Source: Candidatus Cloacimonadota bacterium (GTDB lineage: Bacteria > Muiribacteriota > UBA6191). Taken from it: a stretch of 56,271 bases of DNA. Positions 1-56,271 of this stretch are shown here, piece by piece. The notes below the pieces were generated by a model, which saw only the letters and a program-made list of their open reading frames with translations, ran no database searches and was not told the origin of the DNA. The DNA lies in contig JAGSHD010000009.1 of assembly GCA_023954715.1 (NCBI GenBank), positions 1 to 56,271 of the forward strand, read 5' to 3'. The position numbers and the translations under genes were made by a program. Each line of letters starts with the position of its first letter. Position 1 is the stretch's first letter.

Positions 1-75
1 AAAAATCCTAAGTGATGATCGCTGTTTGCTAATCTAATTGATTTTAATGATTTGATTGTTTCTTTTTATATATTT

Positions 76-116
76 AAAAAGACCTTATTTCAATTTTATT
101 GAAATAAGGTCTTTTT
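76..116. terminator. Strong bidirectional-type terminator hairpin
   Basis: A perfect 18-bp inverted repeat (76-93 and 99-116) with a 5-nt loop; the arms begin in A5 and end in T5 and run into more T. It can terminate in either direction. The gene it serves on the plus strand lies outside the window to the left. Confidence 0.85.
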
Positions 117-140
117 TTTATATAAAATTATAACGTTTTG

Positions 141-350
141 CTTGGGGAATGGTGCTTATACATTGGTGGTTTAATTAAAAATATCTTTGATATTTAAGTC
201 TCTTGAGGCTTTCTAGCTTTAGCTAGATAATAAAAACATTATAGCGTATATCTTGAGAAGTTGTGCTTAAACGCTGATAGATTTATATAAACTTCTTCGA
301 TGTTTGAACCCTTGGGCTCTCTAACGCTAGTTAAAACAGTAAATAGCTAG
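141..350. repeat. Degenerate tandem non-coding repeat, two units of about 100 bp
   Basis: Two units starting at 141 and 252 (period 111) are about two thirds identical by eye, beginning CTTGRGRARTKGTGCTTA. Both can form a small hairpin around CTTTGA/CTTCGA and a second one around CTAGC-TTTA-GCTAG in unit 1 and TAAC-GCTA-GTTA in unit 2, where one G-C pair has become A-T. No open reading frame covers the region. This is what the otherwise empty 121-486 stretch holds. The function is unknown; a structured RNA or decayed duplication are both possible. Confidence 0.45.
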
Positions 351-486
351 TCATCAAAAACTCATATTTTAAGTTTGCCTTAGAATAATTTTTCTATGTA
401 CAAATTTGTTATGTGGCTTACTTAAGATAGAGTCTTAAGAAGGAATGTTTCATTTGAATTTTGACTTCACAACCATGTGATTCAAG

Positions 487-921
487 CTATTTGATAACAG
501 ACTTCTTTGATAAGTTAATATAGTTTAGTATTTCTTCAAGTTGATCATCAGTTGAAGTATGAAGTAGATATTTTTTAACGTTAGTTTCTAATGAAAATCT
601 ACTGTCGTACAATACCCCAGCTTTGGGTTTGAAGATTCTTAGCTTCGGACCAGCTGCGACTATCATTGCTTGAACTTTATCAACTTGATGTTTGTTTAAG
701 AAGTAAGAGCCACTTTTATTATTAAAATCAGAAACAACACTGATAGTACCGTCTTTGTAGAGAGTAGTAACCGTTTTTGCTCCCATAGCTGAGATATACT
801 TTCTAAGTAGAATCGTATTATCCCAATCATCAGGTGGTTTTAATTCACTAGAGATATAATAATAGCCTGTGGTAGAGATTAGTGCGATTAAAAAACAGAT
901 CCTAAATATAAATTTATTCAT
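487..921 (-). CDS. Small membrane-anchored protein of unknown function
   Basis: A 144-residue protein that I do not recognise. Residues 5-24 form one hydrophobic segment (an uncleaved anchor or signal sequence), followed by a mixed-charge region ending in KKSVIK. The likely topology is N-in with about 115 residues outside the membrane. The ATG at 921 has no convincing Shine-Dalgarno sequence upstream. The gene stands alone: the next gene on the right is divergent and starts 219 bp away, and 360 bp of non-coding repeat lies beyond its stop. Its codon use looks like that of the neighbours. It is probably real because a signal-type N-terminus is followed by a clean frame, but no function can be given. 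Confidence 0.6.
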   Translation of the reverse strand: MNKFIFRICFLIALISTTGYYYISSELKPPDDWDNTILLRKYISAMGAKTVTTLYKDGTISVVSDFNNKSGSYFLNKHQVDKVQAMIVAAGPKLRIFKPKAGVLYDSRFSLETNVKKYLLHTSTDDQLEEILNYINLSKKSVIK

Positions 922-1140
922 GTATAAATAATAACAAGATTTTCTTTAAAATTCGAATATTCTTGTCAATAATCTTATAATATCACTTTGCAACAAAGTT
1001 AGTAACAAATCAAACAATTGCTTAAGTAGATATAGCGTTAATAAATAGTAAAAACTAGAGTTTATTAAAAAAAAGTAGATTCAAAATTTTTCAATAACAA
1101 TTGCACCGGTATATAGTTAGCATTTCTGGAGGTCTTTTCT

Positions 1141-1914
1141 ATGGGTAGTTTTAGGAGTGATGGTATGACTGTAGATAACTATCAAATTTTTTCAGACCTT
1201 CATTTAGAGTTTCATCAGGATAAAGGTAAGCAATTTTTAGAGTCTATTATTGTAAGTGCCGAAAACGTCATTTTAGCAGGTGATATCTGTGCAATGAGTC
1301 AGATGTATAAAGTTTATAGAGAGTTCAGCAATAAATATAAAAAGGTATTTTTCGTTCTAGGAAACCATGAGTTTTATGGTCATACATTTGAGGGAGTTTT
1401 TCTTGAAGCTTCTAGGATTGAAAAGGATTTTAAAAATGTTCATTGGTTAAACAGAAGTATTTTTAAAATTGGTGATCATAGGATACTAGGTAGCACGTTA
1501 TGGTTTTCTGATACTATTGATAACTCTAAATACCAACATAGACTATCAGATTTTAGCCGTATTCGAGACTTTGAAAAAAGTGTCTATGAACAAAATGAGT
1601 TAGATAAGTCCTTTTTATTTAATGAGGTGCAAGAGGACGATATAGTTGTAACACATCATCTTCCATGTAGGGGCTCTGTGTTACCAAAATTTGCTGATTC
1701 CGATTTAACTCGATTTTTTTATTGCGACATGAGTCATGTTATAGAAAACAACAAACCTTCTGTTTGGGTACATGGCCATGCACATGATGTTTTTGATTAT
1801 ATTGAAAAAAGTACTCGAATTGTATGTAACCCTTATGGGTATCACGCCACATTGGCTGAAACTTACGATTACGATTGTCTCATAGAGTCAAGGAGTTTTG
1901 TAAAAACAAAGTAG
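1141..1914 (+). CDS. Calcineurin-like metallophosphoesterase
   Basis: A 257-residue cytoplasmic phosphoesterase. The family's metal-binding motifs appear in order: SDLHLEF near residue 18 (D-x-H), LAGDIC (GD), LGNHEFY (GNHE), THHLP (H) and VHGHAHD (GHxH), covering almost the whole chain, so the di-metal site looks complete. The family includes phosphodiesterases and phosphatases acting on nucleotides or phosphoproteins; the substrate cannot be told. A strong GGAGGT at 1128-1133 sits 7 nt before the ATG at 1141 and decides this start. It is separated from the upstream divergent gene by a 219-bp promoter region and from the kelch gene downstream by 117 bp. Confidence 0.85.
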   Translation: MGSFRSDGMTVDNYQIFSDLHLEFHQDKGKQFLESIIVSAENVILAGDICAMSQMYKVYREFSNKYKKVFFVLGNHEFYGHTFEGVFLEASRIEKDFKNVHWLNRSIFKIGDHRILGSTLWFSDTIDNSKYQHRLSDFSRIRDFEKSVYEQNELDKSFLFNEVQEDDIVVTHHLPCRGSVLPKFADSDLTRFFYCDMSHVIENNKPSVWVHGHAHDVFDYIEKSTRIVCNPYGYHATLAETYDYDCLIESRSFVKTK

Positions 1915-2031
1915 GTCTCAAAATTCCTTTCAATATGGTTTTACACTTTATGTTACAAGAGTGTATATTTGTAAACAGCAAAAGCTATTTACTTGGCTTT
2001 AGTATACAAGGTTCAATAAAAAGAGGCAGAA

Positions 2032-3180
2032 ATGGTCAAGTTTATTTTAATGTTTTTACTGTGCTTTACATCCTTTTCAAGTGATGAGAGCTATTCAGAG
2101 ATAGTGTTTGAAGATACTCCAATTGGAGCTATTCAAAGTAAGCTGAAACGAATGAAAATACTCTGGAACAAGAAAAATAAAAAGACTAAAAAAGTAAGTC
2201 CTAAAAAAAATGACCAAAGTGCTAAACAGCATAAACATCTTTCTAAGCTTAAGAAATATCCAAAATTGAAATATAAAAAGTATGATTCTTTTCAATTGGA
2301 ATATAATACTAGTTATGCAGACTCTAGTGATACAAAACTATTTTTTTATGGGGGATATGTTAATAGCTCACTTGATGAGCAAAACAAACATAAAAAACTA
2401 CGAATTTTTGATTATTTAACAAAATCATGGTCTGCTGTTATGGTACCTTATGCTTATAGAGTAGGTGCATCCGTAAGTTACTATAATAATAAAGTATATA
2501 TTTATGGTGGACGACCATACAAAGTTGGTACTAGTACAGATGATAATCCCAATATTAGATTAAATGATTTATTAATTTATGATTTAACTCTTAACTCATG
2601 GAGTAAGATAAATGTCGGTACAGCTCGCTCTGATCACTCTGCTTCAGTTTATAATGGTAAAATTTACTTTTATGGAGGAGATGCCGATCCAAATTCTAAA
2701 CAAGATATGTTGAGTATGGAGATTTTTGATACTTCAAATAATACGATAAAATCTAGTGATTACACATCTAATAGAGTGTTTCATAGAAGTCTTGTTCATG
2801 TTGATAAACTTTATATCATTGGTGGGTCAGTTAAAAGTCCTCATGACTACTTAGTTAACGTAGATACAATCGAATATATAGACTTGACAACCGGTGAAAA
2901 GGAAACTATTGATCAAGGGTTTAGTGTATCCCATCCAGTTGTAGGGATTTATAATAATAAGCTCGTGGCTTTAGGTGGATATAGAGGTTCAAGAACTGAT
3001 ACATCTATTGTAATCTCTTTACTTTCAATAAGAGATGAGGAGTGGGTACACAAAACTTACTCTGTGAATGATTTAAATATTGTAGTGGGTGCCATAAAAA
3101 CTTCACGAGCATACTTGTTTGGGACTAAAGCAGGGATTACTGGCATTTTTCGAGTTCAGTTAGATCGGCTTTTAAATTAA
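2032..3180 (+). CDS. Exported kelch-repeat beta-propeller protein
   Basis: A 382-residue protein with a short N-terminal signal sequence (residues 2-16, hydrophobic) and a very Lys-rich linker (residues about 38-75). At least five kelch repeats follow, recognised by the double-glycine blade motif: FFYGGYV, IYGGRPY, FYGGDAD, IIGGSVK and ALGGYRG. These fold into a beta-propeller that usually mediates protein or glycan contacts in the periplasm or at the surface. The basic linker is unusual and could bind an acidic surface, polymer or nucleic acid. Only a weak GAGGC precedes the start. A second in-frame start is not obvious. No enzyme signature is seen. Confidence 0.75.
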   Translation: MVKFILMFLLCFTSFSSDESYSEIVFEDTPIGAIQSKLKRMKILWNKKNKKTKKVSPKKNDQSAKQHKHLSKLKKYPKLKYKKYDSFQLEYNTSYADSSDTKLFFYGGYVNSSLDEQNKHKKLRIFDYLTKSWSAVMVPYAYRVGASVSYYNNKVYIYGGRPYKVGTSTDDNPNIRLNDLLIYDLTLNSWSKINVGTARSDHSASVYNGKIYFYGGDADPNSKQDMLSMEIFDTSNNTIKSSDYTSNRVFHRSLVHVDKLYIIGGSVKSPHDYLVNVDTIEYIDLTTGEKETIDQGFSVSHPVVGIYNNKLVALGGYRGSRTDTSIVISLLSIRDEEWVHKTYSVNDLNIVVGAIKTSRAYLFGTKAGITGIFRVQLDRLLN

Positions 3181-3212
3181 ACTGCTTGTTTTGGGGCAAA
3201 AAAAACTGAAGT

Positions 3213-3284
3213 GTACCAATCAATACAAGGTGATTGTCTCGATTGATGATTCAGTCGCTCTATGGTGATTGTAATCACAGGTAC
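3213..3284 (+). promoter_or_regulatory. Structured leader or double operator upstream of the receiver gene
   Basis: GTACC (3213-3217) pairs with GGTAC (3280-3284) and encloses two inner hairpins: ATCAAT/ATTGAT (3219-3224 with 3242-3247, itself containing ACAA/TTGT) and GTGATT-GT-AATCAC (3265-3278). The segment also holds a direct repeat GGTGATTGT at 3229-3237 and 3264-3272. It could be a three-way-junction RNA leader or a pair of protein sites 35 bp apart. No known riboswitch consensus was recognised. Confidence 0.35.
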
Positions 3285-3373
3285 ATAATTGTTTTACTGA
3301 TTATCTATTATATTGGCTTACTCTTTGCTTAGACACAAATCAACTCCAGACCCATTATTTGTAAGAGGCTAAT

Positions 3374-3769
3374 ATGAAAAAACTACTAATCGTTGATGAT
3401 GATCTAGATATTCTTACTTTATTTGGTGAGTTTTTTGAAGGTATGGGCTATGAAGTACATACAGCTGAAGATGGGTTGCAAGGCGCAGAAGTTTTGAAAC
3501 AAGTAAGTCTTGATCTAGTTATTACTGATCTTGATATGCCAAACTTAAATGGGTGTGAGTTAATCTCTGAAATTTCTCAAGATTTCCCTCATATTCCTAT
3601 TATTGTAACATCTGGTTTAAACTTAGCCATTAATCCAAAATACCGTGAAGCTATGTTATTTACTCAGGTTAAGGATTTGTTTCCTAAGCCAATCAATATG
3701 GCGAAGCTATATAACTCTGTAGAAATGTATATAAACAGAGGTGTAGAGGGTAAAGTAGCGCTATTGTAA
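3374..3769 (+). CDS. Single-domain response regulator (CheY-like receiver)
   Basis: A 131-residue stand-alone receiver domain. The acidic pocket is at D8-D9-D10, the phospho-acceptor at D52 (VITDLDMP), the switch Ser at S80 (IIVTSG) and the conserved Lys at K105 (FPKPI), so all catalytic residues are present. There is no output domain, so it should act through protein contact, as CheY or a phosphorelay shuttle does. No kinase is adjacent; the window holds one soluble GAF histidine kinase (52040-53266) and one chemoreceptor (24388-26139), but nothing links them to this protein. AAGAGG stands 6 nt before the ATG. The gene ends 4 nt before the convergent barrel gene ends. Confidence 0.9.
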   Translation: MKKLLIVDDDLDILTLFGEFFEGMGYEVHTAEDGLQGAEVLKQVSLDLVITDLDMPNLNGCELISEISQDFPHIPIIVTSGLNLAINPKYREAMLFTQVKDLFPKPINMAKLYNSVEMYINRGVEGKVALL

Positions 3770-3773
3770 TACC

Positions 3774-4937
3774 TCAAAAGTAGATTTGACTAAATAACCC
3801 AACGGTATGAGGTAGATCTCCAAAATCACTATTGATTCCACCGACTGTGGCTTCTTTTCCAATTCCAAGAGTATAAAAAAGTACTAGACTAGAATTATCT
3901 GATGTATTGATATGAAGCTTAGGTTGGATATAGCTAGAGTGATCTTGTGTATTGTAGATGACTGAGCTTGCAAAATCTACGAGATGCTTAATTTTACGTT
4001 GATAGCTTAAGTTAAGGTAATTTCGTCCTCGCAAATAAGAAAACTGCTCTATAAAGCTTGGATTGCTTTGTACACGATGAAAATCCTTAGGGTTTTTAGC
4101 ACCGGCTTCTTGGTGAAACCATGACAGACTAATTGTTTCTCCAATGTTTGGGTGAAAATCAAGTCCTAGATTTAATGCTAAATTTAAACTCTGCTGATCT
4201 ATAGTATCTAAGAGATTTTCATCATAATTGATTAGAGAGAATTCTCCCCAAACACTTTGAGACTTTACTTCACCTTCAAAACCAAGAGCGACCATATTGT
4301 GTTGACGAAATCTACCAACTAATATTTCATAGTCAATATTATTTTTTAATACTCTTGATCTTAAAAAGTATGCATTGTCTTTATTGATTTGATTGGCAGC
4401 AAAAATAAACTCTATCTCACCAGTATCAGATAATGCTTTTTGAATCCTTAAAGCATCGATACCAGGTTTAAAACTGCTATCTATGGTACCGGGTGCAAAT
4501 GGATTGATTACATCCATAGCGGAGATAAAGTGGCTAGTTCCAAAACTGATAGCTTGTCTTCCTACTACATAATCTAGTCCTTTAGATTGAAAACTCAATT
4601 GCAAACGATCTATTTTAGAAAGGAAGTCATCCTTGTTATATATCTGATGAGAGAATTGCTCAAAGGGGCTGATGGAAGGTCTTAAAGGGATTGACTTATT
4701 GCTCTGTTGATAATGATGATTTAGATGTAATTGAAAGTCGAAAATATCTCCAATGGTTCCATTAAAGACATTTCTAAAGTCGTTTGTATATATTAAATGA
4801 GAAGATTGTTGCACTAAGTTAGACGAGAAACTAGCTGAAGTAAGACTTGTTCTTAGGGAGTGAATGGGTGGATCAAAGTGTAGTGCAAACAAATTTGCTG
4901 AAAGTAGATGAGTTAATAGTAAAAAAAATAGGTGCAT
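3774..4937 (-). CDS. Outer-membrane beta-barrel protein of the ABC/LolA-like operon
   Basis: A 387-residue protein with a cleavable signal sequence (residues 1-18, ending about NLFA). The body has alternating polar/apolar strands and ends in an aromatic residue (SQIYF), the usual outer-membrane barrel signature. It contains a stretch around VVGRQAISFG and DVINPFAPG that I associate with uncharacterised barrel proteins next to LolA-like/permease operons. It is the last gene of a minus-strand operon, starting 9 nt after the ATPase stop. The inferred role is the outer-membrane end of an export or lipid-transfer route; there is no direct evidence for a substrate. Confidence 0.65.
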   Translation of the reverse strand: MHLFFLLLTHLLSANLFALHFDPPIHSLRTSLTSASFSSNLVQQSSHLIYTNDFRNVFNGTIGDIFDFQLHLNHHYQQSNKSIPLRPSISPFEQFSHQIYNKDDFLSKIDRLQLSFQSKGLDYVVGRQAISFGTSHFISAMDVINPFAPGTIDSSFKPGIDALRIQKALSDTGEIEFIFAANQINKDNAYFLRSRVLKNNIDYEILVGRFRQHNMVALGFEGEVKSQSVWGEFSLINYDENLLDTIDQQSLNLALNLGLDFHPNIGETISLSWFHQEAGAKNPKDFHRVQSNPSFIEQFSYLRGRNYLNLSYQRKIKHLVDFASSVIYNTQDHSSYIQPKLHINTSDNSSLVLFYTLGIGKEATVGGINSDFGDLPHTVGLFSQIYF

Positions 4938-4946
4938 TTTAAACCA

Positions 4947-5615
4947 CTAGCACAATTTGCCATCACGGATTCGGATTACTTTTTTAGCCTTGTCTATGAC
5001 CATCTGATCATGACTAGAAAATAAAAAGGTGACTTCTTTTTCATTGTTAAGTCTTTGCATCAGGTCCATCAATTTATTGGCGGACTCCGAGTCTAAGTTT
5101 GCAGTAGGCTCATCTGCTAGTATTAATTTTGGTTCGTTAATCAGTGCTCTTGCCACAGCGACTCTTTGTTGTTGTCCACCGGATAACTCAGCTGGCATAC
5201 GAGCATGTAAGTCCTGTAAATCTAGTTCCGCAAGAATAGCAAATATTTTATCTTTATGTAGTTTTTCAGCAATACCTTGGATTTGTAAAATGAGCTGTAT
5301 ATTTTCATAAACTGTTAATACAGGTAATAGGTTATACGCTTGAAATATAAAACCAATCTTTTCTCGCCTTAGATCACTGAGTTGATGTTCGGATTTGTTT
5401 TGAGTGGGTTCACCATCAATAAAAACCTGGCCCTCACTTGGTTTATCTAAACCACCAATCAGATTTAAAAGAGTTGTCTTACCACTACCTGATGGACCAG
5501 CAATAACTGAAAAATCACCTTTATGAAGCTCCATAGATAATTGATCGACTGCTGTAACAGTCAATAAACCATTCTTATAAAATCTAGAAACTTTATCAAT
5601 TTTAACAACACTCAT
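4947..5615 (-). CDS. ABC transporter ATPase, MacB/LolD type
   Basis: A 222-residue cytoplasmic ATPase with Walker A GPSGSGKTT (residues 40-48), a Q-loop around FIFQAYNLLP, signature LSGGQQQR, Walker B plus D-loop LADEPTANLD, and the switch His in SSHD. Length and the compact LolD/MacB form fit ATPases that pair with FtsX-fold permeases and drive periplasmic mechanotransmission rather than substrate passage through the membrane. An AAAGGA sequence lies inside the end of the upstream permease gene; the ATG follows that stop by one nucleotide, so the two are translationally coupled. Partners are the two permeases just upstream. Confidence 0.92.
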   Translation of the reverse strand: MSVVKIDKVSRFYKNGLLTVTAVDQLSMELHKGDFSVIAGPSGSGKTTLLNLIGGLDKPSEGQVFIDGEPTQNKSEHQLSDLRREKIGFIFQAYNLLPVLTVYENIQLILQIQGIAEKLHKDKIFAILAELDLQDLHARMPAELSGGQQQRVAVARALINEPKLILADEPTANLDSESANKLMDLMQRLNNEKEVTFLFSSHDQMVIDKAKKVIRIRDGKLC

Positions 5616-5616
5616 G

Positions 5617-6843
5617 TTATTTCCTTTGCATAGCTTGGGCAGGCTCTATTGTAGTTGCTAAATAGGCAGGGTATATAGAGGATAAAATATTTATAATCAA
5701 CATGGATAAACAGATAAGAAGGTTTCCTTTAAGATTTAAGACCGTATAGATGATAGGATCGATCATGACTCCTGCTACATCCATATCCTTCATTACTTCA
5801 GAAAAGTCAATTCCATGGGTTGAAGTATAATAAGTCAATAGTAGTGAGATAATCATTCCTATAAATATAGCAATAAAACCTAGAATAAGTGCCTCTAAAA
5901 ACACGATCAAACGAATATAGGAGCTATTCATTCCAATTGCTCTTAACACGCCAAACTCTCTGGTTCTGTCCATGACACTCATAACCATAGTATTAATTGC
6001 ACCGATACCTACAATTAGCATTAAGAAGGTCCCCATCATGATACCGTTAGCGCGATCAATTTTGATTAAATCAAGTAAAGATGGCTGGGCCTCTTGCCAA
6101 GAAAATGCTTTAATTGGTGCTGGTATTTGTTGGGATAGAAGATTAAGATTATCTTTAATTTGTTCAAAGCTAGATAGGTGTATGGCGACTTCATGTACAC
6201 GGTCTTTAGATTGGATCAATTTTTGTACATTACTTAAATGAGTAATGATCGTTGTTTTATCTATATTACTTACGCCGGCTTTTATAATTCCACGAATACG
6301 AAACAGTTTTGAGTTAATTTCATCGTGATTACCTTTAGCCATAACTACAAACTTTTTACCCACTCCAAGAGACAACTCTTTGGCGAGTTTATAGCCTATC
6401 AAAACATCTTTTGAATTGTTTGGTCTAGGCCAATCACCATCGATGAGTACTTTGTCTTTAAGTAGGGGACTTATATTTCGCTCTTTTAAGATATCTAGTC
6501 CTAAAACGACACCTCCACTACTGTTTCGTGAAGATCGTATCAAAGAGGGTACATAGAGTCTTGGATAATACTTTTTGATGTCCTTGTTTAATAAGCTTTG
6601 TTTAACTAGCTGAAAATCAAAACTATCTTCTAGTTCTCTGCTTGATAAATAATTTGAATGATAGATACCAATATGACCGGATCCACTTTTGATCCCATTG
6701 TTGATCATCGCGTTATATGATCCTGTTTGCATATTATCCATAAAAGTTAACAAGATGATGCTACCAGCAATTGCAGCAATGCTTACAAAACTACGAGACT
6801 TGTTTCGAACGATATTTCTATAGGCAAGCTTAATCCAAAGCAT
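5617..6843 (-). CDS. FtsX/MacB-type ABC permease (second of pair)
   Basis: The start is taken at the ATG at 6843, which gives MLWIKLAYRNIVRNK, the usual N-terminus of this family; a longer frame to 6936 would run back through the end of the preceding gene. GGGAG lies just upstream, and the start overlaps the preceding stop as TAATG. The protein has about 408 residues: an N-terminal membrane helix, a large periplasmic domain of about 220 residues, then three C-terminal helices with the family motif DRTREFGVLRAIGM. It should pair with the upstream permease as a heterodimer, as LolC and LolE do. The substrate is unknown. Confidence 0.88.
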   Translation of the reverse strand: MLWIKLAYRNIVRNKSRSFVSIAAIAGSIILLTFMDNMQTGSYNAMINNGIKSGSGHIGIYHSNYLSSRELEDSFDFQLVKQSLLNKDIKKYYPRLYVPSLIRSSRNSSGGVVLGLDILKERNISPLLKDKVLIDGDWPRPNNSKDVLIGYKLAKELSLGVGKKFVVMAKGNHDEINSKLFRIRGIIKAGVSNIDKTTIITHLSNVQKLIQSKDRVHEVAIHLSSFEQIKDNLNLLSQQIPAPIKAFSWQEAQPSLLDLIKIDRANGIMMGTFLMLIVGIGAINTMVMSVMDRTREFGVLRAIGMNSSYIRLIVFLEALILGFIAIFIGMIISLLLTYYTSTHGIDFSEVMKDMDVAGVMIDPIIYTVLNLKGNLLICLSMLIINILSSIYPAYLATTIEPAQAMQRK

Positions 6844-8072
6844 TATCGATCTCCCATTACTTGATTGAGTGGAGTAGCAAGTAGTTTTATAGTCGGATAA
6901 ATGGTGGTTATAACTCCTAAAACCATCATGACGCATACTGGCAAAAACATGTTAAAATATGAAGGATAGGCTCGTATAAGGGGTTGAAAACTTGATCCTC
7001 CCCAAGCCAAAGGGCCAAAATAGCTAGATAAATCAATTGGATAATAATAAAGTAAAAAACTAAGAGATAGACCAATGACTCCGCCAATTATAGCCGCACT
7101 ACAACTTAAGAAAACTCCTTCTAGTGTCAGAATTTTTAATATACTAAATCGTGTGAGACCAATTGCTCTTAATGTGGCAAACTCGTATTTTCTCTCCATG
7201 ATGGACATAGACATTGTATTGGCACAAATTAAGATCACTGCAAAATAAAAGATACACAAGATAATGATTTGACTAATAATCCAAAAATCTAACGCTTGTG
7301 AGACTTGCTCCAAAATATCTCTCCAAGAGTCTACGTGATAATTTGTAGATAAATGTTGAAGCTCTTTTGCAATTTCTTTAGCCTCTAAAACTCTGTGTAT
7401 ACTCGCTGTATAATAGTGAGCTTGATCGTATAGACCTAAAATTTCTTGTACATCTTTTATATGAGCTAGAGCAAGTCGCGAGTCGCGTAAGTTGTCTGAT
7501 GTGGAGATAATTCCAGATACTATAAAAAGACCTGATGCTACAGCACCATAAGCTCCTTGACCCATCACTATAATTTCATCGCCTACTTTTGCTCTCAATG
7601 ATTTTGCTAACAACCTACCTATAACAAGTTTTTGTTGTGGTAGACTGCTGATATAGCTGCCTTTAATCACTGACTGATGTAGTTTGGTAACGGTGGCCTC
7701 TGATTTGGGAGAGATACCTAGTAACTCAGCTGGTACAGACCAAGACTTATCTTCTTTTTGGTGGCTAAAGAGCAGGTTACTCGTGATACGAGGTGATATT
7801 CCTTTAATCTTAGAGTAGTTAATAAAAGAGTTATCTATGGTATCAGAAACTGTATGATGGAGATCTTTTTTATCTTCATACTTTTGAGATGTAATTTTAA
7901 TGTGAGCATGAAAATAATCGGTGGATGACAAAATCATAGACCATAAAAATCCATCGTTAATGGATAGAGTAATCATCAATAAAAAAGTGGCTGCACTCAT
8001 GGCACTCATGGTTAGTAAGGTTCTGCGAGTATTTCGAAAAAGGTTTCGAAAGGCTAGCTTTACATTTAACAT
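6843..8072 (-). CDS. FtsX/MacB-type ABC permease (first of pair)
   Basis: A 409-residue permease with N-terminal MLNVKLAFRNLFRNTRR, one membrane helix, a periplasmic domain of about 200 residues, then three helices containing ERKYEFATLRAIGL, the coupling motif that contacts the ATPase. It is clearly paralogous to the following gene, with which it overlaps by 1 nt (TAATG). It starts 2 nt after the LolA-like gene's stop, with AAAGAGA as ribosome site. It lacks an MCP-like or peptidase domain, so it is a plain LolCDE/MacB-type subunit. Confidence 0.88.
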   Translation of the reverse strand: MLNVKLAFRNLFRNTRRTLLTMSAMSAATFLLMITLSINDGFLWSMILSSTDYFHAHIKITSQKYEDKKDLHHTVSDTIDNSFINYSKIKGISPRITSNLLFSHQKEDKSWSVPAELLGISPKSEATVTKLHQSVIKGSYISSLPQQKLVIGRLLAKSLRAKVGDEIIVMGQGAYGAVASGLFIVSGIISTSDNLRDSRLALAHIKDVQEILGLYDQAHYYTASIHRVLEAKEIAKELQHLSTNYHVDSWRDILEQVSQALDFWIISQIIILCIFYFAVILICANTMSMSIMERKYEFATLRAIGLTRFSILKILTLEGVFLSCSAAIIGGVIGLSLSFLLYYYPIDLSSYFGPLAWGGSSFQPLIRAYPSYFNMFLPVCVMMVLGVITTIYPTIKLLATPLNQVMGDR

Positions 8073-8074
8073 GA

Positions 8075-8812
8075 CTATCTCTTTTTAAGGTATCTAATAG
8101 AAAACTTAACTCTTTTTAAAGGTATATTCAGTTTGAGTTCTTTATAAATGATCTCGGTGTATTCATCTGGATTGTCCTTGGGTAGGATCATTAGATGAGT
8201 AGGAATATAGCGACCTTCGATAAGTTTGACGTCGCTTAGAGTCATTGTGCGGATAAGCTCCATGTCTTCATCAAAGTATTCTACTTTGCTAGCTATCTGC
8301 CTGGTGAGATCGAGATAATAAATAATTTTACCCCAAACTACTGCGGCTTCTTTTCTAGGAAGTGACTCAACTACAGCTTGATCTTTAGTTTTGCTTAATA
8401 CGCTAAATTGATATAGTTCATCAACTTTATCTGATTTGACCAAATCGTCGTTGGTAAAATGACTACCCATCCATGAATCACCCATTAAGGAGCTAGGTAT
8501 TTTGATGACACGATCTATCTTAGGTAGGTAGTTCCACATGTTTTTGTCAATTTTTAAAGAGGCAGTACCTTTCTCTTTCTTAGGCTCAATAATTTTCGTT
8601 AGAAACTTATCTCTTCCTTTTCCCCATGAGTTCATGGTTATAGAGCGTTTCCATGAGTCCTTTTTTATGTTCATTTGCATTACAGCAAAAGAAGTATCTG
8701 CTTGATATTGAGATTCAACTTTTTTAACTATGGATATAATAAAATCATCGTTTTCAGTTGAAGAGATAGTTGAAACTATTAAGATATAAAGTAGCAAAGA
8801 TAAAAATCTCAT
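8075..8812 (-). CDS. LolA-like outer-membrane lipoprotein-sorting family protein
   Basis: A 245-residue protein with a signal sequence (residues 1-18) followed by the fold seen in the LolA-like/DUF4292-type families, including the hallmark block GDSWMGSHFTNDDLVK near residues 115-130 and KEKGTASLKIDKNMW before it. These proteins form an open beta-barrel with a hydrophobic groove that carries a lipid or lipoprotein through the periplasm. It is the first of four genes with two permeases and an ATPase, so it may receive the cargo that the ABC machine releases and pass it to the barrel protein. It is not LolA itself by length or sequence. The cargo is inferred, not seen. Confidence 0.8.
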   Translation of the reverse strand: MRFLSLLLYILIVSTISSTENDDFIISIVKKVESQYQADTSFAVMQMNIKKDSWKRSITMNSWGKGRDKFLTKIIEPKKEKGTASLKIDKNMWNYLPKIDRVIKIPSSLMGDSWMGSHFTNDDLVKSDKVDELYQFSVLSKTKDQAVVESLPRKEAAVVWGKIIYYLDLTRQIASKVEYFDEDMELIRTMTLSDVKLIEGRYIPTHLMILPKDNPDEYTEIIYKELKLNIPLKRVKFSIRYLKKR

Positions 8813-8827
8813 AAGAATCCCTTTTGA

Positions 8828-9247
8828 TTACCACTCACCAACATTTGGCATATCAATCCAAGGAGCGATTGGCTTTAGTGCTTCACCCTTTTGTAAAAAC
8901 TCTATGGAGATATTATCAGGACATTTTACAAAAGCCATATACCCATCTTTGGGTGGACGTAGAATCTCAACTCCCATGTCCACCAACTTTTGGCAACTTT
9001 CATAGATATTATCTACTGCAAAAGCCAAGTGTCCAAAGTTACGACCATTTGAGTATGATTCTGTGTTATCCCAATTGTGAGTGAGTTCGACTTCGGGTTC
9101 ACCTTCTTCAGTCGCTAGATATATAAGTGAAAACTTGCCATTTGGATAATCTTTTCTTCTAGTTATTTTTAGACCTAAACCATTTTGATAAAAATTCAAG
9201 GATGCATCTAAATCTTTAACGCGGATCATGCTGTGTAGAAATTTCAT
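8828..9247 (-). CDS. gloA: Lactoylglutathione lyase (glyoxalase I)
   Basis: A 139-residue vicinal-oxygen-chelate protein that converts the methylglyoxal-glutathione hemithioacetal to S-lactoylglutathione. Metal ligands expected from E. coli GloA are all present: H5, E54 (VELTHN), H73 (FGHLAF) and E116 (ISIEFL). The length matches the family. GAGGC lies 6 nt before the ATG. Only 15 nt separate it from the LolA-like gene, so methylglyoxal detoxification may be co-transcribed with the envelope operon, probably by chance of gene order. A promoter is visible 44-72 nt upstream. Whether this organism makes glutathione is not shown here; another thiol could be used. Confidence 0.85.
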   Translation of the reverse strand: MKFLHSMIRVKDLDASLNFYQNGLGLKITRRKDYPNGKFSLIYLATEEGEPEVELTHNWDNTESYSNGRNFGHLAFAVDNIYESCQKLVDMGVEILRPPKDGYMAFVKCPDNISIEFLQKGEALKPIAPWIDMPNVGEW

Positions 9248-9290
9248 AAACTGCCTCTTGTTTGTAAGTTGAATTCAGTAAAGTAGACAG

Positions 9291-9319
9291 ATTATACCGA
9301 AAGTTATAGATTTTGTCTC
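9291..9319 (-). promoter_or_regulatory. Sigma-70-type promoter of gloA and downstream operon
   Basis: On the minus strand, GAGACA (9319-9314) is followed by a 17-nt spacer and a perfect TATAAT (9296-9291), 44 nt before the gloA start. The -10 is ideal and the -35 matches 4 of 6 positions. Confidence 0.6.
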
Positions 9320-9348
9320 ATGAAAACTTTTGGGATATGTACAAAATA

Positions 9349-11313
9349 TTAAATTATACTGACTTGTCCATCAGTGACGCGAAGAGTCATGACTTTAGAC
9401 TCCCATTCAGCACCGGATTCGTTTTTGATTTCGTGAATGATATCTGAGTCCAACAAATCTTGAGAGATAAACTCTCCATTTGCTTTTCGATAAACAAAAT
9501 CTATTGTGGAGTCGGGAGTAAGCTGAACGTCAATCTTTACCTCTACGTTTTCAAGGGCTTGTTTTTGCTCTTTGAGTTCGATCAATTTTGCTTTGAGTTC
9601 AGTGATTTGAGAGTGCTCGATAGAAAAAGTTAGGTACTCTAAAAATAGAGTAAAATCTACTCGCTCTACTAATCGGATAGCATTTAAAATCTTAGATAGA
9701 AAAACAGTTAAAAGGGAATTTACTCTTTGTTCGATAGACTGTCCGCTAGAATAATCTGCAAGTCTCAACAAAGAGGCTACTTCTCGTTGAAGATCGAGTT
9801 GTTTGCCAGGTTGTATTTGATCAAACAATAGGTTCATTTGTTTACAAAATTCTAAACGTTGTTGTATAGAGTAGGAGTTTAACCCAGTCTTTGAAAGCAT
9901 TGACTTTAAAAGTACGGGGTCTATCTTTTGATTTTTAAGAGCCCGAAACAATTCAAAAAATAATAGATATCTATTTTTGTTAGAGAAATATTTTAAACGA
10001 AGTGATTTTTCTAAGTGCTGCTCTTTTTGAGCAAATATCTCTTGAAATTTTTGCTTCATTTGATACTCTTTGCTCAATAGCAATTTAATTTGTTTTTCTA
10101 CTTGTTGAACATTTTCAAAGCTTTCTCTACTACATAATATTCTTAGGTTTCCTTTTAGACGAGCACAAATCTCTATATTTACACCCTCGATTATCGGAAT
10201 ATTATGACTGCGTTGGAAAGCGTACTCGATGGGTAGTCTCAAGTCTTTATCAACATCTCCAACTTTTACTTTATAAGCTTTAATTTTTCTTAAGAATTTT
10301 AGCTCGTTGAGGATTTCTATGCTCTCTCCCGCATAAATACTAGTATTTTTAGCCGTATAAACAGAGACATTTTCACCTTCAATTTGATCTCCATACATAG
10401 AGTCACACACTACACACCCTCTAGTGCGAATGACTACACCATCACCTACATGTCCTATCTCTAGATCGAGCTTTTTATCAGTGATTGTGTTTTTTGCACT
10501 ATCTTTGGTAATGTTACCGATTTTAAGTACAGTATTGTCTGGGTCTTCAATATCATCGAAGTTTACATCTGCGCCATCTGGAAGCTCTATGATACGTTTA
10601 GGAGTATTTAAAGGGGTATCGTTGAAATGAATTTGCTCTAGATCAATATCTTCATCTTCAGAAAAGAGTAGATCTATAGAAACATCGTCAAAGTTTACAC
10701 CACTAACAAACAAAAAAGCGGCTCGTGCTAACTCTCCATCGTCTATTTGATGAATCAATCGAAATGCCATCAATTGCAGGGATAGATTTATTTTTATAAA
10801 ATTGCCTGACTCTAAACTCGATTGTTTTAAATGAGAATAACAAAACTTGTTTAATGAATGAAAAAAAGCTTCGATGGGTTTGTTTTGTTGAAATATTTGT
10901 TTATGAAGTTTGCTAATCGAAGTTAGATTGTTACGCACTTCTAAATCATTTGACCAACTATCCTCTAATGGAAACAAACCACTAAGAAAAAATTTATCTT
11001 TTAAAAAGCACTTCTTGGTGAGTGGAATGAAATCAGGATAAGCGATTAATGATAAAAGTAATAAAAGATAATATGATAAATTATATTGACCTTTATTATG
11101 GATGGACAAATTATTACTGATGTCTAATGTATCTAATTCAAAATCAAATTTATGGATAAGGAGTTCAGAAAACTTGGGATGCCTTTGAATGCTGATTATC
11201 TCTTCGTATAACCAAAGACTGCAAAGCTCCTCAGGGCTATTGAGCATAATTTTCTTTTCAAAATAGTTTTGAATTTCAATTAATTCACAACCTAAAACTT
11301 TTGACTTATCCAA
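9349..11313 (-). CDS. Large cytoplasmic protein with beta-rich middle, DUF342/bactofilin-like (uncertain)
   Basis: About 654 residues, no signal or membrane segment. The N-terminal half is helical and Leu-rich. Residues about 265-380 are beta-rich with repeating Gly/Val steps (IGHVGDGVVIRTRGCVVCD, VSVYTAKNTSIYAGESIEI), reminiscent of the polymer-forming beta-helix of DUF342/FapA or bactofilins. A helical, coiled-coil-like region follows (about 400-590), and a short C-terminal beta domain ends the chain. AAAGG at 11324-11320 is only 1 nt from a possible GTG at 11319 but 7 nt from the TTG at 11313, so TTG is preferred. The gene is divergent from the motor operon across 461 bp. No function can be assigned. 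Confidence 0.6.
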   Translation of the reverse strand: MDKSKVLGCELIEIQNYFEKKIMLNSPEELCSLWLYEEIISIQRHPKFSELLIHKFDFELDTLDISNNLSIHNKGQYNLSYYLLLLLSLIAYPDFIPLTKKCFLKDKFFLSGLFPLEDSWSNDLEVRNNLTSISKLHKQIFQQNKPIEAFFHSLNKFCYSHLKQSSLESGNFIKINLSLQLMAFRLIHQIDDGELARAAFLFVSGVNFDDVSIDLLFSEDEDIDLEQIHFNDTPLNTPKRIIELPDGADVNFDDIEDPDNTVLKIGNITKDSAKNTITDKKLDLEIGHVGDGVVIRTRGCVVCDSMYGDQIEGENVSVYTAKNTSIYAGESIEILNELKFLRKIKAYKVKVGDVDKDLRLPIEYAFQRSHNIPIIEGVNIEICARLKGNLRILCSRESFENVQQVEKQIKLLLSKEYQMKQKFQEIFAQKEQHLEKSLRLKYFSNKNRYLLFFELFRALKNQKIDPVLLKSMLSKTGLNSYSIQQRLEFCKQMNLLFDQIQPGKQLDLQREVASLLRLADYSSGQSIEQRVNSLLTVFLSKILNAIRLVERVDFTLFLEYLTFSIEHSQITELKAKLIELKEQKQALENVEVKIDVQLTPDSTIDFVYRKANGEFISQDLLDSDIIHEIKNESGAEWESKVMTLRVTDGQVSII

Positions 11314-11319
11314 AATCAC

Positions 11320-11774
11320 ACCTTTGTATCAGACACTAAACTTAGACAGGTGAGTCAGTTTTTAGAGCCTACTTATATTATATATCAAAATCAACTTTAA
11401 TTATACTGGGTAAAATACCTATAAAATTATTTATTCATTAAAACAAAAATAAACAACAAATATTAATCGATTGATATTAGTCTTATCGGGAAATAAGAAT
11501 GGTTTTTCTAATAAGTAATATCGAAAGTTAATTGTTTACATTCATAAAGAGTATCTTTTGTTTAAATCTTGTCCTAGATGACAAAATAAAAATTGTAGCT
11601 TCAATCTGGCTCAATTTTTTGTATTCACTACAGAAAATTGTTAAATCATAGTATTGTGTAAACTAAAACAATCCTATTTGTTCTTTGGTAAACAAAAATA
11701 AACTTTAACAATCAATTCAAGGATAAGATTTTAAAACATATTAACTTTTATATGTAAAAGTCTAGGACTATTTC
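11320..11774. other. Long AT-rich divergent intergenic region
   Basis: A gene-free stretch of about 455 bp between the minus-strand gene ending its leader at 11320 and the motor operon. It is rich in AAACAA/TTGTTT strings. Several poor -35/-10 pairs exist, but none is good enough to name. AGGA (11764-11767) serves the 11775 start. No RNA gene, riboswitch consensus or reading frame with a ribosome site was found. It probably holds the promoters of both divergent units. Confidence 0.5.
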
Positions 11775-12611
11775 ATGGAAACTATTTCTCAATATGCCCA
11801 AACTTATCGAGTTTTTTTTCGACTGATACCTATTATCATTGCGACAATTTTATGGTACTCCATAGCTTATAAGATGTATCCAATTATAAAAGATAATGCA
11901 TTAAATGAAAACTTAGAAAGAATGAAAAGGTCTTTTGGTAAGTCGGCTGGTAAAACATTGTTTTTCTTTTTTAAAGGGGTAGTACCTTTTGCTTTTGGAG
12001 CTGTTTTATACTCTTCGTTGTACTACATAGAAGATCCGATAAAGTTTACAGGAGAGCTTGTTCACTCGTTTCAAGAGAAACAAAACTCTGTGGATAAAGA
12101 AGAGGCTTTGAAGCCTTTAAGCTTTGATGGGAAATATGTTTTCTTTGGATTTTTGATATTGGGTATAACGCTTTCTCCTTTTGCGGTTCGAGAGCAATTG
12201 TCCTCTAAGTGGGAGATCAATATTTTGAAGGATTTAAATTCCACTAATGGTGAAAACGGTCCCTATATGTTTAAGAGGTATAGATCTAATCTGCAGACTC
12301 TGTATGGTGGAGGCTTACAATATTATCATCGTTTTCATCTTTTACGCTCAATGTACTATTTGATCAACAAACGAAATATGGATGCTAGAAATGCACTGTT
12401 TGAAACCATGGATTGCTGTGAAAATCACCCAGAGTATAAATATGTAGCTCAAAAATATTTGATATCAATTTTGCAAAATAGTGACCAACAAGAGCAAGCA
12501 CAAGAAATCAGTCTTCAACTACAAGATGTAAACTCTTTAAACCTAGAGTTAGTCAAGCCTTATATTGATCAAGACAAATTACAGTTTGAAGTACAAAAGG
12601 CTGATGTATGA
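11775..12611 (+). CDS. Motor-operon membrane protein, first gene (unknown)
   Basis: A 278-residue inner-membrane protein that I do not recognise. Hydrophobic segments are at about 14-36, 60-85 and 119-137, followed by a soluble C-terminal part of about 140 residues that looks helical and repeat-like (a TPR-type arrangement is possible). The segment between helices 2 and 3 would be periplasmic or cytoplasmic depending on orientation, which is not fixed. It is the first gene of the six-gene operon; its stop overlaps the next start as ATGA. AGGA stands 7 nt before its ATG. Position suggests an assembly or regulatory subunit of the channel encoded at 13057. Confidence 0.7.
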   Translation: METISQYAQTYRVFFRLIPIIIATILWYSIAYKMYPIIKDNALNENLERMKRSFGKSAGKTLFFFFKGVVPFAFGAVLYSSLYYIEDPIKFTGELVHSFQEKQNSVDKEEALKPLSFDGKYVFFGFLILGITLSPFAVREQLSSKWEINILKDLNSTNGENGPYMFKRYRSNLQTLYGGGLQYYHRFHLLRSMYYLINKRNMDARNALFETMDCCENHPEYKYVAQKYLISILQNSDQQEQAQEISLQLQDVNSLNLELVKPYIDQDKLQFEVQKADV

Positions 12612-13006
12612 GTAAATTAGTTTTACTATTGTTTTTGTGTGTAACGAGTCTTGTGTTTAGCATGTCTCCTCAAAGTGATCCTTGGTATAAAATTCATACT
12701 TTAGAGGATGCTATAACGGCGATGAAGATTCACAACGAAAAAAATGAACTTTACGACGGTTTATATGTTCTTCGAATATTGGTACTTAAAAATAAGTTCA
12801 AGAGTCTTAAGATGCAATATGTTTTAGCAACCCAGTACGAACGTATCGTAAAAGCATACCCAAATGACAAACATGCCAAGACTAATTTAAAACATAATTT
12901 ACAGGCAATTAAAAATGCCTTGAAGGGCAATAAATTAAACAAGAGTCAAAGAGACTTTTACTCTAAGTTTTATCAAAGATTGGCTCCAATTTATAACCGT
13001 AAGTAG
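12608..13006 (+). CDS. Small exported helical protein of the motor operon
   Basis: A 132-residue protein with a signal sequence (residues 1-18, cut near VFSMS). The remaining 114 residues are helical and basic with Tyr/Ala spacing that resembles one or two TPR-like units (VLATQYERIVKAYPNDKHA). It would therefore sit in the periplasm, alongside the OmpA-domain protein and the TamB-like protein of the same operon. Its ATG overlaps the previous stop by 4 nt. A gap of 50 nt with AGGAGA follows before the channel gene. No named family was recognised. Confidence 0.7.
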   Translation: MSKLVLLLFLCVTSLVFSMSPQSDPWYKIHTLEDAITAMKIHNEKNELYDGLYVLRILVLKNKFKSLKMQYVLATQYERIVKAYPNDKHAKTNLKHNLQAIKNALKGNKLNKSQRDFYSKFYQRLAPIYNRK

Positions 13007-13056
13007 ATTTAGAATAAACTTGATTTAGTTTTTAAATTAAGTAGGAGATATATACA

Positions 13057-14868
13057 ATGAGTTTTACTGACATAATGCATTTGCTGAAACCTTCAATGGA
13101 GCACGGAAACTACGTGTTCTTTTGGGTTATGGTACTTTTTTTAGTAATAAACCTGTTTCAATTGTTTAAAAAATATTCAATTGCCTCTGAAATTCAGCAA
13201 ATTCTAGATAAGAGTAAAGATAGTTCTTCAATTGATGAGGTCTATAAAGACTCTTGTTTGGATGATTTTTATTCTTCAAAAAGATTAACAGGTACAAGCT
13301 CTTCTGATTTTGATTACTCTTGTTCTATTCGATCTTTTCCAAAATCTATCGACTTGTTTCCTAACCTTTATATTAGTGTTGGTATTTTAGGGACTTTTGT
13401 TGGAATTGTATTAGGTTTAAAAGGCCTAGGAAATCAATTAGGAGATGTGGAGCAGTTATCAACGAGTATTCCGATTTTGTTGGATAGTATCTATTTAGCT
13501 TTTCGTACTTCTATTTGGGGAATCTTTCTTGGAAACATCGTATCCTTTTTAAGTAATACTGGAGATATGAAAATTGAGTCTTTGTTAAGTCAAGTAGATA
13601 CTCGTTTAAGTATACAGTTTTCTGACGAACTACAAAAATCAAATCAAATGGATCAAATGCTTGGTATTGTGAAAGAAATGAAAGAAGAAAGATCAAAGCT
13701 TTCAAAAGAGTTATCTACAACAATCTCTAGTGTTAGTACAAACTTTTCAGAAAACTTAGGTCAATTTTCGACCTTTCTTCAAAAAGAAGTTCAATCGATC
13801 ATTCAAAATATAGAGACAGACAAATCAGATAAAATATTGGCTGAGCTTGAAAAGTTTACAGCAAGTTTTTCCAATCAGTTTTTCAATGGTTTAGATGACT
13901 CAAGAAAGCAGTTTGGATCACAGTTAGATGACAATGTACAATCTTTGCAAAGTTCTCAGGATTCAATGATAAAAATCATTACAAACCTAGAAAAATCAGG
14001 TTCATTGGTGAATGAGCAATTAGAGTCTCAACTACGTCAAGCCAAAGAGATGCAAAGTCATGAAGATAGCTTCAAAACAATCACACAAGGTTTGAATCAA
14101 GTTTTAAATAACTTTGGAGAGTTTCAGTTAAACTATAAGGATATATTAGAAGGATTCTCTAGATCTAAAGATATGGAAAGAGAAAATATCTCTTTGAATC
14201 AAAAATACTTGGATACTATTGTTGTTGAAAATCAAAAGATTGTAGATAAATACGATCGCTCTAATAGTTCTATGTCAGAGCTTGGCAATCTTCTTTCTGG
14301 TATTCAATGTTCTTTTTCATTATACACAGAAAAACTAGACGAATCTGTCCAACTGATGACGCAACTGGTAGATAAAGAAAACTATTTAGTAGAGGACTTA
14401 GCAGGATTTCAAAACTCATTACGAGATAAATTTATTGAAATGGGTACTCTTTCTGAAAATTTAAACTTTGTAAGTACATCATTAGTAGAAGGATTAAAGC
14501 ATTCAAAAGAAGTGAATGCGCAGGTGTCTTCTTCACTAATTAACAGTATCACGATTGCAGAAAACTCTCGTTCATGGCTTAATTCAGCTGAACATTTAAC
14601 ACTTCGCATGACAAATCTATCAGATGAGTTCACCAAACTTTATCAAGAGAATAAGGTTCTTGTAAGTGATACTAGTAATAACTTCAAGGCTTTAGGTCAG
14701 GACTGTAATCAACTTTTAAATAAGTTTCCACAAAAAATGGAAAGTTCCTATTTAGAGTTTGATCGAAACATGGCTGAGATATGTAGACACTTAAATCAAA
14801 CTGTTACCCTATTTAAAAGTGCTGTTCAAGAGGCAGAAGATTCTTTTAATAGCCTTTCAAGAAAGTAG
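13057..14868 (+). CDS. ZorA/MotA-like proton-channel protein with long cytoplasmic tail
   Basis: A 603-residue inner-membrane protein of the MotA/TolQ/ExbB fold. Membrane helices are at about 18-38, 101-121 and 141-165. The channel motifs are GILGTFVGIVLGL (109-121) and AFRTSIWGIFLGN (148-160), with T151/S152 as likely pore-lining residues. Residues 170-603 form a long, heptad-patterned helical tail rich in Ser, Asn and Gln, as in ZorA of Zorya anti-phage systems (MotA and ExbB lack it). In Zorya five such chains surround two ZorB chains and the tail reaches far into the cytoplasm. The partner here is the next gene, 11 nt downstream. No ZorC-, ZorD- or ZorE-type effector is recognised, so it should be called ZorA-like, not ZorA. 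Confidence 0.82.
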   Translation: MSFTDIMHLLKPSMEHGNYVFFWVMVLFLVINLFQLFKKYSIASEIQQILDKSKDSSSIDEVYKDSCLDDFYSSKRLTGTSSSDFDYSCSIRSFPKSIDLFPNLYISVGILGTFVGIVLGLKGLGNQLGDVEQLSTSIPILLDSIYLAFRTSIWGIFLGNIVSFLSNTGDMKIESLLSQVDTRLSIQFSDELQKSNQMDQMLGIVKEMKEERSKLSKELSTTISSVSTNFSENLGQFSTFLQKEVQSIIQNIETDKSDKILAELEKFTASFSNQFFNGLDDSRKQFGSQLDDNVQSLQSSQDSMIKIITNLEKSGSLVNEQLESQLRQAKEMQSHEDSFKTITQGLNQVLNNFGEFQLNYKDILEGFSRSKDMERENISLNQKYLDTIVVENQKIVDKYDRSNSSMSELGNLLSGIQCSFSLYTEKLDESVQLMTQLVDKENYLVEDLAGFQNSLRDKFIEMGTLSENLNFVSTSLVEGLKHSKEVNAQVSSSLINSITIAENSRSWLNSAEHLTLRMTNLSDEFTKLYQENKVLVSDTSNNFKALGQDCNQLLNKFPQKMESSYLEFDRNMAEICRHLNQTVTLFKSAVQEAEDSFNSLSRK

Positions 14869-14879
14869 AGGGGTATATT

Positions 14880-16118
14880 TTGAGTTCGTTGAAGAGAAGT
14901 AGAGCACAAGAAAACTACTGGGTATCATTTAGTGATTTAATGTCTGGATTGCTATTTGTCTTTATTTTGTTATTTGTTTTAACTTTGATTGTAAATAAAG
15001 TTTCTTTACGGCAAAAAGAAGAAATCGCTATAAAAACCTCTGAACAACTAAAAGAAGAAAAAGAAAAGTATCATAAAAAAACTATGGAGCTTTTGCAGAT
15101 TCGACTGGAGTTATCAGACAAAGAAAAAGCTCTGTTAGTTATAACAGAGCTCCAAGAAAAAAAATCAACAGAGCTTGGCCAAACTAAAGAAAGCTTAGAA
15201 AAGCGAGAGCTTGAAGCTGCTAATCTTAGAAAAAACATTGAAGATCAATTGTTAGAGCTAAACCGCTTAAAAGAGCTACAAATATTAAAAGATGATCAAT
15301 TAAAATCTTTAGAAATATCTCAAAATAAAAAACAAAAAGAGCTGGACTCTTTGCGTAAAAGCTTAAAATCTCAGGCAGATAATTTGAGTAAAACTTCTGA
15401 ATTATTAAAGTCTAAAGAGATAGAACTTCTTCAATCTAGTGTGCATTTAAAAGATAAAGAAAGTGCCTTAAACTCGCTACAAACAAATCTGAGCAAAAAA
15501 GAAACACAGGTTTTTTCACTAAAAGAAATTGTAGAAAAAAATAAAAAAGAGCTTAACGATGTGAAGCAAAAAGTAGAAGAGATCTTAGGAGTAAAAAAGA
15601 AAATTATTTCTTATATGCAACAAGAATTTTCTAAACAGGGTGTCAAAGTGCAGATTGATCCCTTAACAGGAGATATTCAGTTTCCGGCTAAGATTTTGTT
15701 TGCATATAATGAGAGTACTTTAAAACAAGAGGGTAAAAACGCACTACTGAAGTTTTTCCCTGTTTACTCTAAATTATTGATTGAGCATGGGTATATTTCA
15801 GCACATATTGCTGAGATCATCATCGAAGGTCATTCTGATCCAGAAGGTGGTTATTTATACAACTTAAATTTATCACAAAAGCGGGCTTTGTCAGTAGTTG
15901 AATTTTTAAACTCTGACCACTATAAAGAGTCTCCTGAGGACATTCGACTTCAAAAAATATTAACAGCCAATGGTCGATCTTTTGTTGAGCCAGTTTTAGA
16001 TAAAAAAACAAAAAAGGTAAATTTCGAAAAAAGTAGAAGAGTTGTGTTTAAATTTCGTTTAAAAAATGAGTTACGATTGAAGGATATTAAAAGTAGTTTA
16101 GAGGAGATGACCAAGTGA
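14880..16118 (+). CDS. ZorB/MotB-like protein: TM-Asp, long coiled coil, OmpA domain
   Basis: A 412-residue protein. A short cytoplasmic N-terminus leads into one membrane helix (20-38) preceded by SFSDLMSGLLFVF, where D19 occupies the place of the proton-carrying Asp of MotB/ZorB. Residues about 40-245 are one highly charged coiled coil. Residues about 255-390 form an OmpA-type peptidoglycan-binding domain with IIIEGHSDPEGG, NLNLSQKRALSVVEF and SRRVVFKF. Translation begins at TTG 14880, placed by AGGGG 7 nt upstream. MotB and ZorB have much shorter linkers. The neighbouring ZorA-like gene supplies the channel. Its stop overlaps the next start (GTGA). Confidence 0.85.
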   Translation: MSSLKRSRAQENYWVSFSDLMSGLLFVFILLFVLTLIVNKVSLRQKEEIAIKTSEQLKEEKEKYHKKTMELLQIRLELSDKEKALLVITELQEKKSTELGQTKESLEKRELEAANLRKNIEDQLLELNRLKELQILKDDQLKSLEISQNKKQKELDSLRKSLKSQADNLSKTSELLKSKEIELLQSSVHLKDKESALNSLQTNLSKKETQVFSLKEIVEKNKKELNDVKQKVEEILGVKKKIISYMQQEFSKQGVKVQIDPLTGDIQFPAKILFAYNESTLKQEGKNALLKFFPVYSKLLIEHGYISAHIAEIIIEGHSDPEGGYLYNLNLSQKRALSVVEFLNSDHYKESPEDIRLQKILTANGRSFVEPVLDKKTKKVNFEKSRRVVFKFRLKNELRLKDIKSSLEEMTK

Positions 16119-17314
16119 AGTCAGAAGAGTACTCCCTAGAAACTATAAAAACTCCTTGTTTAAATAACTTATTGGCAGACCTTCGTAGTGAGTCTATCAT
16201 TGAAGTTATGAACGTTGGTTTTGTAGATTTAGAAATCGATGAAGTTAAGACTCTATATCAGTGTGTACAATCTGGGTCTAGTTTATCATCACGAGATCGA
16301 TCTAGAATATTCGACGCGATTTATTTTTTAAAGGTACATGTAGATGATTATCCACATTTAAAATCAATGTACTATGATTTTTTACAATATTTACTTGGGA
16401 CTTTAGTATCTGGTGACTTTGTGAAGGTGATCCAAGTTTTCTTATATCAACCTAATATCAAAGAGTCCAAAGATCTACTAGATCGATTTATTCAACGATT
16501 TCCAAGTATGATCCCCGATGTTTTCTCTTATTTAAAACTTTTAAAAAGAGGTGCATGTACTTCAGAGTCAATTGCTGATTTATTGATCAAATTGGGAGAT
16601 GATTTAGATACCATTGACTCGGTATTAAATCGTCTACAATTAAAAATAGATATCCCATTTTCGCAGATGATTTTAAAGAGTTTTTATGTAAATATAAATA
16701 AAAAAAAGTATCAATTGTTTTCAAAAGCATCTACTCGTATGAGCGATGATGTTTTTAAAAAGTCGGTGATACACATATTACAATATCAAGAAGATATATT
16801 AGATAAATTATCAGTCGGGTTTACAGAGTTTGATGTATCAATTTTACAATGTTTGGTAGATCGTTTGGGTTTGGTTCCAGCTGTTCGATTAAATAGTCCT
16901 TGGAGCTTTATTCCTGCAAAATTATTTTTTCAAGTACAAGTATGGCAAACTTTCTTAAGAAGTCAGCTTTTTTTTAAAAATACAAATGATTTTGGCACTA
17001 GAGTTGGGGTATGGCAAAAGTTACTCCAAGAAAAACTAGTTATTAATTTTCAAGAAGTTCCAGAAAACGAGCAATTTGTTTTATGGGGAGAAAGCTATTT
17101 AATTCTTGAACATAAAGACTTTTCTATACCTTTAAAAGTATATAAGTTTTCAGAGATCTCTAATGCTGATATCGCATCTTTTGAAGACTTTTCCGGAGAA
17201 ATTATTGAGATAAAAAGGGACTCTAAGTTTCCTTTTGAGTGGGAGCGAAAGTTACGAAAAATTATCAACAACGAAAACTTCTTTGAAAAGTTTAGGGAGA
17301 TGATCGGTGTTTAA
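16115..17314 (+). CDS. Motor-operon soluble protein, 399 residues (unknown; ZorC-like not excluded)
   Basis: A soluble, helix-rich protein with no signal or membrane segment, hence cytoplasmic. It begins at GTG 16115, overlapping the previous stop by 4 nt, with GAGGAG 8 nt upstream. The C-terminal part (about 290-395) contains aromatic-rich blocks (VWQKLLQEKL, FVLWGESYLIL, FPFEWERKLRKII). The position after a ZorB-like gene, and this W-rich C-terminus, invite comparison with ZorC and its EH-signature domain, but I cannot see a convincing paired Glu/His signature. It could contact the cytoplasmic tail of the ZorA-like protein. No function is claimed. Confidence 0.7.
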   Translation: MKSEEYSLETIKTPCLNNLLADLRSESIIEVMNVGFVDLEIDEVKTLYQCVQSGSSLSSRDRSRIFDAIYFLKVHVDDYPHLKSMYYDFLQYLLGTLVSGDFVKVIQVFLYQPNIKESKDLLDRFIQRFPSMIPDVFSYLKLLKRGACTSESIADLLIKLGDDLDTIDSVLNRLQLKIDIPFSQMILKSFYVNINKKKYQLFSKASTRMSDDVFKKSVIHILQYQEDILDKLSVGFTEFDVSILQCLVDRLGLVPAVRLNSPWSFIPAKLFFQVQVWQTFLRSQLFFKNTNDFGTRVGVWQKLLQEKLVINFQEVPENEQFVLWGESYLILEHKDFSIPLKVYKFSEISNADIASFEDFSGEIIEIKRDSKFPFEWERKLRKIINNENFFEKFREMIGV

Positions 17315-20108
17315 AAAAGTTTGTATAAGTCTCATTTATCTTACATTAATTTTGACTTTTACATTAAGTGCAATATTTTTCTATATTTTTACCATACAGT
17401 CAGGAGAGTTTAATAAAATTGATTTACTTGAATATGGTTTAAAAGTAGATCGAGTGCAATTACTCCCATGGAAACTCTTTGAGGTTAAAAACTTTTCTAT
17501 AGCTAAAGATGGCTTAGATGTTTATATGGCTAATCTTAGATTGGAGTGGTCCCTAGAGTCTTTAAGTTCATTTCATGTAGAAAAGTTGTTTGTAACAAAA
17601 GTTTTAGTTAAGAGACTTCCTGAGTCTAAAAAGCCAGTGGTCCAAGAGAAGCAAGATCCCATAGATATAGAGAGTTTGTTAAAAATAAAAATACCATTGC
17701 ATATTGATCATATCCAAGTAGATGATGTGAAAGTCTTGCCTTTTGAGATTGATTTAAGTTTTAAGGCGTCTCAATCCGGATTAGACTTTCATTTAAAAGA
17801 GTTATATTTAAAGCAAAAAGAAAACATGGTTTTGTTGCAAAACTTAAAACTTCAAGTGCAACAATTGACGCATTTGACCATCGAAAAAGTCGAAGTAGAG
17901 ATGCTCACGAAAAAGTTGGTGACTCTTTCAAAACTTGATACTAAAATAGATTTAGTCCACTTAATTCAAGATAAAAACTTGGGGCAAACTTCAATTGATA
18001 ATATTATAGTTCATTCATTACCTGCATCTCCTAGTCAAACAGCTGTAGCTTCATCTGACAAAGAAAGTATTACAAGTAGTCCTCAAAATGACTTTAACTT
18101 AGAGGAGTTTAAAACAAGGATAGATGGAATGATTCCAAAGGAGTTGCCGGTTTCTGCACTTGAATTTTCTATTCGATCTATTGCTTTAGCTTTTATATCA
18201 AACTCCTTAAGTAACTTAAACTTAAATTTGGCTCAATCCAACCTTGTTTCCTTTGCTTGTAAAATTGGCAATGATAATGGTGGAAACCTAAAACTACAAA
18301 CAAAGTTAGGATTAAAGAAAAGAAGCTTAAAGGTAGACTTGAATGTACATCATTGGCTTCAAGATTTAGAGTATGAAGTGCATAATGCCAAATTAGACTT
18401 ACATGGGAGTCTGAATATTTTGTTTGAAGACTTTAAAGATAGAGGTTCAAAATCTAATTTGGATTTTATAGGCCTATATAGTCAAGGTGATTTGGTGGCG
18501 CTAACTTTGCCTTTAACTATTCGTTTAAATCAAGGCTTATTAAATGTAGCTTCTCCTGAAATAAAGTCATCTATACAAGGGCAAGCCGTGACTATGAGCT
18601 TTTTAAGTGACTTACGTATTCACGAAAACTTAGATCTAGACTTACAGCGTTTACTTATATCAAAGTTTTCTGTAACGGACTTAGCAACTATTGATTCTAT
18701 CTTAGTTAAAGCAAGCTCTAAAGATATGTTTCAAAATTTGGATGCTAGCTTAAATATAGATAAGATCACAGAGTTTGTTTCTCCTGTTAAAGGTAAAATT
18801 AAATCATTCAGCGCAAAAGCAAAGATAAAAGAGCTCAAAGATCTTGATGCTGGATTAGAAATATCAGCTATAGGCTCCAGTATTATGGATTTGAGACTTA
18901 TAGAAAGTAAAATATCAGGTAATCTAAAGAAGTTTAATACTCGTACTTTTATTAGAGATTTCTCATCAGAAGATATGGGTATACTTACTATGATTAATCT
19001 AAAGTCCGAAGGTAGTTTGTTAAAACAGAGCGCTACTTACTCTATTTTAGGATATAAAATTAAGGATAGTACATATCCTGAAATATCAGGCTCAATATCT
19101 TTTAAAGATAAATTATTAAAAGGTGTTACAAATTTATCTTTTGCTAACTTAAAGCCAATGGATTTTCAGTCTTTTACTAATGTTCCAGCAAAATTGAAAA
19201 TGAAGTCCACAAGCGAAGAAAGTGTTGAAGTTTCAACAGAGCAAACTACATTACCTATTCGTATTAAATGGAAAGTACAACCTTTGAAAGATCAAATAAT
19301 TCATATAGTTGACGAAAAATATAGTCTAGATGTTCAAACCGAAATGGAGTATGACTCTGAAAATAATATATCAGGAACGATCCGTATTTTGGATGGAACT
19401 TTAAAATACTCCGATTATGATTTAAGAGTTTTAGATACTGGATATTTAACTTTTCATCAAAAAGCTGGAGACACTGAAAAATCTGTAAAGTCGGTCAAAC
19501 TAAGCACTACAACCACAAATTACATGGATCAGTTAGCCTATATGACGGCTCAAGATAAAGTTGCAAAAAGCTTCATCTTAAAAGATGGCATAGAAGTCCT
19601 TTTAAAACTAGGTATGAAATGGCAAGACAAGGATATTGTAGTTAAAGTCTCCGGAATATACCCTGACATGAAGATTCGATTATTTGATGATTTAGGCAAA
19701 GAAATCGAAGGTGGATTTGTCGGTTTGTTAAAAGGTGCTACCAACATAGGTGGAGGAGAAGAATCAAACGAAGATCTATCTAAGGTTTTAGGTGATCAGG
19801 TTCTTTCTATAGCTAACTCTAAAGTTGATAACTACTTTAATGAAAAGTTCAAAAAGCAGGGGATCAAGATAAAAACAGATTTCAAGCCAGGGGAAACGCA
19901 AGGATTTGGAATTCAAAAGAAGCTTGGACATCGAATCCTCTTAGATTATTATAGAAGTCAAGACCAGCGTGATGATCAAGTCACAGAAATGCGTAAAATG
20001 CAGTATCTACTTAAGGGTAGCTCTAGTTTATATATACGGCAAGATACTCAGAGCATAGCTAGTGAATCGGATATGTCATTAGGTGTTCAACGCAGAATCA
20101 AATTTTAA
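17307..20108 (+). CDS. TamB/AsmA-like bridge protein (translocation/lipid-transfer family)
   Basis: A 933-residue protein with one N-terminal membrane helix (5-30), then a very long run of short beta strands typical of the AsmA/TamB/YhdP group. These form a hydrophobic groove that spans the periplasm and carries phospholipids or helps barrel assembly. The C-terminal third resembles the TamB domain: GTLKYSDYDLRVLDTGYLTF, then LKLGMKWQDKDIVVKVSG, then a final barrel-like stretch ending MSLGVQRRIKF. It is shorter than E. coli TamB (about 1260). GTG at 17307 overlaps the preceding stop by 8 nt, with GGGAGA upstream. Being last in the motor operon implies a shared job. Confidence 0.8.
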   Translation: MFKKVCISLIYLTLILTFTLSAIFFYIFTIQSGEFNKIDLLEYGLKVDRVQLLPWKLFEVKNFSIAKDGLDVYMANLRLEWSLESLSSFHVEKLFVTKVLVKRLPESKKPVVQEKQDPIDIESLLKIKIPLHIDHIQVDDVKVLPFEIDLSFKASQSGLDFHLKELYLKQKENMVLLQNLKLQVQQLTHLTIEKVEVEMLTKKLVTLSKLDTKIDLVHLIQDKNLGQTSIDNIIVHSLPASPSQTAVASSDKESITSSPQNDFNLEEFKTRIDGMIPKELPVSALEFSIRSIALAFISNSLSNLNLNLAQSNLVSFACKIGNDNGGNLKLQTKLGLKKRSLKVDLNVHHWLQDLEYEVHNAKLDLHGSLNILFEDFKDRGSKSNLDFIGLYSQGDLVALTLPLTIRLNQGLLNVASPEIKSSIQGQAVTMSFLSDLRIHENLDLDLQRLLISKFSVTDLATIDSILVKASSKDMFQNLDASLNIDKITEFVSPVKGKIKSFSAKAKIKELKDLDAGLEISAIGSSIMDLRLIESKISGNLKKFNTRTFIRDFSSEDMGILTMINLKSEGSLLKQSATYSILGYKIKDSTYPEISGSISFKDKLLKGVTNLSFANLKPMDFQSFTNVPAKLKMKSTSEESVEVSTEQTTLPIRIKWKVQPLKDQIIHIVDEKYSLDVQTEMEYDSENNISGTIRILDGTLKYSDYDLRVLDTGYLTFHQKAGDTEKSVKSVKLSTTTTNYMDQLAYMTAQDKVAKSFILKDGIEVLLKLGMKWQDKDIVVKVSGIYPDMKIRLFDDLGKEIEGGFVGLLKGATNIGGGEESNEDLSKVLGDQVLSIANSKVDNYFNEKFKKQGIKIKTDFKPGETQGFGIQKKLGHRILLDYYRSQDQRDDQVTEMRKMQYLLKGSSSLYIRQDTQSIASESDMSLGVQRRIKF

Positions 20109-20901
20109 ATTGAATCGATGCTCCAAAGCTTAAACCTTGATCTTTTAAGGCATACATAAAGTTTTGAACTGGATACAAATGATCTTTGGCAAAAGTGTAG
20201 GATCCATTCAATCGAAGTGGACGATTGACAAGCGGAATCTTCTTAAGTAATTGATAGCTGAGTGTTAATTGTAAATAGCCTTGAAACTTTGGGTCGTACT
20301 CATTACTAAATGCCGTTTTCGTATAGGCTTTAGTATTGGCATCAGGTACAAATGTTTTCACTCCCAATTCAGGTTGAAAAAAGAGCCTTTTACTTAGATA
20401 CTTCTGCAAGCCAAAAGAAAAGCTGATATTTGTGAGTTTGTTTCTATCATAAGGTTTCTTTTGAGAAAATTGAGCTATAGAGGAGTCATAATAGCTTAAT
20501 AGATTATGCTCCTTCCATTGAGTATAAGATATTCGATTAGAGATGGTTGTTTGGTATCCATACAGTTTAGAGATTCGTGGTTGGATGACTCTAAAGCGCT
20601 CTCTTTTTTTATATTCTAATCTAAGTTTTTTACCAGAGTATCTATTATCACGTTTACTAGTATGGTCTATATGATCATTGGGTTTATAGTAGATGTATTT
20701 TTCAGTTTCTTCGGGTAAATCAGGCTTTGAAAAATCAACTTTAGGATCGGCCATCCAAAATTTGTGTTTCCTTTTTTGTTGAACTACTGGTGCTTTTACA
20801 ACAGTTCTCTTTAAGAGTACTTCATCCCAATATTGTCTGTTTTGACTGGAGCAATGAGATAGAAGGATTAGTAAAAATAGTATTGAAAATAGTTTAAACA
20901 T
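20098..20901 (-). CDS. Possible lipoprotein with C-terminal barrel-like domain
   Basis: Starts considered are ATG 20910 and ATG 20901; the latter has GGTGA just upstream but close, so the choice is unsure. A hydrophobic N-terminus ends LLSHCSSQ; the Cys could be lipidated but His at -1 is atypical. A basic region (about 70-100) follows. From about residue 130 the chain shows amphipathic strands (SFGLQKYLSKRLFFQPELGV, YLQLTLSYQLL) and ends LSFGASIQFKI, as in small outer-membrane barrels. It converges on the TamB-like gene with an 11-bp overlap of coding ends. It may be an outer-membrane partner, but it is not in the operon. Confidence 0.6.
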   Translation of the reverse strand: MFKLFSILFLLILLSHCSSQNRQYWDEVLLKRTVVKAPVVQQKRKHKFWMADPKVDFSKPDLPEETEKYIYYKPNDHIDHTSKRDNRYSGKKLRLEYKKRERFRVIQPRISKLYGYQTTISNRISYTQWKEHNLLSYYDSSIAQFSQKKPYDRNKLTNISFSFGLQKYLSKRLFFQPELGVKTFVPDANTKAYTKTAFSNEYDPKFQGYLQLTLSYQLLKKIPLVNRPLRLNGSYTFAKDHLYPVQNFMYALKDQGLSFGASIQFKI

Positions 20902-21032
20902 AATCACCATTTCGGGTAGATATATATTTTGCTAAATAATGGGAACTTTTATATGTTTAGAATATTTTATACAGAAAACAAAAGAATAAATAATTGGATA
21001 GAATTTGTTGTCAGACCTATGGGCTAGCATAC

Positions 21033-21077
21033 AAAAAAGGGTTTGGTCACTATTAAATAGTGACCAAACCCTTTTTG
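21033..21077 (-). terminator. Strong terminator downstream of mscS
   Basis: GGGTTTGGTCACTA (21039-21052) pairs with TAGTGACCAAACCC (21058-21071); outer A/T pairs extend the stem to over 20 bp with one bulge. On the minus strand it ends in a run of T, fitting termination of mscS; T on the other side makes it usable both ways. Confidence 0.88.
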
Positions 21078-21142
21078 TATCAAGTCGACTTGAATACGCT
21101 TAACTCATTTAATCAAGACGGTGTAAATTGATATAATAATAG

Positions 21143-21973
21143 TTATATATTTTCTTTTTTAAGGTGTATATCTTGTTGTGGATAAGGGATACAAATTCCA
21201 AGCTTATCAAATTCAACTTTGACAGTTTCAAGTAATCTAAACTTAACGTCCCAATAATCAGCTGTTTTAACCCATGGTCTTACAACAAAATTAACTGAAC
21301 TATCAGCCAACTCCGAAACAGCAATCTGTGTATCTACATCTTTAAGGATTTTACTTTCTGCTTCTACGATTTTTTCAAGAGACTGTTTTACCAAAGCTAA
21401 ATCGTCATCATAAGATACACCAATAACTAAGTCGACTCTTCGAGTATCTTTAAGAGAATAGTTTATGAGATTACCGTTTGTGATACTAGAGTTTGGTATA
21501 AAAATAGTTTTATTATCTGGGGTTTTTAATTTAGTATTTAGCATGAATATTTCTTCTACAACTCCCGCTACTCCAGCACATTCAATAAAATGATTTTTCT
21601 TGAAAGGACTTAGTACTAGTAATAATATACCTGCAGCAAAGTTTGTTAATGAGCCTTGAAGTGCAAGACCTACAGCTAAACCAGCGGATCCTAGTACAGC
21701 CAAAAAGGAAGTAGTTTGAATACCCAGTTTTGATAAAGCAGATAAAAGAACAACAATCATTAAGACGGTGTAGATTAGTTTACCTGCAAAACTTACAACA
21801 GTTTCATCTACATTGCTTTTGGTTAATATCTTTTTGAAAATACTAGTAATGATTTTACTTACTATTTGTCCAGCAATAAATATTATAACTGCAGCTAAAA
21901 AATTCCAGCCAAATAGGCTAAGTATCTTTTCGCCTTGATCTATAAACTCTTGTGGTATTTTAATGTTTTCCAT
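21143..21973 (-). CDS. mscS: Small-conductance mechanosensitive channel
   Basis: A 276-residue homologue of E. coli MscS (286). Three N-terminal membrane helices are seen; the third, pore-lining one carries the Gly/Ala zipper (FLAVLGSAGLAVGLALQGSL, residues about 92-111). Next come the beta domain with NKTIFIPNSSITNGNLINYS and the alpha-beta C-terminal domain that forms the side-portal cage. It opens on membrane tension during hypo-osmotic shock. AAAGGA stands 7 nt before the ATG. It is a single-gene unit with its own terminator, divergent from the nucleotidase-like gene. Confidence 0.92.
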   Translation of the reverse strand: MENIKIPQEFIDQGEKILSLFGWNFLAAVIIFIAGQIVSKIITSIFKKILTKSNVDETVVSFAGKLIYTVLMIVVLLSALSKLGIQTTSFLAVLGSAGLAVGLALQGSLTNFAAGILLLVLSPFKKNHFIECAGVAGVVEEIFMLNTKLKTPDNKTIFIPNSSITNGNLINYSLKDTRRVDLVIGVSYDDDLALVKQSLEKIVEAESKILKDVDTQIAVSELADSSVNFVVRPWVKTADYWDVKFRLLETVKVEFDKLGICIPYPQQDIHLKKENI

Positions 21974-22228
21974 TTTATTTCCTTTGTAATTGATTAATTA
22001 ATAAAAATATTATTATCACAATCTTCAAATAATACAAGACTATCGTTGTTCTAATACGATATATTTTGTATAAATAGTCACTAAAATATTTATGTTAAAG
22101 TGAGTTGGATGTCGATAAATAATACAGGTTTATTTAACTATGTAGTTATACCGCATTTGATGGTTGTAACTTACAAATAATTAGCAAAACTACCATAAAA
22201 ATTAGCCATTCAACTTGGGAGAATATAC

Positions 22229-22783
22229 ATGAGAGAAAACCTATTGATTTATTGTGATATGGACGGTGTACTAACAGACTTTAGTAAAGCAGTCATTCAA
22301 TATTACAACGGTGATTTTTTGAAAAACCATAAGGACTTCCCAAAAATAAATGCCAATTGTGCTTATGATTTAAACAAAGCTTTGGGTAATCGATGGTACA
22401 CAGTGACCGAGACAGCTCCCCTAGAGTATTGGCGTGATATGGCTTGGATGCCTGATGGTAAAATACTATGGAACTTCATCAAAGATTTAGATACAGTTAT
22501 TTTGTCTACTCCAGCTCAAACAGATCATTGCAAGCAGGGTAAGCGTGAGTGGGTTAGTAATAATCTGGGAGATCATGTAAATGTGATCCTGTCTTATAAC
22601 AAAGAGCATTACGTGGAAGATGATAAGTTTGTACCCAAGTCAAAAGTTAAGTGGCATAGAGTGCTTATCGATGATATGCCAAAAAAAATTGAAAAATGGC
22701 AAGAAGCAGGCGGAACAGGAATTTTACATACCAACGCGAAAGATACTATAAAAACTCTAGAAAAGTTAATGTTTCATAGTTAA
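22229..22783 (+). CDS. HAD-family 5'-nucleotidase-like protein (5'(3')-deoxyribonucleotidase type)
   Basis: A 184-residue HAD hydrolase. The nucleophile motif YCDMDGVLTDF (DxDG) is at residues 9-19, motif II-like ILSTPAQ near 90, the Lys region near KSKVKW and the acidic motif VLIDDMPKKIE near 146-156, with a further conserved Trp. The size and the DMDGVL start fit the 5'-nucleotidase deoxy (NT5C) group, which dephosphorylates (deoxy)nucleoside monophosphates; other HAD phosphatases cannot be excluded. GGGAGA stands 8 nt before the ATG. It converges on the GNAT gene with a 4-bp overlap. It is cytoplasmic. Confidence 0.8.
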   Translation: MRENLLIYCDMDGVLTDFSKAVIQYYNGDFLKNHKDFPKINANCAYDLNKALGNRWYTVTETAPLEYWRDMAWMPDGKILWNFIKDLDTVILSTPAQTDHCKQGKREWVSNNLGDHVNVILSYNKEHYVEDDKFVPKSKVKWHRVLIDDMPKKIEKWQEAGGTGILHTNAKDTIKTLEKLMFHS

Positions 22784-23271
22784 TACTTACAAAATAACAA
22801 TCCGCAACCATTTGTAAAATCTACATTAGGAAACTTAAAGTCATCATCAATTAGGGTAAATCCTAGTTTTTTATGTAAATCTATACTAGCTTTGTTATTT
22901 GAATTGATAAAGCAAAAAGTTTCTTTACAGTCGTGCAGCCAATTCTCTCTATCTTTACACAAGAGCGTAGCGATGCCTTTTCGTCGCAGGCCCTTTTTTA
23001 CAATGAGACCCATTTGGTACCAGCCACTTGGTTCTTTATCTGTTTGTTTATGATATTTGAGTCGGGCATAACCACATACTTGATCTTTACTATCTAATGC
23101 TACAAATATCATAAGGCGTTTATCTTGACTTAGTCGTTCAGAGTGGATTTGTAAAAACTCTTTTTTAAATAGTAGAAGAGACTCCGCAAGCTTTAATTTG
23201 TTGGTTTCAGAAGCGATCTTTGCAATTTCATTTAGGTATCTTGAAGATACTTGCTTAATTACATAGTCCAT
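22780..23271 (-). CDS. GNAT-family N-acetyltransferase
   Basis: A 163-residue GNAT protein. The acetyl-CoA pyrophosphate-binding motif is KKGLRRKGIATLLC (R/Q-x-x-G-x-G/A) near residues 92-105, followed by the usual strand and CFINSNNKASIDLHKKLGF with the late helix that ends the fold. It transfers an acetyl group from acetyl-CoA to an amine of unknown identity. It starts 2 nt after the stop of the CxxCH protein gene, so the two are co-transcribed, although no functional link is obvious. Confidence 0.85.
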   Translation of the reverse strand: MDYVIKQVSSRYLNEIAKIASETNKLKLAESLLLFKKEFLQIHSERLSQDKRLMIFVALDSKDQVCGYARLKYHKQTDKEPSGWYQMGLIVKKGLRRKGIATLLCKDRENWLHDCKETFCFINSNNKASIDLHKKLGFTLIDDDFKFPNVDFTNGCGLLFCKY

Positions 23272-23273
23272 GA

Positions 23274-24344
23274 CTATTGGACATACTTAAGTTGTTCACT
23301 CACTTGACCTCTAAACAAATTAAAACCAAGGGCCTTAAATTTAAACTTCACAAGAGTTTCATAATCTTTAACGACGCCCCAAGGAAACATTAAAACACTT
23401 CCTTTGCCGTAGACTTGCATAGAGTCTCTCCTGTTTTTAGGAAGTTCTTTCATAGTGAAATTAAGTTTTAACAATGGTAAATCGTTTTCAAGAATAAATC
23501 TGTCGTACGTAAACGTAATTTGTAGATCTAAGTGATCTTTCTTAAAGAATTTACTTGGAGTCATATAAACTCTTTTTATACCAGTAAACTCTTCATACTT
23601 TTGATGATTTGGTCGGGCAAAAGCAGAACTTAAATTTTTAAGATATGTATTGCTTACATTCGTTTTGTTTTTAAAGCCTGAAAGGGCTCCGAAATCATTT
23701 AATTTGTATTCATAGAGGCCTTCAAACTCATACTTTTTTGAGGTTTTACCTTTGACATCTAAAATATTTAAGTCATTGGCAAAACTAGCTTTTAATACAG
23801 AAGTAATAGTATTGCGAAACCCTCCGAATACTAAAAATATCTTTTTGAGGTTAACCTTAGAAGTAGCTTCATATTTAGCTTTGTTTTGCATGTCTAAGTT
23901 AAGATAGTAATACGGATGTAAAAGGGATCTATATGCTTTCTTAAATCCATCACTATCAAACTCTCCAGCAGTAGTATGCAAGAGTAATTTATTCCATATA
24001 ATTTCAAACTTCGGAACCTCTCGTTTTCCAATATGAATCAAATCAAGTACCTGCAGTTTATTTTTATTAGTAATAGCATCTTGAAGTTGTTTATAAAATG
24101 ATTGAGTTATCTGTTTTTTGACAGGTTTAATCTTTTTGATTACCTTATCTATATCGCTAGTTCTTAGCCACACATGACCGATGCGGTCCTTTTGTAACTT
24201 TGCTTTCTGCATGGATTTGATTTGCTGCGCTCGTTGAAGAAACCACATGGGAGAGGTGTTATGACAGACATAACAATGTTTGTCTAGTGCGTGGATATAA
24301 TTAAGATTGATTAAAAAAATAGTTAAGATATATTTTATAGACAT
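23274..24344 (-). CDS. Exported protein with a CxxCH haem-c motif near its N-terminus
   Basis: A 356-residue protein with a signal sequence (residues 1-19, ending about YIHA). CYVCH follows at about residues 24-28, a textbook c-type haem attachment site, with Met at 33 as a possible axial ligand. The rest has no further haem motif. Residues about 180-355 are beta-rich with basic loops and end in GFNLFRGQVSEQLKYVQ. If haem is attached, cytochrome c maturation genes must exist elsewhere. Alternatively CxxC could be a redox pair. I do not recognise the large C-terminal domain. It precedes the GNAT gene in the same operon. Confidence 0.65.
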   Translation of the reverse strand: MSIKYILTIFLINLNYIHALDKHCYVCHNTSPMWFLQRAQQIKSMQKAKLQKDRIGHVWLRTSDIDKVIKKIKPVKKQITQSFYKQLQDAITNKNKLQVLDLIHIGKREVPKFEIIWNKLLLHTTAGEFDSDGFKKAYRSLLHPYYYLNLDMQNKAKYEATSKVNLKKIFLVFGGFRNTITSVLKASFANDLNILDVKGKTSKKYEFEGLYEYKLNDFGALSGFKNKTNVSNTYLKNLSSAFARPNHQKYEEFTGIKRVYMTPSKFFKKDHLDLQITFTYDRFILENDLPLLKLNFTMKELPKNRRDSMQVYGKGSVLMFPWGVVKDYETLVKFKFKALGFNLFRGQVSEQLKYVQ

Positions 24345-24387
24345 ACTTATATTGAGAGTGATTCGCTATAATAAACATAGCTTAGGA

Positions 24388-26139
24388 TTAATAGGTGAGC
24401 TGGCTAATGTTAGTTTCGTTTGAAAAGATTAAAGAGTTTGTTGTTGTATTAGCTATTGAGTGATTATTTTGTTTAATTTGGAATTTATCCATTAACTGAG
24501 TAAGATGCTCCGCACTTTGTATCAACAATTGAGCAGACTCTGAGCCTTGTTTAGCGCTTATCGCACTTGATTGAGTAACTTCTGATACTTGATTTAGTCC
24601 TTCATTAATTTGTACAACCCCTAGAACCTGCTCAGTGGATGCACTAGATATTGTTTGTACAATATCTGCAACAGTAGTTACCGTATCAACAATCTTTTGT
24701 AGTAATTGGGTGTTTTCTTTGGCTAAATCTAACCCTTTGTTGGCTTTAGTAACAGAACTCGCTATCAATTGAGAAGATTGCTCAGCTGCTTGGGCACTGC
24801 GAGATGCTAGGTTTCTAACTTCTTCTGCAACTACTGCAAATCCTTTTCCGTGTGCTCCTGCTCTTGCAGCTTCAATAGCCGCGTTTAGAGCTAATAAATT
24901 TGTTTGAAAAGCAATATCTTCAATTAGTTTAATAATATTTGAAATACTGTGACTTGCTTCTGTGATGTCATCCATAGCATTAGACATATTTATCATTTGT
25001 TCATTGCCTAATTTAGCTGATTCTAGTGCAGAAATTGCTAAGTTATTTGCTTCGTTTGCGTTGTCAGCATTACCTTTGCTTTGTGCTTCAATTTCTGTCA
25101 TAGAGCTAGAAACTTGTTCTAAGGCGCTGGCTTGGGACTCTGCCCCAGTGGATAATGATTCACTAAACTCATTGACAGTAAAAGAACAATCCGAGACCTC
25201 ACTTGAAGCTTGAATAACTTCTCCGATAGTGTTATTGAGGTTTTCTATCATGTCAGTTAGAGCTACTCCAAGAACATCAGAATCAGAAGATAACTGAACT
25301 TCATTTGTTAAATCACCTTTTGCTACAGCTTCAGCAACATTTGATTTATCCTTGAGAGTTTGAAGTAGGACTTTCATATCTGCATAAACACCTTGATCTT
25401 CTGTATTATTTTCGAGGTCTATATTTAAATCACCTGATGCGATAGTTTGAACAATTTGCGAGATATATAGGGGGTCACCTCCTAGTTGGCTCATGGTTGA
25501 TTTAATCAAATTTATTACTACAAAAACACTAACAATAAATGCAAAAACAGTTCCGAAGATTGTGATATAAATAGTTTGAGAGCTGGATTGATCAAGGCTA
25601 GCGGCTCGTGTGATCATAAGTTTTTCTTCTCGCTCCTTAAATGTTTTGACTTGAGCTCTAAAACGATCAAAATAGACTTTACCTTTTGCTTGGGCGACTA
25701 CAGCAGCTATGTCATCCATAGTCTTGTTAGTACCAACTTCTTTTCGAAGTTGAATTAAAGGTTGGGTAATATTTAACTTCCAGTTAGAAATAGTTGTTTG
25801 TATTTCTTTTATGAGTGTTACTTGAGATGGATTATCACTGACTACTAAAGATAACTTTTTTGTCAGTTGTAGAAATCTTTTCTCTCCATTATGATATGGT
25901 TGTAAAAACTCTTCTTTACCGGCAAGTAAAAAGCCACGCAGACCAGTTTCCATATCAACAGCTGCCGCCTCTACTCTAGATGCTTGCTCCAAAACTTGAT
26001 GCGTATGGTCTACCATTTTGAAAGTAGCCAAAAGAGAGTTTATACTAAAAAAAACTATTGCTGATATAACTATCATCATACCAATGATACTGAAGTTACT
26101 AACTATAATTTTAGTTTTGAAGTTTAGCTTATCAAACAT
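24388..26139 (-). CDS. Methyl-accepting chemotaxis protein with CHASE3 sensor
   Basis: A 583-residue transmembrane chemoreceptor. The first membrane helix is at about 11-33. The periplasmic sensor (about 38-180) fits CHASE3 ([18 protein letters not shown]). The second helix is at about 190-212, then HAMP (about 213-300, with a second HAMP-like unit), then the signalling domain with the conserved hairpin tip [20 protein letters not shown] and [18 protein letters not shown]. Adaptation sites should flank the tip. The ligand is unknown. GGAGA stands 7 nt before the ATG. No che or flagellar gene is in the window. Confidence 0.92.
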
Positions 26140-26244
26140 GAGATTCTCCAGATATAAAAAAAGAGGTAGATTACAACGATGCTGAAAAATTATATCATGA
26201 GTTGAATCACAATGAACAATAAAATGTAGGTGTTTTTATAAACG

Positions 26245-26931
26245 TTAGTTAATAACTGAAAGAGATTGTTTATTAGTATCAATATGTATAAGCTCAACAA
26301 TAATGAGCAAGATGCATTCAAGTAGATTATTTAGTTTTAAATCATCTCCACCTAGAAGACCATTAGAGTTGTATAAACAGAAATGTTTATAACGTTTTTT
26401 AATTTGAATCACAATGGATAAGACAGTGGGAGTCCGTATATTTAAACGCAGTTGTATTTGTAAAGGATGTGTTTTACTTGCAATATGAAGAACATTATTG
26501 ATAGTCACCCATTGATCTTTGGTGCTTAGTAAATGAAACTCACTTAGATAGGTCTGAATCAATGAAGCTACATAGGATATATCCACCACTTTTGTTGAAC
26601 TTATAGGGGTAGTATTTGTTATTTGATCTATCAAGCCAAAAATTGACCTTGATCTATGATTTACGATGATGAAGTTTAAGCAATCAGGCAAACAAACTAA
26701 ATTTTCATCTACTAAGAAATACTGGTCGGTAGGCTTAACTACTAATTGAATACTTTTGGATTTACTGTTAAAGCTAACTTTAGCCTCATCTTGTTCTATA
26801 TGTATAGAGGGTGCTTGCTTAGCAATTAAATCTAAATCAATAAATTGGGCTTGACTAAAACAGATGAACTCCCAAATCTGTGTGAAAGATAGTTTGTACT
26901 TATGGCAATAAGGTCGAAGTTGATTAGACAC
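26245..26931 (-). CDS. Unknown protein coupled to phhA
   Basis: A 228-residue protein without signal or membrane segments that I do not recognise. It contains several beta-rich blocks (IHIEQDEAKVSFNSKSKSIQ, QIQLRLNIRT) and a hydrophobic C-terminal helix (LLECILLIIVELIHI). Its GTG start at 26931 lies inside the last codons of phhA (8-nt overlap) and has no ribosome site of its own, so it depends on translation of phhA. A pterin recycling or aromatic-metabolism role is only a guess from position; it does not look like pterin-4a-carbinolamine dehydratase, which is about half this size. Confidence 0.6.
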   Translation of the reverse strand: MSNQLRPYCHKYKLSFTQIWEFICFSQAQFIDLDLIAKQAPSIHIEQDEAKVSFNSKSKSIQLVVKPTDQYFLVDENLVCLPDCLNFIIVNHRSRSIFGLIDQITNTTPISSTKVVDISYVASLIQTYLSEFHLLSTKDQWVTINNVLHIASKTHPLQIQLRLNIRTPTVLSIVIQIKKRYKHFCLYNSNGLLGGDDLKLNNLLECILLIIVELIHIDTNKQSLSVIN

Positions 26932-27769
26932 TTAAATTATATTTATCACAGAGATAATTAGATATTTCATTTAAAGCATCATCCAGAGATTTACTAACGA
27001 ATAATAAGGGCTGTTTGATCATTGGATTATAATCAGTAGCAATGATTTTTTGAATATCAAAATCTATATGATCTACTTGAGAAGGATCTACACATCGAGT
27101 TAGGTCAGAGTAGGATGATATGTTGCCTGCTCCATAAGTCTTTATTTTGTTATTCTCGTAGCATAGACCGTATTCGAAGGTAAACCAATAGATTCTTTCG
27201 AGCTCAATGATATCTTCATCAGGGCATATAGTAGCAGCTTGGGCCATAACGGTTGAAGTTTTTACGACATTCTCACACATCAACAATGGAGTATGACCAA
27301 GTAAATCATGGCAGATATCTGGTTCAGGGGTAAAATCTGGGCAAGATGAGTGTCTAATATACTGAGTAGAGTAAAACTGTTTTTTAGCTAATGATGCAAA
27401 GAAGTGTCTAGACTGGATCAACCCCGCCACAGGAACCATTTGTACTCCAGTTTTTGGAGTCAAAATATTGTTAACTTCTATTAGAGTAGGGATTTTATCT
27501 GGATTAAAATTGAGTTCTTTCATTCCATCCATAATTTGGGATACAGCATTAGTGTCTGCTACTTGCATTACTCGTTGATAGACGTGTTCCCATATTTTAT
27601 CTTGTACAGGGTCATAATTGATTATGGGTATCTCTACATCCTTTCCATCGAAGACGTCTTCCCAATATTTACTAGCTTTTGCAGCTATAGAATCTCTTTG
27701 GTCTCTATATTCTGGGTCTCTAAAGCCTGGATGATCATTATCTAATGCAACTAAAAACTCTGCTTTCAT
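26924..27769 (-). CDS. phhA: Phenylalanine-4-hydroxylase
   Basis: A 281-residue bacterial-type aromatic amino acid hydroxylase that makes tyrosine from phenylalanine with O2 and a tetrahydropterin. The iron facial triad is clear: H154 and H159 in CHDLLGHTPLL and E199 in FTFEYGL. The regulatory ACT domain of animal enzymes is absent, as is normal in bacteria. No pterin dehydratase is adjacent; the unknown gene overlapping its 3' end takes that place. Only AGG precedes the ATG. It functions in the cytoplasm, in tyrosine supply or phenylalanine catabolism. Confidence 0.93.
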   Translation of the reverse strand: MKAEFLVALDNDHPGFRDPEYRDQRDSIAAKASKYWEDVFDGKDVEIPIINYDPVQDKIWEHVYQRVMQVADTNAVSQIMDGMKELNFNPDKIPTLIEVNNILTPKTGVQMVPVAGLIQSRHFFASLAKKQFYSTQYIRHSSCPDFTPEPDICHDLLGHTPLLMCENVVKTSTVMAQAATICPDEDIIELERIYWFTFEYGLCYENNKIKTYGAGNISSYSDLTRCVDPSQVDHIDFDIQKIIATDYNPMIKQPLLFVSKSLDDALNEISNYLCDKYNLSV

Positions 27770-27887
27770 ATTATTTACCTATCAATAAAAATTAGATTTA
27801 AAAATATGTATGAAGTGTAACATTTTTGAAAACAAATTTTGAGTAATGGTATCAGAAAATGATTATTTTAGAAGAATTTAGATAAAT

Positions 27888-27909
27888 CATGCTGAATGCT
27901 TCAAGCATG
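27888..27909 (-). terminator. Hairpin downstream of the papain-fold gene (weak terminator)
   Basis: CATGC-TGAA-TGC-TTCA-A-GCATG forms a 9-bp stem with one bulged A. The T-run after it on the minus strand is poor (ATTTATCT), so termination is uncertain. A second inverted repeat, AAGACCTT/AAGGTCTT (27947-27954 and 27984-27991), overlaps the end of the same gene. Confidence 0.3.
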
Positions 27910-27974
27910 AAAAGATCTAAAGGTAGGTAAGATATATAACACTTAAAAGACCTTGAGAGTATAATGGATCCACT

Positions 27975-29090
27975 TTATTGATAAAGGTCTTCTGTGTTAG
28001 TGGCAGGGGTTAATCTGATTCCCATTTTTCTAAACAATCGTCGCGTAAAATGCTTTGATGAACTTTTAGCTTTCTTTTTTGCTGAAATTCGGGCTTGATC
28101 GTAGGACATTGCTTCTTTTTGCTTTGAAAACTCAGCATTTTGTTCAGCATTGATTTGTATAGAATACTTGCCTAAGTAAAAAAATAGGTTCATGGCATAT
28201 AAATTATCATAGTCTTCAAAGTTTGTGGACCCAGAGTAAAAGTCTAAAGATTTTACAGAAGGAAAACGATTGGGAAGTTGTTTAAACTTTAAATCAGGTT
28301 GATCATGATCTAAAAAGTCAGATCCTTCATATTTTTTATACAATACTACATCAAAACTTTTGTTTTCTTTGTCTAAAACTTGCATGATATTTAAAGATGT
28401 CTTAGTAGGTACGTGGGATAGTAAATATTTAGATCCAGGAATATAAGAGGCAAGGCTGTTGCCTTTAACTTTAATATCAGAAAACTTTGCTCCAAATCGC
28501 AATGCTTGGGCTACTGACTTGGCACAGTTAAGGTTCATGTAATTGTAAACAATGTCACCTCTATGATACCTAGTGTCTGATCTTTTATTTCTATAATCAT
28601 CGTTGATTTCTTTGTAGAATTTATTAATATCATCAATTTCTCGTGCTGAAACACCATAAATTCGGATTCCGATGATGGAGCGCTTAAAAATTTCACCAAA
28701 ATCAAGTCCAAAACTAGCTTGATCAGAGATAGTAGACTTTACTCCAAAGATGTATTCTTTTTTAGGAACAGCTACAATTAAATCATCTGTATAATGCCCT
28801 TGAGCGTGCTCTTCGGTACGATCAGCATAAAAGTTAGCAGAATGAACGATCTCTTGGTCTGTCTCGGGATCGCGAACACTTAATGCTAGATGACCAGCTG
28901 AGCCACCATTAGAAGTACCAAAACTAATTAACAACTCTAGATTGTAATCATCTTTTTTAAGGGTATCAATAACCTGATCTACATTACCTATTTGTGGTCC
29001 GTTTGGAAAACCAAAGCGGGTAGCCTGGTCTTGAGCACATAAACTAGATATAAGAGAAAACAAAATAAAAAAAAGTTGAATAGATTTCAT
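27975..29090 (-). CDS. Exported protein with permuted papain-like (NlpC/P60-superfamily) signature
   Basis: A 371-residue protein with a signal sequence (residues 1-20, SLCAQ). In the first domain a His in SAGHLALSV (about residue 67) precedes a Cys in NLNCAKSVAQAL (about residue 190). This H-before-C order is that of circularly permuted NlpC/P60 proteins (LRAT, YiiX, DUF4105), which cleave or transfer amide and acyl bonds in cell wall or lipid. A basic C-terminal tail (SAKKKAKSSSKHFTRRLFRK) is unusual for a periplasmic enzyme. AAGGA stands 7 nt before the ATG. The family call is by motif only. Confidence 0.55.
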   Translation of the reverse strand: MKSIQLFFILFSLISSLCAQDQATRFGFPNGPQIGNVDQVIDTLKKDDYNLELLISFGTSNGGSAGHLALSVRDPETDQEIVHSANFYADRTEEHAQGHYTDDLIVAVPKKEYIFGVKSTISDQASFGLDFGEIFKRSIIGIRIYGVSAREIDDINKFYKEINDDYRNKRSDTRYHRGDIVYNYMNLNCAKSVAQALRFGAKFSDIKVKGNSLASYIPGSKYLLSHVPTKTSLNIMQVLDKENKSFDVVLYKKYEGSDFLDHDQPDLKFKQLPNRFPSVKSLDFYSGSTNFEDYDNLYAMNLFFYLGKYSIQINAEQNAEFSKQKEAMSYDQARISAKKKAKSSSKHFTRRLFRKMGIRLTPATNTEDLYQ

Positions 29091-29107
29091 AAAAATGTCC
29101 TTAAAAG

Positions 29108-29123
29108 AATGATTATTATCATT
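29108..29123. promoter_or_regulatory. Perfect palindrome in divergent promoter region (operator-like)
   Basis: AATGAT-TATT-ATCATT, a 6+4+6 inverted repeat, lies 18-33 nt upstream of the 29090 gene and within the region shared with the divergent 29248 gene. It resembles half-sites of Fur-type boxes but the spacing is not canonical. Confidence 0.35.
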
Positions 29124-29247
29124 TACGTATTATATACTTCATTTGTTTCTATATAATGGATAAAGTTACCAATATTTTTATTGGAAGTTTCTTATAGAGA
29201 ACTGAATTAAGTATAAAGTATTATAAGCTATAAATTGGAGTGTTTGA

Positions 29248-30249
29248 ATGAACATTAAAAAGTATATTGTTTCTATGGGTGTAACGATTGGTCTAGGGTT
29301 ATCACAGAGTGTTTTTGCAAACCCGTGTATTGAAAATGTAGCAGCGATAGATTTAGGATCTGGTTCAACAAAGATGGTTGTAGCCGAAGTTGATAGTTGT
29401 AATAGAAAATTACGTAAAGTGTTAGCAGAAGACTCTTATAGAGTTGACTTCTTTAATGATCTAAAAAAGTCGAGTGATTCAAATTTTAGTCGAAAAATTA
29501 TCCATAAGGGACTCAATCGAATCTTAGAGTTAAAGAAAAAGGCGGATCAGTTTAATCCTTCTAGATTTACGATTTATGCTACAGAAGCATTCAGAAGAGC
29601 GAATAATTCCTCCAAGTTGTTTGATAAAGTCAACAAATACACAGGGGTACTACCTGTAGTTTTAAGTGCTGATGAAGAAGGCACTTTAGGACTATTAGCT
29701 GTGTCTGTTTTAGAAAATTTAAATCCATCAGATATTTTGATTTGGGATATAGGTGCTGGATCGATGCAAATCGCTTCAATGACGGGTGATACTACCAAAG
29801 TTTTTCAAGGACAGTTTGCGAGTGAAACTTTCAAAAACTATGTGATTGCTAAAGTAAAGCAAGCTACGAAGACAGCTAAGCAGTCTCCCAATCCAATGTC
29901 AAAAGTCGAAGTGCAAATAGCTTCTGAAGTGATTCGAGAAAATTTAAATGAGATACCGAGTTGGATTTCTAATCACTTGAAGTTACACACAGGTGTTATA
30001 TACGGAATCGGTGGAGTACATTATCACAGTGTTCGTGAGTTAACAGGTTGGAAAAATTACTATACTCCACAAGATGTAAAACGAGCCTTATCTACAATTG
30101 TGAATAAAGATGATCGCCAAATTGGCGGGCCTTTTCCTGAAACTCAAGTTACTAATCTAATTTTAGTACAAGAGTACATGAAAGCACTTGGTGTTAAAAA
30201 AGTATTTACACAAAAAGTCAATATGGCTTATGGTGCATTAGTACTTTAA
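29248..30249 (+). CDS. Exported Ppx/GppA-family (exopolyphosphatase-like) protein
   Basis: A 333-residue ASKHA-fold protein with the Ppx/GppA motifs: AAIDLGSGSTKMVVAEV (phosphate-1 loop), YATEAFRRA, SADEEGTLG, WDIGAGSMQI (phosphate-2) and YGIGGVHYHS. Family members hydrolyse polyphosphate or pppGpp in the cytoplasm. This one begins with a clear signal peptide (residues 1-25, QSVFA before NPC), so it should act in the periplasm, which is unusual. It is shorter than E. coli Ppx (about 510) and lacks the C-terminal domains. GGAG stands 9 nt before the ATG. It is followed closely by non-coding element A. Confidence 0.8.
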   Translation: MNIKKYIVSMGVTIGLGLSQSVFANPCIENVAAIDLGSGSTKMVVAEVDSCNRKLRKVLAEDSYRVDFFNDLKKSSDSNFSRKIIHKGLNRILELKKKADQFNPSRFTIYATEAFRRANNSSKLFDKVNKYTGVLPVVLSADEEGTLGLLAVSVLENLNPSDILIWDIGAGSMQIASMTGDTTKVFQGQFASETFKNYVIAKVKQATKTAKQSPNPMSKVEVQIASEVIRENLNEIPSWISNHLKLHTGVIYGIGGVHYHSVRELTGWKNYYTPQDVKRALSTIVNKDDRQIGGPFPETQVTNLILVQEYMKALGVKKVFTQKVNMAYGALVL

Positions 30250-30263
30250 TTATTTAAAAACTC

Positions 30264-30528
30264 GTAATTATTCAGGTGTTTTCTTCGAAAAAAGTTACGG
30301 AGCATATAAGTTTTTCGTAGTTTTTGCTTTACGAATGCGGTTTATCTCATCATCATCTTTTGTTTTTAAAGCTTTTTTCGAGTAGTTCACTACACTTCAA
30401 AACCTTTAAATACAAAAATATAATAATGATCAAAAACCTAGGTGCAATTAACCTTTGTAAGCAAATTGAAAAATTATAGCTGAATAGTTACAAAAACTCT
30501 TAGTTACATGTTGGCTAGGAGTTTTTTT
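30264..30528 (+). ncRNA. Candidate structured RNA, element A
   Basis: Block 1 (30264-30327) and block 2 (30444-30494) match element B at 31797-31939: about 49 of 64 and 43 of 51 positions without gaps, counted by eye. Between the blocks lies an extra hairpin (30358-30371 with 30404-30417, 13 of 14 paired, inner GTAG-TTCA-CTAC). Block 2 ends in TTATAGCT-GAAT-AGTTACAA (one mismatch), then an independent terminator at 30492-30528. No reading frame exists. It fills the gene-free 30250-30617 stretch. It may be a small RNA or the 3' element of the preceding gene. Confidence 0.5.
30492..30528 (+). terminator. Terminator at the end of element A
   Basis: AAAAACTCTTAG (30492-30503) pairs with CTAGGAGTTTTT (30515-30526) with one G-U pair, followed by T to 30528. 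It separates element A and the preceding gene from the lipoprotein gene. Confidence 0.8.
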
Positions 30529-30562
30529 ATGCCATTTTCATGGTTTAGCCATACAAAACATG

Positions 30563-30592
30563 TTGAAAATTAGTCTTTTTTGTCGATACTAT
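30563..30592 (+). promoter_or_regulatory. Sigma-70-type promoter of the lipoprotein gene
   Basis: TTGAAA (30563-30568), an 18-nt spacer and TACTAT (30587-30592), lying after the terminator and 34 nt before the ATG at 30627. Confidence 0.5.
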
Positions 30593-30626
30593 ATTTGTAG
30601 TTTAAATCAATATAAAAGTGAAAACC

Positions 30627-31775
30627 ATGAAGATAATGAATAAAATAAAGATTTTAATGCTAGCTTTAACGATCATCCTTCAAGGGTGTGAAACTCCTGA
30701 GCCACCAAGTAAGATGTCTATTATAAATGGTAGTATCAGTTCAGGCTCTACTCAATCTAGTATATCAAAGTCCATATCCAAAAATATCTCTGCAACTCAG
30801 CAAAGTATCTTGGTTGAATTGAAAGACTCAGAGGGTGCTATTGTACATCAAAGTACATTACATAGAGACTCGTCTAATAAGTTTCCATTTACCTTTGAAG
30901 GAGAGTTTGCCAACAAGCAGCTATGGCTAAACGTTAAAACAGGAGCCTCTGACTTTGAAATTGCCTTAGGGGTTGCCCAAGGTGGAGATGCAGTTTTGGA
31001 TTTGGGCTCTTTTGATTTAGTAAACTACTCTTTAGCAAGCCAACTATTATCAAAGACGCAACGGTTTCCTCAACTTAAACACTTATCAAGTCCAGATCTA
31101 CACGAAATTTTGACAGATATTGCCAATAATAAGACTAAAAACTTAAGTGATAAAGATGATCTTTTGTTAAAGAAAGACTTGTTGACTACAGATGACTCCG
31201 GTAATTTAGTGATTTCAGATACAGTGTTTCCTCAACGTTTGATCCATCCAAATCGCAAGGAGTTAGCTTGGGAAACAACGTTGTTCAGTGACTTACAAAA
31301 TAAAGGAATCCCTGTACTCGATGCACCAGCAGATGATTATATTTTAAGTGACTCTCTAGGGACATCTTTTAATTTAATTGCTAGGGTTTATATGGTAGTT
31401 GGTACAGATCGATTTTTAGTTTACGATAAAGCCACAGAAGTAGTTGGAAAACCAAAGATCATCTCATTAGGCTCAAACTTATCACCATTATTACAGTTTG
31501 AGTTTGACCGTGAAATCACTTTAGGCTTCTTAAACAGACTACTTGAAAGAGTATCTATAAAAACATCTATTCCTAATGCTAACGGTTTGGGCTCTGTTAA
31601 TTATGAGCGAGTTTTAGATACTTTGGGACCTACTGCACAAAACTCTGCTAACTTGACGATCGCTGCTCCTATTACACAATCGAATGTAATGCACTATACC
31701 ATTCAAGACTCATTAAAAAGTTCAGGAATGGATTATGGGTACATGAGAGCTTTATTTTCGGTAGTATTCCTGTAA
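30627..31775 (+). CDS. Predicted lipoprotein of unknown function
   Basis: About 382 residues. The start could be ATG 30627, ATG 30636 or GTG 30618; no ribosome site decides. The signal sequence ends IILQGCE, a normal lipobox, so the Cys would be lipidated and the protein held in the inner or outer membrane. A Ser-rich linker (SSGSTQSSISKSISKNIS) leads to a beta-rich domain (about 45-115), a helical middle and a C-terminal region with repeated beta strands. No enzyme motif was recognised. It lies between non-coding elements A and B, and has its own promoter. Confidence 0.7.
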   Translation: MKIMNKIKILMLALTIILQGCETPEPPSKMSIINGSISSGSTQSSISKSISKNISATQQSILVELKDSEGAIVHQSTLHRDSSNKFPFTFEGEFANKQLWLNVKTGASDFEIALGVAQGGDAVLDLGSFDLVNYSLASQLLSKTQRFPQLKHLSSPDLHEILTDIANNKTKNLSDKDDLLLKKDLLTTDDSGNLVISDTVFPQRLIHPNRKELAWETTLFSDLQNKGIPVLDAPADDYILSDSLGTSFNLIARVYMVVGTDRFLVYDKATEVVGKPKIISLGSNLSPLLQFEFDREITLGFLNRLLERVSIKTSIPNANGLGSVNYERVLDTLGPTAQNSANLTIAAPITQSNVMHYTIQDSLKSSGMDYGYMRALFSVVFL

Positions 31776-31796
31776 GTACCAAAACATAAAATATTT

Positions 31797-31939
31797 GTAA
31801 TTTTTTAGGTTATCTCTTCGATAAAAGGCGAGGAGTATATAAGTGTATCGCATTTTTTGCATCTAATGATGCACCTATTTGTAATCAACCTTTGTGAATA
31901 AACTGAACAATTGTAGCTGAATAGTTACAAATATTTTTT
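31797..31939 (+). ncRNA. Candidate structured RNA, element B
   Basis: The compact counterpart of element A, lying 21 nt after the lipoprotein gene. Blocks 1 and 2 are joined directly, without the extra hairpin. TTATC-TCTTC-GATAA and GCATC-TAAT-GATGC can pair in block 1. Block 2 ends in TTGTAGCT-GAAT-AGTTACAA (31911-31930), a full 8-bp stem with one G-U pair, followed by ATATTTTTT, a plausible intrinsic terminator. The glycosyltransferase gene begins 73 nt later. Confidence 0.5.
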
Positions 31940-32012
31940 GTAAGGAACTCTGTCTGATTTGGACAAATGTTTATGGTAGATCAAAAAACGATGAGAACTA
32001 GGTAATAACAGG

Positions 32013-33479
32013 GTGAATTTAACAAATATTTTAATAGTGATTTATGCCTTCAATGCATGCTTTTTAATCATTATGGGGCTACACGCGTGGTTAGCCTGCT
32101 TACAATTTAAGCTTGGCAAAGCAAAACAAAATCATTTTGGTGATTTAAAGATCGGGTTACCAGATGTATTGATACAATTGCCTCTTTATAATGAAAGTAC
32201 CTGCGCACTTGAACTTCTAGAGAGTATAGATCGACTTGATTATGATCCCCAACGATTGCATATACAAATTTTAGATGATTCAGATGATGATACTACACAG
32301 CTGATCAAAACTTGGTTGACTCAAGTTAGAAATTTTGATTATTCCTTGGTTCGTAGAACAAATAGAGTAGGTTTTAAAGCTGGGGCTTTAAAACATGGTT
32401 TGAGCCTACGAAAAGAAGAGTACATTTTAATTTTAGATTCAGACTTTAGGCCACAAGCTCAATTTTTAAAGCTTGCCCTTCCTACTTTAATCGCTAATCC
32501 AGATCTAGCTCTAGTACAAACGAGATGGTCATATCTCAATAGTGATGAAAATTTTTTCACGAGGTTTCAAGCTGTAGGAATGGATGGACATTTCGCCATT
32601 GAACAACCTGCTAGAGCATGGAATGATTTGTTTATGAACTTCAATGGTACGGCTGGGATATGGAGACGACAAGCAATAGTTGATGGGGGAAATTGGCAAG
32701 GAGACACTTTAACTGAAGATTTAGATTTAAGTTATCGAGTACAGTTAAAAAACTGGAAAATGACTTATTTACTAGATGTAGATTGTCCCTCTGAAATCCC
32801 TAATACTATATTTGCATTTAAGTCTCAGCAGTTTCGATGGGCCAAGGGGTCTATACAAACAGCTATGAAACTTTTGCCAACAATATTTAAATCAAAGTTT
32901 TCTTTGAGTATTAAAGTGGAGTCGTTGTTTCATTTAACCCATTATTTGATTCATCCTGTATTGTTAGTTAATTTTATCATAGGGTGCTTTTTACTACTCA
33001 ATCCACATGCATTAAACTTAGTTTATGTAGAGCGTTTAATGGCAATTATTTTGTTCGCTGCCATGGGGCCAGGGGCTTTGTATCAGTACTCACAAAAAGT
33101 CTTAAAAAAGAAAAACAAAGGGGGCATATTATTTTATTTGATGATGGTCTCTTTAGGGTGTGGGATGGCTTGGAACAACACTAGAGCAGTGTTTGAGGCA
33201 ATCATTAAAAAAAGTTCTGATTTTATTCGAACTCCTAAACAAGGAACAGATCAAAACAAGTATAAAGCTATTAGTGACTATCATTTTGTCTTTGAATTAC
33301 TTTTATCATTTTTAGGGTTTTATACACTCTCAAAACTCGGATTATTATATTTTTATCTATTTCCATTTTTGACTTTGTATACTGTAGGCTTTTTTATTAT
33401 CGGTGCAAAGAGCTTTATTGAGGTATTGAGTAAAACGAAAGCTCAGCCAAACATGGACCTATCCAAACTAAACTCTTAA
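32013..33479 (+). CDS. Family 2 glycosyltransferase, cellulose synthase-like
   Basis: A 488-residue processive-type membrane glycosyltransferase. An N-terminal membrane helix (4-27) leads to the GT-A catalytic domain with ILDDSDDDT (first Asp pair), ILDSDFRP (DxD), TLTEDLDLSYR (catalytic TED) and QQFRWAKGS (QxxRW), all diagnostic of the BcsA/CslA group. Four or so C-terminal helices would form the glycan channel. It polymerises a sugar from a nucleotide donor across the inner membrane; no PilZ domain or BcsB partner is seen, so it is more like the CslA/mannan type. GTG 32013 is the likely start. The glycan product is unknown. Confidence 0.88.
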   Translation: MNLTNILIVIYAFNACFLIIMGLHAWLACLQFKLGKAKQNHFGDLKIGLPDVLIQLPLYNESTCALELLESIDRLDYDPQRLHIQILDDSDDDTTQLIKTWLTQVRNFDYSLVRRTNRVGFKAGALKHGLSLRKEEYILILDSDFRPQAQFLKLALPTLIANPDLALVQTRWSYLNSDENFFTRFQAVGMDGHFAIEQPARAWNDLFMNFNGTAGIWRRQAIVDGGNWQGDTLTEDLDLSYRVQLKNWKMTYLLDVDCPSEIPNTIFAFKSQQFRWAKGSIQTAMKLLPTIFKSKFSLSIKVESLFHLTHYLIHPVLLVNFIIGCFLLLNPHALNLVYVERLMAIILFAAMGPGALYQYSQKVLKKKNKGGILFYLMMVSLGCGMAWNNTRAVFEAIIKKSSDFIRTPKQGTDQNKYKAISDYHFVFELLLSFLGFYTLSKLGLLYFYLFPFLTLYTVGFFIIGAKSFIEVLSKTKAQPNMDLSKLNS

Positions 33480-33567
33480 AATTATGCTGGTTTGTTCTCT
33501 TGAACTCAGAGTTAAATCGGTCTACACTGACATAGTCTAAACAAAGTCTCTTGGAAAAGGATTAATC

Positions 33568-34377
33568 TTGAACTTACTTTTGTTGTTGATTCTATGCTGT
33601 AATTTTACATGGTCTCAAACTGTGTTTCTAAATAAAAAGGATATTTTATCGATCCCTTCTTATCAGATATTAGATGTTCGAAATATTCATAGTTTCAAAC
33701 AACAGAGAATCAAGCGCTCTCTTCATATTGACGTAAACAAACTAAATGATGCAAAGAGTATTAAGTCGAGTTTATTGTTAACAAAAAATGCCTTACAAGA
33801 TGCTTTAAGACTTCAAGGTGTAAATTCTTTTAAAAATTATTTGGTCTTAGGTTTAGGGATTCATAAGTGGGGTGAAGATGGTCGATTGTATTGGCTTTTA
33901 AGTAACTCTAGTAGTGCAAATGTCTATTTGTATGATGGTGGTTTCAAACAATATTCTAAAGACTTTCCTGATAAGTTGACCAAAGGTACTATTAACATTA
34001 AATCTGGTAACATTATATTGGATAAAGATTGGCAACCTTTATCTTATGCAGAAGTTAAAAACTATCAAGGTACTGTCGTGGATGTTCGTACCACAGCGGA
34101 GTTTTTAGGAGCGACACCGTTCGGATCACAAACAGGAGGGCGTTTACCAAATGCCATATCCTTCCCATGGTCTGATTTTTTTACACCTCGCGGCTTGATC
34201 GACCATTCCAACAAATCAGCTGTACTTGATAAAATGGCTAAGGATCAAAAGGTTTTAGTATATTGTACAGCGGGGTATAGATCGGCTTTAGTTTATGCAG
34301 TTTTAAAAGACTGGGGTTTTAAGGCAGATAACTATGATGGTTCTTGGTTTGAGTACTCCATAAGGAGCCAGCAATGA
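33568..34377 (+). CDS. Exported tandem-rhodanese sulfurtransferase
   Basis: A 269-residue protein with a signal sequence (residues 1-16) and two rhodanese domains. The first (about 24-140) lacks the catalytic Cys. The second (about 160-265) has DVRTTAEFLG and the active loop VYCTAGYRSA with the persulfide-forming Cys. It fits thiosulfate or 3-mercaptopyruvate sulfurtransferases sent to the periplasm. The TTG start at 33568 is set by GGAAAAGG 7 nt upstream. Its stop overlaps the next start (ATGA). Confidence 0.87.
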   Translation: MNLLLLLILCCNFTWSQTVFLNKKDILSIPSYQILDVRNIHSFKQQRIKRSLHIDVNKLNDAKSIKSSLLLTKNALQDALRLQGVNSFKNYLVLGLGIHKWGEDGRLYWLLSNSSSANVYLYDGGFKQYSKDFPDKLTKGTINIKSGNIILDKDWQPLSYAEVKNYQGTVVDVRTTAEFLGATPFGSQTGGRLPNAISFPWSDFFTPRGLIDHSNKSAVLDKMAKDQKVLVYCTAGYRSALVYAVLKDWGFKADNYDGSWFEYSIRSQQ

Positions 34378-34895
34378 AAACTTTGTTTACGATTCCTATT
34401 TCTAAATATTTTTTATCTAAAAGATTAGAGGTATTAACACAAGAGCATTCCAAGCATCTGTCCTTTGAAGTCCAAAATAATTTGTGGTTTGGGCAAGTTC
34501 AAATGCTAAATGAAGGCAAGATATATGAAGTTGATTTTCAACTGTTTGATGTTTACTTAGAAAATATAAACGATAAGTTGTGTCTAAATGTTAACTTTGC
34601 AAAAATACCTGAGGTAAATGTGGAAGGGGATTTTTTTGAAGAGTTAGGTAGTAGCATTTTAAATGTTATTACAAAAGCTGTTTCTATTGAACAGGTTTTG
34701 AGTCTATCTAAAGTCAAGGTTGATGGCTTAGTAGCTATTGAAAATGAAATATCGTATCAAGTGCAAGATGGTAGAGTACCATTTATAGCCCAATGGTTTT
34801 TTGATCAAGGGTTATCACTACTTGTAGAGCCAAACAATGATGGTTTAAAACTATCATTTAATCTGATGACTCAGAAACAAGTTGAAAATACTTAA
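34374..34895 (+). CDS. Unknown protein coupled to the rhodanese gene
   Basis: A 173-residue cytoplasmic protein, no signal or membrane segment. It is made of alternating strands and a central amphipathic helix (EELGSSILNVITKAVS), and could be a small lipid- or ligand-binding fold, but I do not recognise a family. ATGA coupling to the rhodanese suggests co-regulation. It converges on the polysaccharide-deacetylase-like gene with a 4-bp overlap of coding ends. Confidence 0.6.
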   Translation: MKTLFTIPISKYFLSKRLEVLTQEHSKHLSFEVQNNLWFGQVQMLNEGKIYEVDFQLFDVYLENINDKLCLNVNFAKIPEVNVEGDFFEELGSSILNVITKAVSIEQVLSLSKVKVDGLVAIENEISYQVQDGRVPFIAQWFFDQGLSLLVEPNNDGLKLSFNLMTQKQVENT

Positions 34896-36013
34896 TACAG
34901 TAAGTCACCTGGAGATACAATCTCAATTTCAGCATCTTTAAACTCTTGAATCACATCCATTAAAGCAAGTGCACTGACCTTTTTTTCGTGCATAATGGCA
35001 ATTTGAGTCTTTCGCTTATAACTTTTTTTAATGAGTCCTCTTAGATTATTACGAATGATATTTTGGTCTTTATCATTATCTAAAAAGCCATAGTTTCGTT
35101 TTAGAGTAGGTACACCTAGTCTTTTGGCAGTTTTAAAGGCAACGGACTTTGAACTAGTAATACTATCTATAAAATATAGTTTTGAATGATCCTTAATCTC
35201 CTGCATGATGATATCCATATACTTCTGATTGGAAGTAGATAACGAGCCTTGGTGGTTATTTACCCCCACAATCAATGGTACTGAGGATAAAAGAGATTTA
35301 GTTCGTGACTGTACCTCAAGAGGGCTTAGACCTTCTTTGATCATATGGTCAAAATCAAAATAGGCGCGTCCTTTAGCAGGTTGCATTGGCATATGGAGCA
35401 TTAACTCATATCCTAATTTATAACTTTGTTTCGCTAAGACTTTACTTTGTTCGTAAAAGGGTAATACGGCAAAGGTAATGGATAAAGGAATCTTTTTTAA
35501 GAGTCGATATCCCTTTCCCATGTAACCCATATCATCAACGATGATGGCAACTTTTGCCCTAGGATGGTTTTTTGAAAATATGATGTGTGCTTGCTGACGG
35601 TTTTGTAGATTAATCTCTAGCTCTTGCCCAACTTCATTAGAGTTAAATTGTCCTGAATAACCACAGTTCTTAAAAATATCCCGTGAAAATTTTCGGTGTA
35701 AAAATTTAAGATTTACCCAATTAGGGACTTGGTACTGTATAAAAAAGTGATCGGACCGATCGTCATGAACCAATATAGAATAGGGGTAAGATAGAGAGTC
35801 TAGATAGGTCTCTAAAAATGCTTTAATACTTTGATTAGAATCACTTTGTATGGGTCTATAGTCGGCTGTATAATCTAACTTAATATTATTGCTATAGTAA
35901 TCCTCCATTAATGATTTTATACGACTTCTAAGAGAAGGGATTTGTTCATTTGTGTGGATTGATGAAATGGCAAAGAGCATTGCAAGAAAAGTAATTGAGA
36001 ATAGTTGCTTCAT
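34892..36013 (-). CDS. Divergent polysaccharide deacetylase family protein (YibQ-like)
   Basis: About 373 residues from ATG 36013, which gives a good signal sequence (MKQLFSITFLAMLFAISS); a TTG 12 nt earlier is possible. From about residue 150 it shows the family fold: VAIIVDDMGYMG, LSITFAVLPF, LGYELMLHMPMQP, VGVNNHQGS and FIDSITSSKS, where the Asp/His residues of NodB-type deacetylases are partly kept. In many diderms this gene follows ftsEX-envC-ctpA, as here, which implies a role in periplasmic envelope maintenance. Substrate unproven. Confidence 0.85.
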   Translation of the reverse strand: MKQLFSITFLAMLFAISSIHTNEQIPSLRSRIKSLMEDYYSNNIKLDYTADYRPIQSDSNQSIKAFLETYLDSLSYPYSILVHDDRSDHFFIQYQVPNWVNLKFLHRKFSRDIFKNCGYSGQFNSNEVGQELEINLQNRQQAHIIFSKNHPRAKVAIIVDDMGYMGKGYRLLKKIPLSITFAVLPFYEQSKVLAKQSYKLGYELMLHMPMQPAKGRAYFDFDHMIKEGLSPLEVQSRTKSLLSSVPLIVGVNNHQGSLSTSNQKYMDIIMQEIKDHSKLYFIDSITSSKSVAFKTAKRLGVPTLKRNYGFLDNDKDQNIIRNNLRGLIKKSYKRKTQIAIMHEKKVSALALMDVIQEFKDAEIEIVSPGDLLY

Positions 36014-36119
36014 AGGTACGTTCAATTGTATATGTCTAGTTTTGTTATATCTAAAAAGAAATACAAATCTAGCAGGTTATGTTTTCAAAAGCCAACGCTT
36101 TGAAATTCGATTAAAGTGC

Positions 36120-36157
36120 AAAAAAGGTTGATCTATGAAAAGACAAGATCAACCTTT
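36120..36157 (-). terminator. Terminator downstream of ctpA
   Basis: AAAGGTTGATCT (36123-36134) pairs perfectly with AGATCAACCTTT (36146-36157); on the minus strand the stem ends in a T6 run. It separates ctpA from the deacetylase-like gene. Confidence 0.85.
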
Positions 36158-36169
36158 ATTGTGAAAATA

Positions 36170-37561
36170 TTATTTTAATTTACTAAAAATTACATTGGCC
36201 TTTAAAAGATCAATAGCTCGTTTTAATTGTACGTCAAACTTAGGAATGTTCATAAAATCATCAGTAGAGTCTTTACTAGCTACTTTTGATTTAGTATCAA
36301 TTGGATCTTTTGCTTTAGACTGATCAGTAGGGTGATCCTTTAGATAGGTATTTTGTTTCTTTTCAGTTTTTTTGTAATTTTTCTGGTTGATTGCTTCTAG
36401 TTCGTCTCTATAACTTTTTAACTCTTTATCTGTAAGCTTTGGAAACTTAACTTCGATATCTGGAGAAACACCTATTTTATGTATTTTTACATCGTTTGGA
36501 GTATAGTAGTAAGCTGTTGTTAGAGCTAAAGCTGAACCGTCAGCTAATGGAAGCACAGTTTGTACTGATCCCTTTCCGAAGGATTTAGTACCTAATAAAA
36601 TACCTCTTTTAGTATCTTTAATAGCTCCAGCGACAATCTCAGAAGCAGATGCAGATCCACCATCGATTAAAACAATTAACGGCCACTTATGGGCATGGTT
36701 GGATCGTGCTTTAAATACAGTAGGTTGTCCTTGTCGAGCTTTGATAGAAACGACAGTTTGATTTTTAGGTAAAAATTGTTGTCCTACTTCTACGGCTGCT
36801 GTAAGAAGACCACCAGGGTTTCCTCTTAAATCAAGGATAAAACCATTTAGTTTGTGGTCTTTCTCCATCTTTGTAATCTCTTTATCCAAATCTTTACCCA
36901 CAGTTGCAGTGAATCCCGTAAGTCTAGCATATCCAAGAGTATCGTTGATCATCCCGGCTTTAACAGAAGGGACTTTAATAAGATCTCGAATGATATCAAT
37001 ATCAATCAACTCTTTTTCACCTTTACGAAAAACAGAAATAGTAACTTTTGTTTTAGGTTTTCCTCTTAAGATTTTCACTGCCGCTTCAACAGACATTCCT
37101 TCTGTGGCTTTACCGTTAATTTTAATAATTTTGTCACTTGCACGAACACCAGCACGAAAAGCAGGAGTACCTTCCATAGGGGAAATGATTGTTAGGACTT
37201 TATCTCTTATCCCGAGTAATATGCCTAGACCACCAAATTCACCTTCGGTTTCTTCTTGCATAGATTTAAAATTAGTTGGGGGCATGTATCTTGAAAAAGG
37301 ATCATCTAACTTTTTTAAAATCCCTTGAATGGCACCTTCAATCAATACTTTTTGATCTTTAACTTTATCCTCTTCAACATATTTATATTGTACGAGTTTT
37401 AAAACATCGGATACAGTTTTTAGCTCACTAAAGAAGTTCATTTTAACTCGTGCTGCGGTTAGCTCTGAGGTAAAAGGATTTAGGTTGGCTGTTGATAGGA
37501 CATAGTGAAGCCCAATGATTGTGACTCCAGCTAGTAGAATCTTTTTTGTCCAGTTTAACAT
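36170..37561 (-). CDS. ctpA: C-terminal processing peptidase, S41 family
   Basis: About 463 residues from ATG 37561 (GGGAGA just upstream; a TTG at 37573 would overlap that site and is rejected). There is one N-terminal membrane anchor (about 7-24), a PDZ domain (about 100-180, GILLGIRDKVLTIISP), and the tail-specific protease core with catalytic Ser in GGSASASEIVAGA and Lys in SFGKGSVQ. The C-terminal tail is Lys-rich. It cleaves periplasmic proteins at their C-termini, often controlling murein hydrolases. It follows the ftsEX-envC-like genes, which fits that role. Confidence 0.93.
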   Translation of the reverse strand: MLNWTKKILLAGVTIIGLHYVLSTANLNPFTSELTAARVKMNFFSELKTVSDVLKLVQYKYVEEDKVKDQKVLIEGAIQGILKKLDDPFSRYMPPTNFKSMQEETEGEFGGLGILLGIRDKVLTIISPMEGTPAFRAGVRASDKIIKINGKATEGMSVEAAVKILRGKPKTKVTISVFRKGEKELIDIDIIRDLIKVPSVKAGMINDTLGYARLTGFTATVGKDLDKEITKMEKDHKLNGFILDLRGNPGGLLTAAVEVGQQFLPKNQTVVSIKARQGQPTVFKARSNHAHKWPLIVLIDGGSASASEIVAGAIKDTKRGILLGTKSFGKGSVQTVLPLADGSALALTTAYYYTPNDVKIHKIGVSPDIEVKFPKLTDKELKSYRDELEAINQKNYKKTEKKQNTYLKDHPTDQSKAKDPIDTKSKVASKDSTDDFMNIPKFDVQLKRAIDLLKANVIFSKLK

Positions 37562-37594
37562 TTTGTCTCCCAATGTATTATTAGTCTATTTAAC

Positions 37595-38803
37595 TTATCT
37601 TTTTAACCATAAAAGTGGGTTTTTAGGTTGTCTATTCACACGAAAATCAAATCTCAAACGGGAGTTTTTAGTAAATCCATTTGATTTTTGAGGTTTAATA
37701 TTAGCGATTTTATCGCCTCTTTTTACTTTTTGATTTAAGGCTACTAAAATCGAGGATAGATTGCCATACAAAGAGATATACTTACCATCTGGATCATGAC
37801 TAATCATAATTACTTTACCATAAGTTGCTGAATCCCCAGCAGCTCTACCCTTATAAAAGATTTGACCATCCTCTACAGCGTAAACATTTTTGACGTTTTC
37901 TGACTCTAAATCGATCCCAGAATTAAATATGGTTGCGCTGCCTTCTTCTACCTTACCAAATTTACTAACAATTTTAAATGGTTTTGATAGGGGCCATTTT
38001 AAACTATTTCTAGAGATAGATTTTTTATCTAAAAACTGACTAGGAAACTCTGAAGGCTGATCTCCTTGAATTTGCTCTTTTGCTGAGACTAGATTTTGAA
38101 TTTTGTCTTTAATAAACTTGGTGCTTTTATTTAGTTTTTGGCCACGCTCAATTAGAAGGGTTTGCTCTTTTTGAATGTCTGCTAAAAATTTAGTATTTGT
38201 TTTTAACTTTTCTAAATAACCACTTTTTAATTGAAATAGCTCTTTTTCAAGAGTTACTAAAGAGGCTTCATTTTTTGTTAAAGTAATGAGGTCGGTACTC
38301 ATTTTCTTTTTTTCGTTTTTTAATTGTTGAAATTGGCCTGAATCTGTTTGAATGATTTGGTTATAATAGTGAATCCTACGGTCAAACTCTGCAATGTTTT
38401 TAAAAGAAAAAAGCATACTTAGAAATGGTTGATTTCGGTTGGTATATACATATTTGAGTCGGTCATAAAACGAGATTTCGTATTTTTTAAGTTTAACTTT
38501 TGATGACTTTACTCTTGATTTACCTTTACTTATAGAGACTTTTACGGCTTTGATCTTTTCATTGAGTTCTTGAGACTTTTGTTTAATCAGCCAGAGCTCT
38601 CGTTTACTAGCAGCAATTTTATCTTTTAAGGAGTCCTGTTGAATCTCAAGCTCTTGTAATCTAGAACTACCCACTGTTATTTTACTCATCAAGGAGTCGA
38701 GCTCTCGTTTTTGACCAAGAAGCTTTTGGTTAACTTCTTGTAGAGAGCTTGAAAAAGTAAAGGTATGTGAAAATACCAAAAATAAGGTGACGAGCTTTAA
38801 CAT
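37595..38803 (-). CDS. EnvC-like murein hydrolase activator with degenerate LytM domain
   Basis: A 402-residue periplasmic protein: signal sequence (1-19), two long coiled-coil stretches (about 20-125 and 150-255), then an M23/LytM domain (about 275-400). The zinc ligands of active M23 enzymes are lost: the HxGID motif is NSGIDLES, the YxHL motif is LYGNLSS, and the LHFE motif is LRFDFR. This matches EnvC, which activates amidases instead of cutting peptidoglycan. Its ATG directly follows the ftsX stop (TAAATG), the known partner order. FtsEX would drive it from the membrane. Confidence 0.9.
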   Translation of the reverse strand: MLKLVTLFLVFSHTFTFSSSLQEVNQKLLGQKRELDSLMSKITVGSSRLQELEIQQDSLKDKIAASKRELWLIKQKSQELNEKIKAVKVSISKGKSRVKSSKVKLKKYEISFYDRLKYVYTNRNQPFLSMLFSFKNIAEFDRRIHYYNQIIQTDSGQFQQLKNEKKKMSTDLITLTKNEASLVTLEKELFQLKSGYLEKLKTNTKFLADIQKEQTLLIERGQKLNKSTKFIKDKIQNLVSAKEQIQGDQPSEFPSQFLDKKSISRNSLKWPLSKPFKIVSKFGKVEEGSATIFNSGIDLESENVKNVYAVEDGQIFYKGRAAGDSATYGKVIMISHDPDGKYISLYGNLSSILVALNQKVKRGDKIANIKPQKSNGFTKNSRLRFDFRVNRQPKNPLLWLKR

Positions 38804-39685
38804 TTATACTAAAAACCTTCTTAAGGATAAAAGGCTTCCAAAGAGCCCTAAGGCGATACCTAAGAACAAAAGCTTTATTGTTAATGGTATAAAAGCAGCT
38901 GTTTTCATAACGATAAATAGGTCCGGAACAATCGTAGAGATTTGAGAAATTAAATACTCATATCCACAATATAAACACAAAATGGCACAAAGAGCGCCAA
39001 TTAAGCCTTGTAGCATTCCCTCGATCAAAAATGGCATACGAATAAACCAGTTAGTTGCTCCAACAAGTCTCATAATTTCGATTTGATCTTTACGAGCAAA
39101 CACGGTTAAACGAATCGTATTTACAATAATCGATAGATTAGCCAAACCAAGTAAAATTACGATCCATGAACCTATAGCTTTGGTCATATTAATGATCTTC
39201 AATAAGTGATCGACCCAATCCTTGCCCGTAGAAGACTCTTGAATAATATCCAAAGAGTCAAAGCTCTTTCGAAATGTTGCCATGTCAGCATTAGACTTTA
39301 ATTGTATTGTAATAGTATTAGGTAGTGGGTTTGAGCTCAAATTGTCTAGTAAATTACCATCGTTTTTAAGATCTTTTCTCATTTGAGCAAGAGCCTCAGT
39401 TTTATCAATAAACTGATGAGACTCTATGTTAGTATCTTGCTTTATTTTTAACACGAGCTCTTCTAGTTGGTGATCTGTAGCGTGATCATTTAGATAGAAG
39501 TTGATTTGTAATTGGTTTTGAAGTGAATAGAGCAGTGTATTTAGATTAGAATAAAAAAGTAAAAACCCACCTAAAATTGTTAATGAAATTGCAACTGTAG
39601 AAATAGTTGCCCAAGCCATGATGCCAGCTTTTCTAAAGCCAAGAAGTGCTTCTGAAAAGAAGAAAGATAAGGTACTAAGCTTCAT
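38804..39685 (-). CDS. ftsX: Cell division protein FtsX
   Basis: A 293-residue permease-like protein. The N-terminal helix is at about 22-45, then a periplasmic domain of about 100 residues that binds EnvC-type activators, then three helices (about 165-290) around the family motif FARKDQIEIMRLVGATNWF. FtsX does not transport; it transmits ATPase movement to the periplasmic activator. It overlaps the ftsE end by 11 nt and is followed at once by the EnvC-like gene. Confidence 0.93.
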   Translation of the reverse strand: MKLSTLSFFFSEALLGFRKAGIMAWATISTVAISLTILGGFLLFYSNLNTLLYSLQNQLQINFYLNDHATDHQLEELVLKIKQDTNIESHQFIDKTEALAQMRKDLKNDGNLLDNLSSNPLPNTITIQLKSNADMATFRKSFDSLDIIQESSTGKDWVDHLLKIINMTKAIGSWIVILLGLANLSIIVNTIRLTVFARKDQIEIMRLVGATNWFIRMPFLIEGMLQGLIGALCAILCLYCGYEYLISQISTIVPDLFIVMKTAAFIPLTIKLLFLGIALGLFGSLLSLRRFLV

Positions 39686-40361
39686 CGTGGTATGTTCCTC
39701 TCATGGAATCGTTGATCACTTTTCCACCTTTGAGATGGAGAACTCTTCTTTGTAGGCGATTTACCAAGGAGGCATCGTGAGTTGCCACCATTACAGTAGT
39801 ACCTCGTTCATGAATATCTAATAGTACTTTCATGATCTCATAAGATAACTCAGGATCTAAGTTACCTGTTGGTTCATCGGTCAATAATATTGCAGGGTCG
39901 TTTACTAATGCTCTTGCGATACAGATTCTTTGTTGTTCTCCGCCCGACATTTCGTGGGGTAAGGCTGATTTTCTGTGCCCGAGTCCCATCATTTCTAAGA
40001 CTTGCATTGTTTTATGCTCTATCTCATCATAACTAGCCTCTACAACTCTTAAGGCGAAGGCTACGTTTTCAAAGGCAGTTTTAGAAGCCATTAGTTTAAA
40101 ATCTTGAAAAACTACACCGATAGATCTTCTTAGATAAGGAATGGCGCCAAGTGATAGTCGTTCAATGTTTCTACCATCAATAAGTATGTTGCCAGAGGTA
40201 GGTTTTTCATCGCGAAAAATTAATCTCATTAGAGTTGTTTTACCAGCACCACTAGGTCCAACTAGAAAAACAAATTCACCTTTTTGAATATGTAAATTTA
40301 TATTGTCTAAAGCTTTCACATCCGATGAATAGCTCTTATTTACTTGGTACATTTGAATCAT
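39675..40361 (-). CDS. ftsE: Cell division ATP-binding protein FtsE
   Basis: The start is set at ATG 40361: AGAGGA at 40376-40371 is 9 nt upstream, whereas a TTG at 40379 would precede that site. This gives MIQMYQVNKSY, the usual FtsE beginning. Walker A GPSGAGKTT, Q-loop VFQDFKLM, signature MSGGEQQR, Walker B LLTDEPTGNLDP and switch His ATHD are all present in about 228 residues. It works with FtsX at the division site. It is the first gene of the ftsE-ftsX-envC-like-ctpA cluster. Confidence 0.95.
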   Translation of the reverse strand: MIQMYQVNKSYSSDVKALDNINLHIQKGEFVFLVGPSGAGKTTLMRLIFRDEKPTSGNILIDGRNIERLSLGAIPYLRRSIGVVFQDFKLMASKTAFENVAFALRVVEASYDEIEHKTMQVLEMMGLGHRKSALPHEMSGGEQQRICIARALVNDPAILLTDEPTGNLDPELSYEIMKVLLDIHERGTTVMVATHDASLVNRLQRRVLHLKGGKVINDSMRGTYHDEA

Positions 40362-40411
40362 TATCAAAAATCCTCTCAAAATTTTGCGTCATCGTACTAA
40401 TTTTGAAAGTT

Positions 40412-40456
40412 AAAATCAACAAAAAACCGTTAATTTTGCTGTATTTTGTTGATTTT
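40412..40456 (-). other. AT-rich inverted repeat between a GNAT gene and ftsE
   Basis: Arms AAAATCAACAAAA (40412-40424) and TTTTGTTGATTTT (40444-40456), perfect over 13 bp with a 19-nt loop. It may be a weak terminator of the upstream GNAT gene on the minus strand, or an operator in front of ftsE. Confidence 0.5.
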
Positions 40457-40498
40457 TGTGTAAAACTGCTAGTAAAGGAGATCCAAAGAAAAATTGGT

Positions 40499-41050
40499 TT
40501 ATAGATCGCTTTTAAGCTTTGAATAAACTAAAGAGTCTCTTCTTTCATTGTTTAATATACAGTTTGATCGTAACACTCCATCTAAAACATAGCCACTATT
40601 TAGTGCCACAGCTTGTGATTTGATGTTTTTAGGAATGCATCGAATCTCAATACGAAAAAAGCCTAAATTAAATAGCTGTTTTTCTAATGTTTTTACTGCC
40701 TCGATCATGTAACCATTGCCCGAGTATTTAGAATTCAACCAATAGCCAATTTCACAAACCTTTTGATCTAAGTCTAAATTAATTGCTCCAATGTTGCCAA
40801 TATATTGATTTGAGTCATTAATATAAATACCAAATTCATAGGCCTTATTAAGACTCCAGCAATCTTGTGTGATTTTAATAAATGTTTCAGAGTCTTGGAC
40901 GGAATTGGTTTTCTGGACCCAAGGTAAAAACTCTTGTAATGCTACACGATCTAAATCAATCATTTCAAACATAGTTTGGGCATTAGATAAAGTGTGCTTT
41001 TGTAGGTGAATTCGATCACCTTGTATAAAATGAGAAATAGTTGGACTCAT
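40499..41050 (-). CDS. RimJ/RimL-type GNAT N-acetyltransferase
   Basis: A 183-residue GNAT of the RimJ/RimL-like group: IHLQKHTLSNAQTMFEMI and LQEFLPWVQ at the N-terminus, EIGYWLNSKYSGNGYMIEA holding the acetyl-CoA loop, and FFRIEIRCIPKNIKSQAVALNSGY with the conserved Asn/Ser helix. Relatives acetylate ribosomal-protein N-termini or small amines. It starts 2 nt after the preceding unknown gene ends, so the two are co-transcribed. Confidence 0.87.
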   Translation of the reverse strand: MSPTISHFIQGDRIHLQKHTLSNAQTMFEMIDLDRVALQEFLPWVQKTNSVQDSETFIKITQDCWSLNKAYEFGIYINDSNQYIGNIGAINLDLDQKVCEIGYWLNSKYSGNGYMIEAVKTLEKQLFNLGFFRIEIRCIPKNIKSQAVALNSGYVLDGVLRSNCILNNERRDSLVYSKLKSDL

Positions 41051-41052
41051 GT

Positions 41053-41661
41053 TTAATTAATTTGCTTCAGTTTGATCGTTGATAGTAGATGGGCTTGGTA
41101 AAACACAGAATGAGTAAGTTTAAAGGCCACTTCAACAATGGTATCAGTTTGATCGGCAACTTGCTTGGAGTCACCAGCTCCAAATAATTGAAAAAGCTCT
41201 TTGTTCAACTCTTTAGCTTCATTGGAGGTTTTAGTAAGCTCTAGATATAAGGAGTCTGTTTTAGATATTTGATAAGTGTTTAGTTCTTCTTCAACAAAAT
41301 CAATGAGCAAAACTAGCTCTTCAATAAATTCGCTTTTAAAGTCCGACTTTACAAATAGTTCGTCAAATAAAAATAGAATAACTTGTTGGGACTGCATTAA
41401 GTCGCTCAGGTTTAAAAACTGATTCACTTGAACCAAAAGTTGATCTCGCTTTTTGAGATACTTTTTTTGCATTTGTGCGGTATCAAAGGATCGAGTACTT
41501 TGGTCTTCTAGAAGTTGCTCAAGGGGAGTATCATCTTTGGAGATTATGTACTCTATAATACCAAAAAAAACGTAGGATACAGAGTCGTTAATCTTTTCGG
41601 CTTCTGTTAGGTAGTTGTAAAAGCAGGACTTAAAAATTTCTAGTGAAAAAGATGTGGGCAT
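41053..41661 (-). CDS. Unknown cytoplasmic helical protein
   Basis: A 202-residue acidic, mostly helical protein without signal or membrane segment. I do not recognise it. Leu- and Phe-rich helices (LLVQVNQFLNLSDLMQSQQV, ELVLLIDFVEEEL) suggest a helical bundle. Co-transcription with the RimL-like acetyltransferase (2-nt gap) raises the possibility that it is its substrate or partner, which is only inference. No ribosome site is obvious upstream of the start. Confidence 0.6.
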   Translation of the reverse strand: MPTSFSLEIFKSCFYNYLTEAEKINDSVSYVFFGIIEYIISKDDTPLEQLLEDQSTRSFDTAQMQKKYLKKRDQLLVQVNQFLNLSDLMQSQQVILFLFDELFVKSDFKSEFIEELVLLIDFVEEELNTYQISKTDSLYLELTKTSNEAKELNKELFQLFGAGDSKQVADQTDTIVEVAFKLTHSVFYQAHLLSTIKLKQIN

Positions 41662-41852
41662 ATTGGGATCCTAAGCAGTTAGGTAAGTTTTTAGACAATT
41701 TCATTTTAAACCTAATTTATAATGAGTGCAATTGAAATCATAAAAAAGCGTTTGAAGTACTTTTAGGATGAAAATTTTCACTCAGCAACAGTATAGATTT
41801 ATAGTACAAAAATGTCTTTAAAAATAGATAATGATAAGACAAAATATTTATA

Positions 41853-41871
41853 AGAATATCCAGGATATTCT
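41853..41871. promoter_or_regulatory. 19-nt palindrome upstream of the gcvT promoter
   Basis: AGAATATCC-A-GGATATTCT, perfect 9-bp arms around a single base, lying 29 bp upstream of the -35 element. It looks like a dimeric transcription factor site. The rest of the gene-free 41662-41994 region shows no glycine riboswitch and no reading frame. Confidence 0.5.
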
Positions 41872-41900
41872 ATAAGGAGATAAATGTAGATACACTAGCA

Positions 41901-41929
41901 TTGACACTATTCAATAGAGGATGTATTTT
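41901..41929 (+). promoter_or_regulatory. Sigma-70 promoter of gcvT-glyA-gcvH
   Basis: Consensus -35 TTGACA (41901-41906), 17-nt spacer, -10 TATTTT (41924-41929), about 66 nt before the gcvT start. This is the best promoter in the window. Confidence 0.75.
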
Positions 41930-41994
41930 ACTCTAAATTATTAATTGTCTTATCAAGTATTTATACCACTTAGATTATTCATTTTGGAGGATCC

Positions 41995-43098
41995 ATGAGT
42001 TCAGCAACAGAAAGTGTAAAAACAGCTTTATATGAAGTGCATCAAGAATTAGGTGCAAAATTAATCGACTTTCACGGATGGATTATGCCAGTACAGTTCG
42101 AAGGGATAATTAAAGAGCATGAACATGTAAGAAACTCCGTTGGGGTATTTGATGTGTCACACATGGGTGAATTTTACTTAATTGGTGAAGATGCACAAAG
42201 TGCTTTACAAAAGATAGTGGCAAATAATGTTTCTCGATTAGAGGATGGCCAATGCTTATACAGTCCTCTTTGTTATGACAATGGGACGATGGTAGATGAT
42301 CTTTTGGTATATAGATTTAACTCTAAAAAATATATGATCGTGGTAAACGCTTCAAATATTCAAAAAGATTTTGATTGGATGTCTTCAAAGTTGTCCGGAG
42401 ATTGTAAGTTAACAAACCATAGTGATGAAATTTCTTTATTGGCAGTTCAAGGTCCAAAAGCACAAGCGGCATTGTCTTCGTTTTTTAATAAAGATTTATC
42501 AACGGTAGCGACTTACAGATTTACTGAAATCAAATACAATAATAAAGATATCATTGTTTCAAGAACAGGGTACACAGGTGAAGATGGGTTTGAGATTTAC
42601 TTATCTGATGACGACGCTATTACTTTGTATCGTGAATTAGTAGCTATTGATGATGTTAAGCCAATTGGTCTTGGGGCAAGAGATACTTTGCGCTTTGAAG
42701 CAAAGTTACCTTTATACGGAAACGAGTTAAATGATCAAGTAACTCCAATTGAAACAGGTTTAAAACGATTTTGTGATATGGATGGGGATGACTTTATTGG
42801 TAAAGACGTTTTGGCAAAACAAATAGAGCAAAAACCAAGTAAAAAGATTTCAGGAATTGAAATGCTAGATCGTGGTATCCCAAGAACGGGTTACCCTGTA
42901 TTTGATGCTGAAGTAGAAGGTAAACAAATCGGCATTGTGACTTCAGGAAGCCATTGTCCTACTTTAGAAAAGACCTGTGCATTAATATTAATGGACCGAT
43001 TGGGTGGAAAAATAGGAAAACAAGTGTGGGTTGAAATTCGTTCCAAACGAAAATCAGCTAAAATTATCAAAACACCATTTTATAAAAGAGAACAATAA
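41995..43098 (+). CDS. gcvT: Aminomethyltransferase (glycine cleavage T protein)
   Basis: A 367-residue T protein that takes the aminomethyl group from lipoyl-GcvH and gives methylene-tetrahydrofolate and ammonia. Family blocks include [60 protein letters not shown] and the C-terminal [12 protein letters not shown]. Length is normal. GGAGG stands 6 nt before the ATG. It is first in an operon with glyA and gcvH. The P protein and the L protein are not in the window. Confidence 0.95.
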
Positions 43099-43160
43099 AA
43101 CCAATAAATTCAGTCTTATTACTTTTGTTAAGACTATCTATATAAATGAAAAGAGGAACT

Positions 43161-44393
43161 ATGGACTTAATCGATGAAGAAATTCTTCAGGTTCTAAGAG
43201 ACGAAGAAGATAGACAAAGGTCTACAATCGAATTAATCGCTTCAGAAAACTTTACATCAGCAGGTGTAATGGTGGCTCAAGGGTCAGTATTAACCAATAA
43301 ATATGCAGAAGGTTATCCTGGTAAAAGATATTATGGTGGATGTGAAATAGTGGATAAAGCAGAAATTTTAGCCATTAACCGAGCATGTGAGTTATACGGT
43401 GCAAAATATGCAAATGTTCAAGCTCACTCTGGATCGGGAGCAAACATGGCAGTCTATGAGGCTTTACTTGAAATAGGAGATACCGTTATGGGTATGGATT
43501 TATCTCAAGGAGGACACTTAACCCATGGTTGCCCAGTAAACTTTTCTGGAATGCACTATAAGATTCATTCCTATGGACTAGATGAAAATGAGCGAATCGA
43601 TTATGATTCTTTGTTTAAAACAGCTCGTGAAGTAAAACCAAAAATGATTGTGGCTGGTGCTAGTGCTTATCCAAGAGAGATTGATTGGACTAAGTTTCGT
43701 GAGATCGCTGATGAAGTAGGGGCTTATCTTTTAGTAGATATGGCTCATATTGCAGGATTGGTTGCAGCTGGAGTACACTCGTCTCCTGTTGGGATAGCTG
43801 ATGTTGTTACAAGCACAACTCATAAAACTTTGCGAGGTCCTCGTGGTGGATTTGTACTTTCTAACAACGAAGAAATTATTCAAAAAGTAAATAAAATTAT
43901 CTTTCCTGGAATCCAAGGCGGTCCTTTGATGCATGTGATCGCTGCTAAGGCGACAGCATTTTTAGAGGCTCAAAGCTCTGAGTTTGCTGAATACCAAAAG
44001 CAAGTTGTAAAAAATGCAGACGCTTTGTTAAAGCGTTTAATTGAACACGACTTTCGTCCAGTGACTGGTGGTACAGATAATCATTTAGGTTTGATTGATT
44101 TAACAAATAAAAAACTATCTGGTAAAAAAGTAGAGAAAGCCTTAGAAACAGCTGGTATCACTGTAAATAAAAATACAGTACCAAATGAAACACGGTCTCC
44201 TTTTATTACTTCAGGAATTAGAATAGGTACCGCAGCGATTACTTCAAGAAACATGAAAGAAGCTGAGATGGTTAAAATTGCCGATTGGATCAATGAAGTT
44301 GTAAGCAATCATAAAAATGAAGACTTGCTACAATCGATAAAATCAGATATAAAAGAGTTTACTAAAAGTTTTCCAATGCCGTGGGATAGATAA
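43161..44393 (+). CDS. glyA: Serine hydroxymethyltransferase
   Basis: About 410 residues from ATG 43161, which has GAGGA just upstream; an ATG at 43146 has none. It is PLP-dependent and interconverts serine and glycine using tetrahydrofolate. Recognised blocks are [52 protein letters not shown] and the PLP-lysine motif [13 protein letters not shown] (Lys at 222). Placed between gcvT and gcvH, it uses the methylene-tetrahydrofolate made by glycine cleavage or runs the reverse flow. Confidence 0.96.
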
Positions 44394-44405
44394 AAAGAGG
44401 TTGAT

Positions 44406-44786
44406 ATGGATCCTAAAGATTTAAAATTTACAAAAGATCATGAGTGGGTAAGTAAGATTGTTGACGGAGTTGTACGAGTAGGAATCTCTGAGCATGCTCA
44501 AGAAGAGTTAGGCGATATCGTATTTGTTGATTTCACAGAACCAACAGTAGAGCTAGATCAAGGAGAGGCTGCATTAACGATCGAGTCCGTGAAAGCAGCG
44601 AGTGATGTATATGCTCCTTGTAAAGGTGTGCTGTGCAAAATCAATGAAGCTCTCACTGATGAATCCGGTTTAGTTAACGAGTCTCCTTATGGTGATGGTT
44701 GGTTATTTGAACTAAAGCCAGAAGATGAAGCTTTTTATGCAGAGCTAATGGATTATGATGCTTATCAAGACTTTTTAAGCGAATAA
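44406..44786 (+). CDS. gcvH: Glycine cleavage system H protein
   Basis: A 126-residue lipoyl carrier. The lipoylated residue is K63 in ESVKAASDVYAP, and the C-terminal NESPYGDGWLFELKP block is typical. It shuttles the aminomethyl group between P, T and L proteins. AGAGG stands 6 nt before the ATG, 12 nt after glyA. A strong terminator follows. The next gene is a lipoate ligase-family protein that could modify it. Confidence 0.96.
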   Translation: MDPKDLKFTKDHEWVSKIVDGVVRVGISEHAQEELGDIVFVDFTEPTVELDQGEAALTIESVKAASDVYAPCKGVLCKINEALTDESGLVNESPYGDGWLFELKPEDEAFYAELMDYDAYQDFLSE

Positions 44787-44811
44787 TTCAAACTTATAAG
44801 TTATCAAAATT

Positions 44812-44858
44812 AAAAAACAAGTGTCAGATGTTTGTTAAACTATTGATACTTGTTTTTT
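44812..44858 (+). terminator. Terminator of the gcvT-glyA-gcvH operon
   Basis: AAAAAACAAGTGTCA (44812-44826) pairs with TGATACTTGTTTTTT (44844-44858), 15 bp with one G-U pair, loop 17 nt, ending in T6. Confidence 0.85.
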
Positions 44859-44929
44859 GCATTCAGTACAAAATAATAAAGTTTTCAATTGAAAGTTACT
44901 TAAACTAAACAATGGGGGTTTTTGAAAAA

Positions 44930-45694
44930 ATGTTATACATAGATCAAGACTTTACATACTCATCGAGTCAAAATATGGCATTGGACTCCTATTTGATTGA
45001 AAAGATTGAAGATCAGGTTATTTTACGGATTTATGAGTTTTCACGACCGAGTATTACATTAGGTTTTGCAATGAAGCCAAAGGATGTTTTTGAATCAATT
45101 CCAGATCATATCGATTGTAGTAAAAGGGTTACAGGTGGCAAGGCATTAACCCATGATCAAGGTTTAACTTACTCTATTCATATCCCAAGATCGATGATTG
45201 CAGAAGGTCTTCAAGAAAGTTATAAGATATTGAGTCAACCCATTTACGATGCTCTATTTGAGTTAAATCCTGATGTAAAGTTTACCGAGGATCAATTATT
45301 CAATGATCGGCAAAATCCCATTTGTTTTATGGAGCATAAAGTAGAAACTATTACTCTTAATGGAGCTAAAATTGTTGGATCAGCTCAAAAGAGAACGAAA
45401 AACTGTATTTTACAACATGGTGAAATTAATGTTTTTCCGAGCAATATAGACTTATCTAAATTAATTAAGACAAAAAACTCTCAAAATTTTTCAAATACAG
45501 ATTATACAAAAAGGTGTTCAAGTCTAATGGATAGAGCACATGACAAAGATTCCAAAGAAATTAAGAAACGAATAAAACAATTGATCCTAAAAAACTTTGA
45601 AAAAAAATATGGAAAATCAACGCCTTATCCTATAAAATCATTGGACCAAAATGCTATAGATTTTTTAGCAAAAAAACTAAAGATTAACTTATAA
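44930..45694 (+). CDS. Lipoate-protein ligase / octanoyltransferase family (LplA/LipM-like)
   Basis: About 254 residues; ATG 44930 is preferred because GGGGG lies upstream (11 nt, a little far), while ATG 44912 has no site. Family motifs are SQNMALDSYL, RPSITLGFAMKP, RVTGGKALTHDQGLTYSI (the RxxGG lipoyl-AMP loop, here GGK rather than GGG) and KIVGSAQKRTKNCILQHGEI with the catalytic Lys. It attaches lipoate or octanoate to carrier proteins; GcvH, encoded just before, is the natural target. Whether it is an ATP-using ligase or a LipM-type transferase is open. Confidence 0.8.
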   Translation: MLYIDQDFTYSSSQNMALDSYLIEKIEDQVILRIYEFSRPSITLGFAMKPKDVFESIPDHIDCSKRVTGGKALTHDQGLTYSIHIPRSMIAEGLQESYKILSQPIYDALFELNPDVKFTEDQLFNDRQNPICFMEHKVETITLNGAKIVGSAQKRTKNCILQHGEINVFPSNIDLSKLIKTKNSQNFSNTDYTKRCSSLMDRAHDKDSKEIKKRIKQLILKNFEKKYGKSTPYPIKSLDQNAIDFLAKKLKINL

Positions 45695-45736
45695 ATTCAA
45701 TAAGTCCTTTAGCTAGATCTAAAACAGGAGATACGT

Positions 45737-45904
45737 ATGGAAGATCGTTTAGACAGTTGTGACACCTTAATAGTTAAAAATCCCGCTGAAGAATTTGAAA
45801 ACTATGTAAAAAAGCGTGTACAAATTATCTCGAAGTTTGAAGATGAAGATTTAGATCTATATTTTAAAGCCTTAGATGAAGGCAAAGAGCTACTTAAGGG
45901 ATAA
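45737..45904 (+). CDS. Small acidic protein, 55 residues, upstream of the SbcC-like gene
   Basis: ATG at 45737 with AGGAGA 6 nt upstream opens a 55-codon frame ending TAA at 45904, 3 nt before the start of the ATPase gene. The product begins MEDRLDSCDTLIVKNP and ends LYFKALDEGKELLKG. It is charged, mostly helical, with no signal or membrane segment. The strong ribosome site and tight spacing to the next gene argue that it is translated. The position where SbcD or YhaM/YhaO-like partners often lie is taken by this small gene. I do not recognise a family. Confidence 0.7.
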   Translation: MEDRLDSCDTLIVKNPAEEFENYVKKRVQIISKFEDEDLDLYFKALDEGKELLKG

Positions 45905-45907
45905 GCC

Positions 45908-48691
45908 ATGATTATAAATTCAATTTATGCAAAAAACTTCATGAAATATGAAGAGTTAACTTTAGATAATCTTCCAAAGAGTGGCGTAATTGGTATCGTT
46001 GGAGACAACGAATCCGGAAAAACCTCGATTTTAGAGGCAGTTTCTTTTGCTATTTTCGGTCGAACCATGAAAGTGGATGCAGATAGTTACCAAAAACTAA
46101 TTAACTGGAAAGCCTCTAATGTAGAAGCTAGAGTAAATTTTAGTGTGAACGATGAGAGTTATAGAGTTTTTCGATCTTATGATCGCGCAGGTGGTAAAAC
46201 AGCTACAATCCATAAAATAACAAATGATGTAGAAGAGTTACTCTGTGAAGGTCTGGCATTAGTAGAGTCAAAAATTGAGTCCATTTTTCCATTACAGTTT
46301 GATGTTTATCGACAGTCTTTCTACTTAGGTCAAAAAGAGTTAACAGATCTTTATGAAAAACGAGTGGGGGATTCAGGGGATTTATTAGATAAACTAACAG
46401 GTTTGGATCGATTAAAGTCAGCCTATCAATCAGTAAAAAAACAAGTTCCCCAATTGCAAAGTGAAATGACTGGTTTTGAAAAGGAGATTTCTAACGCGGA
46501 GATCAGAATCGAAACCTATGATGAACGATTAGAAGAGCAAGAAGGTTTAGAGCAAGATTTAAACAGGCAAAATGAGCGTTTAAAAGAGATCATAGATGCC
46601 CAAGAGCAAATCAGTGAAAAACTAGCAGTACAAGAGTCTTTTAAAAGCGACTTTGAGCACCTAAGTGAAGACTTCGTAAGCCTTCAAAAAGGATTTACAG
46701 GGGCCGAGTACAAAAAAAGACTATCTAAAACAGCAGGCGAGTTTTTAGCTACTTTCGCTAGCCTTGAAAATACTCGATCCAAATTAGATAAAGAGTTGGA
46801 TGTACTTAACAGTGAAATGGACCAAAAAGAGTCTCAATTTGCGTTGTCAAATGGGATTTTTCAAGACTTAAAGGGTCTAGAATATTTAGTTAAAGAGCGT
46901 ATCGGGCAGATTGAAAAAAACTCCCAGAGTCAGTTTGGTAGTGTAAATATCAAATCATACTTCAGTCCTGAGACTCTTGAGGATCGAAAGATTCTTATAG
47001 AGCACCAAGCAGCAGAAAACAAAGAAGCACTTAACCAAGAAACATGGTGGAAAAACTTCGTTTTTTACATAGGAGTAGCCTTATTAGTCTTATTGATTGT
47101 ATTTTTCAGTGATCAATTCGGTATAAGACAACAGGTTCATAATTTCTTAGAATTTTTAAAAAGCAGTCAAGGAGTTGAAATTGGATCTCTAGTCTTATCA
47201 GCAAAAACTGTCTTTCAGGTAGGTGCTGTTTTAGCTGGTATCGGGATAGCCTCTTTGATCGTTATTAAACTATTAAGCGGTAAACAAAATATCGAAGAAG
47301 GTAAAGTGGTTGCTGAGAAAATCACGATGAACCTTTCTATCGTTCAAAAAGAGTTAAGAGAAGAACAAGAAGAGCTAAAAGTTTTACGAGACTTTTGTCT
47401 TGAGAATATACATAGTTTTGATCAGTTGTGGAATATCAGATCAGGGTTTAGATATGATCCACTACGTACGAGTTTAGCTAATATTATCGAAAAATACCAA
47501 GACAACAAAGAGTTGTTTACTTTGTCCTTAGTTCAGATAACGACTTATGAAAAAGAGCGTGGGGCCGAGTTAAAAGAACTTAGAGATAAGTTGTTAGTAC
47601 GAGATTCACTCTCAAAACTAGAAGAAGAAAACTCTACATTACATGCTAAACTTAGCGAACTTAGTTTTATCTCTTTAGACGAAGACTTTGAAGTTAAAGA
47701 CGATACTTATGGGACAGACCTATTAAAGCAAAACTCGTTAATTCAAGGTTTATTAGATCGACTCAAAGGAGACTACTCTAATGATCAAGAGACTTTCAAG
47801 GAGTTAAAGACGACCTATCAAAATAGATTAGATAAGATTGTAGAAAAATATGCTGAACAAGTTAGCTTATTGCCTGATATATGGGATGATAAGCGACTTA
47901 CTTGGGACTTAGATCCAGACAAATTAGTGGATTTAGATCTTGAAGCACTTGAAGAGAAACTTGAGGGCTTAAATCAGCGTAAAAAGTATTTTGAGCAAAT
48001 GGTTGTGAAATGGTATGAAAAATTCCAAAAAAGTAAAGAAGGCTTATTTTTAGAGGATGTTGGTAAAGAGACTAGCAAGCAACGAATTCGATTTATGGAA
48101 GAGGCTTTAACTAACTTGAATAAGATGGGGCTAAAAAAAGAAGAGCTAGAAAAAGTTTTAAAAGATGCACAAGAAAAATTAAAACTGAGTGCAGATCAAT
48201 ATCAGTCAAAAGCATTATTACAAGAGTTACTAAAAGGTACAATCGATTCACTAAAATCACGATTGAGTCCAAATTTATCACGATTTATTGGATATATTTT
48301 ACCTAAAATAACGAACCAAAGGTACTCTAGAGTCAAAGTATCACAAGACTTAGAGATTGATGTGTACTCTCCAGAAAAAGAAGGATATGTTGACTTTACT
48401 GCTTTGAGCGGTGGGACAGCGGATCAATTATTGATTTGTCTAAGATTGGCGTTTGCTTCATCATTGATCCAGTCTAAATTTCATCAAGATTATTCTCAAT
48501 TTTTGTTTATGGACGAGCCTATGTACTCCTTTGATGCCACAAGGTCTAAAGAGTTTTTAGAGCACATGATGGGCTTTAATCCAAACCTATGTCAAGTATT
48601 TATGATTACTCATAAAAGAGACTTAGTATCTGATTTTGATACGGTTATTGAGACGAGTTTACAGGGAAGTTGTTTAAATAAAAGTGCATAA
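45908..48691 (+). CDS. SbcC/Rad50-like (YhaN-type) ATPase with transmembrane hairpin
   Basis: A 927-residue SMC-type ATPase. Walker A GDNESGKT is at 32-39, the signature LSGGTADQLL at about 833-842 and Walker B FLFMDEPM at about 865-872. Coiled coils run at about 180-375 and 460-790. Where SbcC has a zinc hook, this protein has two hydrophobic segments (about 382-404 and 437-458) joined by about 33 residues, with no CxxC. The heads would be cytoplasmic and the coiled-coil apex in the membrane, as described for Bacillus YhaN. No nuclease partner gene is adjacent. Role in DNA end processing is inferred. Confidence 0.85.
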   Translation: MIINSIYAKNFMKYEELTLDNLPKSGVIGIVGDNESGKTSILEAVSFAIFGRTMKVDADSYQKLINWKASNVEARVNFSVNDESYRVFRSYDRAGGKTATIHKITNDVEELLCEGLALVESKIESIFPLQFDVYRQSFYLGQKELTDLYEKRVGDSGDLLDKLTGLDRLKSAYQSVKKQVPQLQSEMTGFEKEISNAEIRIETYDERLEEQEGLEQDLNRQNERLKEIIDAQEQISEKLAVQESFKSDFEHLSEDFVSLQKGFTGAEYKKRLSKTAGEFLATFASLENTRSKLDKELDVLNSEMDQKESQFALSNGIFQDLKGLEYLVKERIGQIEKNSQSQFGSVNIKSYFSPETLEDRKILIEHQAAENKEALNQETWWKNFVFYIGVALLVLLIVFFSDQFGIRQQVHNFLEFLKSSQGVEIGSLVLSAKTVFQVGAVLAGIGIASLIVIKLLSGKQNIEEGKVVAEKITMNLSIVQKELREEQEELKVLRDFCLENIHSFDQLWNIRSGFRYDPLRTSLANIIEKYQDNKELFTLSLVQITTYEKERGAELKELRDKLLVRDSLSKLEEENSTLHAKLSELSFISLDEDFEVKDDTYGTDLLKQNSLIQGLLDRLKGDYSNDQETFKELKTTYQNRLDKIVEKYAEQVSLLPDIWDDKRLTWDLDPDKLVDLDLEALEEKLEGLNQRKKYFEQMVVKWYEKFQKSKEGLFLEDVGKETSKQRIRFMEEALTNLNKMGLKKEELEKVLKDAQEKLKLSADQYQSKALLQELLKGTIDSLKSRLSPNLSRFIGYILPKITNQRYSRVKVSQDLEIDVYSPEKEGYVDFTALSGGTADQLLICLRLAFASSLIQSKFHQDYSQFLFMDEPMYSFDATRSKEFLEHMMGFNPNLCQVFMITHKRDLVSDFDTVIETSLQGSCLNKSA

Positions 48692-48731
48692 AATGAAGCG
48701 ACAAAAGAGTCGGATCTTATAAATTAGACTT

Positions 48732-48772
48732 AGAAACTTAAATTGGGTTGTACCACAGTTTAAGTTTCTTTT
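48732..48772 (+). terminator. Terminator between the SbcC-like gene and dnaG
   Basis: AGAAACTTAAA (48732-48742) pairs perfectly with TTTAAGTTTCT (48759-48769); the loop can itself pair GGT/ACC. T4 follows. Confidence 0.7.
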
Positions 48773-48805
48773 CGCGTAGTATTGATCTTTGCTATTTAGG
48801 CTAAT

Positions 48806-50590
48806 ATGGAAAAAGTTTCAAGAGAAGTTATACAAGAAGTTATAGACAATGTTGATATATTAGACGTTGTTGGCTCGGTCGTGCACTTAAAGCGAGCCGG
48901 ATCAAGCTATAGCGGCCTGTGTCCTTTTCATAGTGAAAAACGTCCATCTTTTCATGTATCTCCTGTCAAAAAGATGTTTAAATGTTTTGGCTGTGGAGTT
49001 GGAGGAGACGCTATTGCTTTTATCATGAAGCATGAGGGTAAGTCATTTCCACAAGTATTACGAGAGCTAGGGGATCGAGCCGGGATCACTGTTTTTGATG
49101 AATCAGGAGCTGGAGAATATACATCTTTAATCGAACTTCATAAAGTGGCCCAAGAGTTTTATTTAAGCAATTTGAAAAAGACACCTTCCATATTTGAGTA
49201 TTTAAAATCGAGAGGTTTATCTCAAAAAACAATTCATCAATATGGGATAGGTTTTGCCCCAGATTCTTGGGATGATCTGTTAGGACTTTCTAAAAGAAAA
49301 CTTCCAAAAATCGATGAAGCCTATTTTGAATCGAGTGGATTATTTACCAAAAGTGACAAAGGTAAAGTTTATAATCGATTTCGAGGTAGGGTTATGTTCC
49401 CTATACGTGATCTAAAGAGCAGAATAGTCGGCTTTGGAGGAAGAGTCATTCAGGATGACAATAACTCAGCTAAATACTTAAATAGCCCTGAAACAAGCCT
49501 CTTTCAAAAAGGAAAGTTACTTTACAATTTAGACCGAGTGATTGATCAAGGTTTCGATGAAATTTTAGTCGTTGAAGGCTATATGGATGTCATTGGCTTG
49601 TTTGAGTATGGTATAAAAAATGCAGTAGCTCCATTGGGTACGGGATACACTACTGAGCAAGTAGCTTTACTCGAGGGAAAGTTTAAAAAAGTTACCTTAA
49701 TCTTTGATGGTGATAATGCTGGAGATAAGGCAACATCAAGAGCTATTGAAAAGTTAGTTGATTCTAGTTTGGTTGTAATGGCTGTTCGATTGAAAGAGGG
49801 CTTAGATCCTTTGGAGTATTTGCAAAACTATGGAGTAGATTCATTTCATGCTGAAATAGATCAAGCTTTGAGTGCTTCGAGGTTTTTTTGTGAAGAAGTT
49901 ATAAAAAACTTTCCTTTGAACGATAGACGAAATAAGAAAGCTGCGTATATTAAAATAAGAGATTTCTTTCGTGGTAGAAATCAAATATTTCTATTGGGTG
50001 ACGATACCATGAACGAACCAGAAGTAGTTCATTTTTTATCTACGCAATTTGGAGTAGATGAGGGGATTTTAAGAGAACAGTTTTTTCAACCTGCAGAAAG
50101 AAAAATAGATTATCAAGCAACCAAAAAGAAGACCTACCCGAAGCAACATGACCTAGGGCTCAAATTAATGCTTTGGGCTTATGAACAAAAAGAGCTAATT
50201 GAACTATTTTTTAAAAATCTGCACTTAGAAGACTTTGAAGATGAAATACAAAAAGAACTATTTTCAAAGTTATTGATCCATTTTACAAAGGGAGAGATTC
50301 CGTTGGATCAATTGGTTCACGAGAGTTCAGATGAACTAGCAAAATATTTAAGCGATTATCAATGGGAATGTGATAATCAAACAAATGATAAACAAATTAA
50401 CAAAAGCATGGATGTGAAGTCTTACAAAATTCGCTTAAAGGATTTTTTGACTGGAAAGTTTCAAATAGAAATATCTGATGTATTAAATGATATATCAAAA
50501 GCATCTGTAGAAGATGATGATTACAAAACATTGATTCAAAGAAGAAATTCTTTGATTCAAAGGCGAAATAATATTTTGAAAAACCTGTAG
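48806..50590 (+). CDS. dnaG: DNA primase
   Basis: A 594-residue bacterial primase. The N-terminal CHC2 zinc finger is CPFHSEKRPSF with CFGCGVGGD (about residues 38-68). The RNA polymerase core and Toprim domain follow, with VVEGYMDVIGLFEYG (catalytic Glu) near 258 and LIFDGDNAGDKA (DxD) near 305. The C-terminal helical region should bind the replicative helicase. It is normal in length and lies directly upstream of rpoD, as in the macromolecular synthesis operon, but rpsU is not in front of it. Confidence 0.96.
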   Translation: MEKVSREVIQEVIDNVDILDVVGSVVHLKRAGSSYSGLCPFHSEKRPSFHVSPVKKMFKCFGCGVGGDAIAFIMKHEGKSFPQVLRELGDRAGITVFDESGAGEYTSLIELHKVAQEFYLSNLKKTPSIFEYLKSRGLSQKTIHQYGIGFAPDSWDDLLGLSKRKLPKIDEAYFESSGLFTKSDKGKVYNRFRGRVMFPIRDLKSRIVGFGGRVIQDDNNSAKYLNSPETSLFQKGKLLYNLDRVIDQGFDEILVVEGYMDVIGLFEYGIKNAVAPLGTGYTTEQVALLEGKFKKVTLIFDGDNAGDKATSRAIEKLVDSSLVVMAVRLKEGLDPLEYLQNYGVDSFHAEIDQALSASRFFCEEVIKNFPLNDRRNKKAAYIKIRDFFRGRNQIFLLGDDTMNEPEVVHFLSTQFGVDEGILREQFFQPAERKIDYQATKKKTYPKQHDLGLKLMLWAYEQKELIELFFKNLHLEDFEDEIQKELFSKLLIHFTKGEIPLDQLVHESSDELAKYLSDYQWECDNQTNDKQINKSMDVKSYKIRLKDFLTGKFQIEISDVLNDISKASVEDDDYKTLIQRRNSLIQRRNNILKNL

Positions 50591-50607
50591 TATTTTCGCT
50601 CAAACTA

Positions 50608-50639
50608 TTGAATTATTAAAAAAAATATGTATATATAAT
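50608..50639 (+). promoter_or_regulatory. Possible internal promoter of rpoD
   Basis: TTGAAT (50608-50613) and TATATAAT (50632-50639) precede rpoD by about 27 nt; the spacing is 18 nt to TATATA or 20 nt to TATAAT. Confidence 0.4.
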
Positions 50640-50665
50640 GACCCTGCTTTAACTTGAGGTGATTA

Positions 50666-51808
50666 ATGGCTGAAAAATCGAATGAAAATAAAAACGTAAA
50701 TGAGTCTGAAGAAGTTTCTGAAGAAATCGTAGCATCAAACGAAGATGACGATAACGAAGAAAGAGAGTCAGAAGAGGTTCTAGACACAGAACCAGAAGAA
50801 GATACTGGCGCACAAGAATTAGACGACGTGATCAATTACTTGCAACAAACTGGTATAGTAAGTAATCGAGATATGATTCTTGAAGATAGTGATGGGGGAC
50901 CAACGAGTTCACAATACAAGGCTATCTATGAAGAAGAAAAAAAGGCTGCAAAAAAAGCAGTTGTTGATGATGGATTACGATACGATGACTCTGTAAAGAT
51001 CTACTTAAAAGAGATTGGTTCTATTCAACTATTAACCGTTGAAGAAGAAATCGCATTAGCCAAAAGAATCGAAAAGCATGATAAAGGTGCTATGGCAAAA
51101 TTGATTAAAGCTAATCTTCGTTTAGTTGTTTCTGTTGCTAAAAAATATACAAAGCGTGGTTTACACTTTTTAGATTTAATCCAAGAAGGTAACCAAGGTT
51201 TAATTCGAGCTGTAGAAAAGTTTAAGTATAAAAAAGGATTTAAGTTTTCTACTTATGCTATTTGGTGGATTCGACAAGCGATTACAAGAGCGATTGCGGA
51301 TCAAGCAAGAACAATACGTATTCCTGTTCACATGGTTGAAACAATCAACAAAGTGAGAAAGGTCGCTCGTATCTTGACCCAAAAATTAGGACGTGAACCA
51401 ACTTATGAAGAGATTGGGCTTGAACTAGACTTAACTCCTGATAAGGTGAAAGGGATTTTGAAAACAGCTATGGATCCTATCTCATTAGAGACTCCTATAA
51501 ATGGTGAAAATGATTCAGCATTAGGAGACTTTGTAGAAGATAAGCAAGTCCTTGAGCCTGTAAAAAGTGCCTACGGAAATATGCTAAAAGAGCAAATCCA
51601 TGATGTTTTAGGTAGCTTAACTGACAGAGAGCATAAAGTGATTAATTATCGTTTTGGACTCGAAGATGGTTGGCAACGTACTCTTGAAGAAGTAGGCCAA
51701 AAATTTGGTGTTACTCGTGAAAGAATTAGACAGATTGAAGCCAAGGCTCTTAGAAAACTAAGACATCCTTCAAGAAGTAAAAAATTAATGGAATTCTATA
51801 TAGATTAA
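50666..51808 (+). CDS. rpoD: Primary RNA polymerase sigma factor, sigma-70
   Basis: A 380-residue group 1-type sigma factor. An acidic, low-complexity N-terminus (1-75) replaces region 1.1. Then come region 1.2 ([21 protein letters not shown], cut here for length: about 107-130), region 2 with [20 protein letters not shown] and [14 protein letters not shown], region 3, and region 4 with [20 protein letters not shown]. The melting and -10 residues (W-W-x-x-Q) are intact. GAGGTG stands 6 nt before the ATG. A terminator follows. It drives housekeeping promoters such as the one at 41901. Confidence 0.96.
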
Positions 51809-51826
51809 TCATTATTTGATAAAAAG

Positions 51827-51859
51827 ACGACTTATTGTAAAGATAGGTCGTTTTTTTTT
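51827..51859 (+). terminator. Terminator of rpoD
   Basis: ACGACTTA (51827-51834) pairs with TAGGTCGT (51844-51851), one G-U, followed by T9. Confidence 0.9.
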
Positions 51860-51899
51860 GGCCAAAAAAACATGAGTTTCTTGATTTAGGTTTTTATAT

Positions 51900-52015
51900 G
51901 TACTTTTCCGAAGGAAAGGTACAAAATTGAGCTTAGATACACATTTTTGTTTGATATGAATGTTAGTATTGGTGTATGCTTAGCATGACTCCGGCTCTAT
52001 GGCCGATGTTATAAA
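51900..52015 (+). promoter_or_regulatory. Hairpin-rich leader of the GAF histidine kinase gene
   Basis: A 10-bp hairpin GTACTTTTCC-GAA-GGAAAGGTAC (51900-51922, one G-U) with no T-run, followed further down by ATGC-TTA-GCAT and CGGC-TCTATG-GCCG. It lies between the rpoD terminator and the kinase start; it may be an RNA leader or operator sites. Confidence 0.35.
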
Positions 52016-52039
52016 TATATTGTAGTAAAGGACTTACTT

Positions 52040-53266
52040 TTGATAGAAGATTTTGAAAAATTATCTAAAGATGATCTACTTGTACTAGCTAAAAGACAAG
52101 CAGAGCAAATACGAATTTTAGGAGAGGTGAACTCTCAACTAAAAGGGCATTTTGTTTTAGAGTCGCTTTTAAAAGCGATTATGACTTATACTAAAGATAT
52201 TTTAAATTCAGAAACTTGTTCACTGCTATTATACAATGAAGATGATGATCGTCTTTATTTTTCGGTAACAGATGAAAATGGTCTAAATTTGAGTGATTTT
52301 TCTGTTGAGAGTTCGCAAGGTATTGTAGGTGCAGTTTTTCAATCAGGAGAGTCCTTGATTGTAAATGATGCAATCAATGATGACCGCGTATATAAAGGTG
52401 TTGATGAAGTTACTGGCTTTGAGACAAGATCTTTACTTTGCGTACCTATGATGATTGATGCAAAAAAAATTGGTGTGGTTGAAGTATTAAATAGTCATGA
52501 TGGCAACTTTGATCAATCCGATATGGATATCTTAATATCTATCGCATCACAATCAGCTTTAGCAATTCAATTTGTAAGAGCCAATGAAACTCGCTTTGCA
52601 AATCAAAGACTAGCTGTGGTCGGAAACATGGCAGCGGGTATTGTTCATGATTTACGTAATTCTATGCAAGTTATTGGTGGCTTTTCTCAGTTGATTGCAT
52701 TAAAAGATCCAGAGCAATCTCGTTATTGCGATATTATACGTAAAGAAATCGATAAATTAGTGGGTATGACTCAAGAGGTGTTAGAGTTCTCAAGAGGAGA
52801 AACAATTCATATATCTCCATTTGAAATTCAGCTAGATAAGTTTGTCAATGAGATTTACGAATTTAACAGAGACTCACTAAAGGATCGTGGCATTGAATTT
52901 GAGTTTAATAGTGTACCAGGCGTATCTGTAAAGATTGATGAATCTAAAATGCAAAGAGTGATACAAAATATTGTATCAAATGGTATAGACGCCATGGATG
53001 ATTGCGAGCAAAAAAAGATTCAGATTTCTTGTGGTATACATGAAGATAGTCCGTTTATAAAAGTGACAGACTTTGGTAAAGGTATGGAGGAAAAGACAGT
53101 TCAAAATATCTTCAAGCCATTTTTTACTAAAGGTAAAGAAAACGGAACAGGTTTAGGAATGTCTATTGTTCAAAACATTATAGAAGGGCACAACGCAGAA
53201 ATCCAAGTTGAGTCTACTGTCGGCGTTGGATCTACTTTTACAATAATTTTCCCACAACACTCATAA
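52040..53266 (+). CDS. Soluble GAF-domain sensor histidine kinase
   Basis: A 408-residue cytoplasmic kinase. A short N-terminal coiled coil (1-35) leads to a GAF domain (about 38-178), then HisKA with phospho-accepting H203 (AAGIVHDLRNSMQ) and HATPase with N box NIVSNGIDAMDD, G1 DFGKGM and G2 GTGLGMSIV. The missing membrane segments mean it senses a cytosolic signal such as a small ligand or redox state. TTG 52040 is set by AAAGGA 7 nt upstream. No response regulator is adjacent; the lone receiver at 3374 is a possible but unproven partner. Confidence 0.93.
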   Translation: MIEDFEKLSKDDLLVLAKRQAEQIRILGEVNSQLKGHFVLESLLKAIMTYTKDILNSETCSLLLYNEDDDRLYFSVTDENGLNLSDFSVESSQGIVGAVFQSGESLIVNDAINDDRVYKGVDEVTGFETRSLLCVPMMIDAKKIGVVEVLNSHDGNFDQSDMDILISIASQSALAIQFVRANETRFANQRLAVVGNMAAGIVHDLRNSMQVIGGFSQLIALKDPEQSRYCDIIRKEIDKLVGMTQEVLEFSRGETIHISPFEIQLDKFVNEIYEFNRDSLKDRGIEFEFNSVPGVSVKIDESKMQRVIQNIVSNGIDAMDDCEQKKIQISCGIHEDSPFIKVTDFGKGMEEKTVQNIFKPFFTKGKENGTGLGMSIVQNIIEGHNAEIQVESTVGVGSTFTIIFPQHS

Positions 53267-53403
53267 ACTTCACCAAATGATTTAGCTCAATTTGAAGGCT
53301 ATTTTATAATTTTAGCGTTCCCAATTAGTAAAAAGCTTACTTCATGATAGTAAATTAGTCAATAATATATAGATAATATTCATTCATTAAAAACAGGAAT
53401 AAA

Positions 53404-54429
53404 ATGGATCAGAAAGAACTCAGTTTAGCAGTAAAAACAATTATAAAAAATGTTAATGATAATGGTGGCGAAATTGATTTTGAAGCAATCAACGATATTT
53501 TACCAAAAGATATGCCCATCGATGCAATTGAAAATGTTATCGACTTATTATTTGAACTTAAAGATGAAGAAGAAAAAGAGCAAGTAATTGAGACAGATCA
53601 AGATCAAGAAGTAAAATCAGATGAGTCAAATGCTCTAGCTAGGTACGTGCAAATTGTTAGCGGTATTCAAAAATTGAGTGCAGAGCAAGAAAACGAAATC
53701 ATAGATACAATTGAGGGTGGAAACAATCGAGCTAAAACTCTATTGATTGAGGCTTATTTACCCCTAGTTTTAAATATTGCGCGAGATAAAGGTAGTAATA
53801 GAGATGAGATTTTAGACTTTATTCAAGATGGTAATATTGCCCTCATGACAGCCGTTGATAATTATAAAAGTAATGGCAATAGAACATTTAGAGATTATGC
53901 TCGATGGTCTATTCAAAAAGCAATAACAAAGTCTGATAGACAAGCATCAGCATCGCTAAACTTGCCTAAGAAAATCACTAAATTTTTTAGAGAGTTTAAA
54001 ATAATTAGTAATGGTATGAAAAGCCGCTTGAATCGCCTACCAGAGTTGAGCGAAATTGCATCAGCCATGAACATGCCTCAATCAGAAGTACAAAAGAATC
54101 TTCTATTAGGTGGAGCGCTTTTAGATTCAGATTCTACCTTAGATGAAGAAAATGCAGCAGTCATTAAATATGTTAAAGATGTTACTGCTGCTACTGAAGT
54201 AAAATTAGAGGACCCTAGTAAATTACACAAAGTTATCCGTGATAATTTTGAGTTACTTTCACCCGTTGAAAAGGAAGTAGTTTCATTATATTATGGCTTA
54301 GAAGACGGCAAGACATTTGATTATGTTGAAATTGGTGAGATGTTAGGTATGAAATCTAGCATGATTCGTGATTTACAATCAGCAGCTTTAAGTAGAATCA
54401 ATATATCTTTAGGTAACGCACAGGTTTAA
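53404..54429 (+). CDS. Divergent second sigma-70-family factor
   Basis: A 341-residue paralogue of sigma-70. Residues 4-50 resemble region 1.1 (AVKTIIKNVNDNGGEIDFEA, DAIENVIDLLFEL). Region 2 is at about 108-178 (LPLVLNIARD, ILDFIQDGNIALMTAVDNY, FRDYARWSIQKAITKSDR). Region 3 and a region 4 helix-turn-helix (FDYVEIGEMLGMKSSMIRDL) follow. In region 2.4 the W-W-I-R-Q of the primary factor is W-S-I-Q-K, so -10 recognition or melting is probably altered. No anti-sigma gene is adjacent. It lies 11 nt before the cyclophilin gene, in the same unit. Confidence 0.88.
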   Translation: MDQKELSLAVKTIIKNVNDNGGEIDFEAINDILPKDMPIDAIENVIDLLFELKDEEEKEQVIETDQDQEVKSDESNALARYVQIVSGIQKLSAEQENEIIDTIEGGNNRAKTLLIEAYLPLVLNIARDKGSNRDEILDFIQDGNIALMTAVDNYKSNGNRTFRDYARWSIQKAITKSDRQASASLNLPKKITKFFREFKIISNGMKSRLNRLPELSEIASAMNMPQSEVQKNLLLGGALLDSDSTLDEENAAVIKYVKDVTAATEVKLEDPSKLHKVIRDNFELLSPVEKEVVSLYYGLEDGKTFDYVEIGEMLGMKSSMIRDLQSAALSRINISLGNAQV

Positions 54430-54440
54430 GAGGATTACTA

Positions 54441-55421
54441 ATGAAATTAATTTTAATAGCATTTTTGTTTACAATTTATACAACACAAGCAGCAAAAGTT
54501 GAATTTTTCTCTGGAAAGGTGATTCGAGGCTCTACAGCAGTAAAAGATGGGTTAATCAGTATTACTAGTCAAAAAGGCTTGTATCAATATACATTGAGTC
54601 TTGTTAAAACTATCTCTGCACGTAAGCGTGAGTTAATTGTAGTTGGTGACATTATCGAGTTAAAAAAAGAGCCAAAGCAGGACTCTGATGTGATATATCA
54701 ATTGTATGAAGGTACATCTGTTTCGAAGTTATCTTCAGTCAAAGATGGTTATTATAGAGTACGGGTTTTTGATGAGATTGGATATCTTGAAGAGTCTAAA
54801 GCTAGTAAGATTCTAAAGAAGGAGATTTTACCAAAGCCTATCGTTGAAATGACGACTACAAAAGGGGCTATAAAATTTGAACTTCTTGAAGATCAAACTC
54901 CAAATACAGTAGCTAACTTTATTCGTCTAGTAGAGCGATCGTTCTATGACTCCTTAAGCTTTCATAGAAAAGATGATGATTTTATCATTATGGCAGGAGA
55001 CCCCGAAGGAACTGGCGAAGGTGGCCCAGGCTATTTCATCCGAAGCGAAATCTTTCCTGATTTAAAAAATAAAAAAGGTTATGTAGGTATGGCTGACTCT
55101 GGTTTAAATACGGCTGGTTCTCAGTTTTATATATTGCTACAAGATGCACCTCATTTAGACGGTAGATACACTGTTTTTGCTAGAGTAATTGCTGGGATGG
55201 ATATTCTTCCTAAATTGACAGTGGGAGATGAGATTTTACAAGCAGAAGTATTAGAAAAACGAGATCATCTATATACTGTTGAAACTATTTCTAACGAACA
55301 CATGAACTACAGAAAGAAACAAGAAGTAGAGTCCATTAAAGAAGAGACTGCTAGTGTTGAAAAAGCTCCAGAAAAAAAAGATAAGTCAAAAAGAAGAAGA
55401 CGAAGAAGAAATAGAAAATAA
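54441..55421 (+). CDS. Exported cyclophilin-type peptidyl-prolyl isomerase with SH3 domain
   Basis: A 326-residue periplasmic foldase. Signal sequence (1-17, TTQAA); bacterial SH3-like domain about 65-125 (LKKEPKQDSDVIYQLYEGT, YRVRVFDEIGYL); cyclophilin domain about 135-275 with TKGAIKFELLEDQTPNTVAN, FHRKDDDFIIMAGD, GSQFYILLQDAPHLDG and YTVFARVIAGMD, so the catalytic Arg is replaced or shifted in FHRKDD (R present). The C-terminal tail is strongly basic (KRRRRRRNRK). GAGGA stands 6 nt before the ATG. Its stop overlaps the uvrB start (TAATG). Confidence 0.88.
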   Translation: MKLILIAFLFTIYTTQAAKVEFFSGKVIRGSTAVKDGLISITSQKGLYQYTLSLVKTISARKRELIVVGDIIELKKEPKQDSDVIYQLYEGTSVSKLSSVKDGYYRVRVFDEIGYLEESKASKILKKEILPKPIVEMTTTKGAIKFELLEDQTPNTVANFIRLVERSFYDSLSFHRKDDDFIIMAGDPEGTGEGGPGYFIRSEIFPDLKNKKGYVGMADSGLNTAGSQFYILLQDAPHLDGRYTVFARVIAGMDILPKLTVGDEILQAEVLEKRDHLYTVETISNEHMNYRKKQEVESIKEETASVEKAPEKKDKSKRRRRRRNRK

Positions 55422-56271
55422 TGTTTAAAGTAGAGTCCGACTTTGAACCTCAAGGGGATCAAAAAACTGCAATTGAAGATCTTTGTTCAAGTCTTTCTGA
55501 TGGTAATAAACATCAAATATTAAAGGGTGTCACAGGTTCTGGTAAGACTTATGTAATGGCTAAAACCATTGAAAAACTCAATCGTCCTACAATTATCCTG
55601 ACTCATAATAAGACTTTAGTTGGGCAGCTATATCAAGAGTTTAAATCGTTTTTCCCGCAGAGTGCTGTAGAGTACTTTGTATCTTACTACGATTATTATC
55701 AGCCAGAAGCCTATGTGCCTTCTAGAGATGTATTCATAGAAAAAGACTCCCAAATTAACGAAGAAATAGATTATTTACGTCATAGGGCTACCGGATCTGT
55801 ATTTCAACGAGAAGATGTAATTATTATTGCATCCATTTCGTGCATCTATGGCCTAGGATCACCAGACTTATACTTAAAGATGAGTGTGTCTTTGCAGCTT
55901 GGTGAAGAAGTTGATCGAGATGATGTATTAAAGCAATTAGTTTCCATACAATATACTAGGGCATCCTATCTTGTACGAGGTACTTTTCGAGTTAGGGGTG
56001 ATGTGGTTGAAGTCTTTCCAAAAACTTCTGAATCTGCAATACGAGTAGAGTTTTTTGGAGATGATGTTGAAAAAATTTGCGAATTCGATCCCTTAACGGG
56101 GGTAGTTTTTAACGAGTTGAAAGAAGTTAACTTATATCCTGCTCAACACTATGTCACACCAAAAAATGTAATCGGTGATGCATTGATTCGAATTCGTAAA
56201 GAGCTAAAAGCTCAAGAAACCGAGTTTGCTAGTACAGGTAAATTGATCGAAGCACAAAGAATTCGTGAACG
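55421..56271 (+). CDS. uvrB: Excinuclease ABC subunit B, 5' part (runs off the window)
   Basis: A frame opening at ATG 55421 continues to the window end (283 complete codons). The product starts MFKVESDFEPQGDQKTAIED and has Walker A GVTGSGKT (about 37-44), LTHNKTLVGQLYQEFKSFFP, the tyrosine-rich beta-hairpin VSYYDYYQPEAYVP that clamps damaged DNA, and SVFQREDVIIIASISCIYGL. UvrB verifies lesions in nucleotide excision repair with UvrA and UvrC. The 1-nt overlap with the isomerase gene makes them co-translated. The helicase C-terminal half lies outside the window. Confidence 0.95.
   Translation, partial: MFKVESDFEPQGDQKTAIEDLCSSLSDGNKHQILKGVTGSGKTYVMAKTIEKLNRPTIILTHNKTLVGQLYQEFKSFFPQSAVEYFVSYYDYYQPEAYVPSRDVFIEKDSQINEEIDYLRHRATGSVFQREDVIIIASISCIYGLGSPDLYLKMSVSLQLGEEVDRDDVLKQLVSIQYTRASYLVRGTFRVRGDVVEVFPKTSESAIRVEFFGDDVEKICEFDPLTGVVFNELKEVNLYPAQHYVTPKNVIGDALIRIRKELKAQETEFASTGKLIEAQRIRE

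Follow-up and report, generated by a model that had tools for sequence, protein, structure and literature searches.

TolQR, ExbBD and MotAB belong to the same class of 5:2 ion-driven engines as ZorAB, the motor of the Zorya phage defence systems. The tail of ZorA is cytoplasmic and is the known output of ZorA. In Zorya type I, ZorA and ZorB are followed by ZorC and then by ZorD, an SNF2-type helicase-nuclease. The 5:2 stoichiometry of ZorAB is given in the abstract of PMC11890865, and PMC8565338 describes type III systems as using ZorF and ZorG instead of ZorC, ZorD and ZorE. For the E. coli bridge proteins of the AsmA/TamB family, the sections of PMC8593681 and PMC11226057 on which we rely describe transfer by diffusion, with no dependence on energy.

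The window analyzed here, a stretch of 56,271 nucleotides on a contig of an uncultured bacterium, contains a six-gene operon that joins elements of these systems (Table 1). The ORF call returned the six plus-strand genes of the original prediction, with spacings of -4, +50, +11, -4 and -8 nt, so that genes 5 and 6 overlap by 8 nt. The order, genes 1 and 2 followed by ZorA, ZorB, a ZorC-like gene and a TamB-like gene, resembles that of Zorya type I in its ZorA, ZorB and probable ZorC. Unlike type I, the operon has two extra upstream envelope-type genes and lacks ZorD, whose slot is occupied by the TamB-like gene. It is likely that a motor of the defence type here serves the cell envelope. We propose tentatively, with somewhat less than even confidence, that the ZorA/ZorB motor, the probable ZorC and the probable TamB-like bridge form one proton-driven machine that acts across the envelope and does not cut phage DNA.

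Table 1 Genes of the operon and the convergent gene downstream of it.
Feature	Position	Strand	Length	Description
Gene 1	11775..12611	+	278 aa	Without known family (no Pfam, PADLOC or NCBIfam match)
Gene 2	12608..13006	+	132 aa	Predicted small periplasmic protein (hydropathy, ORF)
Gene 3	13057..14868	+	603 aa	ZorA-like motor subunit (PADLOC, NCBIfam, PDB sequence)
Gene 4	14880..16118	+	412 aa	ZorB-like motor subunit (PADLOC, invariant columns)
Gene 5	16115..17314	+	399 aa	Probable divergent ZorC (EH_signature-type), without EH histidine
Gene 6	17307..20108	+	933 aa	N-terminal TM helix; C-terminus probably TamB-like
Downstream gene	20098..20910	-	270 aa	Convergent to the operon; no Pfam match

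The ZorAB-type identity of genes 3 and 4 was backed by PADLOC and by matches to solved chains, and by both PADLOC profile and PDB sequence the pair is nearer to ZorAB than to TolQR, ExbBD or MotAB. Flagellar MotAB identity was considered for the pair and rejected. Gene 3 carries the channel motifs originally pointed out, GILGTFVGIVLGL at residues 109-121 and AFRTSIWG at 148-155, and continues for about 430 residues after the last of them. Its best PADLOC profile was ZorA2, of type II (7.5e-15), ahead of the best ZorA1 profile (5.6e-12). It matched the NCBIfam ZorA model at 4e-14 and 52.5 bits, below the curated cut-off of 100 bits, and the PDB chain 8vvi at 6.4e-07 as a single sequence, while a five-ZorA profile including gene 3 matched PDB 8vvn at 3.8e-37. 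In gene 4, D19 lies just before the sole transmembrane (TM) helix (residues 20-38) and the OmpA domain is recognized by Pfam (3.5e-08), both as first described. The best PADLOC profile for gene 4 was ZorB1 (1.2e-66), as expected of Zorya type I; it also matched a solved ZorB chain at 2.3e-12 in the PDB sequence search and the NCBIfam ZorB model at 57.5 bits, below the 400-bit cut-off, and its OmpA domain weakly matched the NCBIfam models of Pal and OmpA. For both genes the best single-sequence PDB match was type II ZorAB. D19, D320 and R335 of gene 4 were invariant across four aligned ZorBs, the latter two residues lying in the OmpA/peptidoglycan-binding domain. A second OmpA-domain gene in G000 (C35, encoding a 901-aa signal-peptide protein) was rejected as a second ZorB.

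Between its TM helix and its OmpA domain, gene 4 contains a proline-free heptad coiled coil of 206 residues (about 45-250), which would span about 30 nm if fully helical. The heptad score of 0.83 was equalled by none of 5000 shuffles. Zorya relatives that were measured have a shorter one: in the ZorBs of the genus the EGH motif begins at residue 315-322, versus 140-193 in eight ZorC-adjacent ZorB entries, two of which are the same locus; the range is 137-205 in the comparison ZorBs once clade mates and G002 are included, with ZorBs below 60 bits (L021 of G038 among them) left out. The gene 4 ortholog in G001, the sole other genome of the genus examined, is exactly 7 residues longer, which corresponds to one heptad, and the register is kept.

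Gene 5 lies directly after ZorB, in the ZorC slot, and has no TM helix. It probably represents a ZorC that has diverged and in which the EH histidine is missing. The original prediction had recognized neither ZorC nor ZorD: the ZorD part stands, as no ZorD HMM match was found in the window, whereas the ZorC part is not supported, because gene 5 keeps most of the C-terminal residue pattern of ZorC in the expected slot. That account had also named the first, second and fifth proteins being known Zorya effectors as what would speak against it, and of these three gene 5 goes some way in that direction. The ZorC pattern minus the histidine was found in all three gene 5 orthologs and in 2 of 1199 decoys, a specificity that is optimistic because the pattern was drawn up after the spacing in gene 5 was known. 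Of the ZorCs themselves, 7 of 9 in set A8 carried it, as did 1 of 16 of those from the protein search. In single-sequence hhalign comparisons with ZorC, the gene 5 orthologs ranked 1, 2 and 4 of 419 distinct proteins, the window protein (23.7) falling just under one decoy at 24.8. A full-length HMM built from nine ZorCs was weakly positive, with 3, 53 and 9 of 1887 shuffles scoring as high as P0004, P0003 and the window protein, respectively; when proteins were ranked by hmmsearch with this HMM, the window protein and P0003 were below some decoys. An HMM of the ZorC C-terminus only was negative for the gene 5 set (36, 174 and 183 of 1676 shuffles as high), and the profile-profile comparison of gene 5 with ZorC gave a probability of 1.1%. 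A profile of 24 mostly long-form ZorC sequences was likewise negative: P0003, 3rd of 419, was the sole one of the set to reach the top ten, and the A4 profile obtained an E of 0.0067 and a probability of 5.7%. Gene 5 also lacks two residues invariant in alignment A6, a Tyr (Y305) and a Phe (F333), and it had no Pfam match. An AlphaFold2 model from three sequences was of low confidence (pLDDT 50.5), and Foldseek returned nothing for it at E<=0.001. The protein search with gene 5 found two relatives besides itself.

We placed the motor among Zorya systems with trees of ZorB and ZorA. In the ZorB tree, from which duplicates, weak matches and the fused L090 were left out, the ZorBs of the genus fell inside a supported 10-row clade (99/96) with the four ZorABCD systems sampled. 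In a rerun from which three long rows and 37 loci of Bacillota were removed as well, the clade comprised 9 rows (95/92). Other ZorC-bearing ZorBs (L036, L052 and L021) were outside that clade, which counts against uniform type I descent. The ZorA tree, which left out L021, the same 37 Bacillota loci and rows without a long ZorA, agreed with the ZorB tree in part only. By these sequence comparisons descent is not uniformly type I, gene 3 being closest to ZorA2 and the best PDB matches being type II. We infer that the cassette descends from a ZorA-ZorB-ZorC-ZorD ancestor, that it lost the ZorD nuclease and the EH histidine, and that it gained genes 1 and 2 (membrane/periplasmic) and the bridge gene 6.

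The strongest alternative, which we consider rather less likely but a serious contender, is that the operon is a diverged Zorya-type phage defence for diderms. Here ZorAB and the ZorC-like protein would detect the entry of phage or react to it. The TamB-like protein and genes 1 and 2 would either extend to the outer membrane as a sensing arm or act on the membrane as an effector, with the nuclease missing, replaced or encoded elsewhere. The grouping of ZorB with ZorABCD systems and the ZorC-like gene 5 agree with this, as do the type III systems with their different partners and the fast evolution of gene 6, which is 47% identical to its G001 ortholog versus 72-82% for the motor genes. The ZorA tail is retained and gene 5 is as conserved as ZorA (72.5% versus 71.8% identity with G001), which points to a cytoplasmic output and counts against an envelope machine. 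However, the operon has no ZorD, and this keeps a non-nuclease reading alive; the best SNF2 matches in G000 and G001 are on other contigs and are confined to the helicase part of the ZorD query, at about residues 412-892. The missing EH histidine of gene 5 also argues against defence. No defence-island setting was seen either, as none of the 10 neighbour genes scanned (9 in the window and 1 upstream of the operon in G001) had a PADLOC match. Furthermore, the operon is present in both genomes of the genus examined, whereas ZorC-bearing loci are patchy across the phylum. In 39 genomes of the phylum of G045, the ZorC search found nothing. The neighbours include envelope-type genes, encoding a LolA-like protein, two FtsX-type permeases with an ABC ATPase and MscS, and also non-envelope genes (NT5C, GNAT and an aromatic hydroxylase); no TamA/Omp85 match was found by Pfam among the neighbours scanned.

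The envelope reading draws on gene 6, the C-terminus of which is probably TamB-like, weakly but specifically so in profile comparisons. With a 160-residue TamB C-terminal profile, the gene 6 orthologs scored 11.9 and 10.4 bits versus 6.9 for the best of 1208 decoys, and their alignment ends precisely at the C-terminus; with a profile of 350 residues, they could not be told apart from decoys. These profiles used 14 of 16 TamB loci, L114 and L118 being left out. The earlier description of gene 6 as TamB/AsmA-like is weakly backed by profiles, at the C-terminus only, and not by Pfam, which gave no TamB match (PF04357) even at E 10. Gene 6 appears to share with the TamB/AsmA bridges (TamB, YhdP and YdbH) an N-terminal anchor, a single TM helix at residues ~5-23 by hydropathy, and the TamB-like stretch ending at the last residue. 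Unlike them, it is linked to ion-driven motor genes, and it is shorter than the canonical TamB of 1399 aa, which lies elsewhere in the same genome, so that gene 6 would be an extra copy. An AlphaFold2 model from two sequences was mostly strand at very low confidence (pLDDT 29.2), and Foldseek found nothing with it at E<=0.001. The gene 6 profile had a single, chance-level match among PDB sequences (E 1.4), and the protein search found only gene 6 itself among 7997 candidates scored.

In G001 all six genes were found in the same order together with the convergent downstream gene, at 47-82% protein identity, and upstream synteny was not seen there. The linkage of motor and TamB-like gene was therefore kept in both genomes of the genus examined. 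Gene 5 was also found in a third record, and no other of the 39 phylum genomes yielded gene 1, 5 or 6. Within gene 6, residues 501-933 are 58% identical to the ortholog and residues 1-500 are 38% identical. Gene 6 could also be a bystander, a TamB paralog that landed downstream and is co-transcribed with a ZorABC-like cassette with no mechanical link to it. We doubt this explanation, although its much faster divergence than that of the motor would fit, the linkage comes from one genus and two whole loci, and in other phylum genomes with both, the TamB and ZorB matches are on different contigs (which are often short). The 8-nt overlap with gene 5, the conserved gene order and the finding of gene 6 only where the motor is seen (2 of 39 genomes) argue against it.

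Gene 1, found in 2 of the 39 phylum genomes, both of the genus, has two to three TM helices (13-31, 61-79 and 120-138), the second without a counterpart at that position in the ortholog; its C-terminal domain of ~135 residues is predicted to be cytoplasmic by the positive-inside rule. Gene 2 has an N-terminal hydrophobic/signal-like segment and an ortholog in L004 at 13115-13516 (59% identity). The downstream gene is conserved beside the operon in G001 and has paralogs elsewhere. By eye, it has a barrel-like C-terminus and a lipobox-like N-terminus, the latter missing from the ortholog, and it is possibly an outer-membrane partner of the operon.

We then compared the operon with 68 other ZorAB loci (79 non-self loci minus 11 without an ORF at the match position). 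In 5 of the 68, nearly all from Bacillota, the gene after ZorB belonged to one family, the three tested members of which were FtsW/RodA (SEDS) proteins. In 13 of the 68, a small protein family followed ZorB, with an N-terminal hydrophobic segment in the four members inspected. The stand-alone Bacillota pairs resemble our operon in having ZorAB beside an envelope protein, there without ZorC or ZorD, and differ in that no TamB-like or ZorC-like gene was found and that they belong mostly to other ZorB clades. By analogy, the loci with SEDS proteins may offer a precedent for ZorAB with envelope partners. Two of the five are followed by a very large gene, which in L099 encodes a DUF4011 helicase that also has a nuclease-like domain, so an envelope partner is compatible with defence. 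A Tol/Ton-like motor that maintains the envelope (through constriction, peptidoglycan or outer-membrane tethering), with the ZorB coiled coil as main output and gene 6 as an accessory, would suit the length of that coiled coil and the SEDS neighbours but is very improbable, as no TolA/TonB/Pal-like partner was found among the six proteins by Pfam, PADLOC or NCBIfam, the gene 4 OmpA domain being itself weakly Pal/OmpA-like.

For the proton-driven envelope machine, protons passing D19 would turn the ZorA ring around the ZorB dimer, whose coiled coil would carry the OmpA domains deep into the periplasm. The TamB-like groove reaching the outer membrane would receive this motion or gate it, so that lipid or outer-membrane cargo is transferred in a powered or gated way. 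Control of the motor from the cytoplasmic side would fall to the ZorA tail and the ZorC-like protein. In its most specific form, which we regard as improbable at present, a defence motor of Zorya origin, now without its nuclease, would use the proton motive force to drive or gate the transfer of lipid or outer-membrane protein along a dedicated TamB-like groove, with the ZorB coiled coil as a trans-periplasmic stator; it would be the first ion-powered bridge of the AsmA/TamB type.

If the envelope reading is true, the pairing of a motor and a dedicated bridge in one operon would represent powered or gated transfer, in contrast to the diffusive bridges of E. coli. A defence-type motor would have been re-used for envelope work, which the ZorAB-SEDS pairs of Bacillota would mirror. 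With such re-use, the ZorAB calls made by defence finders would not all mean phage defence.

The six plus-strand genes that the original prediction had joined in one operon were borne out, with junctions of -4, +50, +11, -4 and -8 nt. The gene order and the convergent downstream gene were kept in both the genome carrying the window (4.58 Mb, 86% complete) and a second genome of the same genus. The 656-aa gene upstream of the operon in the window was located on a different contig in the second genome, with an AAA-ATPase/PDDEXK_9 gene in its place. Gene 3 had full-length matches in 2 of 56 genomes and a partial match in a third, the phylum mate G002 (1.7e-11). Gene 6 was also matched in 2 of 56 (2 of 39 with a two-row gene 6 profile), while genes 1 and 5 were each matched in 2 of 39, with a third gene 5 record uncovered by protein search. 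We infer that the six products act together. On the opposite strand, the window also encodes an aromatic amino acid hydroxylase and, close to the operon, a Lol-like cluster for lipoprotein sorting.

Coordinates of the operon and of other features in the window and related loci.
Locus	Coordinates (strand)	Feature
Window	11775-20108 (+)	Six-gene operon
Window	4947-8812 (-)	LolA-like protein, two FtsX/MacB-type permeases, ABC ATPase
Window	26924-27769 (-)	Biopterin-dependent aromatic amino acid hydroxylase (Pfam 3.6e-70)
L018	9377-12082	~900-aa protein, C-terminal ZorB-like OmpA domain
L019	7028-9745	As L018
L043	10902-11447	Small post-ZorB family, Bacillota
L045	2703-3215	As L043
L062	7109-7606	As L043
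L064	11020-11529	As L043
L049	5538-7670	Post-ZorB FtsW/RodA-type family, Bacillota
L067	10778-12748	As L049
L071	10779-12719	As L049
L072	10771-12774	As L049
L099	10809-12878	As L049
L102	2714-4177	Protein with DUF697-like and PLD-like matches in effector slot after Anoxybacillus ZorAB

Genes 3 and 4 matched the PADLOC profiles of ZorA (7.5e-15) and ZorB (1.2e-66), respectively, as well as the corresponding solved chains and, below the curated cut-off, NCBIfam models. The motor type was mixed. The top PADLOC profiles were ZorA2 and ZorB1, the top single-sequence PDB match of both genes was 8vvi, and a profile built from gene 3 and four other ZorAs best matched the ZorA of 8vvn (residues 37-692 of 696, 3.8e-37). 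According to PMC11890865, 8vvi is a type II and 8vvn a type I Zorya complex. Gene 4 has D19 before its TM helix and D320 and R335 in its OmpA domain, all invariant across four ZorBs. Their roles are presumably those of the MotB/OmpA counterparts. Between the TM helix and the OmpA domain are 206 residues without proline (calculated as ~30 nm if fully helical, at 1.5 Å per residue), and one heptad position is 83% hydrophobic, which was equalled in 0 of 5000 shuffles. The ortholog in the second genome differs in length by exactly seven residues within this stretch.

In the genus ZorBs, the OmpA domain's EGH motif begins at residue 315-322. The start lies at 140-193 in the eight measured ZorB entries adjoining a ZorC, two of which (L016 and L052) represent one locus, and at 137-205 when clade mates and G002 are included. 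The long genus ZorB is not unique: the median start over 87 measured entries, duplicates counted, is ~211, and L027 (312) and L034 (299) come near. Gene 4 also matched a conserved, probably secreted protein of the genus (4.4e-12 and 1.7e-10 for L018/L019), which adjoins a ~1000-aa signal-peptide-like protein.

Gene 5 is probably ZorC by descent, judging from sequence comparisons. In the phylum mates G030 and G010, which gave the top-scoring ZorB matches beyond the genus, a gene of ~400 aa comes after ZorB. The G010 gene had a weak EH_Signature match (E 1.2e-04, below cut-off) and the G030 gene had none, and both fit a single ZorC HMM. Seven aligned ZorCs have in common P16, F290, R298, W302, Y305, E332, F333, Y341, L366, H378, and W388 (numbering of locus L033). 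Gene 5 and its two orthologs have FF286, R296, W300, E332, Y343, and W376 at distances matching the ZorC set, and lack ZorC's Tyr, Phe, and the His preceding the final Trp. The pattern without His, drawn up with gene 5 in view, was found in 3 of 3 gene 5 orthologs versus 2 of 1199 decoys and 6 of 20,000 shuffles. In single-sequence hhalign comparisons with nine ZorCs, the three orthologs ranked 1, 2, and 4 in a set of 419 different proteins close to them in length (the 421 entries included two copies of gene 5 orthologs). The alignment offset was near zero, and the best ortholog aligned 147-343 on 152-348. Profile-profile comparison, a C-terminal HMM, and a broader ZorC profile did not find gene 5 as ZorC. 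The predicted model of gene 5 is poor, and its putative helix-strand-strand-strand order over 293-344 still agrees with the motif.

In the ZorB tree, the genus fell in a 10-row clade (99/96) that also held the four ZorABCD systems sampled and, besides these, L017 (with ZorC), L093, L101, and L102. With long rows removed, the set counted 9 rows (95/92). The genus sits on a long branch (2.3-2.7 changes per column). The ZorC-bearing L036 and L052 were in a different clade, and the ZorBs of L021 and G002 far outside. In the ZorA tree, the genus grouped with L101/L102 (94/81) and with L040, L086, L093, and L005 (90/85), and not with L033/L065. These placements support ZorABCD kinship for ZorB and give it no more than partial support for ZorA. 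ZorD follows ZorC in L033, L040, L065, and L086, whereas gene 6 occupies that slot in the genus operon, which contains no ZorD. The cassette would derive from a Zorya system with ZorC and ZorD.

Gene 6 has a TM helix at its N-terminus and no Pfam TamB match. With a profile built from the C-terminal 160 residues of 14 TamBs of the phylum, both gene 6 orthologs outranked all 1208 decoys, scoring 11.9 and 10.4 bits versus 6.9 for the best decoy, and their alignments ran to the last residue. A 350-residue TamB profile did not separate them from decoys. Conservation is 58% over residues 501-933 versus 38% over residues 1-500. A separate TamB of 1399 aa, which exceeds the Pfam cut-off and shares 68% identity with its counterpart in the second genome, is encoded elsewhere in the genome, and gene 6 is therefore an extra copy. 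Papers mentioning both 'zorya' and 'tamb' were unrelated by title, and no title or abstract opening in the literature searched, which leaves out most subscription papers, linked ZorAB or a similar motor with an AsmA/TamB bridge.

ZorC-bearing loci of the phylum were found in G002, G010, G030, and G038. The EH_Signature search matched G002, G038, and, below cut-off, G022, and in G002 a single contig carries ZorC together with a ZorD match. Among 79 other loci scanned by ZorB (L024-L102, from the best 80 of at least 392 relatives), ZorC was present in 6 and ZorD in 4, counts to be read with several loci ending at contig ends. Many of the remainder are Bacillota ZorAB pairs without ZorC or ZorD. 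A small protein family immediately follows ZorB in 13 of 68 loci. This family is probably membrane-anchored, and the four members inspected (165-181 aa) have an N-terminal hydrophobic segment. Another family directly follows ZorB in 5 of 68 loci, and the three members tested were FtsW/RodA (SEDS) proteins. ZorAB-SEDS may be an undescribed system. In L099, the next gene after the SEDS-family one encodes a DUF4011 helicase that carries an MTES_1575 nuclease-like domain.

This large helicase gene adjoining a ZorAB-SEDS locus, together with the operon's ZorC-like protein, which is conserved, and the cytoplasmic tail of its ZorA, would fit a defence variant, which we consider rather unlikely. It is more doubtful still that gene 6, which keeps its place in both genomes, is a bystander. 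A Tol-like motor is highly improbable. We tentatively favor an envelope machine, with the output of the operon at the envelope. The long ZorB, the probable dedicated TamB-like bridge (gene 6), the membrane and signal-like segments of genes 1 and 2, the Lol-type and MscS neighbors of the operon, and the SEDS neighbors of Bacillota ZorAB all point to such a role, in which a Zorya-derived motor would act on the cell envelope.
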